DNA of 64,000 bases from Haloferax sp. Atlit-12N (GTDB lineage Archaea > Halobacteriota > Halobacteria > Halobacteriales > Haloferacaceae), in the NCBI RefSeq assembly GCF_003383095.1, contig NZ_PSYW01000001.1:682001-746000 (forward strand), written 5' to 3'. Every line of letters begins with the position of its first letter. Positions within the stretch are counted from its first letter, which is position 1. Positions 1 through 64,000 of this stretch are shown piece after piece. The translations under genes were made by a program, and so were the position numbers. Under the pieces are notes generated by a model, which searched no databases, was not told where the DNA came from, and was given only the letters and a program-made list of their open reading frames with translations.

Positions 1-58
1 ATCGGGTGGACACCCCCCTATATCGAGGCGCGGCACCCCCGACCGGCGGACGAGAACC

Positions 59-68
59 AAAGTATTCA
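59..68 (+). promoter_or_regulatory. TATA-like box of the halocyanin gene
   Basis: AAAGTATTCA lies about 27-30 nt before the ATG at 95, the usual spacing for leaderless haloarchaeal transcripts. It supports the upstream ATG over the internal ATG at 116. Confidence 0.5.
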
Positions 69-94
69 CTACAGGCCCACACCAAGCGGCGGAC

Positions 95-718
95 ATGACC
101 GACGGCAACGCGGATATGTCTCGGCGGGCGTTCCTCGGGGCGGCCGCTGGCGGCGCGGCGGTCGCCGCCACTTCCGGCACGGCCGCGGCGCAGACGGAAG
201 AACCAGACTTCGGCGGCTACCTCGACGGCATCGACGGAGGCATCGAAGACCTCCGTGGCCAGAGCGAGGTCACCATCGAAGTGGGCGCAGAAGGTAACGG
301 CGGCGCACTCGCGTTCGCCCCGGCTGGCGTCTGGATAGACACTGGAACGACCGTGACGTGGGAGTGGACCGGCGAAGGCGGCGGACACAACGTCGTCGCG
401 AGCGAGGGCGCGTCGCTCGACTCCGGCGCGGCCGTCTCCGAGGCCGGCAGCACCTACGAGTACACCTTCGAAGAGGGCGACGCGGGCATCACGAAGTACC
501 ACTGCGCGCCCCACGAGGCGCTCGGCATGCTCGGCGCGGTCGCCGTCGGCGGCGACGTGCCGACCGTCACCACCGGCGGTGGCGGCGGTTCGAACCTCCC
601 GCAGGTTCCGGACAGCGCGAAGTCCCTCGGCGTGGCGACGACGTTCGCGATGGTCGCGACGCTCGGCCTCGCGTACTTTTTCATGAAGTACGGCGGCGAC
701 TACGACGTTCAGGACTGA
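95..718 (+). CDS. Halocyanin-like Tat-exported blue copper protein
   Basis: A 207-aa predicted membrane-attached electron carrier of the plastocyanin/halocyanin family. The N-terminus has a twin-arginine signal (SRRAFLGAAAGG, residues 9-20). The cupredoxin domain covers about residues 58-155, and the type-1 copper ligands are visible as the His in GGGHNV and the Cys, His and Met of YHCAPHEALGM. A Gly-rich linker (about 160-170) is followed by one C-terminal membrane segment (about 180-198). The protein is therefore probably held by its C-terminus outside the membrane, whereas the best known halocyanins are N-terminal lipoproteins. Start chosen from the TATA spacing. A T-run follows the stop. 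The redox partner cannot be read from the neighbours. Confidence 0.9.
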   Translation: MTDGNADMSRRAFLGAAAGGAAVAATSGTAAAQTEEPDFGGYLDGIDGGIEDLRGQSEVTIEVGAEGNGGALAFAPAGVWIDTGTTVTWEWTGEGGGHNVVASEGASLDSGAAVSEAGSTYEYTFEEGDAGITKYHCAPHEALGMLGAVAVGGDVPTVTTGGGGGSNLPQVPDSAKSLGVATTFAMVATLGLAYFFMKYGGDYDVQD

Positions 719-734
719 CGCGGTCGTCACTCCT

Positions 735-748
735 CTCGATTTTTACCA
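735..748 (+). terminator. T-rich terminator after the halocyanin gene
   Basis: CGATTTTTACC lies about 20 nt after the halocyanin stop and before the convergent glycosyltransferase. T-tracts serve as archaeal terminators. No strong hairpin is present. Confidence 0.35.
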
Positions 749-809
749 GTCGCGAGCGGCCGCACTCGCCGCCTCGGCCGCCGCGACAGCCGCCGGCACG
801 GTGGCCGAG

Positions 810-1868
810 TCAGAAGAAGCCGTAGTCGTCGCGCTCGGTCTCGTACACCGACTCGTACTGTTCGATGACACGCCGGTAGTCGTAGCTCGCGAAGTCGTCG
901 TCGACCGTCTCGTGGTCGTACCTGCGGGCGGCGACGATTTCGTCCGCGAGTTCCTGCGGACTCGTGACGAGCGACCCGCGCTCACGGCCCTCGACGAGTT
1001 CGTGGGCCGACGAGCGGGCCTGATACTCGACGATGGAGACACAACCGCAGGCGAGCGCCCACAGCAGATTCGTCGCGAAAGGTTCGACCGTCGCCGTCTG
1101 CGCGAAGACGTGCGCGCCCTTCATGATGGGTACCGCCTCGTCCGCGGGGAGTTCGCCGAGGAACTCCACGCGGTCGTCGATGCGGAGGTCGCGGGCGGTC
1201 TGTTCGGCCGTCGAGCGCTCCGGGCCGTCGCCGATGACGGCGGCGGACCAGTCCTTGTCTCGGAGTTCCGCGAGCGCGAGGAGGAAGCTCTCGACGTTCG
1301 CGTGCTCGTCGAGGTCGCGGGCGTACACCACGTCCGCGCGCTCCTCGGCGTCGGCGCTCCGGACGAGGTCCATGCTAATCGGTTCGGGGACGAGGTGGGT
1401 CGCGTCGACCGACGCGCCGAGTTCGCGGACCTGCGTGCGGACCATCTCGGAGGGGACCAAGACGGCGTTCGGGGCCTTCGCCGCCCGCCGGTAGGCCCGC
1501 GAGCCGCCGCGGTCGTCGCGGGACCACCAGTCGGCGACGACCGGCGTCCGGAGGAACCGCGCCGCGGTCCTGACCGCCGCGACGTGCGACGGCGGGTAGC
1601 TCGCGACCTGAATCACGTCGGGAGAAACCTCGCGGAGGGCGAAGGGAACGCGGGAGGCGAAGCCGCCGACGGAGGGCGCGTCGGTCACGCGGTGATAGGT
1701 CACCTCGTCCTGTTTGAACTCGACAACGTCGCCGTCCCACCACTTCGCACAGAGCACCGTGACCTCGTGGTCGCGCTCGGCGAGGAGTTCGGCCGTCCGT
1801 CGGAGCCGTCTGGTCGCTCCCGTCTCCTCGTGGTGCGTCGTGTACATCGAGACGAGCGCGACTCGCAT
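810..1868 (-). CDS. Glycosyltransferase family 4 (GT-B fold)
   Basis: 352 aa. The N-terminal Rossmann half begins MRVALVSMYTTHHEETGATR, and the C-terminal half carries the GT4 pattern GDGPER, then RVEFLGELP, then EPFATNLLWALACGC, matching the nucleotide-sugar-binding region. It probably transfers a sugar to a lipid or glycan acceptor on the cytosolic face; donor and acceptor are unknown. An upstream in-frame start at 1892 would sit inside the TATA-like ATTTTTATT tract on the minus strand (about 1885-1893), so the ATG at 1868 is preferred. It stands alone, converging on the halocyanin gene. Confidence 0.85.
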   Translation of the reverse strand: MRVALVSMYTTHHEETGATRRLRRTAELLAERDHEVTVLCAKWWDGDVVEFKQDEVTYHRVTDAPSVGGFASRVPFALREVSPDVIQVASYPPSHVAAVRTAARFLRTPVVADWWSRDDRGGSRAYRRAAKAPNAVLVPSEMVRTQVRELGASVDATHLVPEPISMDLVRSADAEERADVVYARDLDEHANVESFLLALAELRDKDWSAAVIGDGPERSTAEQTARDLRIDDRVEFLGELPADEAVPIMKGAHVFAQTATVEPFATNLLWALACGCVSIVEYQARSSAHELVEGRERGSLVTSPQELADEIVAARRYDHETVDDDFASYDYRRVIEQYESVYETERDDYGFF

Positions 1869-1973
1869 ATTCGCCGCCACTACGCCGCGCAATAAAAATC
1901 CACAGTTTTCGAGGACGCGACGCGGGCGGCCGCCGGAGCGTCGAGGGAACGGGGCGCGGTCCGGCGACGCGAT

Positions 1974-2615
1974 TCAGAACCCGACGGCGGGGGCGACGAG
2001 CGCGCCCGCGGACTCGACGGCGGTGACCGTGTACTCCCAACTGTAGATGTGGTTGAGAAGCAGGTACGTCACGACCCCGAGGGCGAGCGAGACGAGCCAC
2101 GCGCCCGCCGCGATACGGCCGACCTTCCGGTGGGGCGTCTCGGTCCGGAGTTCGCGCTCGGAGTGGGTTATCCCGAGGATGAGCGCGTAGAGGACGACCG
2201 GCACCGAGACGATAGAGAGGATGATGTGAATCGCCAGCATCGCCAGATACGGGTAGTACGCGAACGCGGGGCCGACGAACTCCTTGGTGCCGCCGCCGCC
2301 GATTTTCGTGAGGTACATCACGAGGAAGACGAGGATGAGGCCGAACGACGTGACCATCGCGGCCGCGTGCTTCCGGACCTCGTTGCGGCGAATCCAGCGC
2401 CACCCCGCCGCGATGACGAGGACGTTCACCGTGTTCACGACGGCGATGGCGTCCGAGAGGAGGTTCACCTGTGGGAGCGACAGGTCGGGAAAGACCCTGC
2501 CGGGGACGACGCCGAGGAAGGTCCCGATGACGAGGGCGTACCCGACGACCGAGAGGACGGCGGTCGCGGCCGCGGGGTGTTCCTTCAGGGGGTTGTCTGC
2601 GCTCGCAGTTGCCAT
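1974..2615 (-). CDS. DUF420 family multi-pass membrane protein
   Basis: 213 aa with about five or six predicted membrane helices, beginning near residue 18 (ATAVLSVVGYALVIGTFLG) and including the typical DUF420 segments ending in YYPYLAMLAIHIILSIVSV. Conserved His residues fall in or beside helices. In bacteria and archaea this family is often coded near cytochrome oxidase assembly genes, so a role in respiratory complex assembly is possible. No oxidase genes are visible here, so function is inferred from the family only. Confidence 0.8.
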   Translation of the reverse strand: MATASADNPLKEHPAAATAVLSVVGYALVIGTFLGVVPGRVFPDLSLPQVNLLSDAIAVVNTVNVLVIAAGWRWIRRNEVRKHAAAMVTSFGLILVFLVMYLTKIGGGGTKEFVGPAFAYYPYLAMLAIHIILSIVSVPVVLYALILGITHSERELRTETPHRKVGRIAAGAWLVSLALGVVTYLLLNHIYSWEYTVTAVESAGALVAPAVGF

Positions 2616-2737
2616 GGGCGGGGGTTGGGAAGACGGCGTATTCCGTCTTCGGGTTCCGGACGGCGTTTGAGAATGGTACTACCGAGACTCGACTCAACCC
2701 AGCGACTGTGCGAAGTCGACTTGCTTCGGTCGAAACC

Positions 2738-2821
2738 TCGTGTCACGGAGTTCGGAGAGCACCACGTCGTGTGACACGAAAGCGCGGTACCACGAGCGAG
2801 GCCGGAGGCCGAGTCTCGTGG
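2738..2821. repeat. Two inverted repeats in the DUF420-egsA intergenic region
   Basis: TCGTGTCAC (2738-2746) is the exact reverse complement of GTGACACGA (2771-2779). Just beyond it, CCACGAG (2790-2796) pairs with CTCGTGG (2815-2821), followed on the plus strand by CTTTTTCC. The region lies downstream of the minus-strand glycerol-1-phosphate dehydrogenase gene and upstream of DUF420. The second hairpin plus T-run looks like a plus-strand terminator, but no plus-strand gene precedes it. Confidence 0.45.
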
Positions 2822-2885
2822 CTTTTTCCCTCCAGGTTTTTGTGCCGAGTGGTCGCTCCGCGACCCGAGGCGTAAAAAGGAGGGC

Positions 2886-3932
2886 TTAGATGACGCCGGT
2901 GATGGTCGCGGCCTCGATGGCCGCCTCCTCGCTGACGCCGTTGCCGAGAATCGTGTAGCGGTCGCGAATCTCGTGGGCGGTCGTGAGCGCCTCGATAATC
3001 GTCTCGTCGTCGATGCCGAGTTCGTCCGCCGTCGTCGGCGCGCCCATCGTCGAGAGAGCGTCGCGGATGTCGGTCCACTCGCCGCGCGCGCCGCTGTGGA
3101 AGTACTCGGTCATGATGGAGCCGACGCCGACTTGGTGGCCGTGGAGGGCGCTCCCGGGGGCGATGCGGTCGAGCTGGTGCGAAAAGAGGTGTTCCGCGCC
3201 CGACGCGGGCCGCGAGGAGCCGGCGATGGACATGGCGACGCCCGAGGAGACGAGCGCCTTCGTCACGATCCACGCGGACTCTTCGAGCCCCGGTTTGATG
3301 GAGTCGGCGCTCCCGACGAGCATCTCGGCGGTCATCTGCGAGAGCGCGCCCGCGTACTCGGAGTACTCGACGTTCTTCAGGCGGTGGGCCAGCTCCCAGT
3401 CTTTGACCGCGGTGTAGTTCGAGATGATGTCGGCGCAGCCGGCGGTCGTGAGTTCCCACGGGGCCTCCGCGAGCAGTTCCGTGTCTGCGACGACCGCGAG
3501 CGGCGGGTCGGCGGCGACCGAGTGGCGGGTGTCGCCCTCGGGAATCGACGACCGGCCCGAGACGATGCCGTCGTGGCTCGCCGCCGTCGGGACCGAGATG
3601 AAGCCGCAGTCGAGGCGGTCGGAGGCCATCTTCGCCACGTCGATGGGCTTGCCGCCGCCGAGGGCGATGAGGTAGCCCGCGTCGGCCTCGCGGGCCGCGT
3701 CGACGACGCGCTCGACCGACTCGAAGCTCGCGCGGTCCAAGGAGACCGAATCGATGTCGTCGAACTGCTCGCGAACCCGGTCGCCGGCGATGCGGTTCGG
3801 CGACGGGCTCGTGACGAGAAACGGGTTGCCAGAGAGGTACAACTCGTCGACCGCGGCCGAGAGGTCGTCGAGCACGCCGTGGCCCTGAAGCACGCTCCGG
3901 GGCAGCTTTATCCACGTCGATTTGTCGAACAT
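2886..3932 (-). CDS. egsA: sn-Glycerol-1-phosphate dehydrogenase [NAD(P)+]
   Basis: 348 aa. It reduces dihydroxyacetone phosphate to sn-glycerol-1-phosphate, the stereospecific backbone of archaeal ether lipids. It belongs to the iron-containing-ADH-like superfamily. The NAD(P)-binding loop is ALGGGKPIDVAK (about residues 92-103), followed by SVPTAASHDGIVSGRSS. Zn ligands fit the Asp in GCADIISN, the His in SGAEHLFSHQ and the His in GSALHGHQVG. The open frame extends far upstream, but MFDKSTWIKLPR at 3932 is the family-like start and length. Divergently transcribed from the Tat-exported protein at 4134. Confidence 0.95.
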   Translation of the reverse strand: MFDKSTWIKLPRSVLQGHGVLDDLSAAVDELYLSGNPFLVTSPSPNRIAGDRVREQFDDIDSVSLDRASFESVERVVDAAREADAGYLIALGGGKPIDVAKMASDRLDCGFISVPTAASHDGIVSGRSSIPEGDTRHSVAADPPLAVVADTELLAEAPWELTTAGCADIISNYTAVKDWELAHRLKNVEYSEYAGALSQMTAEMLVGSADSIKPGLEESAWIVTKALVSSGVAMSIAGSSRPASGAEHLFSHQLDRIAPGSALHGHQVGVGSIMTEYFHSGARGEWTDIRDALSTMGAPTTADELGIDDETIIEALTTAHEIRDRYTILGNGVSEEAAIEAATITGVI

Positions 3933-4133
3933 ACGCGGAAATCGGCCACGGCGGTTCATAGTGTTTCTCGTCTCGGTGGCCCGAACCCCGCCGGCTCGGC
4001 CACCCCGACCGCGAGACTGTCGCCCGGTTTCGGTCGCCTCGTGGGACAATACCTCAACGTACCGAACCGTAGTTTGATTTATCACGTTCCGCTTCGCACG
4101 AAAGACACCCGCAGACGCGCGGGTAGACAACCC

Positions 4134-5006
4134 ATGGCACACAGACGGCAGTTTCTCGCGACGACAGCAGCAGCGCTCTCCGGACTCGCGGCCCTCGGAA
4201 GCGGTCCCGCGGCCGCCGCGTCGGTCCCCCACGTCTCGACGCGCGACCACTTCGACGACGACGGGTCGCTCGCGTCCGGTCACACCGCCCGCGGCTACGA
4301 CACCTCCGGCGACGTGCCCGGCGTCGACGCCGGATGCGCCTCCGACCTGACCGTGTTCGTCCACGGCTGGGACAAGGACGGCGACGACCCCGAGGCGGCC
4401 GCCCTCGACAAGATAGCGACGGCCGACGCCGAACTCTCCGCCGCCGGCTACGGCGGGACGGTCGTCGGCTACACGTGGGACAACGACAAGGGCGGCGGCT
4501 GGGACTACGGCTGGGGCGAGTCGCAGGACATCGCCCAGGCGAACGGCCGCAAACTCGCGCAGTTCGCCGTCGACCTCAAGGCGGCCTGCCCGGGTGCGAC
4601 CCTCCGATTCGCCAGCCACTCGCTCGGCGCGCAGGTCGTCTTCAGCGCGCTCCGAACCCTCGACGGCCGAAGCGACTGGACCGACCCGGGCCACGAGGTG
4701 GCGACCGTCCACCCGTTCGGGGCCGCGACCGACAACGAAGTTCCCGGGGAGGAAGAAGGGCGGGCCACCTACGAGGCCATCCGCGACCGAACCGGCCACG
4801 TTCACAACTACTACAACGAGGCCGACGACGTGCTGCAGTGGGTGTACAACACCATCGAGTTCGACCAGGCACTCGGCGAGACGGGCCTCGAAGACGGCGA
4901 CACGCCGCCCGGGAACTACACCGACCACGACGTTGAGGGACAGGTCGGCGACGACCACAGCAACTACCTGAACACGATTGCCGACGACATCGTCGGCGAC
5001 ATGTAG
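4134..5006 (+). CDS. Tat-exported alpha/beta-hydrolase-like (esterase/lipase-like) protein
   Basis: 290 aa. Residues 1-28 form a Tat signal (HRRQFLATTAAALSGLAAL) ending at an Ala-rich cleavage region. The mature part carries an oxyanion-hole-like FVHGW near residue 78 and a nucleophile elbow ASHSLGAQ near residue 163, so it is a GxSxG-type enzyme whose first Gly is replaced by Ser (SHSLG). Probably folds outside the cell as an esterase, lipase or acyltransferase; the substrate is unknown. Asp/Asn-rich composition fits a secreted halophilic enzyme. A T6 tract follows the stop. Confidence 0.75.
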   Translation: MAHRRQFLATTAAALSGLAALGSGPAAAASVPHVSTRDHFDDDGSLASGHTARGYDTSGDVPGVDAGCASDLTVFVHGWDKDGDDPEAAALDKIATADAELSAAGYGGTVVGYTWDNDKGGGWDYGWGESQDIAQANGRKLAQFAVDLKAACPGATLRFASHSLGAQVVFSALRTLDGRSDWTDPGHEVATVHPFGAATDNEVPGEEEGRATYEAIRDRTGHVHNYYNEADDVLQWVYNTIEFDQALGETGLEDGDTPPGNYTDHDVEGQVGDDHSNYLNTIADDIVGDM

Positions 5007-5020
5007 CGGCTCAGAAACTC

Positions 5021-5030
5021 ATTTTTTCCG
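5021..5030 (+). terminator. T-tract terminator after the esterase-like gene
   Basis: ATTTTTTCCG lies 15 nt after the stop at 5006, in a short convergent gap before the LysE gene. Confidence 0.45.
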
Positions 5031-5034
5031 CGCG

Positions 5035-5718
5035 TCAGAGCACGAGCGACTGCACCGCGTCCCAGATGAAGACGACACCGAACCCGCCGAGAACGACGGC
5101 GCTGACGGCGGCGACGACGGGCGCGAAGGAGTCGACGCGTTGTTCGGCCGCGACGAGCGCCGCGGGGAAGCCGGTTACCCAGACCGCGATGCCGCCGAAG
5201 AAGCCGAGGATGAGCGCCGGACTGCCCGTCTCGACGATGAGCAGGTTCGACAGCGACGCGCCGAGATAGGGCGTGTGGGCGAGCACGTCGACGGTCCCGG
5301 TTTCGAGCAGGCCGACGCCGATAGTGAGCCAGAACAGAATCTGATAGGGGTTCGTCAGCGCGAGCACGAACGCCTTCGTGAAGCCGGCGCTGTCCTCGTC
5401 GGGGGCGGCGGCCTCGCGGAACGTGGTGTCCATCTCCTGTGCCGCGCCGTAGGCGAAATAGAGCATGAGGACGCCCCCGGCACCGACCATGACGGCCTGC
5501 GCCGTCGGGAACTGCTCGACGAACGCGACGAGACCGAGCGCCGCGAGGACGAAAAACAGCGCGTCGGCGCTCATCGCGCCGAGGCCGGCGCGAGCGCCCG
5601 CGGTCCACCCGCGGACGACGCTCTCCTCGGCGATGACGGCGTTCATCGGACCGGGCGGTGCGGCGAGCGCCAGCCCGAACACCAACCCGGCACCCAGGGA
5701 CGGAAGGAGGGTAGACAT
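5035..5718 (-). CDS. LysE/RhtB family exporter
   Basis: 227 aa, about six membrane helices. The N-terminal family signature APPGPMNAVIAEESV (about residues 20-34) and the mid-protein ALTNPYQILFWL match LysE/RhtB amino-acid or small-molecule exporters. The exported substrate cannot be predicted from sequence. A TATA-like CATTTTTCAC on the minus strand (about 5743-5752) sits about 30 nt before the ATG, so it probably has its own promoter rather than relying on the gdt1-like gene upstream. Confidence 0.85.
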   Translation of the reverse strand: MSTLLPSLGAGLVFGLALAAPPGPMNAVIAEESVVRGWTAGARAGLGAMSADALFFVLAALGLVAFVEQFPTAQAVMVGAGGVLMLYFAYGAAQEMDTTFREAAAPDEDSAGFTKAFVLALTNPYQILFWLTIGVGLLETGTVDVLAHTPYLGASLSNLLIVETGSPALILGFFGGIAVWVTGFPAALVAAEQRVDSFAPVVAAVSAVVLGGFGVVFIWDAVQSLVL

Positions 5719-5808
5719 GGCTCTCTCTTGGGCGCGATGCCGTGAAAAATGGCGCGGAAGCGACGGCGTTGGGGGTTCGAACCGGTCACGGCGCGACCGG
5801 GGGAGACC

Positions 5809-6510
5809 TCAGACCAGCGCGAGGACCGCGTCGCTGACGGTGCCGACGAGCGTCTCCCAGATGGAGAAGCCGGTCCCGATGGCGAGCAGGGTGTCGAAGG
5901 CGAAGAAGCCGAACAGGGCGGCCGCGCCGAGGTACGCCTTGCGCGTGTCGACCCGGCCCGAGAAGCGGTGGAAGAAGTACGCGTTGGCGATGCTCACGGG
6001 GATGATGGCGAGCATCTCGCCCACCCAGATGGCCGAGGTCGCGCCGTACTGCACGGCCAGCCCGATGGTGACGAACTGGGTCTTGTCGCCGAACTCGCCC
6101 ACGGCCATCATGGCGAATATGGGCAGGAAACCGCCGAAGCCCTGCGTCGATAGCTCGCGGCCGAACACCGTCAGCGTGTCGTCGAACGCGGAGACGCCGC
6201 CGTCGGTGGTCGCGGCCCCGCTCTCCGCGGACGCGTCGGGCGCGGAGCGATAGAGCAACACCGCGAACGTGGCGAACAGGACGGCGGTGATGGCGTCGAG
6301 CGCGGCCGGCGGGAGCGCGCTCTTGAGCGCCTGCCCGAGCATGATTTCGAGGGCCGTCCAGAGTGCGAACGCCGACCCCGCGGCCGCGACGACGACCTTC
6401 GGGTCGAAGCGAGTCGAGAGGCCGGCGATGATGAACTGGACCTTCTCGCCCGGCAGGACCGCAAGTTGGGAGACGAGGGCGATGACGAGAATCTCCCACC
6501 AGCCGGTCAC
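5809..6510 (-). CDS. Gdt1/UPF0016 (TMEM165-like) cation exporter
   Basis: 233 aa, two homologous halves each with about three membrane helices, separated by an acidic linker (about residues 90-125). UPF0016 proteins export Mn2+ or Ca2+ through paired ExGDK(T/S) motifs. The second motif is intact here (GEFGDKTQF), while the first is degenerate (LPGEKVQF, about residues 19-26, lacking the usual leading Glu and the Asp). The start overlaps the sirR stop by 4 nt (ATGA), so the two are almost certainly co-transcribed, pointing to manganese efflux controlled by SirR. The ion is inferred. Confidence 0.8.
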   Translation of the reverse strand: MTGWWEILVIALVSQLAVLPGEKVQFIIAGLSTRFDPKVVVAAAGSAFALWTALEIMLGQALKSALPPAALDAITAVLFATFAVLLYRSAPDASAESGAATTDGGVSAFDDTLTVFGRELSTQGFGGFLPIFAMMAVGEFGDKTQFVTIGLAVQYGATSAIWVGEMLAIIPVSIANAYFFHRFSGRVDTRKAYLGAAALFGFFAFDTLLAIGTGFSIWETLVGTVSDAVLALV

Positions 6511-7202
6511 GCCGGCGACACCTCCTCGCTACTCGGCTCGTCGGGCGGGCGGACGCGAATCGTTCGGGCCACGGACTCCGGGAGGCTCTGCTCGCGACCG
6601 TCGTCGCCGACGCGCACGGTTACCATCCCGAAGGGGGCGATGTCGGTCACTTCGATGGTCGTCCCGGGCGTGACGCCGGCCTCAGAGAGGTACTCTAACT
6701 CCGCGGGGTCGCGGTCGCTGACGCGGGCGACCACGAGGCGGTCGCCGACCTCGCACTCGGAAAGCGCCGACAGGCCCGAGGAGTCCGGCGGCGTGAGGTC
6801 GGCGCTCGGGATGGGGTCGCCGTGGGGGTCGACCTCGGGTTCGCCGAGGGCGGCCGCGACCCGCTTTTCGAACTCCTCGCTGATGTGGTGCTCGAGCGCG
6901 TCGGCCTCGTCGTGGACCTCGCTCCACGAGTAGTCGAGGTGCTCCGTGAGATACGCCTCCAAGAGGCGGTGATGTCGGAGGACTTCGAGCGCGACGGTCT
7001 CGCCTTCCGTGGTCAGTTCGACGCCTTTGTACTTCTCGCGGTCGACCAGCCCGCGGTCTTCGAGCTTGCCGACCATGCTCGTCACGGTCGGCGGCGTCTT
7101 CCCGAGGTACTCCGCGATGTCGGAGGTCGAAACCGGCGGTCCCTGCTCCATCTGGAGCGTGTAGATAGCCTTCAGATAGTCCTCCATCACGTCGCTCAAC
7201 AT
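6507..7202 (-). CDS. sirR: DtxR/MntR-family metal-dependent transcriptional regulator SirR
   Basis: 231 aa. An N-terminal winged helix (about 1-65, SDIAEYLGKTPPTVTSMVGK) is followed by the DtxR dimerisation and metal-binding domain (65-140, with HHRLLEAYL and the Glu/His pattern DEADALEHHIS) and a C-terminal FeoA/SH3-like domain (about 145-220, CEVGDRLVVARVSD). Family members bind DNA when loaded with Fe2+ or Mn2+. The palindrome TTAGATGCGTCTAA lies 9 nt upstream of its ATG, indicating autoregulation. It is the first gene of an operon with the Gdt1-like exporter. Confidence 0.92.
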   Translation of the reverse strand: MLSDVMEDYLKAIYTLQMEQGPPVSTSDIAEYLGKTPPTVTSMVGKLEDRGLVDREKYKGVELTTEGETVALEVLRHHRLLEAYLTEHLDYSWSEVHDEADALEHHISEEFEKRVAAALGEPEVDPHGDPIPSADLTPPDSSGLSALSECEVGDRLVVARVSDRDPAELEYLSEAGVTPGTTIEVTDIAPFGMVTVRVGDDGREQSLPESVARTIRVRPPDEPSSEEVSPA

Positions 7203-7210
7203 ACCACGGA

Positions 7211-7224
7211 TTAGATGCGTCTAA
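7211..7224. promoter_or_regulatory. Predicted SirR operator
   Basis: TTAGATGCGTCTAA is an inverted repeat of TTAGA around a 4-nt centre. It lies 9 nt upstream of the sirR start codon and abuts the TATA-like minus-strand CTTTTACTTT (about 7223-7232). A DtxR-family repressor bound there would block TBP/TFB or the start site. Confidence 0.7.
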
Positions 7225-7287
7225 AGTAAAAGTCTGATGGAGATAACGAGCGAGTTCGAACGGGGCCCAGCCGGCCGAATCGACCGC

Positions 7288-8457
7288 TTAGACGCCCTGT
7301 CCCATCAGATGACTGCGGAGGATGTCGGCGTTCTTCGTCCCGGACTCGGTGTTGACGACGACGACCGTGTCGCCCTCGTCGAACTCGTCTGCGAGTTCCC
7401 ACGCGCCGGCGAGCGCGACGCCGCCCGCGGGGCCGACTTCGACGCCCGCGGTCTGGGCGGCGGTGACGGCGGATTCGAGCGCGTCGTCGTCGCTGACGGC
7501 GACAGCCGCGCCGCCGGACTCGCGGACGGCGCGGAGCGCGAGCGACCCGCCCGCGGGGTCCGGAATCTCCAGTTCGCCGACGATGGTGTCCGGCTGGTTC
7601 CACGCCTCGTGGGCGTCGCTGTCGGCCTCCCATGCGGTGGTGACCGGCGAACAGCCGACCGGCTGCGCGGCAACGAGTTTGGGCACCGACTCGACCAGTC
7701 CGAGTTCGACGAGGTCGGAAAAGCCCTTGTAGACGCCGTAGGCGAGTTCGCCGGTCGAGACGGGGACGACGACCCAGTCGGGGACCGACCAGTCGAGGCG
7801 CTCTGCGACCTCGTAGGCGATGGTCTTCGCGCCGTCGTGGCGGTAGGGGTTGTCGAACTCCTGCAGGGAGTACCAGTCGCTCTTGAGCTGTTCGTGGAGC
7901 GCGGAGAGGGCGTCAGGGTAGCGCCCGCCGACGACCTTCATCTGGCCGCCGTGGACGTTCACCATGGCCTTGTTCGGGAACGGCGTCCGCGAGGGGACGA
8001 AGCCGTAGGACCGTGCGTCCACGAGGCCCGCGTAGGAGGCCGCGGACTGCGCGCCGTTGCCGGGCGAGGCGTGCGCGACGACCTCGGCGTCGGCCTCGCG
8101 CGCGGCGGTGACGGCGAGCGAGAAGCCGCGGTCGAGGAACGTCCCGGTCGGGTTGCGGCCCTCGTCCTTGATGAGGAGCGACCCGACGCCGGCCTCCTCG
8201 CCGAGCGCGTCGGCCGCGACGAGGGGCGTCGCGCCCTCGTTGGCCGTCACCGGCTCCGCGAATGGGAGCAGTTCGCGGTAGCGCCACATCGTGTCGAAGG
8301 GGCGCTCGGCGAGCGTCTCGGCGTCCCACTCGACCGCGTCGAGGTCGTAGGTGGGGTCAAGCGGCGCGTCGGCGTCGCTCACGCCGGTTGCGTCCGCGTC
8401 GTACTCGTCGCCGGTCTCCGTGCACACCAGCCCGGAGAAGGTGTCGGACATCTGCAT
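7288..8457 (-). CDS. Threonine synthase-like protein lacking the PLP-binding lysine
   Basis: 389 aa, fold-type II PLP-enzyme family, threonine synthase branch. Family features are kept: zinc-finger-like N-terminus (CTETGDEY), KDEGRNPTG before the lysine site, a phosphate-cup-like SPGNGAQSAASYAG and STGELAYGVYKG. The residue that should be the Schiff-base lysine (normally NPTGSFKDRG) is Leu108 in NPTGTFLDRG; I checked the codon as CTC at 8136-8134. Without this lysine, normal threonine synthase chemistry is not expected. The frame is otherwise intact and family length, so it is probably a functional paralogue with another role rather than a decayed gene. Confidence 0.85.
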   Translation of the reverse strand: MQMSDTFSGLVCTETGDEYDADATGVSDADAPLDPTYDLDAVEWDAETLAERPFDTMWRYRELLPFAEPVTANEGATPLVAADALGEEAGVGSLLIKDEGRNPTGTFLDRGFSLAVTAAREADAEVVAHASPGNGAQSAASYAGLVDARSYGFVPSRTPFPNKAMVNVHGGQMKVVGGRYPDALSALHEQLKSDWYSLQEFDNPYRHDGAKTIAYEVAERLDWSVPDWVVVPVSTGELAYGVYKGFSDLVELGLVESVPKLVAAQPVGCSPVTTAWEADSDAHEAWNQPDTIVGELEIPDPAGGSLALRAVRESGGAAVAVSDDDALESAVTAAQTAGVEVGPAGGVALAGAWELADEFDEGDTVVVVNTESGTKNADILRSHLMGQGV

Positions 8458-8551
8458 AGCCGGGGCTTACGGGGGGAGGGACTAAGCCCTTCTCGTCGGT
8501 CGATGGCCGCCACCCGTAGCGGCTTTGTGTCGCCCGTCCGAGAGACGAGAT

Positions 8552-9829
8552 ATGGACGATAGCCACATCGCGGTCGTCGGCGCGGGCCTCGCGGGCCTCG
8601 TCGCCGCGCGACACCTCGCCGCCGACGGGGCCGACGTGACCGTCGTGGAGCGGCGCGACGACGTCGGCGGGCGGGTCCGGACCCGAACGAAAGACGGCTT
8701 CACGCTCGACCGCGGGTTTCAGGTCCTCTTCACCGACTACCCCGCGGTCCGGCGGGAACTCGACCTCGACGCCCTCGACCTCCGGCGGTTCACGCCCGGC
8801 GCGACCATCTGCCGGCCAAGCAGACGCGCGGTGCTCTCTGACCCCCTCCGCGACATCGGGAGTCTGTTCGAGTCCGTCCGCAACCCCGAGGTGACGACGA
8901 GCGACAAGCTTCGGACGCTGGCGCTCAGACAGGACGTGAGCAGCCGCGACGAGGAGGGAATCTTCGCCTCGGCGGACCGAAGCATCCGGTCGTACCTCCG
9001 CGACTGGGGCTTCTCCGAGGACTACATCGAGCACTTCGTCGCGCCCTTCTACGGCGGCATCACGCTCGACCGCTCGCTCTCCTCGTCGAAGCGGGTGTTC
9101 GAGTACACGTTCAAGATGCTCTCGACGGGGAGCACCGCAGTCCCCGCGGCGGGGATGCAAGCGGTTCCCGAGCAACTCGCCGACGCCGCCCGCGACGAGG
9201 GTGCGACCGTCCGCCTCGGCGAGCGCGTCGAGTCGGTCCAGTCCGACGGCGACGGGGCGGTCGTCACCACGGGCCGCGAGTCAATCGAAGCCGACGCGGT
9301 CGTTGTCGCCACAGACCCCAAGGAGGCGCGCCGCCTGACCGGCGTCGGGTCGATTCCGACCGAGGCACACGGCTGTGTCACCCAGTACTACACGCTTCCG
9401 AGCGGGAGCGGCCTCGACGCGGGCAAGCGCATCATGCTCAACGCGCCGAGCCCCGACCCCAACACAGTCGTCCCGCTTTCGACCGTCGCGCCGGAGTACG
9501 CCCCGCAGGGAACGGAACTCCTGAACGCGACGTTCCTCGGCGCGACCGCGCAGGACGAGTCCGAGGAGGAACTGTTCGAGAAGACCCGCCGGACGCTCGA
9601 AGCGTGGTACCCCGAGCGCTACTTCGACGACCTCGAACTGCTCCACACCGACTACATCTCCTTCGCGCAGTTCGCCCAGCCACCGGGGGTCCACGAGTCG
9701 CTCCCGGACGCCCGCGACGCTCCCGGTCGCGCGTACCTCGCCGGCGACTACACCACGTGGTCGTCGATTCAGGGCGCGATGCGGAGCGGGAAGGATGCCG
9801 CCGACGCCGTCCGCGACGACCTCTCGTAA
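8552..9829 (+). CDS. FAD-dependent amine oxidase/phytoene desaturase-like oxidoreductase
   Basis: 425 aa. It begins with a perfect dinucleotide-binding motif (VVGAGLAGLVAARHLA) followed by VVERRDDVGGRVRT, typical of the amine oxidase, protoporphyrinogen oxidase and carotenoid desaturase superfamily. The C-terminal FAD contact is YLAGDYTTWSSIQGAMRSGK. The middle substrate domain does not identify the substrate. The ATG at 8552 puts the Rossmann motif at residue 7, as usual; the upstream in-frame start at 8525 adds unsupported residues. Confidence 0.85.
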   Translation: MDDSHIAVVGAGLAGLVAARHLAADGADVTVVERRDDVGGRVRTRTKDGFTLDRGFQVLFTDYPAVRRELDLDALDLRRFTPGATICRPSRRAVLSDPLRDIGSLFESVRNPEVTTSDKLRTLALRQDVSSRDEEGIFASADRSIRSYLRDWGFSEDYIEHFVAPFYGGITLDRSLSSSKRVFEYTFKMLSTGSTAVPAAGMQAVPEQLADAARDEGATVRLGERVESVQSDGDGAVVTTGRESIEADAVVVATDPKEARRLTGVGSIPTEAHGCVTQYYTLPSGSGLDAGKRIMLNAPSPDPNTVVPLSTVAPEYAPQGTELLNATFLGATAQDESEEELFEKTRRTLEAWYPERYFDDLELLHTDYISFAQFAQPPGVHESLPDARDAPGRAYLAGDYTTWSSIQGAMRSGKDAADAVRDDLS

Positions 9830-9874
9830 TCGCGCGCTTCGCCGTCGTTTTCCATTCACCGCCTACTTCGACAG

Positions 9875-10567
9875 TCAGAGCAAGCGTCGTAGCTTCCCCA
9901 GCGGCGGGAACGTGAGCGTCTCGGCCGCCTCCACGTCGCGGACGAGCGGCCTGAAGTCGTCGGCGTCGGTGACGAGCGGCGACTGGAAGTCGGACGCGCG
10001 CATCCGGTTGACTTCGACCCCGGCCGCGAAGCGGGTGAACGCCGGGAGCATCAGCACGTCGCCGCCGCGGTAGGCGTCGGGGCCGTAGAGGACGCAGGGC
10101 CGCCGCCGACCCTCGATGGAGAGCGTCGGATGGTCGTGGCCGACGACGTAGCGGTCGGCGTCGCCGTCGGGTTCGCGGTGGCCGTGACAGACGAGCGTCC
10201 CGTCGGCGAGGCGGTACTCGTCGTGCACGTCGCCCGACCAGCCCTCCGCGAGCATCGTGTCGTGGTTGCCGGCGACGAACACCGGGTCGGCACCGGCGTC
10301 GTCGCACGTCTCCGCGAGGGTTTCGAGGGCCGCAACGTGGCGGTCCGAGACGCGGTCGAACCGGTGGAGCACGTCGCCGGCGAAGACGACTTCGCGGGGG
10401 GCGAACTCGACGCAGTAGGTGTGCAGGCGCTCCGCGAGGTCGGGTCCCTCGCCGAGCGGAAAATCGACCGCCGAGGCGTCCGCTCGGCCGACGTGCAGGT
10501 CCGCGAGGACGAGCGCGTCGGCGTCGGGGAGAAAGAGAGCGCGCTCGCGGACGGAGACGCGTGTCAC
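9875..10567 (-). CDS. Calcineurin-like metallophosphoesterase
   Basis: 230 aa. Metal-binding motifs appear in order: DLHVGR, GDVLHRF, GNHDTM and GHDHPTL, the classical di-metal phosphoesterase set. It belongs to the archaeal group of small ICC-like phosphoesterases; whether it acts on nucleic acid or a small phosphodiester is unknown. I prefer the GTG at 10567, about 29 nt after a TATA-like AGATTTGTC on the minus strand, over the TTG at 10594, which would overlap that box. Divergent from the HTH regulator. Confidence 0.85.
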   Translation of the reverse strand: MTRVSVRERALFLPDADALVLADLHVGRADASAVDFPLGEGPDLAERLHTYCVEFAPREVVFAGDVLHRFDRVSDRHVAALETLAETCDDAGADPVFVAGNHDTMLAEGWSGDVHDEYRLADGTLVCHGHREPDGDADRYVVGHDHPTLSIEGRRRPCVLYGPDAYRGGDVLMLPAFTRFAAGVEVNRMRASDFQSPLVTDADDFRPLVRDVEAAETLTFPPLGKLRRLL

Positions 10568-10674
10568 GACCGAGTGGACGGCCCTCGAAGACAAATCTCC
10601 ACCGGAGGCGAGCGCCGCACCAAGGGGCGGCGAGAGGCCAGCAAAGGCGGGGCCGGTGCCGCCGCCGGAGCAGG

Positions 10675-10685
10675 GGCCTTTTTAG
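10675..10685 (+). promoter_or_regulatory. TATA-like box of the HTH regulator gene
   Basis: GCCTTTTTAGT is centred about 27 nt before the ATG at 10709, implying a leaderless mRNA. Confidence 0.45.
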
Positions 10686-10708
10686 TCGGTGCGTCCCACG
10701 TTCGGCAC

Positions 10709-11488
10709 ATGAGCGGCGCACTGGAGGACAAGCGCACCGCGACCCGCTTTCGCATCCTCGCCGAGATAGCCGACCGACAGCCGGCGGTGAGTCAGGGCGA
10801 AATCGCCGAGGCGGTCGGGGTGACGAGTCAGGCGGTCTCCGAGTACATCCGCGACCTCGTCGAAGACGGGCTCGTCGAAAAGCAGGGCCGGTCGCGCTAC
10901 CGCGTGACGAAAGAGGGCGTCGACTGGCTGTTTCAGGAGGCACGCGCCCTCCAGCGGTTCGCCGAACACGTCACCGACGACGTGCTGGAGAGCGTCAACG
11001 AGGACGCCGCAATCGTCACCGACGACGTGGCGGCCGGCGACACGGTGACCCTGTCGCTCCGCGACGGCCTGCTCCACGCCACGCCCGGCGACGACGGCCC
11101 GGCCATCGGCGTCGCCACCACCGACGCCGAAGCGGGCGACGCGGCCAGCGTCACCGGCTTCGAGGGCGTCATCGAGATGGAGCCCGGCTCGGTCCGCGTG
11201 CTGCAGGTGCCGCCCGCGCGACTCGCCGAGTCCGACGCGGTCGACTCGGACGCGCTCGCGGCGGCGTGCGACGAGGCCGACATCGTCGTCGCCGCGGGCG
11301 TCGAGGCCGTCGTCGCCTGCCGCCACGCGGAGGTCGACGTGAAGACGTGGTTCGCGCCGGGCGAGGTCGCCGCCGACGCCGCGGCCCGCGGACTCGACGC
11401 CGCGGTCGTCGCCAGCACCGACACCGCCGGGCGCGTGACCGACGCGCTCCGCGACGCGGGCGTGCTGTTCGAAGTGACGGAGCCGTAG
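10709..11488 (+). CDS. MarR-like winged-helix transcriptional regulator with a conserved C-terminal domain
   Basis: 259 aa. Residues 10-75 form a winged helix (ISQ-type helix QGEIAEAVGVTSQAVSEYIR, then VEKQGRSRYRVTKEGVDWL). Residues 80-255 form a haloarchaeal/archaeal domain with two alpha/beta halves (GDTVTLSLRDGLLHA and a repeated Ala/Asp-rich segment such as EADIVVAAGVEAVVACR) that may bind a small ligand; I recall it as the DUF7839 family. It is monocistronic with its own TATA. Targets are unknown. Confidence 0.8.
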   Translation: MSGALEDKRTATRFRILAEIADRQPAVSQGEIAEAVGVTSQAVSEYIRDLVEDGLVEKQGRSRYRVTKEGVDWLFQEARALQRFAEHVTDDVLESVNEDAAIVTDDVAAGDTVTLSLRDGLLHATPGDDGPAIGVATTDAEAGDAASVTGFEGVIEMEPGSVRVLQVPPARLAESDAVDSDALAAACDEADIVVAAGVEAVVACRHAEVDVKTWFAPGEVAADAAARGLDAAVVASTDTAGRVTDALRDAGVLFEVTEP

Positions 11489-11527
11489 CTCCGCGCCGGT
11501 TTCGGTTTTTCAATTCGAGGTCGCCGC

Positions 11528-12127
11528 TTAGCTCTCGGCGTGTTCTCGCGCCATCGTGTACGCCTCCCGTAGCTCGCGGAACCGCTCTCTGTCGCCGCCG
11601 TGGTCGGGATGCACGTCTTTCACCCGCGCTCGATAGGCGTCTCTGACGGCGTCCGAGGAGGCGTTCGCGGGGAGGTCGAGTCGGTCGAACGCGGCCGAAA
11701 CGGGGTCGTCGAGGTCGGCCAGTTCGGGCTCGATGTCCGGCACGTCGAAGGGGAGCCGTCGCCCGAGTTGGCCGCCGGGCATCTCGTGTTCGCAGAGGAC
11801 GGCGTAGACGCCGGCGCGTTCGAGGCGGAAAAACGCCTGCGCGTCGAAGGTGATGGCGACGCCGCGGTCGGGGAGGAAGAACGCAACCGTCTCGCCGCGG
11901 ACCGGGCGGTCCTCGACGAACCGCTCGTCGATGGAGGTGAGGTAGTCGCGGATTTCGTGGCGGCGGCGGCCCGTCCCGTCGACGCGGGGGCCGCGGGAGA
12001 CCCGCCGCTCCGGGAAGACACGACCGCCGACGACGAAGACGCCGGCGACGACGACGGAGGCGACCGCGCCCGCGGCGAGGCCGACGATGAGCCACGGCGG
12101 GAGCAGAAAGACCCACTCCGGAAGCAC
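11528..12127 (-). CDS. Membrane-anchored J-domain (DnaJ-like) protein
   Basis: 199 aa. The N-terminus starts with hydrophobic VLPEWVFLLPPWLIVG and one long or two short membrane segments, followed by a cytosolic region of about 100 residues and a C-terminal J domain (about 148-199) with the HPD tripeptide in VKDVHPDHGGDRERF. J domains stimulate Hsp70 ATPase, so this would recruit DnaK to the membrane. The frame opens from 12196, but that start is 9 nt from the divergent gene. GTG at 12127 lies about 28 nt after a TTCATAATC box and places the membrane segment right at the N-terminus. Confidence 0.75.
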   Translation of the reverse strand: MLPEWVFLLPPWLIVGLAAGAVASVVVAGVFVVGGRVFPERRVSRGPRVDGTGRRRHEIRDYLTSIDERFVEDRPVRGETVAFFLPDRGVAITFDAQAFFRLERAGVYAVLCEHEMPGGQLGRRLPFDVPDIEPELADLDDPVSAAFDRLDLPANASSDAVRDAYRARVKDVHPDHGGDRERFRELREAYTMAREHAES

Positions 12128-12204
12128 GCTAGAAATCACGGGACGAGCGATTATGAACCCCTCGCTGCCCGTACCGATTTGCCGCCGGCGGCCCAAGCGT
12201 CGGT

Positions 12205-12453
12205 ATGCGACCGATTCGCTTCGAGGAGGCCGACAGCGCGGAGCGCACGCAAATCGGCGAGGGACTGACGCGACCGGCCGTCGCCGCCGGGCGACTGGAG
12301 ACGGGCCGCGCGGACGGGAAGTACTTCCTCCGGCACGACGACGGCTGTGCGGTCTGCGGAAAGCCGGTCGAAGCAGGGTCGCCGTTCTACCTCGACCCCG
12401 ACACCGGCGAAATCCTCTGCGAGGAACACGGACGGGCGCGGCGAGAGTCCTGA
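12205..12453 (+). CDS. Small zinc-finger-like protein
   Basis: 82 aa with CAVCGKPVE near residue 48 and CEEHG near 73, a CxxC...CxxH zinc-binding pattern. Otherwise featureless. Small Cys-pair proteins of this kind are common and mostly uncharacterised in haloarchaea. It lies between the J-domain gene and ppsA. A TATA-like CGATTTGCC is about 27 nt upstream. Confidence 0.7.
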   Translation: MRPIRFEEADSAERTQIGEGLTRPAVAAGRLETGRADGKYFLRHDDGCAVCGKPVEAGSPFYLDPDTGEILCEEHGRARRES

Positions 12454-12487
12454 GAACGGCTGTTTCCGGGTCGACGCCGCAATTTCA

Positions 12488-12503
12488 TACTCGCCTTCGA
12501 GTG
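12488..12503. promoter_or_regulatory. TrmB-like site upstream of ppsA
   Basis: TACT-CGCCTTC-GAGTG matches the TACT(N7-8)GAGTA motif described for TrmB in Halobacterium salinarum, except for the last base. It ends about 33 nt before the TATA-like CTTCTTTATC (12535-12544), an upstream position compatible with activation. Confidence 0.6.
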
Positions 12504-12534
12504 AGTTTTCATTCATACTTGTTTCGTTCGCAAA

Positions 12535-12544
12535 CTTCTTTATC
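12535..12544 (+). promoter_or_regulatory. TATA-like box of ppsA
   Basis: CTTCTTTATC is centred about 30 nt before the ppsA ATG at 12571. Confidence 0.55.
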
Positions 12545-12570
12545 GGGGTACGGGACCATACGAACATCAC

Positions 12571-14847
12571 ATGGCTGTAGTCTGGCTGGACGACGTACGG
12601 GCTGACGACCTCGACCTGGTCGGTGGGAAAGGCGCGTCGCTGGGCGAACTAACCGGTGCGGGGCTTCCCGTCCCGCCGGGATTCGTCGTGACGGCGAGCA
12701 CGTACCGCGCGTTCATCGAGGACGCGGGCATCGACGACGAGCTGTTCGCCGCGGTCGAGGTCGACCACGAGGACTCCGCGGCGCTGCAGGCGGCCCACGA
12801 GGCGGCTCACGACCTCATCATGGAGACGCCGATGCCGGACGACGTGCGGGAAGAAATCCTCGACGCCTACCGGAGCGTCGGCGAGGGCGACGCCTTCGTC
12901 GCCGTCCGGTCGTCCGCGACAGCCGAGGACCTGCCTGACGCCTCCTTCGCGGGCCAACAGGAGACCTTCCTCAACATCACCGAGGAGGACCTCCTCGACC
13001 GCGTCAAGGAGTGCTGGGCCTCGCTGTTCTCCGAGCGCGCCATCTACTACCGCAACCGGAAGGGCTTCCCCCACGACAAGGTCGACATCGCGGTGGTCGT
13101 CCAGCAGATGGTCGACGCCGAGAAGTCCGGCGTGATGTTCACCCGCCACCCCTCGACCGGGAAAAAGGAGATTATCATCGAGGCGGCGTGGGGTCTGGGC
13201 GAAGCCGTCGTCTCCGGCACCGTCTCGCCCGACAACTACGTCATCAGCCGCGAGACCGGCGAGGTCGAGACGGCGACCATCGCGGACAAGAAGACGATGT
13301 GCGTCCGCGACGAGGAAACCGGCGAGACCGTCATGCGCGACGTGCCGAACGACCACCGCCACGAGCGCGTCCTCACCGACGACGAGGTGTCCCGCCTGCT
13401 CGAACTCGGCGAACTGGTCGAAGACCACTACGAGACGCCGCAGGACGTCGAGTGGGCCGTCTACGACGGCGAGGTCTACATGCTCCAGTCGCGCCCGATT
13501 ACGACCATCGCGGAGGGCGACGACGGCGAGGAAGACGAGAGCGACAGCGGACGTTCGCGGGCGGCCGCAACGGGCGACGACGTGCTCATCCGCGGCCTCG
13601 GTGCGAGTCCCGGCATCGCCTCCGGCCGCGCCCGCATCGTCACCAAGCTCGACCACCTCGACCAGGTGGCCGAGGGCGACATCATCGTCACCGAGATGAC
13701 CATGCCGGACATGGTGCCCGCGATGAAGCGCGCCGCCGGCATCGTCACCGACGAGGGGGGCATGACCTCCCACGCGGCCATCGTCTCCCGCGAACTCGGC
13801 GTGCCCGCGGTCGTCGGCACCGGCGACGGGACGAAGACCCTCGAAGACGGCGAGGTCGTCACCATCGACGGCGACAAGGGAACTGTCCGCGAGGGCGAAG
13901 AGCCCGAGGAGAAACAGCGCCAGCCCGTCGAGGAGGCCCGCCCCAAGACGCCCGTCAAGCCGATGACCGCGACCGAGGTCAAGGTCAACGTCTCCATCCC
14001 CGAGGCGGCCGAGCGCGCGGCCGCAACGGGCGCTGACGGCGTCGGCCTGCTCCGCATCGAGCACATGGTTCTGACGCTCGGCAAGACCCCCGAGCGGTTC
14101 ATCGAGCAGAACGGCGAGCGCGCCTACGTGGACGAAATCGTCTCGGGCGTCCGCGAGGCCGCAGAGGAGTTCTACCCGCGGCCGGTCCGCGTCCGCACTC
14201 TCGACGCGCCGACAGACGAGTTCCGACAGCTCGAAGGCGGCGAGAACGAGCCGCGCGAACACAACCCGATGCTCGGCTACCGCGGCATCCGCCGCGGCCT
14301 CGACAACCCGAGCGTCTTCCGCCTCGAACTGCAGGCGTTCCGCCGCCTGTTCGACATGGGCTACGACAACCTCGAAGTCATGTTCCCGCTCGTCAACGAC
14401 GCGGAGGACGTGCTGCGAGCGAAAGAGCACATGCGCGAGGCCGGCATCGACCCCGAAAAGCGCGAGTGGGGCGTCATGATAGAGACGCCGGCCGCGGCGC
14501 TCTGCATCGAAGAGCTCGCCGACGCCGGCATCGACTTCGCCTCGTTCGGTACGAACGACCTGACGCAGTACACCCTCGCGGTGGACCGCAACAACGAGCA
14601 CGTCGCCGACATCTACGACGAACTGCACCCGGCGGTGCTCAAACTCATCGGCGACACCATCGAGACGTGCCGCGAGGTCGGCGTGAAGACGAGCATCTGC
14701 GGGCAGGCCGGGTCGAAGCCCAAGATGGTTCAGTTCCTCGTCGACAAGGGCGTCAGCTCCATCTCGGCCAACATCGACGCCGTCCGCGACGTGCAACACG
14801 AGGTCAAGCGCGTCGAACAGCGGCTCCTCCTCGACTCGGTCCGCTGA
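12571..14847 (+). CDS. ppsA: Phosphoenolpyruvate synthase (pyruvate, water dikinase)
   Basis: 758 aa. It converts pyruvate and ATP to phosphoenolpyruvate, AMP and phosphate, the entry step of gluconeogenesis. Three domains: ATP-grasp N-terminus (about 1-310, VGGKGASLGEL, SSATAEDLPDASFAGQQ, MLQSRPITT), swivelling phosphohistidine domain (His in GGMTSHAAIVSREL, about residue 400) and C-terminal TIM barrel (GVMIETPAAALCIEELA, FASFGTNDLTQYTLA, CGQAGSKP). Its promoter has a TrmB-like box; the opposing enzyme pyruvate kinase is coded about 8 kb away and has one too. Confidence 0.97.
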   Translation: MAVVWLDDVRADDLDLVGGKGASLGELTGAGLPVPPGFVVTASTYRAFIEDAGIDDELFAAVEVDHEDSAALQAAHEAAHDLIMETPMPDDVREEILDAYRSVGEGDAFVAVRSSATAEDLPDASFAGQQETFLNITEEDLLDRVKECWASLFSERAIYYRNRKGFPHDKVDIAVVVQQMVDAEKSGVMFTRHPSTGKKEIIIEAAWGLGEAVVSGTVSPDNYVISRETGEVETATIADKKTMCVRDEETGETVMRDVPNDHRHERVLTDDEVSRLLELGELVEDHYETPQDVEWAVYDGEVYMLQSRPITTIAEGDDGEEDESDSGRSRAAATGDDVLIRGLGASPGIASGRARIVTKLDHLDQVAEGDIIVTEMTMPDMVPAMKRAAGIVTDEGGMTSHAAIVSRELGVPAVVGTGDGTKTLEDGEVVTIDGDKGTVREGEEPEEKQRQPVEEARPKTPVKPMTATEVKVNVSIPEAAERAAATGADGVGLLRIEHMVLTLGKTPERFIEQNGERAYVDEIVSGVREAAEEFYPRPVRVRTLDAPTDEFRQLEGGENEPREHNPMLGYRGIRRGLDNPSVFRLELQAFRRLFDMGYDNLEVMFPLVNDAEDVLRAKEHMREAGIDPEKREWGVMIETPAAALCIEELADAGIDFASFGTNDLTQYTLAVDRNNEHVADIYDELHPAVLKLIGDTIETCREVGVKTSICGQAGSKPKMVQFLVDKGVSSISANIDAVRDVQHEVKRVEQRLLLDSVR

Positions 14848-14874
14848 GGTCCGACAAGAGCCCTCGAACCGCTC

Positions 14875-14891
14875 CGTTTTCGTCTTTTCTT
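14875..14891 (+). terminator. T-rich terminator after ppsA
   Basis: CGTTTTCGTCTTTTCTT lies about 30 nt after the ppsA stop. Confidence 0.4.
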
Positions 14892-14973
14892 GACTCCGTA
14901 GCGGCGGCCGCGACTGGGCGAGGCGGCGCACCGGAGCGGAACCGATATACTGGGTGTGGTTATAGTGGGATGC

Positions 14974-16047
14974 ATGCAGCGCGCGGCACCGCAGGAGTTC
15001 GACCGCGTCCTCTCTTCGATGTGCACCCGACCGCACCCGGCCGCCCGGAAGGCCGCAGAGCGGTTCTTTGCCACCAATCCCGGCGACCCGGCGACCTATC
15101 AGGCCGTCGCCGCCCTCGAAGAAGACGCACTCTCGTACCTCGGCGAGATTACCGGCCTCTCGGCCCCCCACGGCTACGTGACAAGCGGCGGGACCGAGGC
15201 CAACATCCAGGCCATCCGGGCCGCGCGAAACCACGCCCGCGACGACGACCCGAACGTCGTCGCCCCCGAGAGCATCCACTTCAGCTTCCAGAAGGCCGCC
15301 GACGTGCTCGACGTGGAACTCCGAATCGTGCCCGTGGACGACGACTACCGCGCGAACGTCGCGGCCGTCCGCGAGGCCGTCGACGACCACACCGTCCTCG
15401 TGGCCGGCGTCGCCGGCACGACCGAGTTCGGCCGCGTCGACCCGATTTCCGAGTTGACGGCGGTCGCCCACGACGCCGGCGCGCTGATGCACGTCGACGC
15501 CGCGTGGGGCGGCTTCATCCTCCCCTTCACCGACCACGAGTGGTCGTTCGCCCACGCGCCAATCGACTCGATGACCATCGACCCCCACAAGTACGGGCAG
15601 GCGGTCGTCCCCGCCGGCGGTCTGTTGTTCCGCGAGAAGTCGGTCGTGGACTCGCTGGCGGTCGATACGCCGTACCTCGAATCCGCGTCGCAGGCGAGTC
15701 TCACCGGGACCCGAAGCGGCGCGGGCGTCGCCTCCGCGGCCGCCGCGATGCGCGAACTCTGGCCCGACGGCTACCGCGACGCCTACGAGCGCCAGCAGGC
15801 GAACGCCGAGTGGTTCTACGACGAACTCCGCTCTCGGGGCTACGACGCGGTCGAACCGGACCTCCCGCTGGTCGCCGCGAGCGTCCCCGACGGGCAGTTC
15901 GAGTCGCTCCGGGACCTCGGCTGGCGCATCTCGCGGACCGCGAGCGGCGAACTCCGCATCGTCTGCATGCCGCACGTCTCCCGCGAGTCGCTCCGGGCGT
16001 TCCTCTCGGACCTCGACGACCTCCGGTCGACCCCGACGCGCAACTGA
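14974..16047 (+). CDS. mfnA: Tyrosine/aspartate decarboxylase MfnA (PLP group II)
   Basis: 357 aa, PLP-dependent group II decarboxylase. The PLP lysine is in [17 protein letters not shown], with [17 protein letters not shown] for phosphate binding and HVDAAWGG for the ring contact. In methanogens MfnA makes tyramine for methanofuran; halophiles lack that pathway, and haloarchaeal homologues are thought to decarboxylate aspartate to beta-alanine for coenzyme A. The ATG at 14974 follows a GATATACTGG box by about 27 nt; the upstream in-frame start at 14956 is unsupported. Confidence 0.88.
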
Positions 16048-16096
16048 GCCGGTCCGAACCTGAAAACTTACAACCGACTGGCTTCGACCCTCTCGT

Positions 16097-16663
16097 GTGT
16101 CTCTCACCGCGTTCGCATCGCTCGCAGACCTGACGCTCAGTCTGTACCCCGACTTCTCGTGGCTCTCGTCGCTGGTCGAGACGGCCACCGGCTGGGTCGG
16201 GCTAGTCATCATCTTCGCGTACTCGTTTCTCATCGCCTTCGCCCTCCCGGGCGTGAGCGAAATCGTCCTCGCCGCCCCGCTCGACCTCGGGCTCCCCTAC
16301 AGCGCGAAGCTGGCGGTCATCATCCTCGTCAGCGGCGCGGGCAAAGCCGCCGGGAGCGTCTTCGCATTCCACATCGGCCGACAGACGAAGGAGTCGGGCT
16401 ACGTCGAGCGAGCGCTCGAACGGCTCCCGGTCGACGTGATGGGCTGGACCGAGCGCAAGGCCGTCCAAATCGCACAGAACTGGGGCTTCGCCGGGCTCGC
16501 GGCCGCGCTCTGCGTGCCGGGGTTCCCCGACACGCTCTCGATTTACGCGTTTTCGGTCCTCGAAGACGACTACCTCAAGTTCGCCGCCGCGACGTTCGTC
16601 GGCTCCTGCGGCCGACTCGTCGTGACGGTCATCGGCATCGAGGCCGCGCTGGCGTTCCTCTGA
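16097..16663 (+). CDS. VTT/DedA-like (SNARE-associated) membrane protein
   Basis: 188 aa, about five hydrophobic segments. The signature resembles the YqaA-type VTT domain: ALPGVSEIVLAAPLDLGLPY, GAGKAAGSVFAFHIGR, CVPGFPDTLSIYAF and FVGSCGRLVVTV. VTT/DedA proteins act in lipid scrambling or membrane homeostasis; the precise role here is unknown. It starts with GTG, about 25 nt after AAAACTTACAA, so it is probably leaderless. Confidence 0.75.
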   Translation: MSLTAFASLADLTLSLYPDFSWLSSLVETATGWVGLVIIFAYSFLIAFALPGVSEIVLAAPLDLGLPYSAKLAVIILVSGAGKAAGSVFAFHIGRQTKESGYVERALERLPVDVMGWTERKAVQIAQNWGFAGLAAALCVPGFPDTLSIYAFSVLEDDYLKFAAATFVGSCGRLVVTVIGIEAALAFL

Positions 16664-16681
16664 GCGGGGCGCACGCGCGGG

Positions 16682-17035
16682 TCAGCCGCTCGCTTCTGAG
16701 CCCGTCGCTGTCTCCGAAGTCGCTTCGAACGACTCGACGGACGCGTAGTTGACGACGACGAACGCGGCGAACAGAACGACCGCGAGCGCCGCGAACGACA
16801 GCGACAACGTCCGGCACGTGGCCGCGGACAGGCCGAGGCGTCGGCCGACCGACTCGATTGCGAAGAGCCCGGCGAGCGCGAGCGAGACGCCGATAGCGAG
16901 AATCCAGCCGCCGCCGAGCGGCGACTGCGGGACGAGGAGGAGACCGTATCCGGAGACGAACAGTCCGAGGAGGACGGCGAACACGGCGGCGAAGCCGACG
17001 CTCCGGGCTGGCGAGGAGGCGGTGGTCGTAGTCAC
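16682..17035 (-). CDS. Hypothetical membrane protein, about three helices
   Basis: 117 aa if started at GTG 17035. Hydrophobic stretches lie around residues 12-30 (FAAVFAVLLGLFVSGYGLLL), 43-58 and 77-97, then a Ser/Thr/Glu-rich tail. The frame stays open to 17206, but the upstream residues are Arg/Pro/Ser-rich and unlike coding sequence, and a GCTATCTCG box about 30 nt before 17035 favours the shorter form. No family recognised. Confidence 0.6.
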   Translation of the reverse strand: MTTTTASSPARSVGFAAVFAVLLGLFVSGYGLLLVPQSPLGGGWILAIGVSLALAGLFAIESVGRRLGLSAATCRTLSLSFAALAVVLFAAFVVVNYASVESFEATSETATGSEASG

Positions 17036-17147
17036 GCAGAACAGGGCGTCGGCCGACGAGATAGCGATTCCGTGACTCGTGTTGGCGCGTCGCCGACACG
17101 GGCTCCCGCGGTCGGTCGAGTGCGGCGGTCCCGAGCGGCCCCGATGA

Positions 17148-17154
17148 TTTATAC
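17148..17154 (+). promoter_or_regulatory. TATA box upstream of the metS leader mini-ORF
   Basis: TTTATAC within GATTTATACGC, 24 nt before the GTG at 17178 and 219 nt before metS. This is one of the better TATA matches in the window, yet no long gene starts after it. Confidence 0.55.
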
Positions 17155-17177
17155 GCCCGCTCGGCTTCAGTACCGGT

Positions 17178-17228
17178 GTGACCGCGACGGGTCTCCCCGA
17201 CAACATGCGTATGCGCGCTCCCTTTTAG
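17178..17228 (+). CDS. Possible 16-aa leaderless leader peptide before metS
   Basis: GTG-initiated mini-ORF encoding VTATGLPDNMRMRAPF, placed exactly where a leaderless start is expected after the TATA box at 17148. It contains two Met codons and precedes methionyl-tRNA synthetase. Could be a real short protein, a regulatory leader or chance. Confidence 0.3.
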   Translation: MTATGLPDNMRMRAPF

Positions 17229-17372
17229 CCGCGGGTGGACCCGCCTTCGGCCGTCGCCTCGGTAACGTGAGACGACGGTCGGGTCCGGCGAACCTCGGGG
17301 CAGAATCGCACCGCCAGACAGACGCATCCGAAGCGGCGGGCTTTAGGCCCGCTTCCGAGATACACGACACAT

Positions 17373-19457
17373 ATGAGTCACGAGGACTTCCCCACGGAGA
17401 ACCCAGCGGTGGTGACGTGTGGACTGCCGTACGCCAACGGCGACCTCCACATCGGCCACCTCAGAACGTACGTCGGCGGCGACATCTACAGTCGCTCGCT
17501 GCGAGCACTCGGCCAGCAGACGGCCTTCGTCAGCGGGTCGGACATGCACGGCACGCCCGTCGCCGTCAACGCCGAGAAGGAGGGCGTCACGCCCGAGGAG
17601 TTCGCGCTCCGCCACCACGAGAAGTACGAGGCGACGTTCCCCCGCTTCAACATCGAGTTCGACAACTACGGCCACACTCACGACGAGACGAACACCGAAC
17701 TGACACAGGAAATCGTCCGCACGCTCGAAGCCGAGGGCTACGTCTACGAGAAGGAGATTCCGGTCGCCTACGACCCCGACGCGGACCAGTGGCTCCCCGA
17801 CCGCTTCGTCGAGGGCGCGTGTCCGTACTGCGGCGCGCACGCCCGCGGTGACGAGTGCGACGAGGGGTGCGGCCGCCACCTCGAACCCGGCGAAATCGAA
17901 GCCCCGACCTCGACGCTCACCGGCAACGCCGCGGAGTACCGCGAGCGCGAGCACAAGTTCTTCGCGGTCTCCGACCTCCAGGACTACCTCCAGGAGTTCA
18001 TCGACCGCCTCGAAGGCACCTCGAACGCCCAGAACCAGCCCCGCGAGTGGATCGAGGGCGAACTGCAGGACTGGTGTATCACCCGCGACATGGACTGGGG
18101 CATCGACTACCCCGGAGAGGAGGGTGACGACCTCGTGCTGTACGTCTGGGTCGACGCGCCCATCGAGTACGTCTCTTCCACCAAGCAGTACACGGAGCGC
18201 GTCGGCGCCGACACGTTCGACTGGGAGGCCGCGTGGAAGGAGTCCGGAGACATCGTCCACATCATCGGCCGCGACATCATCCAGCACCACACCGTGTTCT
18301 GGCCGGCGATGCTCCGCGGCGCGGGCTACGTCGAACCGCGCGCGGTCATGGCCTCCGGCTTCATCACGCTCAACGGCAAGGGCTTTTCCACCTCGCGCAA
18401 CCGCGCCGTCTGGGCCGACGAGTACCTCGACGAGGGCTTCCACCCCGACCTGCTTCGGTACTACCTCGCCACCAACGGCGGGTTCCAGCAGGACGTGGAC
18501 TTCTCGTGGTCGAAGTTCAAAGACCGCGTGAACAGCGAACTCGTCGGCACAGTCGGCAACTTCCTCTACCGGTCGATGCTCTTCGCGTACCGCAACTTCG
18601 AGGGGACGCCCGACGCCGACGTGTCCGAGGAAGTCGAAGCCCGCATTCAGGAGGCTATCGACGAGTTCGAAGCTGGCATCAACGACTACTCGGTCCGGAA
18701 GTCCGGCAACGCCGCCGTCCGCCTCGCGCAGTTCGGCAACGAGTACATCCAGCGCAACGAGCCGTGGAAGCTCACCGACGAGGACCCCGAGGCCGCGGCG
18801 CAGGTCATCCGCGACTGCGTCCAGATTGCGAAGGCCATCGCCGTGCTGTTCTTCCCCGTCGCGCCGGGCAAGATGCAGGCGCTCTGGGAGCAACTCGGCG
18901 AGGACGGCTCGGTGGCCGACACCGGCGTCGACGACGCCTTCGAGGCCCCGCCGGCGTCCTTCGGCGAGCCCGAGGCGCTGTTCGAGAAAATCGAAGACGA
19001 GCGCGTCGAGGAACTCAACGAGAAGCTCGAAGCGCGCGTGGCCGAGACGGAATCCGAAAGCGACGAGTCCGACGAGGACGCGGAGGAGGATATGGACGCT
19101 GACACCGACGCCGACATCGACTTCGAACCCATCGCCGACGACCGCATCAGCTTCGAGGACTTCCAGGAACTCGACATCCGCGTGGGCGAAATCGTCGCCG
19201 CCGAGGGCATCGACGGCGCGGACAAACTCGCCAAGCTCACCGTCGACATCGGCGTCGAAGAGCGCCAAATCGTCGCCGGCATCAAACAGCTTCACGACCT
19301 CGACTCGCTCGCCGGGTCGAAGGTGATCATCGTCGCCAACCTCGAGAAGGCCGAACTGTTCGGCGTCGAGTCCAACGGGATGCTGCTGGCCGCGGGCGAC
19401 GAGGCCGACATCCTGACGACCCACGGCGACGCCGTCCCCGGCACGAAAGTTCAGTAA
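17373..19457 (+). CDS. metS: Methionine-tRNA ligase
   Basis: 694 aa, class I synthetase that charges tRNA-Met. The HIGH motif is in NGDLHIGHLRTYVGGD (about residues 23-38). Zinc-knuckle cysteines appear in CPYCGAHARGDECDEGC. The KMSKS-equivalent is the haloarchaeal variant GKGFSTSRN. After an acidic linker (about 560-580) comes a C-terminal tRNA-binding OB-fold of the Arc1p/EMAP type (FQELDIRVGEIVAAEGI ... GIKQLHDLDSL), fused in cis as in many archaea. Essential gene. Confidence 0.97.
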   Translation: MSHEDFPTENPAVVTCGLPYANGDLHIGHLRTYVGGDIYSRSLRALGQQTAFVSGSDMHGTPVAVNAEKEGVTPEEFALRHHEKYEATFPRFNIEFDNYGHTHDETNTELTQEIVRTLEAEGYVYEKEIPVAYDPDADQWLPDRFVEGACPYCGAHARGDECDEGCGRHLEPGEIEAPTSTLTGNAAEYREREHKFFAVSDLQDYLQEFIDRLEGTSNAQNQPREWIEGELQDWCITRDMDWGIDYPGEEGDDLVLYVWVDAPIEYVSSTKQYTERVGADTFDWEAAWKESGDIVHIIGRDIIQHHTVFWPAMLRGAGYVEPRAVMASGFITLNGKGFSTSRNRAVWADEYLDEGFHPDLLRYYLATNGGFQQDVDFSWSKFKDRVNSELVGTVGNFLYRSMLFAYRNFEGTPDADVSEEVEARIQEAIDEFEAGINDYSVRKSGNAAVRLAQFGNEYIQRNEPWKLTDEDPEAAAQVIRDCVQIAKAIAVLFFPVAPGKMQALWEQLGEDGSVADTGVDDAFEAPPASFGEPEALFEKIEDERVEELNEKLEARVAETESESDESDEDAEEDMDADTDADIDFEPIADDRISFEDFQELDIRVGEIVAAEGIDGADKLAKLTVDIGVEERQIVAGIKQLHDLDSLAGSKVIIVANLEKAELFGVESNGMLLAAGDEADILTTHGDAVPGTKVQ

Positions 19458-19585
19458 GCGACTGCCTTCGACCCGATACGAGACCGCCCGCGACCCGATT
19501 TTTCGACGCGCTGTTTTCGTCCCACGCAGCCCCGTGTCAGACGCGGACCACAGCGCCTAACTGCGCCGACCCCCGAGCGCCGCCC

Positions 19586-19891
19586 ATGCGAATCGGAAGA
19601 CGGGAAGCGGTCGGCATCGTCGTCGCGCTCGCGGTGTTCGCGGGCGTCGTCGCCGCGGTCACGGGCGGTGGCGCGGGTACCCTGACCGTCGAACGCGTGG
19701 ACGAACTCCCGCAGGGACAGGGCGCGGTCGCCTTCGGCAACCTCGACCCCGACCAGCGCGAGACGTTCGAGGAGGCAGTGTCAACCGGCGAACCGACAGC
19801 GATACCGAACGAGGCCGCGAGAAACGAGTTCGTCGACCCCGGCTACGTCCGGTACGACGGCGGCATCTACCGGACGACCGTCTCCAACTGA
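19586..19891 (+). CDS. Small secreted/anchored haloarchaeal protein, tandem paralogue 1
   Basis: 101 aa. A single N-terminal hydrophobic segment (about 9-28, VGIVVALAVFAGVVAAV) is followed by an extracellular-looking domain with VERVDELPQGQGAVAF and the C-terminal motif DPGYVRYDGGIYRTT. The next gene encodes the same motif order, so the pair arose by tandem duplication. The domain appears specific to haloarchaea (I recall DUF7979); function unknown. Confidence 0.7.
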   Translation: MRIGRREAVGIVVALAVFAGVVAAVTGGGAGTLTVERVDELPQGQGAVAFGNLDPDQRETFEEAVSTGEPTAIPNEAARNEFVDPGYVRYDGGIYRTTVSN

Positions 19892-19962
19892 CCCGACGTT
19901 CGACGCTCGAATCCCACGTCGCAATCGGAGCCGATTTGAGCGACGACGCTGGAGCGCCGCCC

Positions 19963-20250
19963 ATGCGAGTCAGCGTGCTACTCGCCGTGGCGCTCGTCGT
20001 CTCGACGGGCTGTCTCGGCGGTGGAGGCGGGACGGCGAAACTGAGCGTCACCCGAGTTGACGACCTCCCGCAGGGCGAGGGGGCCGTCTCGTACCAGAAC
20101 CTCGCGCCGGCCCAGCAGTCGGCGTTTCGGGAAGCGCACGGGGGCGAACCCGTGACGCTCCGGGAGGGAACGGACAGAAACGAGTTCCGCGATCCCGGTT
20201 ACGTCCGGTACGACGGCGGAATTTACCGAACGACAATTATAGTTCTGTGA
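19963..20250 (+). CDS. Small lipoprotein, tandem paralogue 2
   Basis: 95 aa. It starts at the ATG at 19963, giving a signal peptide that ends in a lipobox (STGCLGGGG, Cys near residue 14), so it should be lipid-anchored outside the cell. The mature domain parallels its neighbour: VTRVDDLPQGEGAVSY and DPGYVRYDGGIYRTT. The upstream TTG start at 19936 would destroy the lipoprotein signal. Confidence 0.7.
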   Translation: MRVSVLLAVALVVSTGCLGGGGGTAKLSVTRVDDLPQGEGAVSYQNLAPAQQSAFREAHGGEPVTLREGTDRNEFRDPGYVRYDGGIYRTTIIVL

Positions 20251-20308
20251 GGCCGACCGAGCGGTCAGTTCGATAGGCGAACTATAGAGAGTACGTATGC
20301 GAACCCGT

Positions 20309-20324
20309 TACTCGGCACCGAGTT
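20309..20324. promoter_or_regulatory. TrmB-like site at the pyk promoter
   Basis: TACT-CGGCACC-GAGTT matches TACT(N7)GAGTA except the last base. It ends only about 11 nt before the TATA tract CTTTTTTA (20335-20342), next to or over the BRE, a position compatible with repression. Confidence 0.6.
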
Positions 20325-20334
20325 CATCATCGGG

Positions 20335-20342
20335 CTTTTTTA
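20335..20342 (+). promoter_or_regulatory. TATA-like box of pyk
   Basis: CTTTTTTA (within CTTTTTTATC), centred about 26 nt before the ATG at 20365; leaderless transcript expected. Confidence 0.6.
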
Positions 20343-20364
20343 TCAGTCACTCGTAGGCGACGCC

Positions 20365-22125
20365 ATGAGAAACGCAAAAATCGTCTGCACCCTCGGTCCC
20401 GCGTCCTTCGACCGAGAGACGATTCGCGGGCTCGCCGACGCCGGCATGAGCGTCGCCCGGATGAACGCGAGCCACGGCAACGTCGAACACCGGTCCGACG
20501 TCATCGACAGCATCCGCGCCGTCGACGACGCGACTGACGAACCGCTCGCGGCAATGCTCGACCTGCAGGGCCCCGAGGTACGAACCGCCGACATCGACGA
20601 GGACATCTACCTCGAAACCGGCAGCGAGGTCCGCTTCTACGAGGGCGACGACGCCACGCCCGAGGCAGTCGGGCTGTCGTACTCCATTACCGCCGCGGAG
20701 TCCGGCGACACCATCCTCCTCGACGACGGCCGCATCGAGGCCACCGTCGAGCGTGTCGAGGACGACTCAGTCCACGCGACCATCGTCTCCGGCGGGAAGC
20801 TCAGTTCGCGCAAGGGCGTGAACGTCCCCGGCGTCGACCTCGACATCGACCTCATCACCGACTCCGACTACGAGAACCTGAAGCTCGCCGCGGAGAAGGA
20901 AGTCGACTACGTCGCCGCCTCGTTCATCCGCGACGCGGAGGACGTCTACACCATCAGCGACACCCTCGAGAACCTCGGCGCGGAGATTCCCATCATCGCC
21001 AAAATCGAGCGCGCCGGCGCGGTCGACAACCTCGACGAAATCATCCAGGCGGCCCACGGCGTGATGGTCGCCCGCGGCGACCTCGGCGTCGAGTGCCCCC
21101 TCGAAGAGGTGCCCATCATCCAGAAGCGCACCATCCGCAAAGCGCAGGCCGCGGGCGTGCCGGTCATCACCGCGACCGAGATGCTCGACTCGATGGTCCG
21201 CTCGCGCCGCCCGACCCGCGCGGAGGCGTCCGACGTGGCCAACGCCGTCCTCGACGGCACCGACGCCGTGATGCTCTCCGGCGAGACCGCCGTCGGCGAC
21301 CACCCCGTCCGCGTCGTCGAGACGATGTCCCGCATCGTCGAGGAAGTCGAAGAGAGCCCCGAGTACGACGAGAGCCAAGAACAGCGCGTCCCGACCGCCG
21401 ACGAGGGCTCCCGCACCGAGGCGCTGGCTCGCTCGGCGCGCTACCTCGCCCGCGACGTGAACGCCGCGGCCGTCGTCGCCGTCTCCGAGTCCGGTTACAC
21501 CGCCCGGAAGACCGCGAAGTTCCGCCCCGGCGTCCCCGTCGTCGCCGTCACGCCGAACGACCGAACGCGCCGCCAGCTCGCCGTCTCGTGGGGCGTTTCG
21601 GCGCAGTACGCCGACTACAGCCCGAGCGTCGAGGGCGTCATGGACGACGCCGTCACCGCCGCGCTCGACGCCGGCGTCGCGGAGTCCGGCGACACCATCG
21701 TCGTCCTCTCCGGCATGATGACGGAGCTCGAAGGGACGAACACGACGAACATGCTCAAGGTCCACGTCGCCGCCGAGCCCGTCGCAACGGGCCGGAAAAT
21801 CGTCAGCGGCCGCGTCGCCGGCCCCCTCTACCGCACCGAGGACGGCGACCTCACGGACGTCCCCGAGGGCGCGATTCTCGCGCTGTCGGCCGAGTTCGAC
21901 GGCGAGTTCAACGGCGACGCCGACAAGCTCGCCGGCATCGTCGACGCCCGCGCGGGCATGACCGGCTACCCGGCGCTCGTCGCGCGCGAACTCGACATCC
22001 CGATGGTGTCGGGCGCGCCGCTCCCGAAGACCATCGCTGAGGGCGCGACCGTCACGCTCCACGCCGAGCGCGGCATCGTCTACGAGGGCGACGTCATCAG
22101 CCACGACCGCGGCAACCGGCAGTAG
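20365..22125 (+). CDS. pyk: Pyruvate kinase with C-terminal PEP-utiliser-like extra domain
   Basis: 586 aa, about 100 longer than minimal pyruvate kinases. The core shows KIVCTLGPASFDRETI, MNASHG, IIAKIERAGAVDNL, MVARGDLGVE and TATEMLDSMVRSRRPTRAE, the active-site signatures. The extra C-terminal domain (about 480-586) resembles the swivelling phosphohistidine domain of PEP-utilising enzymes, but the His site reads AGMTGYPALVAREL, whereas ppsA in this window has GGMTSHAAIVSREL, so the phosphorylatable His is absent. Catalyses PEP plus ADP to pyruvate plus ATP, the end of glycolysis. Confidence 0.97.
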   Translation: MRNAKIVCTLGPASFDRETIRGLADAGMSVARMNASHGNVEHRSDVIDSIRAVDDATDEPLAAMLDLQGPEVRTADIDEDIYLETGSEVRFYEGDDATPEAVGLSYSITAAESGDTILLDDGRIEATVERVEDDSVHATIVSGGKLSSRKGVNVPGVDLDIDLITDSDYENLKLAAEKEVDYVAASFIRDAEDVYTISDTLENLGAEIPIIAKIERAGAVDNLDEIIQAAHGVMVARGDLGVECPLEEVPIIQKRTIRKAQAAGVPVITATEMLDSMVRSRRPTRAEASDVANAVLDGTDAVMLSGETAVGDHPVRVVETMSRIVEEVEESPEYDESQEQRVPTADEGSRTEALARSARYLARDVNAAAVVAVSESGYTARKTAKFRPGVPVVAVTPNDRTRRQLAVSWGVSAQYADYSPSVEGVMDDAVTAALDAGVAESGDTIVVLSGMMTELEGTNTTNMLKVHVAAEPVATGRKIVSGRVAGPLYRTEDGDLTDVPEGAILALSAEFDGEFNGDADKLAGIVDARAGMTGYPALVARELDIPMVSGAPLPKTIAEGATVTLHAERGIVYEGDVISHDRGNRQ

Positions 22126-22166
22126 TGCGGTAGCCCTTTCCCGCCGCGTCACCTACCCACGATTCG

Positions 22167-22403
22167 ATGTCCCGCGCACCCTCTCCCGAGGCCGAAGACG
22201 ACCGCGATGGTGACGGCGACGGCGAGTGGCGCTTCGGCGTCGACGACGTCGGTCCCGACGGCATCATCGACGACGAACCCGAGATCGAACAACTCCCCAT
22301 CGAGCCCGGGTCACCGCGGGCCGAAAACGTCGCGTTCGTTTTCCTCGGCGTCCTCCTCGCGGTCGGGCTTATCGTCATCACCGTGTTCCCGGGCGCGGTC
22401 TGA
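22167..22403 (+). CDS. Small acidic protein with C-terminal membrane anchor
   Basis: 78 aa. An Asp/Glu-rich N-terminal half (DDRDGDGDGEWRFGVDD) precedes one membrane helix (about residues 54-75, ENVAFVFLGVLLAVGLIVIT). Conserved-looking haloarchaeal tail-anchored small protein (I recall DUF7312); function unknown. Starts 42 nt after pyk and could be co-transcribed with it. Confidence 0.65.
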   Translation: MSRAPSPEAEDDRDGDGDGEWRFGVDDVGPDGIIDDEPEIEQLPIEPGSPRAENVAFVFLGVLLAVGLIVITVFPGAV

Positions 22404-22542
22404 CCGCCCCGCGGCGCGCCGACCGCGACCCGTCATGAGGGCTGACTCCGACCCATCCAACTTTCCGTTTTGATAATCGGGACTGTTGATTTATGTGACC
22501 CCGAGGGGAACCACCGTCAACCCCCCGACCGGGACACACCAA

Positions 22543-24297
22543 ATGAGTTACGCAGTCCGCGCACCCTCCGTGTTGGTCGCCGCGTTGATTCTCCTCGCGG
22601 CGCTCTGGGTTCCGACGCCCGCAGTCGCCGCCGACGAGCCGACCGCGTCGTTCGGCGAGGACGTTACCACCGTCACCCGCGGTGACGTCGTCGAGATACG
22701 TGTCCAGCACTCCCAGCCGGGCACGCTCCACATCGGCGGCGACGGCTACGGCTACCACCTGACCGTCGCTCTCGTCGGGTCGGGGACGACCACCCTGACC
22801 ATCGACACCTACAACTCGACCGGCGCGCCCGAGACGTACGTCTCCGGTGGCGGCAACAAGACGCTCCACACCGGCCAACTCAGGGAGCCGATCGAGCCGG
22901 CGACGTACATGATGAACGTCACCATCGACGGCGTCGAACGCGCCATCGGCCAACTCGACGTCGCGGAGCGCGGGAACACGTCGGCGACGACCAACGTCGC
23001 GCCCGCGAGCCTGAACGACTCCGACTCGTCGCTGTCGCCCGGGGACATTCGGGGCGTGATGACCGAGCGGACGACCGTCGCCAAGGGCGACCTCGCGGTC
23101 GTCCGCCTCAACGAGAGCGGACTCGAATCGGCGCTGAACCCGGACGACGTGACCGGCGGCGCGAACGCACGCGGCATCGAAATCACGCTGAACCAGCTCG
23201 AAGTCCGGCCGAACCGAGAACAGCAGACGTTCCTCGCGACGCCCGAAAACGGGACGACCGTCGTCACCGACCTCGAGAACGACGAGGTGTTCGTCGTCTG
23301 GGACACCGCGGACCTCCCGCTGGAAGGCGACACCGAAGAGTACGAACTGCAGGTGACGCTCCGCGGCGACCACAGCGACTTCGTCGACGAGGACACCATC
23401 ACGGCGCGCTCGCGGGTGCGACTCGTCGAACCGACCGTCTCCATCGAGGTGCGCAACGAGACGGTGTACCCGTGGGAGTCCCTGCGGGTGAACGTCACCG
23501 GCGAGACGACCCTCGCGCCGAACAGCGTCGTCGAACTCCGGGCGCGCGCCCCCGGCCAGCCGTTCTTGAAACTCGTGCCGATGACGGTCACGGCGAACCG
23601 GACCGTCTCGCAGAACCTCACGTTCGCGCCCGAGGACCGCGGGCTCACGTTCCCGCTTTGGGTGCGCGACTACCGCGACGAGACCGAACACACGATGCGC
23701 ATCCTCGACTCCGAGGCGAACCTCCGGTTCGTCGACCAGGAGACCGACGGGACGTTCGTCACCATCAGCCGGGTGAACCTCTCGGTCGGCGGCTTCGTCG
23801 CCGTCGAGACCGCGGACGAGGAGCCGCTGGGAACGAGCGCGTACCTCCCGCCGGGGACGCACCGAAACGTCGTCGTGGAGTTCGACCGCCGGCAGTTGGT
23901 CGACGCAGAGTTGCTCGCCATCGCCTACGCGGACCGCGACCGCGACGGGAACTTCTCGGTTGCGGTCGATGCACCGTACCGGACCGGAGACGGCAGTACC
24001 GACACCGACGGCAACGCGACTGCGGACGACAACGAGACGGCCGGCATCATCGTTGCCGACGACGCGATGGTCCGGCTCGAACCCGGCGCAAAGACGCCGA
24101 CACCGACGGCAACGCCGACCGCGACGCCAACAGAATCGACTGCGGAAACGACAACTGAGACGCCGTTCCCGGTCGTCGAGCGGACGCCGCTGGAACCGGC
24201 CGCCGCCGGAACGAACACTGGAATTCCGTTCTCGCCGGGGCTGACGGTCGTCGCGCTCGTTCTCACCGGACTAGCCGCGCGGCGACTGCGACGCTGA
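22543..24297 (+). CDS. Secreted surface protein (BGTF/DUF7282-type) with C-terminal sorting-like tail
   Basis: 584 aa. Sec-type signal peptide (residues 1-30), then beta-rich extracellular domains with about a dozen N-glycosylation sequons (NST, NKT, NVT, NTS, NET, NRT, NLT and others). Residues about 400-510 match the DUF7282 pattern (GGFVAVETADEEPLGTSAYL ... LLAIAYADRDRDGNFSV). A Thr/Pro-rich stretch precedes a C-terminal PFSPG, hydrophobic helix and Arg cluster resembling PGF-CTERM tails processed by archaeosortase, with SPG in place of PGF. S-layer-associated or adhesive function is likely but unproven. The ATG at 22543 gives the signal peptide directly. Confidence 0.75.
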   Translation: MSYAVRAPSVLVAALILLAALWVPTPAVAADEPTASFGEDVTTVTRGDVVEIRVQHSQPGTLHIGGDGYGYHLTVALVGSGTTTLTIDTYNSTGAPETYVSGGGNKTLHTGQLREPIEPATYMMNVTIDGVERAIGQLDVAERGNTSATTNVAPASLNDSDSSLSPGDIRGVMTERTTVAKGDLAVVRLNESGLESALNPDDVTGGANARGIEITLNQLEVRPNREQQTFLATPENGTTVVTDLENDEVFVVWDTADLPLEGDTEEYELQVTLRGDHSDFVDEDTITARSRVRLVEPTVSIEVRNETVYPWESLRVNVTGETTLAPNSVVELRARAPGQPFLKLVPMTVTANRTVSQNLTFAPEDRGLTFPLWVRDYRDETEHTMRILDSEANLRFVDQETDGTFVTISRVNLSVGGFVAVETADEEPLGTSAYLPPGTHRNVVVEFDRRQLVDAELLAIAYADRDRDGNFSVAVDAPYRTGDGSTDTDGNATADDNETAGIIVADDAMVRLEPGAKTPTPTATPTATPTESTAETTTETPFPVVERTPLEPAAAGTNTGIPFSPGLTVVALVLTGLAARRLRR

Positions 24298-24316
24298 CGA
24301 ACATCGAGGCGATAAG

Positions 24317-24385
24317 ATGACACACGACCGACGCGGACACGACCGACGACCCGCCCCCGACGGCCCGGAGGGACGCGAACAGTGA
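24317..24385 (+). CDS. Possible 22-aa ORF coupled to the next gene
   Basis: ATG-initiated reading frame of 22 residues, Arg/Asp/Pro-rich, whose TGA overlaps the GTG of the following gene (GTGA), the arrangement used for translational coupling. No start signal other than the overlap supports it. Confidence 0.3.
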   Translation: MTHDRRGHDRRPAPDGPEGREQ

Positions 24386-25527
24386 CGAGACTCGTCGAAC
24401 TCGAACCGACGAAGTTCGTCCACTTCCTCTCGGACCTCTGGACGCAACGGAACTGGCAAACGAACGCCCAGCCCCGAGGCGAAGGTCGATACCTCGTACA
24501 GGGGCAGCGCGGCGACGGGACGAAGGGGCTCATGCTCGTGCTCCCGGCCGTCGAGACGACGGTGGGGAAAGGACACGTCAAGGGGTTCGTCGCGCACGCG
24601 AAAAAGCGCGGCATCGACACCGTCGTCGTCGCCACGCAGGGCGAGTTCGACGACGCGGTCCGCGGGTTCGCCACGAACCACGACGTGACGCTGCTCGACC
24701 GCGACGAACTCGGCGAGACCGTCGCCGACGAGGGCCTCGAACAGACGGTCAAACAGTACACCGACGGCGACGTGTTCGAGACGGCAGAGGTCGAGTTCGG
24801 CCTGCCGTTCGACCTTCCAGAGCCGGTCGAAGAAGCGCTTTCGTCGCTCCCGATAGACGCCGTGCGCGAACGCCTCGCCGGACTCACCGGCGGCGATGGC
24901 GACGGTGACGGTGGCGGCGACTCCTCGGGCGGCTCGCTCCGGGATAGACTGCCGTCGTCGGTGGACGACCTGAAATCGGGGTCGCCGCCGAGCGTCCGCG
25001 TGGTCGTCGTCGCCGTCCTGTTGCTCGTCCTCGCGCTCGGCTCCGTCGCAGTGCTCGGGCCGATGGTAGACGGGCTCGGCGGGTCGAGCGGCGGCGGAAG
25101 CGGGGTCGCCGTCTCCGCGCTCTCGGGCGCGAGCGCCGACTCGGCCGACGTGGTCGCCCGGTGGAACGCGCGGACGGCCGACTCGCTTCAGGTGGGTAAC
25201 CAAACGTACGCCGCGCCGGATGGAGAGCAGTTCGTCGTCGTCGGACTCAATGCGACGGCCGCGAGCGGCTCGCCGGGGAGTCTACCGCAGTCGGCGCTCG
25301 TGTTCGAGTCTGACGGCGTCAGCTACGGTCACCAGCCGCTGTCGAACGCGACCGGCTTCGACAGCGGCGCGCTGTTCGCGCCCGGCGAGAGCACGCACGT
25401 CTGGACCGTCTTCGCCGTGCCGACGAACGCGACCACCGGGACCGTCCTCGTCCAGCCGACGAACGAGGACACCGTGGCGTTCGTCCACGACGACACCGTC
25501 TCGACCGACCCCAACGACGACGACTGA
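24382..25527 (+). CDS. Membrane protein with N-terminal restriction-endonuclease-like domain
   Basis: 381 aa in three parts. Residues 1-115 resemble the Mrr-type endonuclease-like fold (FVHFLSDLWTQRNW, KGLMLVLPA, VKGFVAHAKKRGIDTVVVAT, VTLLDRDELGE), but the catalytic D...(E/Q)xK is not evident, so nuclease activity is doubtful. A Gly/Asp-rich linker and one membrane helix (about 210-230) follow, then an extracellular beta domain resembling DUF4352 (EQFVVVGLNATAASGS, VLVQPTNEDTVAF) with several sequons. Lies 84 nt after the surface protein gene; likely same unit. Confidence 0.6.
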   Translation: MTRLVELEPTKFVHFLSDLWTQRNWQTNAQPRGEGRYLVQGQRGDGTKGLMLVLPAVETTVGKGHVKGFVAHAKKRGIDTVVVATQGEFDDAVRGFATNHDVTLLDRDELGETVADEGLEQTVKQYTDGDVFETAEVEFGLPFDLPEPVEEALSSLPIDAVRERLAGLTGGDGDGDGGGDSSGGSLRDRLPSSVDDLKSGSPPSVRVVVVAVLLLVLALGSVAVLGPMVDGLGGSSGGGSGVAVSALSGASADSADVVARWNARTADSLQVGNQTYAAPDGEQFVVVGLNATAASGSPGSLPQSALVFESDGVSYGHQPLSNATGFDSGALFAPGESTHVWTVFAVPTNATTGTVLVQPTNEDTVAFVHDDTVSTDPNDDD

Positions 25528-25629
25528 GTGCGGGCGAATCCGACCCGGCACGGAAATCACGTACCGACCGCCACCCCCGCGACGAATTTGACCCTCAATC
25601 CTTAATCGGGCGACGGCCCTAGAGCCGAT

Positions 25630-26232
25630 ATGGCATACCTGCCGTTCCCGTTACAGACCGGTCTCGTCAGTCCCGAGACGCTCCCGCTGTTGCTCGTGCT
25701 CGCGGGGCTCGGCCTGTCGCTCGCGGAGGCTATCGCACCCGGCGCGCACTTCGTCGTCCTCGGCGTCGCCCTCCTCGCGGCGGGACTGGTTGGCCTCTTT
25801 ATCCCGGCGCTCGCAGGCCCGATAGTGCTCGGCCTGCTCGTCTTCGTCTTCGGCGCGCTCGCGCTCTACGGCTACCGAGAACTCGACATCTACGGCGGCA
25901 AGGGGAAAGGACAGACGAGTGACTCGGACGCCCTGACGGGCAAGATGGGGCGCGTCACGGAGCGCGTCACGCCGACCAGCGGCGAGGTCAAACTCGACGA
26001 GGGCGGCTTCAACCCCTACTACGCCGCCCGGTCGGTCCACGGCGAACTGGAAGAGGGAACCGAGGTCATCGTCGTCGACCCCGGCGGCGGCAACGTCGTG
26101 ACTGTCGAGGGCGTCGGCCCCGGCGAGGACGAAATCGACCGCGAACTCGCCCGCGAGCGGGCGCGGCAGCGACGTGAGGAGTCCGCGGAGCGGGAAGAAG
26201 AACTCGAACGAGAGGGCACGGAAGGTGTCTGA
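25630..26232 (+). CDS. NfeD-like membrane protein
   Basis: 200 aa. Three to four N-terminal membrane helices (about 17-85), then a soluble NfeD OB-fold (about 100-150: ALTGKMGRVTERVTPTSGEVKL, TEVIVVDPGGGNVVTVEGV) and a charged, coiled C-terminus (ELARERARQRREESAEREEE). NfeD proteins pair with stomatin/SPFH proteins in conserved operons, and the next gene is exactly that. A CCTTAATCG box lies about 27 nt upstream. Confidence 0.88.
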   Translation: MAYLPFPLQTGLVSPETLPLLLVLAGLGLSLAEAIAPGAHFVVLGVALLAAGLVGLFIPALAGPIVLGLLVFVFGALALYGYRELDIYGGKGKGQTSDSDALTGKMGRVTERVTPTSGEVKLDEGGFNPYYAARSVHGELEEGTEVIVVDPGGGNVVTVEGVGPGEDEIDRELARERARQRREESAEREEELEREGTEGV

Positions 26233-26344
26233 CCGTCGGCGACGGCCCAATTCGGAGTAACTGAGCGTCATTCCCCCCGAAATCGTCCGACGTGACGGCC
26301 GGACCACACGAATACTTATCATTCTGCCAACCCAAGGCGGGCTT

Positions 26345-27622
26345 ATGGACCTACTTGCCCTCCAGGCGGGGCTGGGCATCGGAGGCGTCGTCGCCGGCCT
26401 CCTCGTGCTCGTCCTCGCCATCGTGACGGTGTACCAGATGGTCGAAATCGTGGACGCCTACGAGAAGAAGGCGCTCACGGTGTTCGGGGAGTACCGACGC
26501 CTCCTCGAACCGGGTATCAACTTCATCCCGCCGTTCGTCTCTCGGACCTACGCGTTCGACATGCGGACGCAGACGCTCGACGTGCCTCGGCAGGAAGCCA
26601 TCACCCGCGACAACTCGCCGGTGACCGCCGACGCCGTCGTCTACATCAAGGTGATGGACGCCAAGAAGGCGTTCCTCGAGGTCGACAACTACAAGCGCGC
26701 CGTCTCCAACCTCGCCCAGACGACCCTCCGGGCCGTCCTCGGCGACATGGAACTCGACGACACGCTCAACAAACGGCAGGAAATCAACGCGCGCATCCGC
26801 AAGGAACTCGACGAGCCGACCGACGAGTGGGGCGTTCGCGTCGAGTCCGTCGAGGTCCGCGAGGTCAACCCCAGCGCCGACGTGCAGCAGGCGATGGAGC
26901 AACAGACCTCCGCCGAGCGCCGTCGTCGCGCCATGATTCTCGAAGCGCAGGGTGAGCGTCGCTCCGCCGTCGAGACCGCGGAGGGTGAAAAGCAGTCGAA
27001 CATCATCCGCGCGCAGGGTGAAAAGCAGTCGCAGATTCTCGAAGCGCAGGGTGACGCCATCTCGACCGTCCTCCGCGCGAAGTCCGCCGAGTCGATGGGC
27101 GAGCGCGCCATCATCGACAAAGGGATGGAGACGCTCGAACGCATCGGTCAGGGCGAGTCCACGACGTTCGTCCTCCCGCAGGAGCTCACGTCGCTCGTCG
27201 GCCGCTACGGCAAACAGCTCACCGGCTCCGACGTACAGGACATGGAAGGCCTCTCCAGCAAGCAGTTCGACGAGGAGACCCGCGAACTCATCGGGCTCGA
27301 CGACATCGAGGAGATTCTCGGCCAGATAGACCAGGCCGCCGAGATGGACGTCGAACAACTCGAACAGGAGGCCGAAGCCATCAAGGCTGGCGCGGAGGTC
27401 AACGATATCAAGTCGCCCGACGAGGTCATCGCCGAGGCCGACGAGGAAGAAGAACCCATCAAGTCGTCCGACGAGGTCGTCGCCGAAAGCGAGGGCGACG
27501 CGGCCGCGACCGACGAGTCGGCGAACACGAACACCGCGGGTAACGGCCAACCGGCCACTGACGCCGACGACGGCGACAACGACGACGAAAACGAGATGTC
27601 CTTCGAGAAGGACCTCGAATAG
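26345..27622 (+). CDS. SPFH/band 7 (stomatin/slipin-like) membrane scaffold protein
   Basis: 425 aa. One N-terminal membrane helix (about 10-32) is followed by the SPFH domain (about 33-200: EKKALTVFGEYRRLLEPGINF, TRDNSPVTADAVVYIKV, LNKRQEINARIRKELDE). The helical stretch AERRRRAMILEAQGERRSAVE with repeated EGEKQS/AQGEKQS forms the oligomerisation coil. The long acidic C-terminal tail (about 320-425) is haloarchaeal. Works with NfeD in membrane microdomain organisation or quality control. Confidence 0.9.
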   Translation: MDLLALQAGLGIGGVVAGLLVLVLAIVTVYQMVEIVDAYEKKALTVFGEYRRLLEPGINFIPPFVSRTYAFDMRTQTLDVPRQEAITRDNSPVTADAVVYIKVMDAKKAFLEVDNYKRAVSNLAQTTLRAVLGDMELDDTLNKRQEINARIRKELDEPTDEWGVRVESVEVREVNPSADVQQAMEQQTSAERRRRAMILEAQGERRSAVETAEGEKQSNIIRAQGEKQSQILEAQGDAISTVLRAKSAESMGERAIIDKGMETLERIGQGESTTFVLPQELTSLVGRYGKQLTGSDVQDMEGLSSKQFDEETRELIGLDDIEEILGQIDQAAEMDVEQLEQEAEAIKAGAEVNDIKSPDEVIAEADEEEEPIKSSDEVVAESEGDAAATDESANTNTAGNGQPATDADDGDNDDENEMSFEKDLE

Positions 27623-27704
27623 TCGCGTCGGCGGACCGTCCCGGATTCGGACGGGTGTAAATGCCGAAGCCCTTTTCTTCGCGCCGTCTCGTATGTGGGA
27701 GTAG

Positions 27705-28328
27705 ATGTCGAACCGCCGGGTAGACGAAGACAAGCGCGCGACCCTCCGTCGGTTCGCCGCGCTCGGGGCCGCCACGCCGCTCGTGGGCCTCGGGGGCGGC
27801 GACGACGGCGAGGACGACTCCTCCGGGTCGAGCGACGCGCGGGACGCCATCGTCGGCTACGTCGCGTCCACGCCCGGCGCGCATTTCTCGAAGGTCCGCG
27901 ACGACCTCCAGTTGGGAACCGGCGAGACGCAGTACCACCTCCGGAACCTCGTCGACGACGACACTCTCGAAGTACGCCGCGACGGCGACTACAAGCGGTT
28001 TTTCCCCGCCGGTCGGTTCTCCGAATTCGAGCAGGTCGCGCTCGGCTACCTCCGTCGCGACACACCGCGCGGGATGCTCGTCCACCTGCTTCGCGACCCC
28101 GACGCGACGGGGAGCGAACTCGCCGACCGTCTCGGCGTCTCGCGGGCGACGGTGAGCACGTACGCGAAGAAACTCGACGCCGTGGGCCTCCTCTCGCGCG
28201 AGGACGGCTACGCGGTCCGCAACCCCGAGACCGTCATCACGCTCCTGATACGTTACGCCGACTCCTTCGGCTCCGACGCCGCGGCGTTCGCCGACGACGC
28301 GGCCGAACTCATCCGGTTCGACCCCTGA
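27705..28328 (+). CDS. Two-winged-helix transcriptional regulator with Tat-like N-terminus
   Basis: 207 aa. Residues about 45-105 form a first winged helix (IVGYVASTPGAHFSKVRDDL ... YHLRNLVDDDTLEVRRDGDY), and 115-180 a second (RGMLVHLLRDPDATGSELAD, SRATVSTYAKKL). The N-terminus reads KRATLRRFAALGAATPLVGLGGG, a twin arginine followed by a short hydrophobic run as in Tat signals, then an acidic Ser/Asp linker. A DNA-binding protein would not be expected to be exported; the segment might instead be a membrane tether, or coincidence. Confidence 0.7.
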   Translation: MSNRRVDEDKRATLRRFAALGAATPLVGLGGGDDGEDDSSGSSDARDAIVGYVASTPGAHFSKVRDDLQLGTGETQYHLRNLVDDDTLEVRRDGDYKRFFPAGRFSEFEQVALGYLRRDTPRGMLVHLLRDPDATGSELADRLGVSRATVSTYAKKLDAVGLLSREDGYAVRNPETVITLLIRYADSFGSDAAAFADDAAELIRFDP

Positions 28329-28435
28329 CGAGGTCGGACGAGTCGAGGCCGGCAGTCGAGACGGGCGATTGACGCTGTACCGTGTGACGGTTCCGTGTCC
28401 GTTCCGACTCGTAGCGGCGGCGCTGGGACGCGAGA

Positions 28436-28451
28436 AAACCGGAAAAAACGG
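28436..28451 (-). terminator. T-rich terminator for the DUF7123-like gene
   Basis: On the minus strand the sequence GTTTTTTCCGGTTTTCT follows the stop at 28572 by about 120 nt, preceded by the strong hairpin at 28521-28540. Confidence 0.35.
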
Positions 28452-28520
28452 GTGGAACGACGTAGGGTGGGAGACGACGGCGTTCCGGGTGAGGTGGCGC
28501 GAGGGAGGACGCGCCGGGGT

Positions 28521-28540
28521 GCACGCCGGAAACGGCGTGC
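28521..28540. repeat. Perfect hairpin with a GAAA tetraloop
   Basis: GCACGCCG-GAAA-CGGCGTGC: an 8-bp perfect GC-rich stem with a GNRA-type loop on the plus strand (TTTC on the minus). It sits about 30 nt downstream of the minus-strand gene stop, between convergent genes. Confidence 0.6.
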
Positions 28541-28571
28541 GGCGGGGCCGGAGTGAAGCGTCAGCGGGGGT

Positions 28572-28841
28572 TCAGACGGTCACCTTCCACGTGGTACCCG
28601 AGGAGTAGCCCCACTTCTCGACGCTCACGTCGAAATCGCCGTCGAGGATGGGGCGCATGTTCGCGCCGACCTCCTTCGCGGAGAGGTCGAGGTCGTCGGC
28701 GATGAGTCGGGATTTGAAGTACGTCTTCGCCCCGGCGTTGGAGCGGAGGTAGTCGAGGATGCGGCGCTGTTTCTCCGAGAGACTGCGGTTGGCGTCGAGG
28801 ACCTCGCCCTCGACTGCGGTCGCGGAGGCGGTCGTGCTCAT
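28572..28841 (-). CDS. Small winged-helix-like protein (DUF7123-type)
   Basis: 89 aa starting MSTTASATAVEGEV. The sequence SEKQRRILDYLRSNAGAKTYFKSRLIADDLDLSAKEVGANM has the helix-turn-helix rhythm of a small winged helix, ending in the strand WGYSSGTTWKVTV. Family conserved in haloarchaea; likely DNA-binding, targets unknown. The longer frame (to 28895) starts within non-coding-like sequence. Confidence 0.7.
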   Translation of the reverse strand: MSTTASATAVEGEVLDANRSLSEKQRRILDYLRSNAGAKTYFKSRLIADDLDLSAKEVGANMRPILDGDFDVSVEKWGYSSGTTWKVTV

Positions 28842-29171
28842 ACCTACACAGAGAGACGAGACGCCTATCAGGGGTTTGGTACGGGAGCTTAACACGTCGC
28901 TGTCTTGCGGTTTTTACCGAAATCGGGGCGTCGGGGCGGCCCCACCGAGCCGTCGCAGGTACAGTCGCCTAACACCCACGCGACGCGGACACACCAACCG
29001 GGGAGACAGTCGGAGCGGCGAGGCACGTCGGGACGCGTCGGGGCGCGTCGGACACGCCGGAGCGCAACGGGGCGACCACGGAACACCCGAATGTTCCGAA
29101 CTGTCCGTCTCACGGACCGTACCTGTTCCAAGACAGAAAATTCATACGCGGATAGCGGCCATACGACGACA
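28842..29171. other. Intergenic region upstream of aglD
   Basis: 330 bp between divergent genes. It holds GC-rich partial repeats of GTCGGGACGC / GTCGGGGCGC / GTCGGACACGC (about 29028-29056) and the aglD promoter. I see no convincing ORF or RNA gene. Confidence 0.4.
29138..29147 (+). promoter_or_regulatory. TATA-like box of aglD
   Basis: AAATTCATAC, 25-34 nt before the ATG at 29172. Confidence 0.5.
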
Positions 29172-31046
29172 ATGGGTCGCCCGACAGAACGACGCCCGGC
29201 CGCCGCGACCGCGGCCGGCGTCGAAGTGAGCGTCGTCCTCCCCGCCTACAACGAGGCGCTGACCATCGAGAACACGGTCCGCGTCACCGTCGAGACGCTC
29301 GAATCGTTCCTCCCCGCCGACGCCTTCGAAGTCATCGTGGCCGAAGACGGCTGCGACGACGAGACGCCGGAGATAGCCGACCGGTTGGCCGCCGAGGACG
29401 ACCGGATTCGCCACTATCACAGCGACGACCGCCTCGGCCGCGGCGGCGCGCTCGAACGCGCCTTCGAGGCCGCCCGCGGCGACACGCTCGTCTACTTCGA
29501 CACGGACCTCGCCACGGACATGCGCCACCTCGAAGAGCTAGTCGAGCACGTCCGCTCCGGCGAGTACGACGCCGCGACCGGGTCGCGCTGGATGCCCGAC
29601 CGCGTCGCCGACCGTCCGCGGAAACGCGGCGTGCCGAGTCGGGCCTACAACGGCCTCGTCCGCCTGTTCCTCCGCTCTGACCTCCGCGACCACCAGTGCG
29701 GCTTCAAGGCCTTTAGCCGCGAGGCGTTCGAGGCGCTCCGCGACGACGTAGAAGACAACCATTGGTTTTGGGACACGGAGATGCTCGTCCGCGCCCAGCG
29801 CGCCGGCTTCCGCGTCGCAGAGTTCCCTGTCGACTGGGAGCCGAAAGGCGACACGAAAGTCGACCTCGTCCGCGACATCCTCGGGATGGGAAGCCAGATT
29901 CTCCGGACGTGGTGGCAACTCACGGTCCGGCCGCGCATCACCCGCCGGGTGACCATCGTCGCCGGCCTACTTCTGACCGTCTTCGCGCTCGCGCTGATGA
30001 CGCTCTACATCGACCCCTCGGAGGTCATCGAGGTCCTCGGCGACGCCGACCCCGCGCTCGTCGCGGCCGCGGCGCTCATCTACGTCGTCTCGTGGCCGCT
30101 CCGGGGGATTCGCTACCGCGACATCCTCTCCGAACTCGGCTACCGCGAGAAGGCGGGCTTCCTCACGGGGGCGATATTCATCAGTCAGACCGGGAATCTC
30201 GTGTTCCCCGCCCGCGCGGGCGATGCCGTGCGCGCCTACGTCGTGAAGGCGCGCCGGAACATCCCGTACCCCTCGGGCTTCGCGTCGCTCGCGGTCGAGC
30301 GCGTCTTCGACCTGCTCACCATCGCGGGGCTCGCGGGCCTCGTCCTCGTCGGCCTCGCGGCCACCGGCGGCCTCGATGACATCGCCACGGTGCTGGCGAC
30401 CGGCGTGAGCGGCGGCTCGGTCGACGTGTCCGCCGACGACGTGCGCACCGTCGCCTACGTCGCCACCGGCGTCGGCGTCGTCGCCATCCTCGGCGTCCTC
30501 GGCATCGCGCTGTCGGCCCGCGCGGACCGGAACGTCGTCCGGGCGTTCGTCGGCCGGTTCTCGTCGGACTCCTACGTCGAACTCGTCGCGGGCGTCATCG
30601 AGCAGTTCGTCTCCGACCTGCAGGCGGTCGCCGGCAACCGCGCCGCCTTCGGCCGCGTCGGCCTGACGAGCCTCGCCATCTGGACCATCGACGTGGTGAC
30701 GGCCGTCGTCGTCCTGCTCGCGCTCGGCGTCGACATCGACCCCGTCGTCCTCGTCGGCGTCTCGTTTTTCGCCGTGAGCGTCGGGAACCTCGCGAAGGTG
30801 CTTCCGCTCTCCCCCGGTGGCGTCGGCCTCTACGAAATCGCCTTCACGGTGTTCATGGCCGCGCTCGCACCGATTACGCCCGCCGCCGCGCTCGCCGCCG
30901 CGGTCCTCGACCACGCCGTCAAAAATGCCGTCACCATCGTCGGCGGCGTCGGCTCGATGCTGTCGCTCAACGTCTCGCTGACGACCGCGGTCGAAGAGAG
31001 CGCCGACGTGCGCGACCGCGAACACGAACTCGCCGAGTCTGAGTGA
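29172..31046 (+). CDS. aglD: AglD: GT2 glycosyltransferase fused to flippase-like membrane domain
   Basis: 624 aa. The N-terminal GT2 domain (about 15-245) has SVVLPAYNEALTIENTV, AEDGCDDETPE and the metal-binding YFDTDLATDM. The C-terminal half (about 260-600) has many membrane helices and resembles the LPG synthase/UPF0104 family (FPARAGDAVRAYVV, LPLSPGGVGLYE). In H. volcanii AglD loads the final mannose onto dolichol phosphate in the pathway that N-glycosylates the S-layer glycoprotein. The glycan-acceptor-rich surface protein at 22543 may be a target of the pathway. Confidence 0.93.
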   Translation: MGRPTERRPAAATAAGVEVSVVLPAYNEALTIENTVRVTVETLESFLPADAFEVIVAEDGCDDETPEIADRLAAEDDRIRHYHSDDRLGRGGALERAFEAARGDTLVYFDTDLATDMRHLEELVEHVRSGEYDAATGSRWMPDRVADRPRKRGVPSRAYNGLVRLFLRSDLRDHQCGFKAFSREAFEALRDDVEDNHWFWDTEMLVRAQRAGFRVAEFPVDWEPKGDTKVDLVRDILGMGSQILRTWWQLTVRPRITRRVTIVAGLLLTVFALALMTLYIDPSEVIEVLGDADPALVAAAALIYVVSWPLRGIRYRDILSELGYREKAGFLTGAIFISQTGNLVFPARAGDAVRAYVVKARRNIPYPSGFASLAVERVFDLLTIAGLAGLVLVGLAATGGLDDIATVLATGVSGGSVDVSADDVRTVAYVATGVGVVAILGVLGIALSARADRNVVRAFVGRFSSDSYVELVAGVIEQFVSDLQAVAGNRAAFGRVGLTSLAIWTIDVVTAVVVLLALGVDIDPVVLVGVSFFAVSVGNLAKVLPLSPGGVGLYEIAFTVFMAALAPITPAAALAAAVLDHAVKNAVTIVGGVGSMLSLNVSLTTAVEESADVRDREHELAESE

Positions 31047-31079
31047 ACGGGCGGTTCAGTACCCTTCAGAACCCGCGAC

Positions 31080-31601
31080 TCAGTACAACTCACACCGGAA
31101 GGGCGCGAACGCGCCCGTGACGGCTGATTCGAGCGCGTCGGTACGAGTGAGACGGCCGCCGGTGAACACGCCCGCCGCGCCCTCGTTTTTCGCGATATCG
31201 TCGGTGCCGAGCACGTCGTCCATCACCGGGCCGAGCTCCTCGCCCGCGTCGATGCGGTCCGCGATGCGGGCGGGGAGCACGAGGCTCGGCCCCGCCGCGC
31301 GACCGACGCGCTCGCCGTCGGTCACGGCCGCCCACATCACCAGATACGTGTCGCGTTCGTCGGTGCCGTCGCCGGCGGGGAACGACGCGACGCCGCCCTC
31401 GATGCCGACGCCGAAGTCGTAGTCGCCCGCGTCGAGTGCCCGCTCCGCGCGGGTGACCGCGCCCGCGATGGTCTCGTCGTGGCCCGTCGGCTGTTCGGAG
31501 ACGCCGGAGTCGACGGCGACCGCCGTGACGGAGGCGTCGGGGCAGGTTCGTTCGACCGCGCGCCGCTTCACCGGGTTGCCGCTTCCGACCGCGATGTCCA
31601 T
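31080..31601 (-). CDS. Inosine/xanthosine triphosphatase (DUF84/YjjX-like)
   Basis: 173 aa. It begins MDIAVGSGNPVKRRAVE, the DUF84 NTP-binding signature, and has GVGIEGGV, DTYLVMWAAV and AKNEGAAGVFTGGRLTR. Family enzymes hydrolyse ITP and XTP to clean the nucleotide pool. The frame extends upstream into the preceding gene, but this ATG gives the family length. Starts 20 nt after the BtuF-like gene ends, so probably one operon. Confidence 0.88.
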   Translation of the reverse strand: MDIAVGSGNPVKRRAVERTCPDASVTAVAVDSGVSEQPTGHDETIAGAVTRAERALDAGDYDFGVGIEGGVASFPAGDGTDERDTYLVMWAAVTDGERVGRAAGPSLVLPARIADRIDAGEELGPVMDDVLGTDDIAKNEGAAGVFTGGRLTRTDALESAVTGAFAPFRCELY

Positions 31602-31621
31602 GTCGGAAGCGCGTCGCCCGG

Positions 31622-32422
31622 TTATTTCCCTTCGTCGGATTCGGTCGCGGTCGTGGTCGCGGCCGCTGGCTCCCACGGGTCGGGGAGGTCGGCGTCGGGG
31701 TGTAACAGTCGCGCGAGGCGGTCGACGCCCGAGACGACGGCGGGGCTCGGCTGGTTGAGAAGCGAGTCGTCGACGGCGTGGACCGCGGCGTCGAGGTTCC
31801 ACCCGCGGGCCTCGAACGCCTCGGGGTCGCCGCGTTCGCCCTTCCCGCAGGGGTGGAGAATCACGTGGTCGGGGTCGGCGGCCGCGACGGTCTCGGGGTC
31901 GACTTCGGCGGACCGTTCGCCGGGCGCGACGAACGGGGCTGAGCCTCCTGCGGCGCGGACGAGGTCGGGAACCCAGTTGCCGGCGGCCATCGGCGGGTCG
32001 GCCCACTCCTCGCAGTAGACCGTCGGGCGGTCGCGGCCGGCGACCGCGTCGGCGACGCGGGCGAGGTGGTCGCGGCAGTCCTCGGCGAGCGTCGCGCCGG
32101 CGCTGGCGTCGCCCGCGGCGTCGCAGACGACGGGAAACGAGTCGAACACCTCGGCGAGCGTCGCGGGCGCGACGTGGAACACGTCGTAGCCGCGGTCGCG
32201 GGCCGCCGCCGCGACGTCCGACTGGAGGTCGTCGCAGGTGCAGACGGCGTCGGCGTCGAGTTCGTCGACCCGGTCGAAGTCGGGGGTCAGCCAGCCGCCG
32301 ACGACCGGCTTGTCGGCCGGCGAGTGAACGGTCGCCCCGACGACGTGAGCGTCGAGACCGGCGGCATCGAGGATAGCCGTCGCGCTCGGCGCGAGCGAGA
32401 CGACGCGAGGGTGGGCGGCCAT
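31622..32422 (-). CDS. BtuF/FepB-like substrate-binding-fold protein without signal peptide
   Basis: 266 aa, class III periplasmic-binding-protein fold (VVSLAPSATAILDAAGLDAHVVGAT, DFDRVDELDADAVCTCDD, DPDHVILHPCGKGER). The family binds cobalamin or ferric siderophores for ABC import. Unlike transporter components, it starts directly with MAAHPRVVSLAPS: no signal peptide, lipobox or membrane segment, and no permease genes are next to it. It may be a cytosolic corrinoid- or metal-chelate-binding protein. It also carries cysteines (CTCDD) unusual for haloarchaeal secreted proteins. Confidence 0.8.
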   Translation of the reverse strand: MAAHPRVVSLAPSATAILDAAGLDAHVVGATVHSPADKPVVGGWLTPDFDRVDELDADAVCTCDDLQSDVAAAARDRGYDVFHVAPATLAEVFDSFPVVCDAAGDASAGATLAEDCRDHLARVADAVAGRDRPTVYCEEWADPPMAAGNWVPDLVRAAGGSAPFVAPGERSAEVDPETVAAADPDHVILHPCGKGERGDPEAFEARGWNLDAAVHAVDDSLLNQPSPAVVSGVDRLARLLHPDADLPDPWEPAAATTTATESDEGK

Positions 32423-32587
32423 GCGTAGTCGTGGCAACGCCCCTTCGGGAAAAGTATGTATCGCGTTACGGTCGGCGGGAAGCCGCCGCTGAATGACCGG
32501 TGAATCGCCGAATCCCTCATGAACCTCAATCACCCGTGCGACGGCCTCACACAGCCAAACGAGGGCGCTCGCCGAAAGCGATACCAA

Positions 32588-32597
32588 ACCATTTATG
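32588..32597 (+). promoter_or_regulatory. TATA-like box of the tfb gene
   Basis: CATTTATGCG is the best TATA match before the TFB gene. Its ATG is about 95 nt away, implying a 5-prime leader of about 70 nt, unlike the leaderless genes around it. Confidence 0.45.
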
Positions 32598-32686
32598 CGG
32601 TCGTCTGCGGTTGCTGGTGTTACGGACAGCATCCGGGTTCTAGCCGCCTCTAACCACCCATTCCCGGAGCACCCGCCGTCGTATCC

Positions 32687-33694
32687 ATGAGTGAACGAAT
32701 CTGGACCCGAAACCCCGGCGCACAGGAGCAGGAACGAAACACGCAGAACGGCCGACAGGAGGCCGAGACCGAGCAGGAAGAGACGAAAGGCGACACGCTG
32801 CAGTGTCCCGAGTGCGGCGGTCACGTCGTCACCGACGACGAACACGGCGAGACAGTCTGTAACGACTGCGGCCTCGTCGTGACCGCGGACTCCGTCGACC
32901 GCGGCCCCGAGTGGCGCGCGTTCGACGCCCGCGAGAAAGACGAGAAGTCCCGCGTCGGCGCGCCGACGACCAACACGATGCACGACAAGGGCCTGTCGAC
33001 GAACATCGACTGGCGCGACCGCGACGCGTACGGGAACTCCCTCGGCGCGCGCCAGCGCCAGAAGATGCAGCGCCTCCGCAAGTGGAACGAGCGGTTCCGC
33101 ACCCGCGACTCCAAGGAGCGCAACCTCAAGCAGGCGCTCGGCGAAATCGACCGCATGGCGTCCGCGCTCGGCCTGCCCGAGAACGTCCGCGAGACCGCCT
33201 CGGTCATCTACCGCCGCGCGCTCGACGACGACCTCCTCCCCGGCCGCTCCATCGAGGGTGTCGCCACGTCGTGTACCTACGCCGCCGCGCGCATGGCCGG
33301 CGTCCCGCGCTCGCTCGACGAAATCGCGGAGGTCTCGCGTGTCGAGAAGAGCGAGGTCGCCCGCACCTACCGCTACATCGCCCGCGAACTCTCGCTCGAG
33401 GTCAAGCCCGCCGACCCCGAGCAGTACGTCCCGCGATTCGCCAGCGAACTCGGCCTCTCCGACGAGTCGAAGATGCGCGCGCGCCAACTCCTGAAGAACG
33501 CCAAGGAGAAGGGCGTTCACTCCGGCAAGTCGCCGGTCGGCCTCGCCGCCGCCGCCGTCTACGCCGCCGCCCTCCTCACCAACGAGAAGACGACGCAGGC
33601 CGCCGTCAGCGACGTGGCCGACATCTCCGAGGTCACCATCCGCAACCGCTACCACGAGCTCCTCGAAGCCGAGGAGAACCTCGGCCTCGTCTGA
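32687..33694 (+). CDS. tfb: Transcription initiation factor B (TFB)
   Basis: 335 aa. The N-terminal zinc ribbon CPECGGHVVTDDEHGETVCNDCG (about 36-58) and B-finger (RVGAPTTNTMHDKGLSTNIDW) are followed by two cyclin-like repeats (about 130-225 and 230-330), the second ending in DISEVTIRNRYHELLEA. It bridges TBP-DNA and RNA polymerase. Haloarchaea carry several TFBs with partly specialised targets. An unusual N-terminal extension (WTRNPGAQEQERNTQNG...) precedes the ribbon. Confidence 0.97.
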   Translation: MSERIWTRNPGAQEQERNTQNGRQEAETEQEETKGDTLQCPECGGHVVTDDEHGETVCNDCGLVVTADSVDRGPEWRAFDAREKDEKSRVGAPTTNTMHDKGLSTNIDWRDRDAYGNSLGARQRQKMQRLRKWNERFRTRDSKERNLKQALGEIDRMASALGLPENVRETASVIYRRALDDDLLPGRSIEGVATSCTYAAARMAGVPRSLDEIAEVSRVEKSEVARTYRYIARELSLEVKPADPEQYVPRFASELGLSDESKMRARQLLKNAKEKGVHSGKSPVGLAAAAVYAAALLTNEKTTQAAVSDVADISEVTIRNRYHELLEAEENLGLV

Positions 33695-33893
33695 GGGCCG
33701 ATTCGGACGCCCGCGCCGGACGACGGTTCGAGCCGGACGAAGCGACTCAGTTTTCGGTTATTCGCCCGCCAGCGGCGGCGCTCGCCGTGTCGAGCGGCTG
33801 TCCGGAGCTTCGAACCGCGCGACCGACGACGCGGGGCCGACCGACTCCGCACCGAGGCGAAGGGTTTTGTTTCGGGGGAAACACGTCCGTACG

Positions 33894-34988
33894 ATGCGCA
33901 CGACTCACGCCCTCACGGTGGGCGACGCCGCCGACACCGGACTCGCCGACGAGAGCGTGAACCTCGTCGTCACGTCGCCGCCGTACCCCATGATAGAGAT
34001 GTGGGACGACCTCTTTTCGGCGCGCGACGATACCGTCGCGGCGGCGCTCGACGAGGGCGACGGCGACGCCGCGTTCGAGGCGATGCACGAGCAACTCGAC
34101 GCCGTCTGGGACGAGGTGGCCCGCGTGCTCGCCCCCGGCGGGCTGGCTTGCGTGAACGTCGGCGACGCGACCCGGAGCCTCGGCGGGTCGTTCCGCCAGT
34201 ACCCCAACCACGCCCGCGTACTCACCGCGCTCGGTGAGCGCGGGTTGACGCCGCTTCCGGACGCCGTCTGGCGCAAGCCGACCAACAGTCTGACGAAGTT
34301 CATGGGGTCGGGAACGCTCCCGACGAACGCCTACGTCACGCTCGAACACGAGTACGTACTGGTGGTCCGCAAGGGTGAAGCGCGGTCGTTCCCGCCGGGC
34401 GACGACCGGCGTTACGAGAGCGCCTTCTTCTGGGAGGAACGAAACCGCTGGTTTTCCGACCTCTGGGAGTTCGGCGGGACCGACCAGCGCCTCGATTCGG
34501 GGACCAGAGAGCGCTCGGCGGCGTTCCCCGTCGAACTTCCGCTGCGGCTGATTCGGATGTACTCCGTCTACGGCGATACCGTCTTCGACCCCTTCGCCGG
34601 GACCGGGACGACGACGCTCGCGGCCATGCTCGCGGGCCGAAACTCGGTCGGCTACGACCTCGACGCCGACCTCGTCGCCGGGTTCGAAACACGGCTCGAC
34701 GACCTCCCGGAACGCTCGCGCGCGGAGGTCGAACGCCGACTCGACGACCACCGGGAGTTCGTCGCCGACCGCGACGAGCGACCCGGCCACGACGCCGAAC
34801 ACTACGACTTCCCGGTCGTGACCAAACAGGAGCGACGCATCCGCCTGTACCGCGTGTCGTCGGTCGAGGCGTCGGCCGACGGGTCGGACCGCGAGTTCGT
34901 CGTCGAGCACGAACCGCACGATGAGGGCGGGGCCGCCAGCGCCGCGGGGACGCCGCCGACTTCGGAAGACGCGCAGACGACTGACTAA
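33894..34988 (+). CDS. zim: Orphan CTAG N4-cytosine DNA methyltransferase
   Basis: 364 aa. The catalytic motif TSPPYPM (motif IV, about residues 27-33) precedes the SAM-binding motif FDPFAGTGTTTLAA (motif I, about 225-238), the order of beta-class N4C/N6A methylases. In H. volcanii the homologue Zim methylates C(m4)TAG without a partner nuclease, and none is coded here. CTAG is strikingly rare in this window. The ATG at 33894 follows the AGGGTTTTGTTT tract by about 25-30 nt. The last about 30 residues are low-complexity. Confidence 0.9.
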   Translation: MRTTHALTVGDAADTGLADESVNLVVTSPPYPMIEMWDDLFSARDDTVAAALDEGDGDAAFEAMHEQLDAVWDEVARVLAPGGLACVNVGDATRSLGGSFRQYPNHARVLTALGERGLTPLPDAVWRKPTNSLTKFMGSGTLPTNAYVTLEHEYVLVVRKGEARSFPPGDDRRYESAFFWEERNRWFSDLWEFGGTDQRLDSGTRERSAAFPVELPLRLIRMYSVYGDTVFDPFAGTGTTTLAAMLAGRNSVGYDLDADLVAGFETRLDDLPERSRAEVERRLDDHREFVADRDERPGHDAEHYDFPVVTKQERRIRLYRVSSVEASADGSDREFVVEHEPHDEGGAASAAGTPPTSEDAQTTD

Positions 34989-35103
34989 CCTCGAAACGCT
35001 CGAATCCGTGCGTTCGAACCCGTACTGTCAGGCTTCGGTACCGCTTGACTGACTATCCGACAATCCAGACGTTTAAGAGCGCGGACGACGACGCCAACGA
35101 ACA

Positions 35104-35499
35104 ATGCCCGATGCTCGTCGTCGCGCGTTCGTCGCAGCCCTCGTCGGCGTGGTTGGTGCCTCGCTCGGAATCGCCGGGGCGGGCCACGTCTACCTCCGCG
35201 AGTGGCGACGCGCGATTGCGTGGTTCACCTTCGTCGTCGGCGCGGGGCTGGTGTTGCTCTCGACGTTCGCCGACCCGGCGACCGTGACCGTGGACTCGGT
35301 TCCGAGAGAGGTGCTGATTCCCGTCCTCGGACTGCTGTTCCTGAGCGCGCTCGACGCCTACCGCGTCGGGATTCGCCCCCACGGCCGCAACGCGAACGGC
35401 GAGCCGACCTGCCCGATCTGCGGCGGCGAACTCGACCGGAACCTCGACTTCTGTCCGTGGTGTGCGACGGAACTCGAATGGTACACGGTCGAAGAATGA
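35104..35499 (+). CDS. Small membrane protein with C-terminal zinc ribbon
   Basis: 131 aa. Two or three membrane segments (about 8-27, 38-53, 67-82) are followed by a cytosolic zinc ribbon CPICGGELDRNLDFCPWC (about 102-119). Haloarchaeal family, function unknown (I recall DUF7575). A GTTTAAGAG box lies about 30 nt upstream. Confidence 0.75.
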   Translation: MPDARRRAFVAALVGVVGASLGIAGAGHVYLREWRRAIAWFTFVVGAGLVLLSTFADPATVTVDSVPREVLIPVLGLLFLSALDAYRVGIRPHGRNANGEPTCPICGGELDRNLDFCPWCATELEWYTVEE

Positions 35500-35544
35500 C
35501 GCGCTCCCGTCGGCGGTCCGCCTCGAAAAAACGGATCTCCCGGA

Positions 35545-36723
35545 TTACTTCTCGATGATGCTCTCTTCGACAGCCTCGCCGAAGTGACGAGCCGTGTCCT
35601 CGTAGTAGATGAGCATCTCGTCGCCGGGTTCGAGGTCCGTGACCGCCGTGCGACCCTCGCGGGTGTGGACCTTGATCGTCTCGGCGTTCTGCAGGAGCGT
35701 GGTGACGCGGTCGCCCTCGTAGTCGGCGGAGATGCGGAACATCGGCCGCTTTTCTATCTTCACGCGCCCGACGATGGCCTCGCGGGTGTTCCCGTTCGTG
35801 TCGATGAGCTGCACCTCGTCGCCGCTTTCGAGTTCGGAGAGATAGACGGTGCCGCCGTCGGGGGTCCGCGCGTAGGCGTGGACCGCGCCGGCGTTGACTC
35901 TGAACGGCCGAGACGCGACGTACGGGGACTTCGCCGTCTCGGCGTGGACAAAGAAAAGGCCGCGAGCCATCGAGCCGACGAGCATCCCCTCGTCGTGGTC
36001 CATGATGGTGCCCGTGTCGACGCAGACGCGGTCGGCCATACCCGTGCGTTCGACCTCCGTGACCTCGGCCCAGACGAGGTCGAGCGACTCGCGTTCGGCC
36101 TCGTCGCGGACCTCGACGGTCTTTCGAATTTCGTCGGGGTCGTCGCTGTCGAGGAGGACGCCGTCGGAGCCGAGTTCGAGCGTTTCGAAGGCGGTCTTGG
36201 CCTCTTCGGCAGTCGTGACGCCCGCGATGAGGTCGGTCTCGTCGCCGATACGGGCGATGAGGTTCTCCAGCGGGATGATGGTCCAGTCCTCGCCGATGAC
36301 GATGGTGTAGTCGCCGTCGCGGGCGGCCTCCTCGGCGAACGCCTCGTAGTCCTTGCTTAGGATGCGGACGTACGACCCGTTTGCGAGGTCGTCGCCGCGG
36401 CGGAGCGTCGTCAGGTCGGCAGAACCGGAGAAGTCGGAGGGGAGTTCGACGGTCGCGTCGCCCTCGCCGTCCTTGCCGACGATGTAGGCGTCTGCGAGCG
36501 CCTCGGGCTCTTCGTCGCCTTCCTCTGCTTCCATCACGTGGACGTCGGCGTCGGTCCGGAACGCGGCGATGTTGACGTCGCCGAGTTCGCGCACCTTCTC
36601 GACGTCGGCCTCGTCGACGAGAACCCAGTCGACGCCGGCTTCCAGTCCGGCCGTGATGCGTCGCTTCCGCGTCTCCCAGTCGCCGACCGCGTCGTCGGCT
36701 TTGAGCCAGACGCTTCGTGTCAT
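35545..36723 (-). CDS. 3-Dehydroquinate synthase type II (AroB-prime)
   Basis: 392 aa. It begins MTRSVWLKADDAVGDWETRK and carries the archaeal DHQS-II segments SRPFRVNAGAVHAYARTPDG and ETAKSPYVASRPF. It converts 2-amino-3,7-dideoxy-D-threo-hept-6-ulosonate to 3-dehydroquinate with NAD+, the second step of the alternative archaeal aromatic route. The likely first-step enzyme is coded at 38045. The frame runs upstream to 36819, but MTRSVWLK matches the family start. Confidence 0.93.
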   Translation of the reverse strand: MTRSVWLKADDAVGDWETRKRRITAGLEAGVDWVLVDEADVEKVRELGDVNIAAFRTDADVHVMEAEEGDEEPEALADAYIVGKDGEGDATVELPSDFSGSADLTTLRRGDDLANGSYVRILSKDYEAFAEEAARDGDYTIVIGEDWTIIPLENLIARIGDETDLIAGVTTAEEAKTAFETLELGSDGVLLDSDDPDEIRKTVEVRDEAERESLDLVWAEVTEVERTGMADRVCVDTGTIMDHDEGMLVGSMARGLFFVHAETAKSPYVASRPFRVNAGAVHAYARTPDGGTVYLSELESGDEVQLIDTNGNTREAIVGRVKIEKRPMFRISADYEGDRVTTLLQNAETIKVHTREGRTAVTDLEPGDEMLIYYEDTARHFGEAVEESIIEK

Positions 36724-37534
36724 TATCGATTCCACTCGGTGGGTGGGCTTGAACGTGGCGAATGAATCAACGGACGGCGAACGGGTCGCGCCGGGACGAC
36801 GAGGCCGGAACCTCACCAATTCTATATCGCGCTATGAAGTTTATTTCTGGAATGCGGCCCGAAATGCGGCGATTAAATGACTGATTCGAACGCGCTAGCG
36901 CGAGTCGAAGACTTCGATTGGGGCTGTTGGGTCTGAGACACGGCTTGGGAGGGCGCGGTGATTGCGACGGAGTTCGGAAGACAGGCGCCCGCGGTCGAGT
37001 CGAAGGCTTCGACCGGGCTGTTGGGTCCGAAAAACAGCGCTCTGATACGACGGTGATTAGGTCACAGTTCGGAGGAAATTCCCGGCCGAGACTGGTCAGC
37101 CGTGGCACTTGGTCGAGAGACGAGTCAACTGCACACCGTGGAACTGATTGTGAGTCCGGCCCTCTGGCGAGTTCGCCCGGGCTATCGAGGATAACTGACT
37201 CGCAGATTCGGAACCGGTCGGCACACGTGCGACCCGATTCTCGTACGAAACCCGGGGGTAACGGCCGGGAAGACCGACTCCGTCAGCCGCCATCGACGCG
37301 GTGGGTCGGTGGTCTAGTTCGCTTTCCGAGAGTGGCACGCTGTCGCCGACGCAGGCCAGCGGGCGTCAATCGAACGCGAAGTTCGAATCCCACGGACCAT
37401 TCGGCGAGCGGAGAGTCAGGCGGAGAACCGAGTGTGTGTGGTCCAGCCGAGTCGTCGAAAAACGACCGGTCTCCGGCAGGCCGCCTCCCGGCTGAATCGG
37501 TGTCGATAAACCAATTACGGCGATATGAAATCAG
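36724..37534. other. Gene-free region between DHQ synthase II and MGMT
   Basis: About 810 bp without a convincing gene: all frames are short, biased to Arg/Ser/Pro, and broken. AT content is higher than in flanking genes. It contains degenerate tandem repeats (36868 to about 37100), a perfect 12-bp palindrome CGCGCTAGCGCG (36891-36902), and a stretch with tRNA-like A- and B-box motifs that does not fold as a tRNA (37303-37397). Looks like a decayed insertion or an uncharacterised non-coding locus. Confidence 0.6.
36868..37100. repeat. Degenerate tandem repeat, unit about 90-95 bp, 2-3 copies
   Basis: GGYGATT starts recur at 36868, 36957 and 37052. Each of the first two units continues into a shared core, CGAGTCGAAGRCTTCGAYY then GGGCTGTTGGGTCYGA (36901-36936 and 36996-37030), which itself contains a palindromic TCGAAGNCTTCGA stem. 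The third copy matches at the start (GGTGATT ... AGTTCGGA) but loses the core. Confidence 0.6.
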
Positions 37535-37945
37535 TCAGAACGCGTCCAGCCCCGTCTGGACCGCGCCGCGCTCGTGGTCGAGGAGTGCGCGCTTCAGGTC
37601 GACGCCGCCGGCCGCGGAGAAGCCACCGAGGGAGTCCGCGCCAACGACGCGGTGGCACGGGACGACGAGCGGGACCGGATTCCGCCCGCAGGCCTGTCCG
37701 ACGGCGACCGCGTGGCTGTCGAGTTCGGCTGCGACCTCGCCGTAGGTCCGCGTCTCGCCGTGCGGAATCGACGCCATGACGCGCATCACGTCGCCGGTAA
37801 AGGAGTCGGGAAACCGCACGTCCACGTCGAACTCGCGGCGCTCTCCGCGTTCGTACTCGGCGAGTTGCTCGCGAAGCGACTCGGGAGAACACCCGAGGAG
37901 TCGTTCGTCCACGTCGACTGCGAACTCCCACATCGTGACGCGCAT
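37535..37945 (-). CDS. ogt: Methylated-DNA--protein-cysteine methyltransferase
   Basis: 136 aa. The suicide active site VVPCHRVVG (Cys97) and the helix-turn-helix segment PHGETRTYGEVAAEL plus GRNPVPLVVP match O6-alkylguanine-DNA alkyltransferases. It repairs O6-methylguanine by accepting the alkyl group on Cys97. Shorter than E. coli Ogt because the N-terminal domain is reduced. The ATG at 37945 follows a TAGATACC box by about 24 nt; the Met at 37933 is an alternative. Confidence 0.93.
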   Translation of the reverse strand: MRVTMWEFAVDVDERLLGCSPESLREQLAEYERGERREFDVDVRFPDSFTGDVMRVMASIPHGETRTYGEVAAELDSHAVAVGQACGRNPVPLVVPCHRVVGADSLGGFSAAGGVDLKRALLDHERGAVQTGLDAF

Positions 37946-38044
37946 GCTCGGAGTTCGCGCTCGGCGGGTATCTATCTGTAGGCTGGGGATGTCGAGAAAA
38001 CAGAACCGTCGTCGGAAAAACGGAGCCGCGTGTCGCGTGTCGCG

Positions 38045-38845
38045 TTACGCCTCGATACCGAGTCCGGCGCGTTCGAGGGCCGTATCGGCGTCGGCGTCGT
38101 CGTGGATGACGGCGCTCACGGCGCGGGTGATGGCCTCGGGGTTCTCGTGTTGGAAGATGGAACGGCCCATCGAGACGCCGGCCGCGCCGGCGTCCATCGT
38201 GCCGCGGACCATCTCGACCGTCTCGCGGTCGGTGCCGCGACTGCCGCCGGCAATGACGACTGGCAGTCGTGTGGCCTCGACGACGCGACTGAAGGAGTCA
38301 GCGTCGCCGCTGTAGGCCGTCTTCACCACGTCGGCACCGACTTCCTCGGCGAGGCGGACGGCGTGGGCGAGGCTCTCTGCGTCCTGTTCGTCGATGCCGG
38401 GTCCGCGGGCGTAGGACATCGCGAGAACGGGCACGCCGAAGTCGGCGGCGCGGGAACAGAGGTCGGCGAGTTGGGTCATCTGGTCGGGCTCGTAGTCCGA
38501 GCCGACGTTGATGTGGAAGGAGACGGCGTCGGCACCGACGCGGAGGGCGTCTTCGACGGTACCGGTGAGTCGCTTGTCGTTTTCGTCCGGGCCGATGACG
38601 GTCGAGCCGTTTACGTGGACGATGTAGCCTTTGCCGTTTTTGTTCGGATGGACGCGCGGGGCGGTGCCTTTGTGCGTGAGAACGGCGTCCGCGCCGCCGC
38701 GGGTGATGCTGTCGATAGTGGATTCGATGTCGACGAGGCCCGTGACCGGGCCGAGGGTGATGCCGTGGTCCATCGGGACGATGAGGTATCGCCCGTCTGT
38801 GGAGATGCGTTCGAGTCGTGCGGAGAGTCCGATGTCTGTGTTCAT
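38045..38845 (-). CDS. 2-Amino-3,7-dideoxy-D-threo-hept-6-ulosonate synthase / class I FBP aldolase-type (DhnA family)
   Basis: 266 aa, DhnA-type class I aldolase. Key segments are LIVPMDHGITLGP, VLTHKG, GADVVKTAYSGD (Schiff-base Lys) and VVIAGGSRGTD with VSMGRSIFQHENP. This family includes archaeal fructose-bisphosphate aldolases and ADH synthase, which starts the alternative shikimate route. Its location between DHQ synthase II and trpCBA favours the ADH synthase role. It follows trpA by 24 nt on the same strand and may be the last gene of the trp transcription unit. Confidence 0.88.
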   Translation of the reverse strand: MNTDIGLSARLERISTDGRYLIVPMDHGITLGPVTGLVDIESTIDSITRGGADAVLTHKGTAPRVHPNKNGKGYIVHVNGSTVIGPDENDKRLTGTVEDALRVGADAVSFHINVGSDYEPDQMTQLADLCSRAADFGVPVLAMSYARGPGIDEQDAESLAHAVRLAEEVGADVVKTAYSGDADSFSRVVEATRLPVVIAGGSRGTDRETVEMVRGTMDAGAAGVSMGRSIFQHENPEAITRAVSAVIHDDADADTALERAGLGIEA

Positions 38846-38869
38846 GTATGAGAAAGGGTGGCAGAGTAG

Positions 38870-39747
38870 TTATGTGCGTTCCGGATGCGGTGGGCGTTGC
38901 GACGCGCCAGCCACTGCGCCGTCTTTCAGCTCGCGGGCGAGCGTTTCGAGGCGGTCGGCGACCGTCTCGGCGTCGTCGCCGTTTTCGTGACCTTCGGCAA
39001 CGATGTCCACGAGCGCGCTGCCGACGATGATGCCGTCAGCACCGCTCGCGACGATGCGCTCCGCGTGGTCGCCGCTGCTGATACCGAAGCCGACCGCCTT
39101 GGGTACGTCGTAGTCGGCGAGTCGTTCGAGCGACGAGCCGGTCTGGTCGGAGACGCTCGACTGCGCGCCCGTCGTGCCGAGGCGCGCCTGCACGTAGACG
39201 TAGCCCGAGACCTGTTCCATCATGCGGTCGAGGCGCTCGCCGCGGGTCGTCGGCGCGACGATGAAGACGAGGTCGAGGCCGAACTCGTCGCAGGCCTCGC
39301 GGAGCGGGCCGGCCTCTTCGGCCGGAAGGTCGGGGACGACGAAGCCCTCGATTCCAACCTCGGCCGCCTTCTCGACGAACGGCCGCGGACCGTTACTCAC
39401 GGTTTCACCGCTCGTGTTCGAGGCGCGTTGCGCCTCGCTCTCGTCGCCGTAGCGGTAGATGAGATTGTAGTAGGTCATACAGACCAGCGGCACCGACACG
39501 TCGAGGTCCTCGACGAACTCGAAAAAGCGCGTCGGCGTCATGCCGCCTTCGAGCGACCGAACCACCGCGTTCTGGATGGTCGGCCCCTCGGCGATGGGCT
39601 CCGAGAACGGAAGCCCGAGTTCGATGATATCCGCGCCGCCGCGTTCGAGCGCCTCGACGTATTCGAGCGAGGACTCGTAGTCGGGGTCGCCGGCGGCGAG
39701 GTACGGGATGAACGCCGGCCCGTCGGCGAAGGCGTCTTCGAGCGACA

Positions 39748-39751
<4 letters not shown>
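38870..39751 (-). CDS. trpA: Tryptophan synthase alpha subunit
   Basis: 293 aa, TIM barrel that cleaves indole-3-glycerol phosphate to indole. Catalytic Glu in [21 protein letters not shown] (with Asp-to-Glu change in the usual FSDP motif) and VPDLPAEEA are visible. A haloarchaeal insertion lies around residues 105-120. Start overlaps the trpB stop (ATGA), giving tight coupling in the trpCBA operon. Confidence 0.96.
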
Positions 39752-41012
<1,261 letters not shown>

Positions 41013-41016
<4 letters not shown>

Positions 41017-41771
41017 TGTGTGGTGAGTGTCTCCGTGTTCTGTCGTACGTCGCCGTCCATGATGGCGGTCCCGACGAGGAGGGCGTCGGCACCGGCCTCG
41101 CGCATCCGCCGCGCGTCTTCGACCGACTTCACGCCGCTTTCGGCCACGAGGAGCACGTCCTCGGGCGCTTCGGGCGCGAGTTCCTCGAACGTGCCGAGGT
41201 CGACTTCGAGCCGTCCGAGGTCGCGGTTGTTGATGCCGACGATGTCGGCTCCGGCCGCGAGCGCCGCCGTGAGTTCCTCGCGCGTGTGGACCTCTACGAG
41301 CGGCTGGAAGCCGCGGTCGCGGGCCGCCTCGACGAGGTCGGGGAGGTCCTCGCCGACGAACCGCGCGATGAGGAGCACGAGGTCGGATTCCACGACATCC
41401 AGTTGAGCCTCGTTCATGATGAAGTCCTTGCGGAGGACGGGCACGTCGACGGCCGCCCGAATACGCCGCAGCGACTCGGCTGAGCCGCCGAAGTGTTCGG
41501 GCTCTGTGAGGACCGACAGCGCCGTCGCGCCGCCGGCGACCATCTCGCGAGCCAGTTCGACCGGGTCGTCCTCGTGGACGCCCTCGGTCGTCGGACTCGT
41601 GGGCTTCACCTCGGCGATGACCGGGACCCGGCCCGCGGCCTCCGTCTCGGCCACGGCCTCGGGGAACGACCGCGCGTCAACCGACACGCGCGTCTCCCCG
41701 CCGGGTCGCTCCCGCGCGGCCTCCAAGATGGCGCGCACGTCGGGAGCTAATTCGTCTCCACTAGCGTTCAT
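41013..41771 (-). CDS. trpC: Indole-3-glycerol phosphate synthase
   Basis: 252 aa, TIM barrel. Motifs [42 protein letters not shown] and [10 protein letters not shown] match IGPS. First gene of trpCBA, which is known as an operon in H. volcanii. Its promoter contains two TGTACA boxes. Confidence 0.96.
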
Positions 41772-41774
41772 TGA

Positions 41775-41800
41775 TGTACACTAACGCACGTATCTGTACA
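41775..41800. promoter_or_regulatory. Paired TGTACA boxes at the trpC promoter
   Basis: TGTACA at 41775-41780 and 41795-41800. The outer copy overlaps the minus-strand TATA-like CTTATGTAC; the inner one lies 3 nt before the ATG. TGTACA is the TRP-box consensus reported for the TrpY repressor of Methanothermobacter, so a Trp-responsive repressor is likely. Confidence 0.6.
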
Positions 41801-41925
41801 TAAGACTTGCGCCGGCGGACACTCACCGTCACTCGCGTACGCGCGGGCGAGAGCGCGCCGTCGAAGGGGTCGAACCCCACGCCGTCGCCGGAAGGGTCAA
41901 GCGTCCGGCGACGGGAGCCGAACGT

Positions 41926-42381
41926 ATGCCCGTCTCGGGAATCTACGCGCGCGAATCGTCCACGCTCGGCCGTCCGGTTCAGGTCGGCGTGGTCAGCGGA
42001 AAGGTCATCAACGTCTCGTTCCCGGACTCGCTGCCGGCGGACGCCGAGTCAGAGCACGACCACCTCGACGCCGTGTTGGCCGCCATCGACCGGGGCGAGA
42101 CGGACCTCTCGTCGGTCCCAATCGGTCTGACCGTCCCGACCGACCAGCGAAGCGTGCTGGAGTCGCTTCGAAACGTCCCACAGGGCGACACCGTCGACGT
42201 GGCTCTGCTCGTCCGCATGTCCGGGCTCGACCCCGAAGACGACGACTCCGAGCGCGTCGTCCGGAAGGCGCTCGCGGCCAATCCCGTTCCGGTCGTCGTC
42301 CCCGACCACCGCGTGACAGACGGTCCGAGCGCCGCGCCAGACGACGTGGTCGAGGCGCTCCGGAAGTCGGAAGGAATCTAG
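41926..42381 (+). CDS. MGMT-like protein with catalytic Cys replaced by Asp
   Basis: 151 aa. It aligns with the C-terminal domain of the MGMT at 37535: LRNVPQGDTVDVALLVRMSG for the HTH part and NPVPVVVPDHRVTDGPSAA for the active-site loop. The acceptor cysteine is Asp127 (codon GAC at 42304-42306), so it cannot accept alkyl groups. Alkyltransferase-like (ATL) proteins have Trp at this position and flag lesions for excision repair; PDHR is different. An N-terminal beta-like half (VGVVSGKVINVSFPDSL) is retained. Possibly a lesion sensor or a repurposed DNA-binding protein. Confidence 0.8.
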   Translation: MPVSGIYARESSTLGRPVQVGVVSGKVINVSFPDSLPADAESEHDHLDAVLAAIDRGETDLSSVPIGLTVPTDQRSVLESLRNVPQGDTVDVALLVRMSGLDPEDDDSERVVRKALAANPVPVVVPDHRVTDGPSAAPDDVVEALRKSEGI

Positions 42382-42431
42382 TTTTCGGTCGCCGCCGTCA
42401 CCGTCGCAGTCGCAGTCGCAGTCGTCGGCGT

Positions 42432-42770
42432 TCAGAAGGGCATCGCGTCGGTCTCGCGGCGGAGCGCGAGGTAGCCGAGCAGGCCGCCGACGAGGAACAG
42501 CGTGCTCGCGAGGCCGACGGACCCGACGCCGGTCGCGAGTTCGGCGAACTGCGAGAGGCCGGCGAGGACGAATCCGCCGCCGGCGACGTACTTGAGTCGG
42601 CTGTCCACCGGAATTCGAAGCGTGACGACGCCGAGGAGAACTGCCGTCAGTCCGAAGGCGGCGTCGGCCGCGAGTCGGAGCGTCGGGTTCCCCGTGGCGA
42701 ACGCCGCGACGACGAGCGCCAGATAGCCGATGAGCCCCGCCTGCGTCAACTGCCGCGTGTCGATATCCAT
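42432..42770 (-). CDS. Hypothetical four-helix membrane protein
   Basis: 112 aa beginning MDIDTRQLTQ, with four hydrophobic segments spanning nearly the whole length (about 14-32, 40-58, 66-84, 88-105). No family recognised. The upstream Met in the same frame (42794) adds eight unsupported residues. Confidence 0.65.
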   Translation of the reverse strand: MDIDTRQLTQAGLIGYLALVVAAFATGNPTLRLAADAAFGLTAVLLGVVTLRIPVDSRLKYVAGGGFVLAGLSQFAELATGVGSVGLASTLFLVGGLLGYLALRRETDAMPF

Positions 42771-42866
42771 ACTGGCTACGCGTGATGCGGACACTTGAAC
42801 GCATCCCCGCGCCGCGGCCGCGACGGCGAGCGGTTCGGCGGTCGTCGCCGACGCGGCGAGGGCCCG

Positions 42867-43907
42867 CTACCAGCCGAACAGTTCGTGGCCCGCGAACTCC
42901 AGCGCGTTCACGAGGTAGTGGGCGACGACCACGACCAGCAGGCTCTCGGTGAGGACGAACGCCGCCGCGAGGACGAACCCGAGGAGGCCCGTGACGATGA
43001 TACCGAGTCGGCCCTGTGCGCCGTGACCCGCGCCGAAGGCGGCCGAGGACACGGCCGCCAAGAACCACGGCGACACGTCGAAGCCGGCGGCGACCGCCCC
43101 CACGAGCGCCCCCCGAAACAGCAGTTCCTCGAAGCCGGCGATGAGTGGAAGTGCGACCGCGAACAGGAACACCCAGCCCGCGGTCGTCCGCGGCGTCAGC
43201 GACTCGCGGACCGCCTCGTCGGGGGCGATGCCGAATCGCTCGCTGACCGTCGAACCGACCCGGTTGGCCCCGTAGAGCGCGATGCCGAGTCCGACGCCGA
43301 CGGCGAGTTGCGTCGGGACGTTGGCGACGGAGAGGCCGAGCGCCGCGGCCGGCACGCCCGCGTACCACGCGCCGAGGCCGAGAAAGCCACCGAGGAACGC
43401 CTGTGAGAGCGCGACGTTGGCGAGGAGGAGATGCGGCGGGAGGTCCTCGGCGGACGCCGAGCGCTCCGAGACGGCCGAGACGGGGGCCGCGGTGACGCCG
43501 GGCGGTGTCGCTCGGTCGGACTCGGGTTCGGAACCGGCCATCGCGTCGGGGTCGGTGTCGTCCACAACGTCGCCCTCGGCGAGCGTCGGCGACTCGGGTC
43601 GCGACGACGCGCCGGTCGAATCGACCGAAACGGAGGCCAGCGAGATGGTGTCGGGGGCAGCCGATTCGTCGGAATCGGTTGGTTCGGTGGGGGGCGAAAC
43701 AGAGTCGTCCGGCGTATCGACTCGGGTGTTTTGGGAGGGGTCGGAGTCGGCATTGTGGTTGGAGTCGGCATCGTCGTCGTCGGGAGCGACGGGCGCGTCG
43801 GAGTCGGTCCCCTCAGCGTGCGGGACGCCACGAGAAAAGTGCGCGAGAGAGAGTAAGACGGCGAGGACGAGGCCGGTGAAGCCTGCGAACGCCGCCCAAT
43901 CGGTCAT
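42867..43907 (-). CDS. CPBP-family intramembrane metalloprotease
   Basis: 346 aa. One N-terminal helix, then an acidic disordered stretch (about 30-150, Asp/Ser/Pro rich), then the CPBP/Abi membrane domain. Catalytic motifs are GFEELLFRGALVG (EExxxR), AFGAGHGAQG (FxxxH) and VVVAHYLVNALEF (HxxxN). Family members process prenylated or bacteriocin-like peptides; the substrate is unknown. It begins 6 nt after the lonB stop, so two membrane proteases are co-transcribed. Confidence 0.88.
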   Translation of the reverse strand: MTDWAAFAGFTGLVLAVLLSLAHFSRGVPHAEGTDSDAPVAPDDDDADSNHNADSDPSQNTRVDTPDDSVSPPTEPTDSDESAAPDTISLASVSVDSTGASSRPESPTLAEGDVVDDTDPDAMAGSEPESDRATPPGVTAAPVSAVSERSASAEDLPPHLLLANVALSQAFLGGFLGLGAWYAGVPAAALGLSVANVPTQLAVGVGLGIALYGANRVGSTVSERFGIAPDEAVRESLTPRTTAGWVFLFAVALPLIAGFEELLFRGALVGAVAAGFDVSPWFLAAVSSAAFGAGHGAQGRLGIIVTGLLGFVLAAAFVLTESLLVVVVAHYLVNALEFAGHELFGW

Positions 43908-43913
43908 CCGGCG

Positions 43914-45998
43914 TTACTGCGGGCTGGGGCTGGAGGGCCCCTTGACGCCCTGGCCCTTGTTGAGGGCGGAGCCGGTGATGCTCTTGAGGCGGTCCACGAG
44001 CGAGTCCTTCTCGGGTTCGCCTTCGAGGGCGACGTCGAGGACTTCGCTGATGTGCGAGACGGGGATGATGTCGACCATCTCCTTGTACTCGTCTTCGATC
44101 ATCACGTCCTGCTCGTTGGCGGCAGGGATGATGACCGTCGAACAGCCGGCCTTCGCGGCGGCTTCGATCTTGTGGGTGACGCCACCGACCGGGAGCACGT
44201 CGCCGCGCACCGACAGCGAGCCGGTCATAGCGACCGACTGGTCGATGGGGATATCCTCCAGCGCGGAGATGACGGCGGTCGCGACCGTGATGGACGCGGA
44301 GTCGCCGTCGACGCCCTGCTGGCCGGTCTGGACGAACTGCACGTGCACGTCCATCTCCGAGAGGTCCTGGTTGGAGAACTTCTTGATGATGGCCGAGACG
44401 TTCTGGACGGACTCTTCGGCCATCTCCTTGAGCTGGCCGGTCGCGATGACCTGGCCGGGGCCCTGCGAGGGCGTGACTTCGGCCATCACGGGGAGCATGA
44501 TACCGGAGTCTTCGCCCATGACGGCGAGGCCGTTGACGCGGCCGGTGACGAAGCCGTCGTTGACCGACAGCTCGTAGTCCTTGCGGCGCTCGATGTACTG
44601 GTCCGCGATCTGCTGCTCGATGGAGCGCGCGCGGCGCTTGGCCTGCAGCACGTGGTCGCGGGTGGTCAGTTCGGCGTTCTCGCCGCGAGCGATGTCGCCC
44701 GCGACGCGGACGAGGCCGCCGAGGTTACGGAATTCGAGGGTGAGGTGACCCTTGCGACCGGCGCGGCGGCGGGCTTCGAGGATGAGCTCCTCGACCGCCT
44801 CCTCGGTGAAGTGCGGGAGCCGGCCGTCGTTGGTGACCTCCTGGGCCACGAAGCGCGCGTACTTGCGGCGCATCTCCGGGGTGTCCTCGATGGTGTCGTC
44901 CATGTACACCTCGTACCCGTAGCCCTTGATACGGGAGCGGAGCGCGGGGTGCATGTTCTCCATCGCGTCGAGGTTACCCGCGGCAATCATGATGAAGTCC
45001 GTCGGGACGGGTTCAGTCTGGACCATCGCGCCCGAGGAGCGCTCGGACTGGCCCGTGATGGAGAACTCGCCCTCCTGGATGGCCGTCATCAGGTGCTGCT
45101 GGCTGCGCACGTCGAGCGTGTTGATCTCGTCGACGAACAGGACGCCCTTGTTCGACTTGTGAATCGCGCCGGGTTCGACGCGGTCGTGGCTAGGCGTCTC
45201 CATGCCGCCAGACTGGAACGGGTCGTGGCGGACGTCGCCGAGGAGCGCGCCCGCGTGGGCGCCCGTCGCGTCCTGGAACGGCGCGGACTTCTGGTCGGCG
45301 TTGTTCACGATGAGGTTCGGAATCATCGCGTCGCTGCCGCGCGAGCCGTAGCGGAACGCGAGGTAGATGATACCCGCGGCGAGGATGCCGAGCAGGACCT
45401 GCTGGGCGATGATGAGCGAGTAGCCCAGCACGACCGCGATAATGATCCACATGAGGAACGAGCGCATCTGGTTGCGCTTGCGTGCCTCCTCTTTGTGCGC
45501 CTCGACGATCTGGTCACCCTTGCCCGCGGGGACCGTGCGGACCTTGGGGCGATTGCCGTCGTCGGGGTTGTGGTAGACGAGCACGTCCTGAAGCTCCTCG
45601 CGGGGGAGAAGCTCGGACATCGCCTTGGCGAGCATCGACTTCCCCGTCCCCGGGGAGCCGATCATCATGACGTGGCGGCGCTGCTTTGCCGCCTTCATGA
45701 TGACGTCGCGGGCGTGCTCCTGCCCGATAACTTGGTCGACGAGACGGTCCGGAACGGGAATCTCGTCGGTCGTCTCTATCTGGAGACCACCGAGGAGGTC
45801 GTCCTCGTCCACGTTCTCGGCCACGTCGGCGTCGATTTCGACATCGCTCCCGAGGTCGTCGATCGTCTTCTTATCGACCTCTTCGGCCTCGTCGTGCTGG
45901 AGCGTCCCCCCGTCGTCGATACCCTCTTCCGAGGGCGCGTCGTCGGGTGAATCCTCCCGCTCGTGGAGGCTGTCGTCGGTGTTCGTATCGTTACTCAT
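43914..45998 (-). CDS. lonB: LonB-type membrane-anchored ATP-dependent protease
   Basis: 694 aa. Acidic N-terminus (1-80), AAA+ module with Walker A GSPGTGKSM (about 114-122) and Walker B GVLFVDEINTL, interrupted by two membrane helices (about 182-218, MWIIIAVVLGYSLIIAQQ) typical of archaeal LonB, and a C-terminal Ser-Lys protease domain with VDGDSASITVA and GGVTHKIEAAAKAGCS. LonB is essential in H. volcanii and degrades regulatory proteins, including a carotenoid biosynthesis enzyme. The ATG at 45998 chosen over in-frame codons further upstream. Confidence 0.96.
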   Translation of the reverse strand: MSNDTNTDDSLHEREDSPDDAPSEEGIDDGGTLQHDEAEEVDKKTIDDLGSDVEIDADVAENVDEDDLLGGLQIETTDEIPVPDRLVDQVIGQEHARDVIMKAAKQRRHVMMIGSPGTGKSMLAKAMSELLPREELQDVLVYHNPDDGNRPKVRTVPAGKGDQIVEAHKEEARKRNQMRSFLMWIIIAVVLGYSLIIAQQVLLGILAAGIIYLAFRYGSRGSDAMIPNLIVNNADQKSAPFQDATGAHAGALLGDVRHDPFQSGGMETPSHDRVEPGAIHKSNKGVLFVDEINTLDVRSQQHLMTAIQEGEFSITGQSERSSGAMVQTEPVPTDFIMIAAGNLDAMENMHPALRSRIKGYGYEVYMDDTIEDTPEMRRKYARFVAQEVTNDGRLPHFTEEAVEELILEARRRAGRKGHLTLEFRNLGGLVRVAGDIARGENAELTTRDHVLQAKRRARSIEQQIADQYIERRKDYELSVNDGFVTGRVNGLAVMGEDSGIMLPVMAEVTPSQGPGQVIATGQLKEMAEESVQNVSAIIKKFSNQDLSEMDVHVQFVQTGQQGVDGDSASITVATAVISALEDIPIDQSVAMTGSLSVRGDVLPVGGVTHKIEAAAKAGCSTVIIPAANEQDVMIEDEYKEMVDIIPVSHISEVLDVALEGEPEKDSLVDRLKSITGSALNKGQGVKGPSSPSPQ

Positions 45999-46134
45999 AG
46001 AACTGTCGTCGCTACTTCTAACGTAGGCCCTGCGACTGATATACTTTCTCCCCGGGTGCATCCGGCGTACCTTGCCGTAACCTCGCGTTTCGACGGCCCT
46101 ACCACCGGAATACCGGAATTCTCGTAACTCGGCG

Positions 46135-46144
46135 TATTTATAAG
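46135..46144 (+). promoter_or_regulatory. TATA box of nadM
   Basis: TATTTATAAG, about 28 nt before the ATG at 46168; one of the strongest TATA elements in the window, driving a three-gene operon. Confidence 0.6.
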
Positions 46145-46167
46145 TAATCCGGACTAACGCCCGACGC

Positions 46168-46719
46168 ATGCGGGGGTTCTACATCGGCCGATTCCAGCCG
46201 TACCACAACGGCCACCACCGAATGGTCGAAGAGATTGCCACCGAAGTCGACGAACTCGTCCTCGGTATCGGGTCCGCGGGCGACTCGCACTCGCCGCGGA
46301 ACCCGTTCACCGCGGGCGAGCGAATCATGATGGTCAACAAGGCCGTCTCCGACTTCGACATCACGACCTACGCGGTCCCCATCGAGGACCTCGACCGCAA
46401 CTCAGTGTGGGTCAGCCACGTCCAGTCGATGTCCCCCGCGTTCGAGGTGGCGTACTCCAACAACCCGCTCGTCATCCAACTGTTCAAAGAGGCGGGCGTC
46501 GAGGTCCACCAGTCGCCCATGTTCAACCGCGAGGTGCTGGAGGGCACGGAGGTCCGCCAGCGCATGATAGAAGACCGCGACTGGGAGTCGCTCGTCCCCG
46601 ACGAGGTGGCCGACGTGGTCCGCGAAATCGACGGCATCGAGCGCCTCCAGCGCGTCACGGCCACCGACGGCTCGGAGCGCTTCGGTGACGACGAGGACCG
46701 CGACCCGAACCCCTGTTGA
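46168..46719 (+). CDS. nadM: Nicotinamide-nucleotide adenylyltransferase
   Basis: 183 aa. It makes NAD+ from NMN and ATP. Nucleotidyltransferase motif GRFQPYHNGHHRMVE at residues 7-21 and the ISxTxxR-like GTEVRQRMI near 127. The last 15 residues are charged and variable. First gene of an operon with the SAM-hydroxide adenosyltransferase (1 nt gap). Confidence 0.95.
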   Translation: MRGFYIGRFQPYHNGHHRMVEEIATEVDELVLGIGSAGDSHSPRNPFTAGERIMMVNKAVSDFDITTYAVPIEDLDRNSVWVSHVQSMSPAFEVAYSNNPLVIQLFKEAGVEVHQSPMFNREVLEGTEVRQRMIEDRDWESLVPDEVADVVREIDGIERLQRVTATDGSERFGDDEDRDPNPC

Positions 46720-46720
46720 G

Positions 46721-47509
46721 ATGATTACCCTCGCGTCCGACTTCGGACTGGCGTACCCCGCCGCGATGAAAGGCGTCGTCCTCTCGCGGACCGACGCGCG
46801 ACTCGTGGACGTGGCCCACGACCTCCCGCGACAGGACGTTCGCGCGGCCGCATTCTGGCTCCGCGAGACGCTTCCGTACTTCCCGCCGGCGGTCCACCTC
46901 GTCGTGGTCGACCCCGGCGTCGGCACCGACCGGCGCGCGGTCGTCCTCCGCGTCGGCGACCACGTCTTCGTCGGACCCGACAACGGCGTTCTCCGCCCGC
47001 CGGCGCGACGCGTCGCCGCCGAACTCGCCGACGACGCGCCCGTCGAGGCCTACGAAATCGACGTTCCGAACCCCGAGTCCACGACCTTCCACGGACGGGA
47101 CGTGTTCGCGCCCGCGGCCGCCGACGCTCACGTCGCAGGCGCGTCGGCGCTCGGGTCGGTCGACCGCTTCGAACCGATTGCGCTCGACTCGCTCGCCGAG
47201 TGTCGTCTCCCCGAGGCGACCGTCTCGGCCGACGGCCGCGAGGCGACCGGCGAGGTACTCGTCGTCGACGACTTCGGCAACTGCATCACCAACGTCCCGG
47301 GCGAGTTCGTCCGCGACGCGGCGGGCGAGGCCATCTCGGTCAACGGTGAGTCAGTCCCGGTCGGTCGCACCTTCGAGGCCGTCCCGCGCGGCGAGAAACT
47401 GGTCACTGTCGGCAGTCACGGCAACGTCGAGTGTGACGTGAACCACGGCCGCGGCGACGAGGCGTTCGGTCTCGCGCCCGGCGACCGCGTGGAACTCCGG
47501 GTCGACTGA
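46721..47509 (+). CDS. SAM hydroxide adenosyltransferase (DUF62)
   Basis: 262 aa. It starts MITLASDFGLAYPAAMKGV and has VVVDPGVGTDRRAV, GPDNGVL, FHGRDVFAPAAA and DDFGNCITN, the signatures of the DUF62/duf-62 SAM hydrolase family that cleave SAM to adenosine and methionine with hydroxide. Linkage to nadM suggests a link between SAM or adenosine turnover and NAD synthesis. The ATG at 46721, one base after the nadM stop, gives the family start. Confidence 0.9.
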   Translation: MITLASDFGLAYPAAMKGVVLSRTDARLVDVAHDLPRQDVRAAAFWLRETLPYFPPAVHLVVVDPGVGTDRRAVVLRVGDHVFVGPDNGVLRPPARRVAAELADDAPVEAYEIDVPNPESTTFHGRDVFAPAAADAHVAGASALGSVDRFEPIALDSLAECRLPEATVSADGREATGEVLVVDDFGNCITNVPGEFVRDAAGEAISVNGESVPVGRTFEAVPRGEKLVTVGSHGNVECDVNHGRGDEAFGLAPGDRVELRVD

Positions 47510-48210
47510 TGAGCGTTCTCGTCTCCGCCCTCGCTCTCAGTTCCGCCGCCATCCCTGTTCCCAGTTCCGCCGCCGTCGCCCCCGCCTCCGTCGTCGTCCC
47601 CGAAATCGACCCCTTCGCGGTGATGAACGTCGTCGGTCTCCTCGCGTTCGCGGTCGCCGGGGCGCTCAAGGCCGCCGAAGCCGGTCTCGACGTGTTCGGC
47701 GTCTCCGTCCTCGGCGTCGTGACCGCCCTCGGCGGCGGGACGACCCGCGACGTGCTCGTCGACCGGCTACCGGCCTCGCTCGCGGGGACGTGGGACATGA
47801 GCGTCGCGCTCGTCGGCGTCGGCCTCGCAATCGTCCTCATCCACTCGATAGAGGGGCGCGTGCGCGACCATCCGGCGTTCCTGACCTCCGACGCGGTCGG
47901 GCTGTCGGCGTTCGCGGCGACCGGCGCGCTCGTCGGCGTCGACGCCGGCGTCACGTCGTTCGGCATCGTCGTCCTCGCGACCATCACGGCCGTCGGTGGC
48001 GGCTCCATCGCCGACATCCTCATCGGGCGCGTGCCGGTCGTCCTCCGCGACGACTTCTACGCGACGCCCGCCGTCGTCGGGGGTCTCGGCTTCCTCGCCG
48101 CCCGCGCGGCCGGCGCGCCGACCGGCGTCCCTTCGGGACTGTGCGCCGCGCTCGTCTTCTCGGTGCGGTTGCTCGCGCTCCGCTACGACTGGCGACTCCC
48201 GCGGGTCTAA
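47509..48210 (+). CDS. TRIC/UPF0126-type membrane protein
   Basis: 233 aa, about seven helices in two UPF0126 (TRIC-channel-like) repeats: VVGLLAFAVAGALKAAEAGLD / ALGGGTTRDVL and VGLSAFAATGALVGVDAG / VGGGSIADIL. Bacterial members are cation channels or glycine transporters. Its ATG overlaps the previous stop by one base (TGATG), so it is the third gene of the nadM operon. Confidence 0.88.
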   Translation: MSVLVSALALSSAAIPVPSSAAVAPASVVVPEIDPFAVMNVVGLLAFAVAGALKAAEAGLDVFGVSVLGVVTALGGGTTRDVLVDRLPASLAGTWDMSVALVGVGLAIVLIHSIEGRVRDHPAFLTSDAVGLSAFAATGALVGVDAGVTSFGIVVLATITAVGGGSIADILIGRVPVVLRDDFYATPAVVGGLGFLAARAAGAPTGVPSGLCAALVFSVRLLALRYDWRLPRV

Positions 48211-48239
48211 GTGGAGACTCCCGAGGCCGCGCGCCGGAG

Positions 48240-48419
48240 TTACAGTTCGTTTTCCACGCGCCGCTCCGCGGACTGGACCTCGTCCGCGATGGTGTCGCGC
48301 TCGAAGTAGAGCACCTCGACGCCGACGACGACCACGGCGAGCACGGCGAAGATACCCCCGCCGACCATTCCACCAATCGCCATCGACACGGCTTCCGGAA
48401 GCCCGACTTCGTCGGACAT
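48240..48419 (-). CDS. 59-aa protein matching only the first helix of an APC amino-acid permease
   Basis: It begins MSDEVGLPEAVSMAIGGMVGGGIFAVL, which reproduces the N-terminus and first helix of APC-superfamily permeases (GGMVGGGIF is the substrate-binding signature). After one helix it continues into a charged tail (EVLYFERDTIADEVQSAERR) and stops, so ten or more helices are missing. Either a truncated permease remnant or a stabilised micro-protein. Confidence 0.6.
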   Translation of the reverse strand: MSDEVGLPEAVSMAIGGMVGGGIFAVLAVVVVGVEVLYFERDTIADEVQSAERRVENEL

Positions 48420-48598
48420 GGAGTGCAGCTCGACGCTCGCGACGGGAGAACATAGCGACCAGTTGATAGATTCTCGCTCAGCGGCGCGGCTTGGGAGCAA
48501 CCATACGAGAGCGGAAAGACGGAAAAAGCGACACGAAGTGGCCCGGCGGCGGAACGCACCGCCGGTGGGTGGGGGAGAGTGTTCTGCGGGCGGTTCGG

Positions 48599-50173
48599 TT
48601 ACTTGGCGGCGATGACGTCGTCGATGCGGACGATCATCGTCGCGGCCTCGGTCGCGGACTCGATGGCTTCGCGCTTGACCGCGACGGGGTCGATGACGCC
48701 GAGTTCGACGGGGTCGCCGATTTCGCCGCTGCGGCCCGAGGAGATGATGCCGGCGATGCCCTCGTTTTCGTAGCGGGCGCGGAGGTCGACGAGCGCGTCG
48801 ATGGGGTCCATCCCGGTGTTCTCGGCGAGGGTGCGCGGGAGCGCCTCGACGGCGTCGGCGTAGGCCTCGACGGCCAGTTGCTTGCGGCCCTCGATGCCGG
48901 CGGCCTCGGAGCGGATGCGGTCGGCGATGGCGATTTCGGTCGCGCCCGCGCCGGGGACGACACCGCCCTTGTCGATGGCGGCGACGACCACGTCGACCGC
49001 GTCTTGGATGGCGCGTTCGAGTTCGTCGACGACGTGTTCGGTGCCGCCGCGGAGGAACAGCGTGACGGCCTTCGCCGCCGAGCCGCCCTCGACGAACGCG
49101 AGGTCGTCGTCGCCGAAGGTGCGGATGCTCACGGAGTCGACGTGACCGAGGTCGGACTCGTCGAGGTCGGACAGCGAGCCGAGGCGCTTCGCGCCGGTCG
49201 CGCGGGCGAGAGCACGGGCGTCGGACTTCTTCACGCTCTTGAACGCGAGGATGCCCGCGTCGGCGAGGTAGCCCGCGACGCGGTCGTCGATGGACTTGGT
49301 GCAGAACACCACGTCGACGCCGGCGTCCTTGAGGGCCGCCGCGTAGCCGCGGAGTTCCTTGTCCTCGGCGTCGATGGCCGCGGTGAGCTGGTCGACGGAG
49401 GTGATGTTGTACTCGGTGTCGACCTCGCCCTTGCGAACGTCGAGTTTCATGTCGAGGACCGCGACGGTCGCGTCGGAGACGGCCCGAGGCATGTTCTCGT
49501 TGACGGGTTCCTTGTCGAGGACGACGCCCTCGACGAGTTCGGTCGCCGAGGAGGACGCGCCCGTGCGGGTGAGCACACGAACGTCGTCGCGGTGGAAGGC
49601 CCCGTCGCCGTCACCGTGGACCATCTGGACCGCCTTGACGACGTGTTTGGCGAGCACGTCGGCGGTCACGTCGCCGGTGCCCTTGCCGGTCATGGAGGAT
49701 TCGGCGACCTTGCGGAGCAGGTCGTCGTCGAGCGTCACGTCGAGGACCATGTCGTCGATGGCTTCTTGGGCGATGCGGGCGGCCTCGGTGTAGCCCTCGA
49801 CGATAACCGTCGGGTGGAGGTCGTCGTCGAGGAGGTCCTCGGCGTGCGCGAGGAGTTCGCCGGTGAGGACGGCCGCGGTGGTCGTGCCGTCGCCGACTTC
49901 CTCCTCTTGGGTCTGGGAGACTTCGACGATCATCTGCGCGGCGGGGTGCTCGATGTCCATCTTCTCGAGGATGGTCGCACCGTCGTTCGTGATGACGACC
50001 TCGCCCGAGGAGTCGACGAGCATCTTGTCCATGCCGCGCGGCCCGAGTGTGGTCCGTACGGCTTCGGCGACCGCCTTTCCGGCGCGGATGTTGGAGTCCT
50101 GCGCGGAGCGGCCGTGCGTTCGGTTCGTCCCCTCTGCGAGAATGTATAACGGTTGCTGCATTCGTGAAGCCAT
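48599..50173 (-). CDS. cct3: Thermosome (group II chaperonin) subunit CCT3
   Basis: 524 aa, matching the length recalled for H. volcanii CCT3. Apical, intermediate and equatorial domains with [42 protein letters not shown] and the nucleotide-binding [12 protein letters not shown]. It ends in DDVIAAK and lacks the Gly-Gly-Met C-terminal repeats found on many thermosome subunits. Promoter resembles heat-inducible cct promoters (TATTTATAG preceded by CGAAACG). Confidence 0.95.
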
Positions 50174-50208
50174 GTTGAAACCTCAACCGCTATCAACGAT
50201 TGCAGTTC

Positions 50209-50223
50209 TATAAATACGTTTCG
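50209..50223 (-). promoter_or_regulatory. Core promoter of cct3 (BRE plus TATA)
   Basis: On the minus strand CGAAACG is followed by TATTTATA, 36-50 nt before the ATG, leaving a short 5-prime leader of about 10-15 nt. Confidence 0.6.
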
Positions 50224-50446
50224 GCGAGAGTGAGCTACGAAATCGCACGACAGGGCGACGGTTTTCGGATTCGAGAGCGAGGCGACCGTAGTTCGAATCG
50301 CCGGCTGAACGAGGGCGCGTTCGGGAGCACGAGGTCACGCTGGAGTGGGCGGTGTGCGGACGATGGCGGCGGCTGGACGACGAGACCGTTGGACGACCGG
50401 ACTCGGGCGACGACGCGCTCGGACGGCGCTCGATTCGGACGCGTCG

Positions 50447-50728
50447 CTAGTCGTCGAGCGAGTCGACGGTGAGCGTTCCGTCTCCGAACAGCGAGACGAG
50501 GTGGCCCGCGTACCGGAACGAGAACCGTCGAGACGGGTCGTGAGAAGGGTGAAAGAGAACGTCGAGAGCTTCGGGGTCAACGCCGATTTCCGAGAGCGGC
50601 GGGAGTTCGAGTGGGCTGAGTTCCGTGGCCGTCGCGACCGCCGAAGCGATGGCGACCGCAACCTCGTCGTACCGTTCGACGGAGGTGGTTACCACGGACC
50701 CGGCTCCATCTTCGAGCGGGTCGTCCAT
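50447..50728 (-). CDS. HalOD1 domain protein
   Basis: 93 aa, a single HalOD1 output domain: SVVTTSVERYDEVAVAIASAV, ELSPLELPPLSEIGVDPEAL and the C-terminal FSFRYAGHLVSLFGDGTLTV. HalOD1 occurs alone or fused to response regulators in haloarchaea; role undefined. Confidence 0.85.
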   Translation of the reverse strand: MDDPLEDGAGSVVTTSVERYDEVAVAIASAVATATELSPLELPPLSEIGVDPEALDVLFHPSHDPSRRFSFRYAGHLVSLFGDGTLTVDSLDD

Positions 50729-50782
50729 ACAGACCGAATGGGTAGTGGAGTACCTATTGGTGTGGGTTGACTATGTAACCCG

Positions 50783-51433
50783 TTATTGTGGGGGTCGCTC
50801 GTCCCGAATCCGCTCTGCGAGCGTCCGGTATGCGCGTTTGAGGCGGGCGGCGACCGCCTGCCGCGAGATGCCGAGTTCCGTGCCGAGTTCGTCCAGAGAC
50901 GTGTCCCGGCGTTCGTCGAAGTAGCCGCGTTCGAGCGCGAGAAGCAGGGCTTCGAGTTGCGTGTCGGTCAGCCCCTCGCTCGCTGGCGCTTCCTCGGCCG
51001 CGACCGACGTGATGCGGTCGAACTCGGTGTCGATGCCGTGGGCCGCCCACTCGCGTCTGAGGTCGGTCAGCACGCGGTGCGAGGAGACGCGGAGCTTGAG
51101 CCACCACGAGTTACCGGTCGAGAGACACTCTAAGAGAACCGCGTCTCTGGACACTAACGCGTCGAAAATCGGAGCCTCAGAGGCGTCCCACGAGACGCCG
51201 TAGAGCGCCCGGTCCGAGACAGATTCGACGAGCGTGAGGTCGTCGATGCTCGGAAGCGACCGCGCCACCTCTCCGAACGCCCCCGCGTCGGGACCGCGGA
51301 CCCAGACGAACGACGCCGCCTGCAAGGCGGTCGGGACGGACCGTTCCAGCTCCAGTTCGATGTCGTGTTCCTCGGCCGCGGGACCGAACGGGAGCGCGGA
51401 CAGCGGGGCGACGACCTCGACGATGAGGCACAC
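50783..51433 (-). CDS. Bat-type HTH-10 transcriptional regulator
   Basis: 216 aa. The N-terminal sensory half begins MCLIVEVVAPLSALPFGPAAE (GTG start), and the C-terminal HTH_10 domain (about 155-210) reads LTDTQLEALLLALERGYFDE and ELGISRQAVAARLKRAYRTL. Related to bacterio-opsin activator; ligand and targets unknown. GTG at 51433 follows a CTTTTTGGCC tract by about 30 nt; the TTG further upstream adds residues unlike the family. Confidence 0.85.
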   Translation of the reverse strand: MCLIVEVVAPLSALPFGPAAEEHDIELELERSVPTALQAASFVWVRGPDAGAFGEVARSLPSIDDLTLVESVSDRALYGVSWDASEAPIFDALVSRDAVLLECLSTGNSWWLKLRVSSHRVLTDLRREWAAHGIDTEFDRITSVAAEEAPASEGLTDTQLEALLLALERGYFDERRDTSLDELGTELGISRQAVAARLKRAYRTLAERIRDERPPQ

Positions 51434-51607
51434 GCGTGGACGATAGGTGGAATAGGCCAAAAAGCTGCGTTTCAGCGTCTCTCCCTACCGTCGTGAAGGA
51501 ATGACCGTCACGCGTCGCTGAACGAACGGGTCAGTACTGTGCCCTCGATGAAACGACTACGGCGGATTCTGCAACCTATTTGGCGGACACCGGTGAGTGA
51601 CTCGACA

Positions 51608-52432
51608 ATGCTGGAGTTGGAACACGGGTTCAGGGTCGTGGACGTGAACGCCCGCCTCGACCCCGACGAACAGTCGGTCGCGGCGCGCGGGCGGGAGATA
51701 AGCCCCGAGCGGCTGGAGCGCGAACTGCATCAGGCGGGCGTCGTCCGCGCCGTCGTCTCGCCGGGCGCACAGCGGGTCGAGGGGAGCTACCTCCGCCCGA
51801 ACAACGCGGTCGCGCGGATGAGCGTCGACCGGCCGTTCCTGGCGTTCGCCCGCATCAACGGCCCGCGCGACCCGAGCGGTCGGGCCTCCGCGCGGCTCCG
51901 GAACCTCACGTCGTCGCGGGCGGACCACCACGCCGACCCCGACGACATCGAGCAGTACGCCTACGACGACCGCTTCCACGGGTTCTCGCTCGCGCCGGCG
52001 GTCGACGGGCTCCCGGACGACGAGACGCTCGCCATGCTGGAGGACGTCGGGCTTCCCGTCTTCGTCGAAGGCGGACAGGTGTTCGAGCCGAGCGCGGTCG
52101 CCGAGTCGCTCCTCGGCCGGTTCCCGGTCATCCTGTCGAGCTTCGGCGGCTTTCCGCTCGACCGCGGGCTGATGGACGAGGCCATCGACCTCCTCGACGA
52201 CCACGACGACCTCTACCTCGACACGAGTTTCGTCCGCTATCGGAGCGTGCTCGAACGCGCGCTCCTCGAACACCCGGACCGCGTGCTGTTCGGTAGCGGC
52301 GCACCGGAGACCCACCCGAACGTGGGCGTCATGGAGATTCTGACGCTCGACGTGTCGGAGGACGCGCTGGCGAAGGCGTTTTCGAAGAACGCGGCGCGGG
52401 TCATCGAGGCGCTCGCTCCCGGAGAGCGGTAA
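51608..52432 (+). CDS. Amidohydrolase-superfamily-like protein lacking metal ligands
   Basis: 274 aa, TIM-barrel amidohydrolase-2-like. Family landmarks are recognisable but altered: the N-terminal HxH site reads VVDVNARLD, the strand usually carrying His reads VILSSFGGFPLDRG, and the C-terminal Asp motif (FGSDxP) reads LFGSGAPETHP. All expected metal-binding residues I can locate are substituted, so hydrolase activity is doubtful. Retained: PVFVEGGQVFEP and LYLDTSFV. The ATG at 51608 puts the first strand at the N-terminus. Confidence 0.75.
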   Translation: MLELEHGFRVVDVNARLDPDEQSVAARGREISPERLERELHQAGVVRAVVSPGAQRVEGSYLRPNNAVARMSVDRPFLAFARINGPRDPSGRASARLRNLTSSRADHHADPDDIEQYAYDDRFHGFSLAPAVDGLPDDETLAMLEDVGLPVFVEGGQVFEPSAVAESLLGRFPVILSSFGGFPLDRGLMDEAIDLLDDHDDLYLDTSFVRYRSVLERALLEHPDRVLFGSGAPETHPNVGVMEILTLDVSEDALAKAFSKNAARVIEALAPGER

Positions 52433-52438
52433 AACGAG

Positions 52439-53341
52439 TCAGCGCCAGTCGTATCGGGCGACGGCGCGGTCGGCGCGCTTCGACTGGCCGTGGGGATTGC
52501 GCGCTCTGGTTCGGTCGCGGGCGCGGGCGACCAACCCGTCGGAGACGCCCGTGGCGATGCCGCCGACCACGTCGCGGCCGGTTCCCGCCCACCCCGAGGG
52601 CGTCACGTCGCCTTTCACGACGCCGAGAGCGGCGTCGACGCCGTCCGAAATCGCGTGTTTCGCTGTCCGCTTGACTGTCCCCGGTCTGACCCCGTAGTTC
52701 TTCACGAGTCGATAGGTGAGCGAACGGTACTTCCAGCCCCAGTCGCGCTCGGAGATGCCGCCGTCGGCCTCGAACTCGCGGCGGACGCACATCTCGGGTG
52801 CCCACGCGACGGAGCGGTCGAAGCCGGCGAGGCGATGGGCCGCGTCGCGCGCGCCGCCCGTCTGGAGGTACTCGTCGAAGCCGTCGAGGGCGTCGATTGC
52901 CTCGCGGCGGAACGCGACGTTGCCGCCGTTGAAGTACGTCACCGTGCGGCCGCCGATGGCGTTCCGTTCGAGGGACTCGGTCGTCATGCCGTTGCGGAGC
53001 GTCTGGTGCATCGGTCCGGTGACCACGTCGGCGTCGGCGATGCCGTCTTCGAGCGCCGACAGCCACGACGATTCGACGGAGAGGTCGTATCGGAGGAGCG
53101 CCACCACGTCGCCGCTGGCGACTTCGAGGCCGGCGTTGCGAGCGACGTTGAGGTTGCGGTCGGAGATTTCGACCAGCACGTCCACGTCGTCGCGCTCTCT
53201 CACCATCCCGGTCGTGCCGTCGGCGGAGGGGCCGTTGACGACGACGACTTCCGCGTCGGGGGCGTGCTCGGCCAGCGCATCGAGGCTGGTGGCGAGCCGG
53301 TCCCGACCGTTGAGCGTCGGGAGCACAACCGAGAGATCCAT
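52439..53341 (-). CDS. Glycosyltransferase family 2
   Basis: 300 aa. GT-A fold: SVVLPTLNGRDRLATSLDAL, VVVNGPSADGTTGMV, ARNAGLEVASGDVVALLRYD (the DxD-equivalent appears as RYD) and NGGNVAFRREAIDALDGFDE. No membrane segment. Acceptor unknown. Converges on the amidohydrolase-like gene with only 6 nt between stops; the neighbouring methyltransferase on the same strand may act on the same glycan. Confidence 0.85.
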   Translation of the reverse strand: MDLSVVLPTLNGRDRLATSLDALAEHAPDAEVVVVNGPSADGTTGMVRERDDVDVLVEISDRNLNVARNAGLEVASGDVVALLRYDLSVESSWLSALEDGIADADVVTGPMHQTLRNGMTTESLERNAIGGRTVTYFNGGNVAFRREAIDALDGFDEYLQTGGARDAAHRLAGFDRSVAWAPEMCVRREFEADGGISERDWGWKYRSLTYRLVKNYGVRPGTVKRTAKHAISDGVDAALGVVKGDVTPSGWAGTGRDVVGGIATGVSDGLVARARDRTRARNPHGQSKRADRAVARYDWR

Positions 53342-53411
53342 ACCCGACAGTTGCGGTGGACGTACTTAAATGTGAATCGAGAATCGTGTTAAAATCTGCC
53401 GTGAGAACGGC

Positions 53412-54176
53412 TCACTCGGCGTCGCTCGCCCGAGTCGCCGCGCGGGACTGCTCGTCGGCGGACTCGACCCGCGCACTCCAGTACGACACGGACGCGAGGT
53501 CGTCGCCGACCGGCGAGTCGCCGACGGCGAGGTCCAGCGAACGGAACGGCTGTGCGATGCCGTTGGGGACCTTCCGGTAGAAGCCGAACGGGATGACGAA
53601 GTCGTGTTTCGCGCCGGCGAGGTCGAGCCCGGCGTCGCCGAGCAGCCGCCGCACGTCGCCTTCCGAGTAGAGCCGCGACCCCATCGGGAGCAGCCAGTTG
53701 TAGGCCACCCGGAGGCTCCCGTCGTTGAAGGTGTCGAAGAACACCTGCTCTTTCGAGACGCGGGCCATCTCGGCTAAGAACTTCGCCGGGGTGTCCGCGA
53801 GGTGGAAAAACCGCATCGCGAACACCGCGTCGAAGTGGTCGTCCGGGAAGGGCAGCCGCGCGGCGTCGCCGCGGAGGAACTCGATGCGGTCGGCGACGCC
53901 CGCTCTACGGGCCTTCTCCCGCCCCTGTACCATCATCGCCCGCGAGATGTCCAGTCCGACGACGTTCGCCCCCTCCTGGGCGAGCATCACGGTGAACCGG
54001 CCGGTCCCGCAGGCGATTTCGAGGACGTTCTTATCCTCGACGGGGCCGAGCGCCGCGAGGACCGCCTCCTTCTCTCGCCGGTCGATGAGGCGACCGCCCT
54101 TGGAGAACCGCTTTGAGTCGTACTCCTGGGCGACCTCGTCGGCCTGGTACCACTCCTTTCCTTTCACGCTACGCAT
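53412..54176 (-). CDS. Class I SAM-dependent methyltransferase
   Basis: 254 aa. SAM-binding motif I VLEIACGTGRFTVMLA, motif II VVGLDISRAMM, then DAARLPFPDDHFDAVFAMRFFH. Ubiquinone/menaquinone-methylase-like Methyltransf_11 type; substrate not predictable. The ATG at 54176 (MRSVKGKEWYQADEVAQEYD) is preferred; upstream frame is low-complexity. Confidence 0.85.
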   Translation of the reverse strand: MRSVKGKEWYQADEVAQEYDSKRFSKGGRLIDRREKEAVLAALGPVEDKNVLEIACGTGRFTVMLAQEGANVVGLDISRAMMVQGREKARRAGVADRIEFLRGDAARLPFPDDHFDAVFAMRFFHLADTPAKFLAEMARVSKEQVFFDTFNDGSLRVAYNWLLPMGSRLYSEGDVRRLLGDAGLDLAGAKHDFVIPFGFYRKVPNGIAQPFRSLDLAVGDSPVGDDLASVSYWSARVESADEQSRAATRASDAE

Positions 54177-54281
54177 ACTCGCGGGGGGGAGCCTAAAACG
54201 GTACTGGATACGCGGTGCGGAAGCGGGGTTCGGCGGGCGGCGAGAGAGAGACTTTCCTTGACTGAGCACGTAGCATGGTAT

Positions 54282-54443
54282 ATGCCAACATGCAGAAACT
54301 GTGGCGTGACCTGCGAGGCAGATGAGTTAACACGGCACGTCAGCGAAGGGTGGCTCGTCGTCCACTGTCCGGAGTGCCACGCGCCGCTCGGGAGCTATCG
54401 ACTCGGCACTCCATCGGTCGATACGATGCGAAACGTGGAGTGA
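54282..54443 (+). CDS. Small zinc-ribbon micro-protein
   Basis: 53 aa: MPTCRNCGVTCEADELTRHV then VVHCPECHAPLGSY. Two CxxC pairs form a rubredoxin-like zinc ribbon. Such CPxCG-type zinc-finger micro-proteins are abundant in haloarchaea and often affect swarming or biofilm traits, but this one is uncharacterised. Confidence 0.75.
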   Translation: MPTCRNCGVTCEADELTRHVSEGWLVVHCPECHAPLGSYRLGTPSVDTMRNVE

Positions 54444-54564
54444 GACGCCTACTCGCGGGCGATTTTCCAACAAACGCACGATATTAATATGTGTATTATG
54501 TGTCTGGATTCTTTTCACACACTTGTAGCTAACCCTTAACACGGAGCAACCGACTGTGACGGGT

Positions 54565-54837
54565 ATGAGCACCACCACTGCAGAGCCAGATACTGAAGAC
54601 CTGCTCTCGGAATCCGAGTTCCGAGAGCGCCTCCGCGAGCTTCCCCCGAGCGCGAAGCTCGTCGCAAAAGTCCTCGAAAGCGACGCGCCCCTCTCGCAGG
54701 GCCAGCTCGCGGAGGAGTCGCTGCTGCCGGACCGCACCGTCCGCTACGCGCTCAACCGTCTCGAAGAGTCTGACCTCGTCGGCTCGCGTTACTCCTTCAA
54801 GGACGCGCGAAAGCAGGTCTACTTCCTCAACACGTAA
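54565..54837 (+). CDS. Small MarR/TrmB-like winged-helix protein
   Basis: 90 aa. The C-terminal 65 residues form a winged helix: LPPSAKLVAKVLESDAPLSQ, LPDRTVRYALNRLEESDLVG and SRYSFKDARKQVYFLNT. Probably a DNA-binding regulator. An AT-rich tract with the palindrome ATATTAATAT (about 54481-54490) lies upstream, and CTTAAC about 29 nt before the ATG is the likely TATA. Confidence 0.75.
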   Translation: MSTTTAEPDTEDLLSESEFRERLRELPPSAKLVAKVLESDAPLSQGQLAEESLLPDRTVRYALNRLEESDLVGSRYSFKDARKQVYFLNT

Positions 54838-54950
54838 GCGCGCGGTCCACCGATAGCGCGACAGACCACCGCCCGCGGGGGCGCACTCCCGCAGACCAAG
54901 CCACCACTTCTCTCGAACCACCTAACCCGCCGGCGAGCGTAGCCGCCGCC

Positions 54951-55733
54951 ATGCACGTCACGCGCGTCTCCGTCCCCGTCGCCACCCGCGCGCCGACCGG
55001 CGCGACGAACGCCTATCTCGTCGCCGACGGCGGCGACACGTTGCTCGTGGACCCCGCGGCCCGCACCGACGACCTCGACGTACTCGTCGCGCGCGAGGGC
55101 GTCGACCACATCGCGGTTACCCACACCCATGCGGACCACGTCGGCGCGGTGGCCGCCTACGCCCGCGAGACCGGCGCAACGGTCTGGTGTCGTCGCGGCC
55201 GCGAGCGCGCCTTCTCGGCCGCGACCGGAATCGAACCGGACCAGACGTTCGCGGAGGGGACGACCGTCCCCGTCGGCGCGGGCGTCGAGGTGCTGGACAC
55301 GCCGGGGCACGCCCGCGACCACGTGAGCTTCGTCGCCGGCGAGGACGTGCTCTGCGGCGACCTCGCGGTCGCCGAGGGGAGCGTCGTCGTGGGCGCGCCC
55401 GAGGGCGACGTTCGCGCCTACCTCGTCGCGCTCAGACGACTCCACGCGCGCGGTCCCGAGCGACTACTTCCGGGTCACGGCCCCGAAATCACGGACCCGC
55501 GGGCGACGCTCGCGCGACTCGTCGCGCACCGAAGCGACCGCGAGCGGGGCGTCCTCGACGCGGTGCGCGCCGGGAACACGACGCCGGACGATGTGACCGA
55601 CGCCGCCTACGACAAGGACGTCTCCGCCGTGCGCGACCTCGCCCGCGCGACAGTCGTCGCGCACATCGAGAAGCTCGCCGCGGAGCGTCGGGTCCGCTGG
55701 GACTCCGAGGCTGAGCGAGTCGAACCGCGATAG
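54951..55733 (+). CDS. MBL-fold metallohydrolase with C-terminal winged helix (LACTB2-like)
   Basis: 260 aa. Zinc motif THTHADHVG (about residues 57-65), then DTPGHARDHVSF, GDLAV and LLPGHGPEI. C-terminal about 60 residues form a winged helix (AHIEKLAAERRVRWDS) as in LACTB2-type nucleases/hydrolases. Substrate unknown (ribonuclease or glyoxalase-like hydrolase). Confidence 0.85.
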   Translation: MHVTRVSVPVATRAPTGATNAYLVADGGDTLLVDPAARTDDLDVLVAREGVDHIAVTHTHADHVGAVAAYARETGATVWCRRGRERAFSAATGIEPDQTFAEGTTVPVGAGVEVLDTPGHARDHVSFVAGEDVLCGDLAVAEGSVVVGAPEGDVRAYLVALRRLHARGPERLLPGHGPEITDPRATLARLVAHRSDRERGVLDAVRAGNTTPDDVTDAAYDKDVSAVRDLARATVVAHIEKLAAERRVRWDSEAERVEPR

Positions 55734-55808
55734 GGTGCGCGTCGATTCGGAGTCCGCTCCCCCGCGAAAAACCGCGCCCCTCTTTGGGCTCGCGCCCGCA
55801 TCGCGGGT

Positions 55809-56504
55809 ATGGACCTCGACGCCGAGCTGGACCGCGCCCGCGACCTCGACGTGTCGGAACTCGCCGACGCCATCGAGTCCATCGGCTTCGAGTGCACACG
55901 CTGTGGGGCCTGCTGTAAGGGCTACGAGGGCGACGACGGCCCCGAGCCGCACACCGCGACTGTCTTCCCAGACGAGGTGCGCGCCTTGCAGGACGCCAGC
56001 GGGGACGATTCAGAAGGCGAGTCGGGAACCCCGATGGAGTGGCGGGACGTGGCCCGTCCGATGCCCTACGGCCTCGCCGAGGGCGACGACGGCCCCGAGG
56101 GCGAGACATTCGAGTGGGCGCTCCAGACGAGCGCCTGCGGGGACTGTCGGTTCTACGAAGAAGACGAGTCGGGACAGGGCGCTTGTCAGGTTCACGAGGA
56201 CCGCCCGCTCATCTGCGAGACCTACCCGTTCAGCGTCGCCCTCGGCGGCACGAGCCAGCCGATGGGCGAGGCCGTCGACGAGGAGGGCGTCGTCCGCGCG
56301 CACGAGTGCGAGGGCCTCGGCCGGGACATCTCCCGGGAGGACGCGGAGGAACTGGCGCGGGCGCTGAAAGAGCGGGCGATTCGAGAGCTACGCGAGGCGC
56401 GGGGCGTCACCGAGGCCTACGAACCGGTCGAGACCGGTCCGGGCGAGGTTGTCGTCCACGACTCGGAGGGCGCGAAACGGCCCGACGGGACGCGGGTTCA
56501 GTAG
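55809..56504 (+). CDS. YkgJ-type cysteine cluster protein
   Basis: 231 aa. The N-terminal cluster CTRCGACCKG (about residues 32-41) and further CGDCRFYEE, CQVHEDRPLICETYPF match the YkgJ/UPF0153 Fe-S or zinc-binding family. The acidic insertion between clusters is haloarchaeal. Function unknown; redox or maturation roles have been proposed for the family. Confidence 0.85.
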   Translation: MDLDAELDRARDLDVSELADAIESIGFECTRCGACCKGYEGDDGPEPHTATVFPDEVRALQDASGDDSEGESGTPMEWRDVARPMPYGLAEGDDGPEGETFEWALQTSACGDCRFYEEDESGQGACQVHEDRPLICETYPFSVALGGTSQPMGEAVDEEGVVRAHECEGLGRDISREDAEELARALKERAIRELREARGVTEAYEPVETGPGEVVVHDSEGAKRPDGTRVQ

Positions 56505-56557
56505 TCGAATCCCGGTGACTGCGGTACATCTTTAACACTCCGGCCTGACCACATATT

Positions 56558-56563
56558 GGAGGT
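56558..56563 (+). promoter_or_regulatory. Shine-Dalgarno site of the TRAM gene
   Basis: GGAGGT lies 6 nt before the GTG at 56570. Clear SD sites are uncommon among the leaderless genes here, and it decides the GTG start. A CTTTAAC box about 38 nt upstream fits a short leader. Confidence 0.6.
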
Positions 56564-56569
56564 CTTACG

Positions 56570-56974
56570 GTGGAAATCTCAGATAAACTCCTGTGTCTGT
56601 TCAATGCTGACGTTCGCACCGAGGACGACCGCTACGTCGTCGAAATTCCGCGCCGCGAAGTCGAGACCGGGACCGTCGAACCCGGCGAGACGTACCGCGT
56701 CGCGCTCATCTCCCGCGAGTCGAACGAACCCGCCGAGTCCGAACCGAACGCCGGACCGACGCCCACGAACGAGCCGCAACCGCCCGTCGAAGCCGGTGAA
56801 CTCCGCTACGTCGAAATCGAGGACATCGGCAAGCAGGGCGACGGTATCGCCCGCGTCGAACGCGGCTACGTCATCATCGTCCCCGGCACCGAAGTCGGCG
56901 AGCGCGTGAAGGTCGAAATCACCGAAGTCAAGTCTAACTTCGCCGTCGGCGAAGTCGTCGAAGACGACTTCTGA
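56570..56974 (+). CDS. TRAM-domain RNA-binding protein
   Basis: 134 aa. N-terminal about 60 residues are a haloarchaeal beta domain; a Pro/Glu linker follows; residues about 75-132 form a TRAM domain (YVEIEDIGKQGDGIARVERG, VIIVPGTEVGERVKVEITEV). Archaeal TRAM proteins act as RNA chaperones similar to cold-shock proteins. GTG start supported by the SD site. Confidence 0.9.
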   Translation: MEISDKLLCLFNADVRTEDDRYVVEIPRREVETGTVEPGETYRVALISRESNEPAESEPNAGPTPTNEPQPPVEAGELRYVEIEDIGKQGDGIARVERGYVIIVPGTEVGERVKVEITEVKSNFAVGEVVEDDF

Positions 56975-57148
56975 CGGCGCTCTTTTCGTTCGACGCGGTT
57001 CGCCTCGCCGGGACGTGTCTCCCGCCGCCGACAGACCACGACTGCAAGTGAATCACGCACCACGCTTGCGAGTGAACAGAGAGGTATTCCGGACGCCTAG
57101 GGAGTGCGCGGTTGCACGTGAAGAATGAGTTTCTGAGCTCTGAGACGA

Positions 57149-58846
57149 CTACTGAACGTACTTCGTCACGTCGGCGTCGACGCCCACGTCGGCCGCGTCG
57201 GCGTAGGGACGGTTCACCACGATGTCGCCAGCGGTCGAGCGACCGATGCCGGGGATGGCGGTGAGTTCGTCCATCGACGCCTCGTTGAAGTCAAGCGGGT
57301 AGGGAACCCCGGTGACGGAGCGGTAGCCGTGGTCGACGACTGCCACGTCGATTGTCTTCCCGAGTTCGCGCTCGCCCGGAATCCCGACCAAAAGCGGGTA
57401 GGTGCCGAGTTGGCGACCGAACGTCCGGCCGTCCTGGTGGTATTCGAGATGGACGTTCGGGAGGACCGTCCCCGCGGGCGCGACCCGGCGGAGCATCGGC
57501 CGGTCGATTTCCTCGCGGACCTCCTTTTTGTACGTCTTGAACAGCTGTTTGTGGTCGCGGGCGATGTCGGCACCCGTGTCGGACATGTCGGTGCCGTCGA
57601 ACGCCATCACCTGCCGGATGTTGATGCGGCGGACCATGAGGCCCTCGTCGTAGACGCGCTGGAGGAACTGCTTGTTGTGCTCGAACGTCTCCTCGCGCTC
57701 GCCTTTCAGCCCGTGGAGGAGGTTGATGCCGGGGAGGAGCTTCGGCAGTCGGTTCGCGGCGTCCGAACCGTGGGTCGGCGCGTCCGCGGGGTCGTCACCG
57801 GGCCGCCAGCCGGCGACCTCGTTGACGATTTTGACCGCCTCGAAACACTCGTCTGCGGAGACGTTGAGGTTGTTCTCCTCTTGGACCAGCGGGTCGGCGG
57901 ATTCGAGGCCGAACGCCGCGGTGTCGCCGGCCGTGTTGTGCTCGGCGATGATGCGGAGCGCCTCGCGGGATTTCTCGGGCCAGCCGACGATGGTGATGGG
58001 GTTGACGTTGTCGAGGTGGAGCGTGCCGAGGTCCGGCGCGACCTCTCGGATGCCGCCGTAGAGCCGGCGGAGCGCGTCGGGGTTCGGAGCCTCGCCGTCG
58101 CCGCCGAACGCGAGGATGTCGGCCTGCCGGCCGAGCCGGAAGTGTCGCGCGCCGCGGTTGTAGAGGTTCTCGACCTCCTTGACGACGGAGTCGGCGGTGC
58201 GGAACGCGGGGTTGCCGTACAGCGGTTCGGTACAGAACGAACAGCGGTAGGCACAGCCCCGAGAGGTCTCCATCTCGCAGATGAGGTGGTCGGGGTGGTT
58301 CGGGTGCTGTTCGACCACGAACGCGCCCATGGCGGCCCAGCGGTCGAGTTCCTCGTTGTCGCGCATGCGGTTGCCGAAGCCTTCGAGCCCGGAGTCGACG
58401 AGGTCGTAGGCGGCCGCCTCGATGTCGCCCTTGGCGACGAAGTCGTAGTCGAGGTTCTTGCGCTCCATGTCCTGGCCGCCGGCGTTCTCGTCGCCGACGC
58501 CGAAGCGAATCGGCCCGCCCATCAGGGCGGTTCCCTCGGCGACCCACGCGAGTTCGCGCACCTCGTCGGGTTCGGCGGGCGTCCCGCCGACGTACTTGCC
58601 GGGGACGGTCATGCCGCCGATGTAAATCATGAGGTCGGCGTCGGCCACGTCGCGCCACTTCTGTCTGTCCTCGCGGAGTTCGTCGATGGTGTGGTAGACG
58701 ACGTTGGACTCGGGGACGCCCGCGTCGACCACCGCACCCGCGGTGAACCTCGGATACGTCGAGATGTACGGCGGCACGCCGAAGTGCGCCGGCTCGTCGA
58801 CGTATCCGTCGACGATAGTCACGGTGAGGTCGGCGGGGTCAGTCAT
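57149..58846 (-). CDS. B12-binding-like radical SAM protein with C-terminal helix-hairpin-helix
   Basis: 565 aa. The N-terminal B12-binding-like domain (about 1-180) precedes the radical SAM cluster EMETSRGCAYRCSFC (CxxxCxxC, about 195-209), then SPASM-less TIM barrel features (RLGRQADILAFGGDG, TAAFGLESADPLVQEENN). The C-terminus has a helix-hairpin-helix (MDELTAIPGIGRSTAGDIV). Conserved in haloarchaea and methanogens as a predicted radical SAM methylthio- or tRNA/DNA-related enzyme; substrate unknown. The ATG at 58846 gives the family start. Confidence 0.85.
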   Translation of the reverse strand: MTDPADLTVTIVDGYVDEPAHFGVPPYISTYPRFTAGAVVDAGVPESNVVYHTIDELREDRQKWRDVADADLMIYIGGMTVPGKYVGGTPAEPDEVRELAWVAEGTALMGGPIRFGVGDENAGGQDMERKNLDYDFVAKGDIEAAAYDLVDSGLEGFGNRMRDNEELDRWAAMGAFVVEQHPNHPDHLICEMETSRGCAYRCSFCTEPLYGNPAFRTADSVVKEVENLYNRGARHFRLGRQADILAFGGDGEAPNPDALRRLYGGIREVAPDLGTLHLDNVNPITIVGWPEKSREALRIIAEHNTAGDTAAFGLESADPLVQEENNLNVSADECFEAVKIVNEVAGWRPGDDPADAPTHGSDAANRLPKLLPGINLLHGLKGEREETFEHNKQFLQRVYDEGLMVRRINIRQVMAFDGTDMSDTGADIARDHKQLFKTYKKEVREEIDRPMLRRVAPAGTVLPNVHLEYHQDGRTFGRQLGTYPLLVGIPGERELGKTIDVAVVDHGYRSVTGVPYPLDFNEASMDELTAIPGIGRSTAGDIVVNRPYADAADVGVDADVTKYVQ

Positions 58847-58967
58847 CGGTCGCGGTTCGGGTTCGACGCGGAAAACGCAACCGGTCGGCGGTCGTGGCCC
58901 CGCGCCGCGTCGTGGGGGCGCTTCCGCCTCCCGCGCGTTTATGAGCGTGGGAGCGTAACTGACGGCC

Positions 58968-59126
58968 ATGCCCGCGACCCTCGAAGTCAAGTGCGCCAAC
59001 GAGGACTGCGAACTCGACATGTTCGAGCTGCACTACACCTACGACATGCCCGACGACGTGACGGTGGCGGACTTCTCCTGTCCGTACTGCGGCGAGTCCC
59101 GCGCCCTGGAGGAGATACAGCTATGA
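58968..59126 (+). CDS. 52-aa zinc-ribbon protein
   Basis: 52 aa: VKCANEDCELDMFEL and FSCPYCGES provide CxxxxC and CxxC pairs. Its TGA overlaps the ATG of the Hsp20 gene (ATGA), so the two are translated together. A GCGTTTATGAG box lies about 26 nt upstream. Too short for most gene finders; start is secure. I recall the family as DUF7559. Confidence 0.75.
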   Translation: MPATLEVKCANEDCELDMFELHYTYDMPDDVTVADFSCPYCGESRALEEIQL

Positions 59127-59620
59127 GCGACCTGCGGAAGTACGGCGAGTCGGCGGCAAACGCCGTCCTCGAACGAGTCGGTCGCGGCGTCAGCCAGATG
59201 CAGGAGCGCAAGCCCCTCGCCCACGACCTGCTCGAATCCGAGGACGCCTACCTCGTCGTCTTCGACGCGCCCGGCGCTCGCGCCGAGGACGTGCAGGTCC
59301 GCTTCCTCGACGGCGAAGTCGAGATTCGCATCGACCGCTTCCGAGACTTCCACGAGGGCTACGAGATGCGCTTCCCCGGCCGCGGTCTCACGCTCTCGGG
59401 GAAGGCGACCATCCCCTCCGACGCCTCGGTCGAAGCCGCCGAGGGAACCGCCACGGTCGGCAAGAACGGCACGCTCCAGATTCGGATTCCCAAGGACGAG
59501 CGCGCGAGCGACATCGCCGTGACCGAAGAAGAAGACGAGGGCGAGGCCGACACTGAGTCCGAATCCGAGGCCGCCGACGAAGCCGACGACTTCGGCGATG
59601 TGGACGACCAAGACGCCTGA
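59123..59620 (+). CDS. Hsp20/alpha-crystallin-like small heat-shock protein
   Basis: 165 aa. N-terminal helical region, then an alpha-crystallin beta sandwich (about 35-125: DAYLVVFDAPGARAEDVQVRF, RFPGRGLTL, VEAAEGTATVGKNGTLQIRI) and an acidic tail (EEEDEGEADTESESEAADE). Predicted holdase chaperone. Translation coupled to the zinc-ribbon protein. Confidence 0.8.
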   Translation: MSDLRKYGESAANAVLERVGRGVSQMQERKPLAHDLLESEDAYLVVFDAPGARAEDVQVRFLDGEVEIRIDRFRDFHEGYEMRFPGRGLTLSGKATIPSDASVEAAEGTATVGKNGTLQIRIPKDERASDIAVTEEEDEGEADTESESEAADEADDFGDVDDQDA

Positions 59621-59665
59621 CGCGCGGTTTCGGGCGCGACGCCCTCTTTGAACCTTCTTTTCGCG

Positions 59666-60832
59666 CTAGTCGCCGTCGAGCGTCATCCCTTCGACCACCG
59701 CGAACTCCTCGTCGCCGTCGAAGCGCTGGGGGTCGAACGCGTCCGGAATCAACGCCTGACCGTCACCGAGCACGGCCTCTGCGAGTCGCTCACCGATTGC
59801 CGGCGACCACATGAAGCCGTGACCGTGCCAGCCGGCGGCGACGTAGACGCCCTCGGCGACTGCGCCGACGAGCGGGTTTCGGTCCGGGGTCGCCCCGCAG
59901 AGACCGGCCCACGCGCGGTCGAGTTCCGGGTCAGTTGCATCCGGGAACTCCGACTCGCCCGCGTCGCCGACCGTCGTCCGGTGTCGAACCGCGTCGAGGG
60001 CGTCGGCGACGAACCAGTCGTCCGCGGTCGGGTCCCAGTCGTCGGGGTCGGGTTCGACCGGCTCGACGCCGTCGCCCGCGAGGACGCCCGCGGGATGCGG
60101 CCGCAGGTACGACTCGTCGGTCGCGTCGTAGACGGTCGGCCCACGGTAGTCGCAGTCGGCGACGAGCGCCTGCGCCCGGTAGGGTTTGAGCGCGATTGGG
60201 TGGCCCGCGTCGGCGAGCAGGCGGCGCGAGTGGACGCCGGCCGCGACGACGACGGCGTCGAAGCGAGCGGTCACCACGTCGTCGACGGCGACGCCCGGCG
60301 GGTCGGTTCTGAGTGTCACCGCGTCGCCGACGCGGAACTCGACGCCCGCGGACTCGCACTTCTCGACGAACAGGTCCGCGTAGGCCGCCGGGTCGGCCCA
60401 GCCGGCGTTCTCGGCGACGCCCGCGAGGAGCACGTCGTCGGTCCGAATCGAGAACCGGTCGGCCAGTTCGTCGGCTCCGACGAGCGACACCGCGCGGTCG
60501 TGGACGCGCATTCGCTCGACCGATTCTTCGAGCGCCGCGGCGGCCGCGTCGTCACCCTCGCGCGCGAGAAAGACGTACGGCGTCTCGTGGAAGACGAACT
60601 CGCCCTCGCCCGAGAGACACCGGAACCGAGCCATCGCGCTCTCGGCGATGGCTACGTCGATGTCCTCCGCGTAGGCGTCGTAGCAGATGCCTGCGGCGCG
60701 GCCCGTCGACCCGCTACCGGGCGCGCCGCGTTCGAACAGCGTGACTCGCGCCCCGCGCTCGGCGAGGTCGAAGGCGGTCGTCAGGCCGACCGCGCCCGCG
60801 CCGACGACGGCGACGCGCGCTGATTCGTTCAT
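59666..60832 (-). CDS. FAD-dependent oxidoreductase, glycine/D-amino acid oxidase family (DAO)
   Basis: 388 aa. Dinucleotide motif VAVVGAGAVGLTTAFDLAERGARVTLFE at the N-terminus, then FRVGDAVTLRTD, VVVAAGVHSRRLL and the C-terminal YVAAGWHGHGFMWSPAIGE. Oxidises an amine or amino acid, or an alpha-hydroxy acid; substrate not determinable. Single gene with a divergent unknown region upstream. Confidence 0.85.
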   Translation of the reverse strand: MNESARVAVVGAGAVGLTTAFDLAERGARVTLFERGAPGSGSTGRAAGICYDAYAEDIDVAIAESAMARFRCLSGEGEFVFHETPYVFLAREGDDAAAAALEESVERMRVHDRAVSLVGADELADRFSIRTDDVLLAGVAENAGWADPAAYADLFVEKCESAGVEFRVGDAVTLRTDPPGVAVDDVVTARFDAVVVAAGVHSRRLLADAGHPIALKPYRAQALVADCDYRGPTVYDATDESYLRPHPAGVLAGDGVEPVEPDPDDWDPTADDWFVADALDAVRHRTTVGDAGESEFPDATDPELDRAWAGLCGATPDRNPLVGAVAEGVYVAAGWHGHGFMWSPAIGERLAEAVLGDGQALIPDAFDPQRFDGDEEFAVVEGMTLDGD

Positions 60833-61085
60833 ACCCCGTCTGGGTCGGCGAGCGACTTGAATGGCGGTTGCTCACCGGTCGTGAGTAAGTGGCCGATAAC
60901 TGCGCAACGCGGTCGCTCAGGATTGTAGAGAGACGGGGTAGGTCAGCCGGCCGTGGCCCACGTGGAAACCACGTGGGTCCGAAAGGAGCCACCCGACCGT
61001 GCCGTCACCTGTCCTCTCCGGCGACCGCGTAAAAGGCCTCCGGTGCTCGGTTCGGAGACGGGACGAGCGCGGGCGGCGCGCCAGA
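60833..61085. other. Intergenic region with hairpin and candidate promoter
   Basis: 253 bp between two minus-strand genes. It contains a perfect inverted repeat (60957-60977) and, on the minus strand, a TATA-like GGCCTTTTACGC (about 61029-61040) that could start either the amino-acid-oxidase-like gene mRNA (long leader) or a small RNA through the hairpin. Confidence 0.4.
60957..60977. repeat. Perfect 9-bp inverted repeat with AAA loop
   Basis: CCCACGTGG-AAA-CCACGTGGG. Its stem is self-complementary with three-base loop; flanking GGTCC and CCGG. No gene or known terminator explains it. Confidence 0.6.
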
Positions 61086-61868
61086 CTACTCGGCGAACTC
61101 GTCGACGCCGCGGGCGGGGTACCCGACCACGAGGTCGATGCCGGCGTCGCGGAGGTCGTCGATTCGACGACGCACGTCGGTCACGGAGCCGATGAGGGCG
61201 TAGTCACGCGCGGCCTTCAGGAGCACCTCGCGGGCGCGACCCTCGGCCGAGGCGTCGGTCGCGGCGTCGTCGGGGAGCGCGCGAGCGACGGGGCGGCGGC
61301 GGGAGACGTACGCGCCGACGGCGTCGAGAATCTCATCGTCGTCGTCGGTGAGGGCGGTCGGGGCGTAGAGCGCGACCTCGCCGTCGAAGCCGGCCGCCCG
61401 GAGCGCCCGAACGTCCCTGCGGGTCGACCGCGAGAGGAGTTCGTACTGCGTGCCGCCGGCGGCGAGAGCGATTCGCTCGATGCCCTCGGTGCCGACCCAC
61501 GCGTCGGGCGCGCGCTCTCGGGCGGCGCGGAGCCGGGGGGCGACCGCGCGGCCCGCCTCGTCGTCAGTCAGATACGCGCCGTGACCGGCCACGAGCACCT
61601 GCCGAATCCCGTCGGGGAGCCACTCGTACAGCGAGTCGTCGCCGAGGGGGTCGAAGCCGTCGGCTCGGACCGGCGTGGTCAGTCGAACCTCTTTCTCGGC
61701 CGCGAGTTCGTGCAGCACGTCCTCGTCGGGGAGTCGCTCGCGGCCCTCGTAGTCGATAGCCACGATGTCGAGCGGGACCGACAGCGCCTCGCGCACGTCG
61801 CACTCGGCGGGTTTGAGTGCGACTGCGTCCAGACCGGCTTTCGAGACCGCACGCTCGGCGGTCAACAT
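61086..61868 (-). CDS. Luciferase-like-related haloarchaeal protein (DUF7388-type)
   Basis: 260 aa. The C-terminal segment YALIGSVTDVRRRIDDLRDAGIDLVVGYPARG resembles the end of F420-dependent luciferase-like oxidoreductases, but the protein is shorter than that family (about 320) and the F420-binding N-terminus is not obvious. Haloarchaeal family; enzymatic role uncertain. A GAAATTTCTG box lies about 22 nt before the ATG. Confidence 0.6.
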   Translation of the reverse strand: MLTAERAVSKAGLDAVALKPAECDVREALSVPLDIVAIDYEGRERLPDEDVLHELAAEKEVRLTTPVRADGFDPLGDDSLYEWLPDGIRQVLVAGHGAYLTDDEAGRAVAPRLRAARERAPDAWVGTEGIERIALAAGGTQYELLSRSTRRDVRALRAAGFDGEVALYAPTALTDDDDEILDAVGAYVSRRRPVARALPDDAATDASAEGRAREVLLKAARDYALIGSVTDVRRRIDDLRDAGIDLVVGYPARGVDEFAE

Positions 61869-62258
61869 ACTATCACCACAGAAATTTCAGTACCGTCGCG
61901 GAACGCGATCCATCGTCTGTGCGACCATGTGAGAACGGATAGCGCGGAGGAGGGCAAAACCCTGTCGGTGACGGCGATGCTGGCTCTCCCGGCGACGTTT
62001 ATATACCTCGTTTCGAAGCGGCGGCGAGCCGTATCGAACCGTGCGACGACGTGCCTCGCCGTGAAATCCCGCCGTGTTCACCGCCGTACCAACACGATTG
62101 TATTCAGGAGGCAATTCTAGACTCCGATTAGTAGTCGAAAATGAATCGTGACAGTCTCAGACGCCCGTTTTCGGTGATTCCCAGTTCTATAGATTCGGAA
62201 ATCGCGTCGCCGTTATATGGGGTTCGCGGCCGACGATTCAGATGTAAGGTGAACCGAG
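61869..62258. other. Intergenic region with an orphan strong promoter
   Basis: 390 bp between divergent genes. The plus strand carries GTTTATATAC (61997-62006), the strongest TATA match in the window, about 250 nt from the DoxX start. A second box, TTATATGG (62213-62220), plausibly serves doxX. No ORF over 25 codons follows the first box, so it may make a non-coding RNA or a long leader. Confidence 0.5.
61998..62006 (+). promoter_or_regulatory. Orphan TATA box
   Basis: TTTATATAC. The expected start near 62024-62030 leads only into a 7-codon GTG ORF and non-coding sequence ending near CTAGAC at about 62120. Confidence 0.5.
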
Positions 62259-62786
62259 ATGCCCGCTAACGCACAAATCGAGATGCTGGGGAACAGAATG
62301 GACTTCGACTACTCGCAGGGCGTCACGGGCTACGTGCTCGTGTTGACCCGCCTCATCACCGGTTACTGGTTCCTCCACGCGGGCTGGGGGAAGATAACCG
62401 GTGAGGCGTTCAACGCCGGCGGCTACCTCGCGAACGCCCCCGCTACCTCGCCGCTGCAGGGCTTCTTCGCGTGGGCCGCTGCGACCCCGTGGCTCCTCGA
62501 CCTCACGAACATCATGGTTCCGTGGGGCGAGTTCCTCATCGGCCTCGGACTCATCGTGGGTGCACTCGTCCGGCTCGCCGCCTTCTTCGGCGGCGTCCTG
62601 ATGGTGTTCTTCTACCTGGGGAACGCCGACTGGGGCCACGGTCTCGTCAACGGCGACCTGTTCGGGCTGATGATGTTCGTCATCGTCGGCACCCTCGCCG
62701 CGGGCCGCATCCTCGGCCTCGACGCCATCATCGAGAAGATGGAGTTCGTCCGCCAGCGCCCCGCGCTCAAGTACCTCCTCGGCTGA
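62259..62786 (+). CDS. DoxX family membrane protein
   Basis: 175 aa, four helices (about 23-42, 72-90, 97-115, 128-145). DoxX signature YVLVLTRLITGYWFLHAGWGKI and GEFLIGLGLIVGALVRLAAF. Related to the DoxD subunit of thiosulfate:quinone oxidoreductase; in haloarchaea typically a stand-alone membrane protein. A TAAGGTGA site lies 6-13 nt before the ATG. Confidence 0.85.
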   Translation: MPANAQIEMLGNRMDFDYSQGVTGYVLVLTRLITGYWFLHAGWGKITGEAFNAGGYLANAPATSPLQGFFAWAAATPWLLDLTNIMVPWGEFLIGLGLIVGALVRLAAFFGGVLMVFFYLGNADWGHGLVNGDLFGLMMFVIVGTLAAGRILGLDAIIEKMEFVRQRPALKYLLG

Positions 62787-62886
62787 GGGGGTACTCGGGG
62801 GGCAGAAAGGGAGTTGCCGTGGGGACGACGACACGCTGACGCGGTCTTGTTTTTCGGAACTGACTCAGACACCGCGAGTGGGCGCG

Positions 62887-63483
62887 CTACACCGGGTAGT
62901 CGGCGTCGGGGTCGACCACGCGGTCGACCTCCTCGGGGACGCGCCAGTCGGTCGTGAGTTCGAGCAGTTGCACGAGCATCCGCCCGGTCGCGCCCCAGAC
63001 GGTGTAGCCGTCGACGTGGAAGAAGTGGAGCCGAATCTCGCCGTACTGCGGGTGGTCGCGGCGCTCCGACTCGTAGTTCGCGCGGTCGGTCAGGTCGTCG
63101 ACCGCGAGCACCGCGATTTCGGCCACCTCGCGCTGGTCGGGTTCGTACTCGCGGTCGGGCACCGTGGCGACGAACGGCGAGACGGCGTAGTCGGTCACGG
63201 TGAGAATATCGTCGAGTCGGCCGTGAAACGTGGTCTCATCGGCTCGAAGGCCGATTTCCTCGTTGGCCTCGCGGAGCGCGGTCGCCCGCAGGTCGGCGTC
63301 GCTGGGTTCGCGCCCGCCGCCGGGGAAACTCATCTGGCCGGGATGCTCGCCGAGATGGTCGGCGCGCTTGGTAAACAGGATGTGCGGCCGCTCGTCGCGG
63401 AACACGACGGGGGCGATGACGGCCGCCCGCCGGCCCGCGTCGACGGTCACCGGTTCGTGTCGGGTGACGCCCGCGAGGTCCAT
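62887..63483 (-). CDS. NUDIX hydrolase (CoA-pyrophosphatase-like)
   Basis: 198 aa. Nudix box GxxxxxEx7REUxEExGU is present as GGREPSDADLRATALREANEEIGL, preceded by HPGQMSFPGG as in NudL/Nudt7 CoA pyrophosphatases (LRSHxGxVSFPGG). Hydrolyses CoA or NDP-X; substrate not certain. The ATG at 63483 (MDLAGVTRHEPV) trims an Arg-rich, non-coding-looking extension. Confidence 0.85.
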   Translation of the reverse strand: MDLAGVTRHEPVTVDAGRRAAVIAPVVFRDERPHILFTKRADHLGEHPGQMSFPGGGREPSDADLRATALREANEEIGLRADETTFHGRLDDILTVTDYAVSPFVATVPDREYEPDQREVAEIAVLAVDDLTDRANYESERRDHPQYGEIRLHFFHVDGYTVWGATGRMLVQLLELTTDWRVPEEVDRVVDPDADYPV

Positions 63484-63512
63484 CGTCACGATTCGTAAAG
63501 AGATGCCGAGAC

Positions 63513-64000
63513 TTAGGCCTGCCCCTCCGCGTCCAGCGCGGCGTCGAGGCGCTCGCGAATCGACCCCACGTCGGTGTCGGCCCACGCTTCGAGGTCGTAC
63601 GTCACGTCCAGCAGACGCTCGATTTCGTCGTCGTCGCCCGTCTGCACTGCACTCGCGGCCGCCGCCCGGAGACGCGACTCGACCTGCGTCGCCAACTCGC
63701 CCCGCGGCACCTCGCGGGTCGGGTAGTCGAGGATGTGCGGGAGGTCCTCCGCCCGGTCGGGGAGCGTCGGAAACGCCATCGGCCCGACCGTCAGGAGTTC
63801 CGCGTCCGTCTCGTCGTCCTCGTAGGGGACGAGGTAGTAGGCGTCGACCGCGTCGGAAATCGCGCCCGAGAGGGCGTCACCGTCTGTCTCGCGGCCCTGC
63901 TTGAACGCGAGTTCGTCCAGCGCGGTCTCCAGTTCCTCGCGGGTGAGCGCGCCGAAGAGGTCGACGACGCCCGCGAGGTCGTCGTAGGTCGCCTCGCTCA
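63513..64000 (-). CDS. Edge-truncated haloarchaeal protein (DUF7109-like)
   Basis: At least 162 codons. The reading frame continues to the window edge; the last two bases fit TG of an ATG whose first base lies at 64001, so nearly the whole gene is present. Predicted start reads MSEATYDDLAGVVDLFGALT. Helical, acidic, with REELETALDELAFKQGRE and a conserved-looking Y-Y segment (VDAYYLVPYEDDE). No known function. The shorter start at 63779 often picked by gene finders is internal. Confidence 0.7.
   Translation of the reverse strand, partial: SEATYDDLAGVVDLFGALTREELETALDELAFKQGRETDGDALSGAISDAVDAYYLVPYEDDETDAELLTVGPMAFPTLPDRAEDLPHILDYPTREVPRGELATQVESRLRAAAASAVQTGDDDEIERLLDVTYDLEAWADTDVGSIRERLDAALDAEGQA

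Follow-up and report, generated by a model that had tools for sequence, protein, structure and literature searches.

The plant TSB-like protein, a pseudoenzyme paralogue which activates TSA (PMC12727527), is one of the closest described systems to the gene analysed here, together with SPTLC1 and AZIN1/2, which are without the lysine (PMC11016064), and Rv3778c of Mycobacterium tuberculosis, which also lacks it (PMC12910592). The orthologous group to which our gene belongs, designated T3a, would share with the plant protein the standing of a non-catalytic, selection-retained paralogue of a fold-type-II PLP enzyme. TSB-like differs in that other key residues are mutated and in that it acts by activating TSA, whereas in T3a the loss recurs inside one orthologous group. 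SPTLC1, AZIN1/2 and Rv3778c are, as is T3a, PLP-enzyme homologues devoid of the catalytic lysine, but their functions are not related to threonine synthase. These three systems also belong to fold types other than that of T3a.

A threonine-synthase-like protein and the canonical enzyme

The window, that is the whole 64 000-nucleotide stretch of Haloferax sp. Atlit-12N DNA that was analysed, carries on its minus strand (7288..8457) an ORF for a threonine-synthase-like protein of 389 residues (PALP, fold type II) which lacks the PLP lysine. Its match to Pfam PALP (PF00291) reached 223.6 bits against a gathering score of 35, placing it within the superfamily, and an AlphaFold model of the entire chain (pLDDT 96.5) gave plant threonine synthase 2c2b as the top PDB fold in Foldseek (TM 0.90, E 6e-28). 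The position of the PLP lysine, which is Lys in 94 family members and another residue in 100, is occupied by Leu108, encoded by CTC (8134..8136, minus strand) in the motif KDEGRNPTGTFLDRG (KDEGRNPTGTF-L-DRG); the Schiff-base lysine of NPTGSFKDRG, expected of a threonine synthase, is thus missing, and its absence is conserved. ORF, residue and codon (8136-8134) were all as the original prediction had described them. Its contention that a Schiff base with PLP is impossible at position 108 also held, leucine being present there and no conserved substitute lysine being found among the Lys-less members. The adjoining KDEGRNPTG (residues 97-105; 8143..8169, minus strand) is common to Lys-bearing and Lys-less members, with K97, N102, P103 and T104 conserved in 97%, 97%, 99% and 100% of the latter, respectively.

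The best family match of the protein, over residues 5-382, was the 'threonine synthase' equivalog NF006050 (PRK08197). Lys-bearing T3a members score above its cut-off of 303 bits (387 and 371), but the window protein, lacking both the lysine and the phosphate loop, falls below it at 296.7 bits. Canonical ThrC (TIGR00260; PDB 2zsj, 2d1f, 1uim, 6nmx and plant 2c2b) is likewise of fold type II, and its structures align with the window protein at about 24-32% identity (structural alignment) and TM 0.76-0.90. In contrast to canonical ThrC, however, the window protein is without the PLP lysine, has another phosphate loop (STGEL in place of a Gly/Asn-rich GNAGN or GGGVG), scores 146.1 bits against the TIGR00260 cut-off of 167.1, and exists beside a separate, universal ThrC.

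That canonical ThrC was found in 116/116 genomes, with SFKDRG in the copies read and a TIGR00260 score above the cut-off (290 vs 167 bits). Since it is present in every genome, T3a is not the main threonine synthase of the cell. Disruption of thrC3 (HVO_2969) by a transposon makes Haloferax volcanii auxotrophic for Gly/Ser/Thr (PMC4300041). HVO_2969 shares superfamily and genus with the window protein and lies at a different locus; from map distance we infer that it is the canonical ThrC, and the neighbouring HVO_0817 would make the window gene the counterpart of HVO_0818. If HVO_2969 is indeed canonical ThrC, none of the other ThrC-like genes stands in for it, and given these correspondences the auxotrophy indicates that ThrC is not replaced by the Lys-less protein. 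Neither HVO_0818 nor any threonine synthase without the lysine came up in the literature searched, and no biochemical, expression or phenotype data on the T3a protein were found.

Regulation of ThrC by T3a is nevertheless possible. T3a could be a non-catalytic subunit or allosteric regulator of canonical threonine synthase, acting as SPTLC1 does in serine palmitoyltransferase or as plant TSB-like does on TSA; this would be one particular version of the explanation that we prefer (below). The presence of canonical ThrC in all 116 genomes examined, the precedents of partner-activating pseudoenzyme paralogues (PMC12727527) and of SPTLC1 and AZIN without the lysine (PMC11016064), and the retention of family-specific residues in either Lys state all speak for it. 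However, thrC is not nearby, and co-occurrence is uninformative where ThrC is universal; we regard this particular version as unlikely.

A third ThrC-like gene, bearing the lysine and lacking the KxEGxNPTG motif, was also observed (G000, C1:1030055-1031155). This type is absent from 14/116 genomes, all of which have only Lys-less T3a, so that absence affects 14/54 genomes with only Lys-less T3a and 0/63 in which a Lys-bearing copy exists (Fisher p=7e-6, uncorrected for phylogeny, the independent pairs being too few). Because it is missing from these 14 genomes, the paralogue was excluded as an obligate partner of Lys-less T3a, which also counts against a regulatory reading with a ThrC-like partner of this type.

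Spread and polarity of the lysine loss

A first comparison drew on 79 relatives from named genomes, and the family was then represented by 194 distinct sequences, nine second copies included, with 116 genomes of the order also searched. The lysine is absent from 13/13 Haloferax genomes compared, 12 having Leu and one His; in the independently sequenced genomes the codon is again CTC, or CAC (His) in H. marinum. Across the 194 T3a sequences the column holds Lys in 94 and 13 different residues in the other 100 (Leu 36, Thr 19, Ala 16, Arg 7, Val 6, Tyr 5, Gly 4, Asp 2, and His, Ile, Phe, Ser and Gln once each). A lysine codon misread in sequencing or assembly, which the original prediction had named as a possible refutation, is ruled out by the 13 Haloferax genomes and the 100 Lys-less family members, and its probability is practically nil.

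T3a is nearly universal in the order, only one of the 116 genomes (G041) being without a copy. One Halorubrum genome (G095) has its Lys-less gene divided between two frames (C1:549339-550555), either by a frameshift or by an assembly error. Given this split gene and the one absence, T3a may be dispensable somewhere.

L241, the nearest relative found outside haloarchaea, has the lysine together with YPTGGGTGLIGMWKAF, and canonical ThrCs all have the lysine. Lys is therefore the ancestral state. The Gly-rich phosphate loop is likewise ancestral in T3a, L241 sharing the loop of Lys-bearing members. The residue essential to a catalytic ancestor has thus been lost, and lost repeatedly; the catalytic nature of the Lys-bearing ancestor is deduced from its family.

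Lys-bearing and Lys-less members are interleaved inside families and genera. One Halobacterium sequence has Arg, some Halococcus have Thr, and Natrinema has Thr, Ala or Arg plus one Lys, while one haloarchaeal family has Ala in two of its three genera. The Natrinema exception is Natrinema salsiterrestre (6001-7188 of its locus, L029), in which GTSKDRG occurs inside an otherwise Thr/Ala/Arg genus; its lysine was either retained or regained. On gene trees from which the trait columns had been excluded, parsimony required a minimum of 5 (41 rows) to 7 (194 rows) changes at the Lys column, the exact number of losses being uncertain because support is weak at many deep forks and some of the Lys-less branches are long. 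Forcing the Lys-less rows into one clade cost 98 units of lnL (AU p=5e-5), which rejects a single loss, and the test is conservative because long-branch attraction would tend to group the Lys-less rows. The question of whether K-to-L marks one conserved clade, as the original prediction had suggested examining, was thus answered in the negative: a single K-to-L clade is ruled out by the residue spread and the AU test, and the loss is repeated and family-wide, to Leu, Thr, Ala, Arg, Val, Tyr, Gly, Asp and others.

The former PLP pocket and selection on the gene

The view that the remaining PLP-pocket motifs of the window protein are intact proved wrong. It had counted STGELAYGVYKG as intact, but the 94 Lys-bearing members have the phosphate loop PTGGGVGLVGMHKA and the Asn loop SAGNAGQ, and the counterpart of the phosphate loop in canonical ThrC is PVGNAGNTSALYKAF. 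SPGNGAQSA of the window protein keeps the Asn and is otherwise unlike SAGNAGQ of the Lys-bearing orthologues. From Lys-bearing to Lys-less members, conservation falls from 99% to 1% at both G235 and M242, from 98% to 1% at K210, from 99% to 7% at A132, from 99% to 20% at S304 and from 99% to 17% at F107, with N134 going from 100% to 76% and T370 from 100% to 70%. Lys-less members keep the substrate-side residues R206, K211 and E216; Arg206 in NPYR (7840..7842, minus strand), 98% conserved among them in the alignment, is presumably the substrate-phosphate Arg of threonine synthases. Five phylogenetically independent pairs show the pocket residues changing for the most part with the lysine, but five are too few for significance.

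The 44 Lys-less sequences of Haloferacaceae (mean identity 61%) have E237, E295, G303 and G304 in 44/44 cases each, and nine columns fixed in Lys-bearing orthologues are in them largely or wholly fixed to another residue. Glu237 lies in STGE (residues 234-237; 7747..7758, minus strand), formerly the PLP-phosphate loop and GGGV in the Lys type. Glu295 (7573..7575, minus strand) replaces Gly, and Gly303-Gly304 (7546..7551, minus strand) replace Ala-Ser. New fixed residues in the pocket of Haloferacaceae are remodelling rather than decay, and an invariant Glu237 in the former phosphate loop argues against PLP binding.

The conserved pocket with its new Glu residues, and the retention of R206, K211 and E216, could also be taken to mean that the protein performs other chemistry, either holding PLP without a Schiff base or using the remodelled pocket for a reaction that needs no PLP. 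Dehydratases of aminotransferase fold in which His takes the place of Lys are a precedent. However, the residues found at the Lys position (Leu, Thr, Ala, Gly, Val, Tyr, among others) have no functional side chain in common, an invariant Glu where the phosphate loop used to be would be unfavourable to PLP, and 24% and 30% of Lys-less members have lost N134 and T370, respectively, so that we hold other chemistry to be improbable.

That the gene is not simply decaying, as had been argued from its intact frame, was borne out by the predicted fold and by dN/dS. In 13 Haloferax T3a genes dN/dS (Nei-Gojobori) was 0.12, with canonical ThrC of Haloferax at 0.085; other Lys-less groups gave 0.10 to 0.24 and Lys-bearing groups 0.09 to 0.15. 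The Haloferax value and the conserved columns show that the Lys-less gene is under purifying selection, 48 columns being at least 97% conserved across 100 Lys-less proteins with identity down to 34%. The highest values among Lys-less groups were those of Halorubrum (0.24) and Halobellus/Halogeometricum (0.23), in which constraint is looser than in Lys-type groups. These raised values, the longer Lys-less branches, the many different residues at the Lys position, and the one split gene and one absence would fit relaxed constraint, with a redundant PLP enzyme drifting to loss. Against such drift stand the dN/dS of Haloferax, frames of full length in nearly all genomes, the new invariant residues in the old pocket loops (44/44), the 48 conserved columns and the retained gene order, and we give it a very low probability.

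Ten residues, N167, G171, R179, P259, P289, G294, E297, S382, M385 and G388, are common to Lys-bearing and Lys-less orthologues and missing in a second Lys-bearing copy from Halorubrum and two related genera. Among them, Asn167 (7957..7959, minus strand) is found in both types of orthologue and not in the second Halorubrum copy, Arg179 (7921..7923, minus strand) is retained in 185/185 orthologues whether Lys or Lys-less, Gly294 and Glu297 (7567..7578, minus strand) are both invariant in 185/185 and missing from the second copy, and C-terminal SHLMGQG (Ser382, Met385, Gly388; 7294..7314, minus strand) is kept in orthologues of either Lys state. This set suggests, from conservation, that the orthologous locus has a role independent of the lysine. 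Its contrast with the PLP set was not significant (Fisher p=0.27), and a clean split of the PLP residues from the orthologue residues was accordingly rejected and left as suggestive only.

The second Lys-bearing copy (L138-L146) was observed elsewhere in the genome, alongside the Lys-less copy. In a large quick tree it falls within the Lys-type orthologues and in a careful tree at the base, and it may have arisen by horizontal transfer or be an old paralogue.

Gene neighbourhood and possible role

Gene order is kept across Lys-bearing and Lys-less lineages: a divergent FAD oxidoreductase, T3a and, in many, sirR, GDT1 and a LysE exporter. In the window these are a divergent FAD amine-oxidase/phytoene-desaturase-like gene of HVO_0817 type (8552..9829, plus strand; Pfam PF01593; PMC4300041) and, all on the minus strand, sirR (6507..7202), the downstream neighbour, which by Pfam encodes a DtxR-family metal-dependent repressor with a FeoA domain, a gene for a GDT1 divalent cation/proton antiporter (5809..6510; PF01169; cluster 13) and one for a translocator of the LysE amino-acid exporter family (5035..5718; PF01810). 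The T3a neighbours differ in Natrialbaceae. That the gene lies next to sirR was confirmed, sirR adjoining it in several Lys-bearing and Lys-less lineages, and canonical thrC is elsewhere on the same contig (C1:1520229-1521485). LysE lies near T3a at 11/31 Lys-bearing and 16/46 Lys-less loci sampled.

The sirR and GDT1 genes overlap by 4 bases (5809-7202) and are likely a metal-homeostasis (manganese) pair. Before sirR lies the palindrome TTTAGACGCATCTAAT (7210..7225, minus strand), a putative SirR operator, shared with 12/12 other Haloferax loci and with related genera; in Haloferax, the T3a-sirR gap of roughly 85-130 bp has the conserved palindrome TTTAGACRCRTCTAAT immediately before sirR. 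It is probably an operator of the SirR/DtxR family, which suggests autoregulation of sirR. With such a probable operator, sirR may have its own promoter and need not be co-transcribed with T3a. A link to the homeostasis of amino acids or metals is suggested by the conserved neighbours, namely the LysE-type exporter and, in some lineages, sirR and GDT1.

T3a, in which loss of the lysine recurs under purifying selection, with the predicted fold intact, the context conserved and the pocket remodelled, is in our view probably a recurrently evolved, selected fold-type-II PLP pseudoenzyme which binds a ligand or partner and performs no covalent PLP chemistry. Its ancestor would have been a PLP-dependent, threonine-synthase-like enzyme of fold type II, separate from canonical ThrC and already having a binding or interaction role, so that catalysis could become dispensable several times. 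The PLP lysine was lost in place in several haloarchaeal lineages independently of one another, and the phosphate-binding loop changed alongside, as did residues near it, while the predicted fold and family-specific residues were retained; in Haloferacaceae the emptied pocket was rebuilt around E237, E295, G303 and G304. The present protein would have no covalent PLP chemistry, probably hold no PLP, and bind a small ligand or a protein partner, which would make it a sensor or allosteric partner and not a catalyst.

A more particular proposal, which we put forward as rather unlikely, is that a PLP enzyme with a prior second, non-catalytic role repeatedly became a dedicated ligand sensor, its PLP pocket turned into a new acidic one (E237/E295) sensing an amino acid or cation and acting on amino-acid export or metal homeostasis, a role that would match the LysE, SirR and GDT1 neighbours. 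If this were true, the coexisting Lys-bearing and Lys-less copies of Halorubrum and its relatives would represent a division of the two roles.

The loss in T3a is real and repeated. PLP-fold pseudoenzymes as a kind are already known, and the lysine-less relatives of PLP enzymes known so far are mostly isolated cases; the comparative series offered here is unusually good. It consists of one orthologous gene with several lysine losses within one archaeal order. Orthologues with and without the lysine occupy the same locus, in some cases within one genus (Halobacterium, Halococcus, Natrinema), and Halorubrum has both forms in a single genome. Of the sampled haloarchaeal T3a members called 'threonine synthase', about half cannot be PLP-dependent threonine synthases. 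T3a is thus a natural replicate experiment on the roles of PLP enzymes besides catalysis and on the origin of pseudoenzymes, and as Haloferax volcanii is genetically tractable, the question of what T3a does is directly testable.
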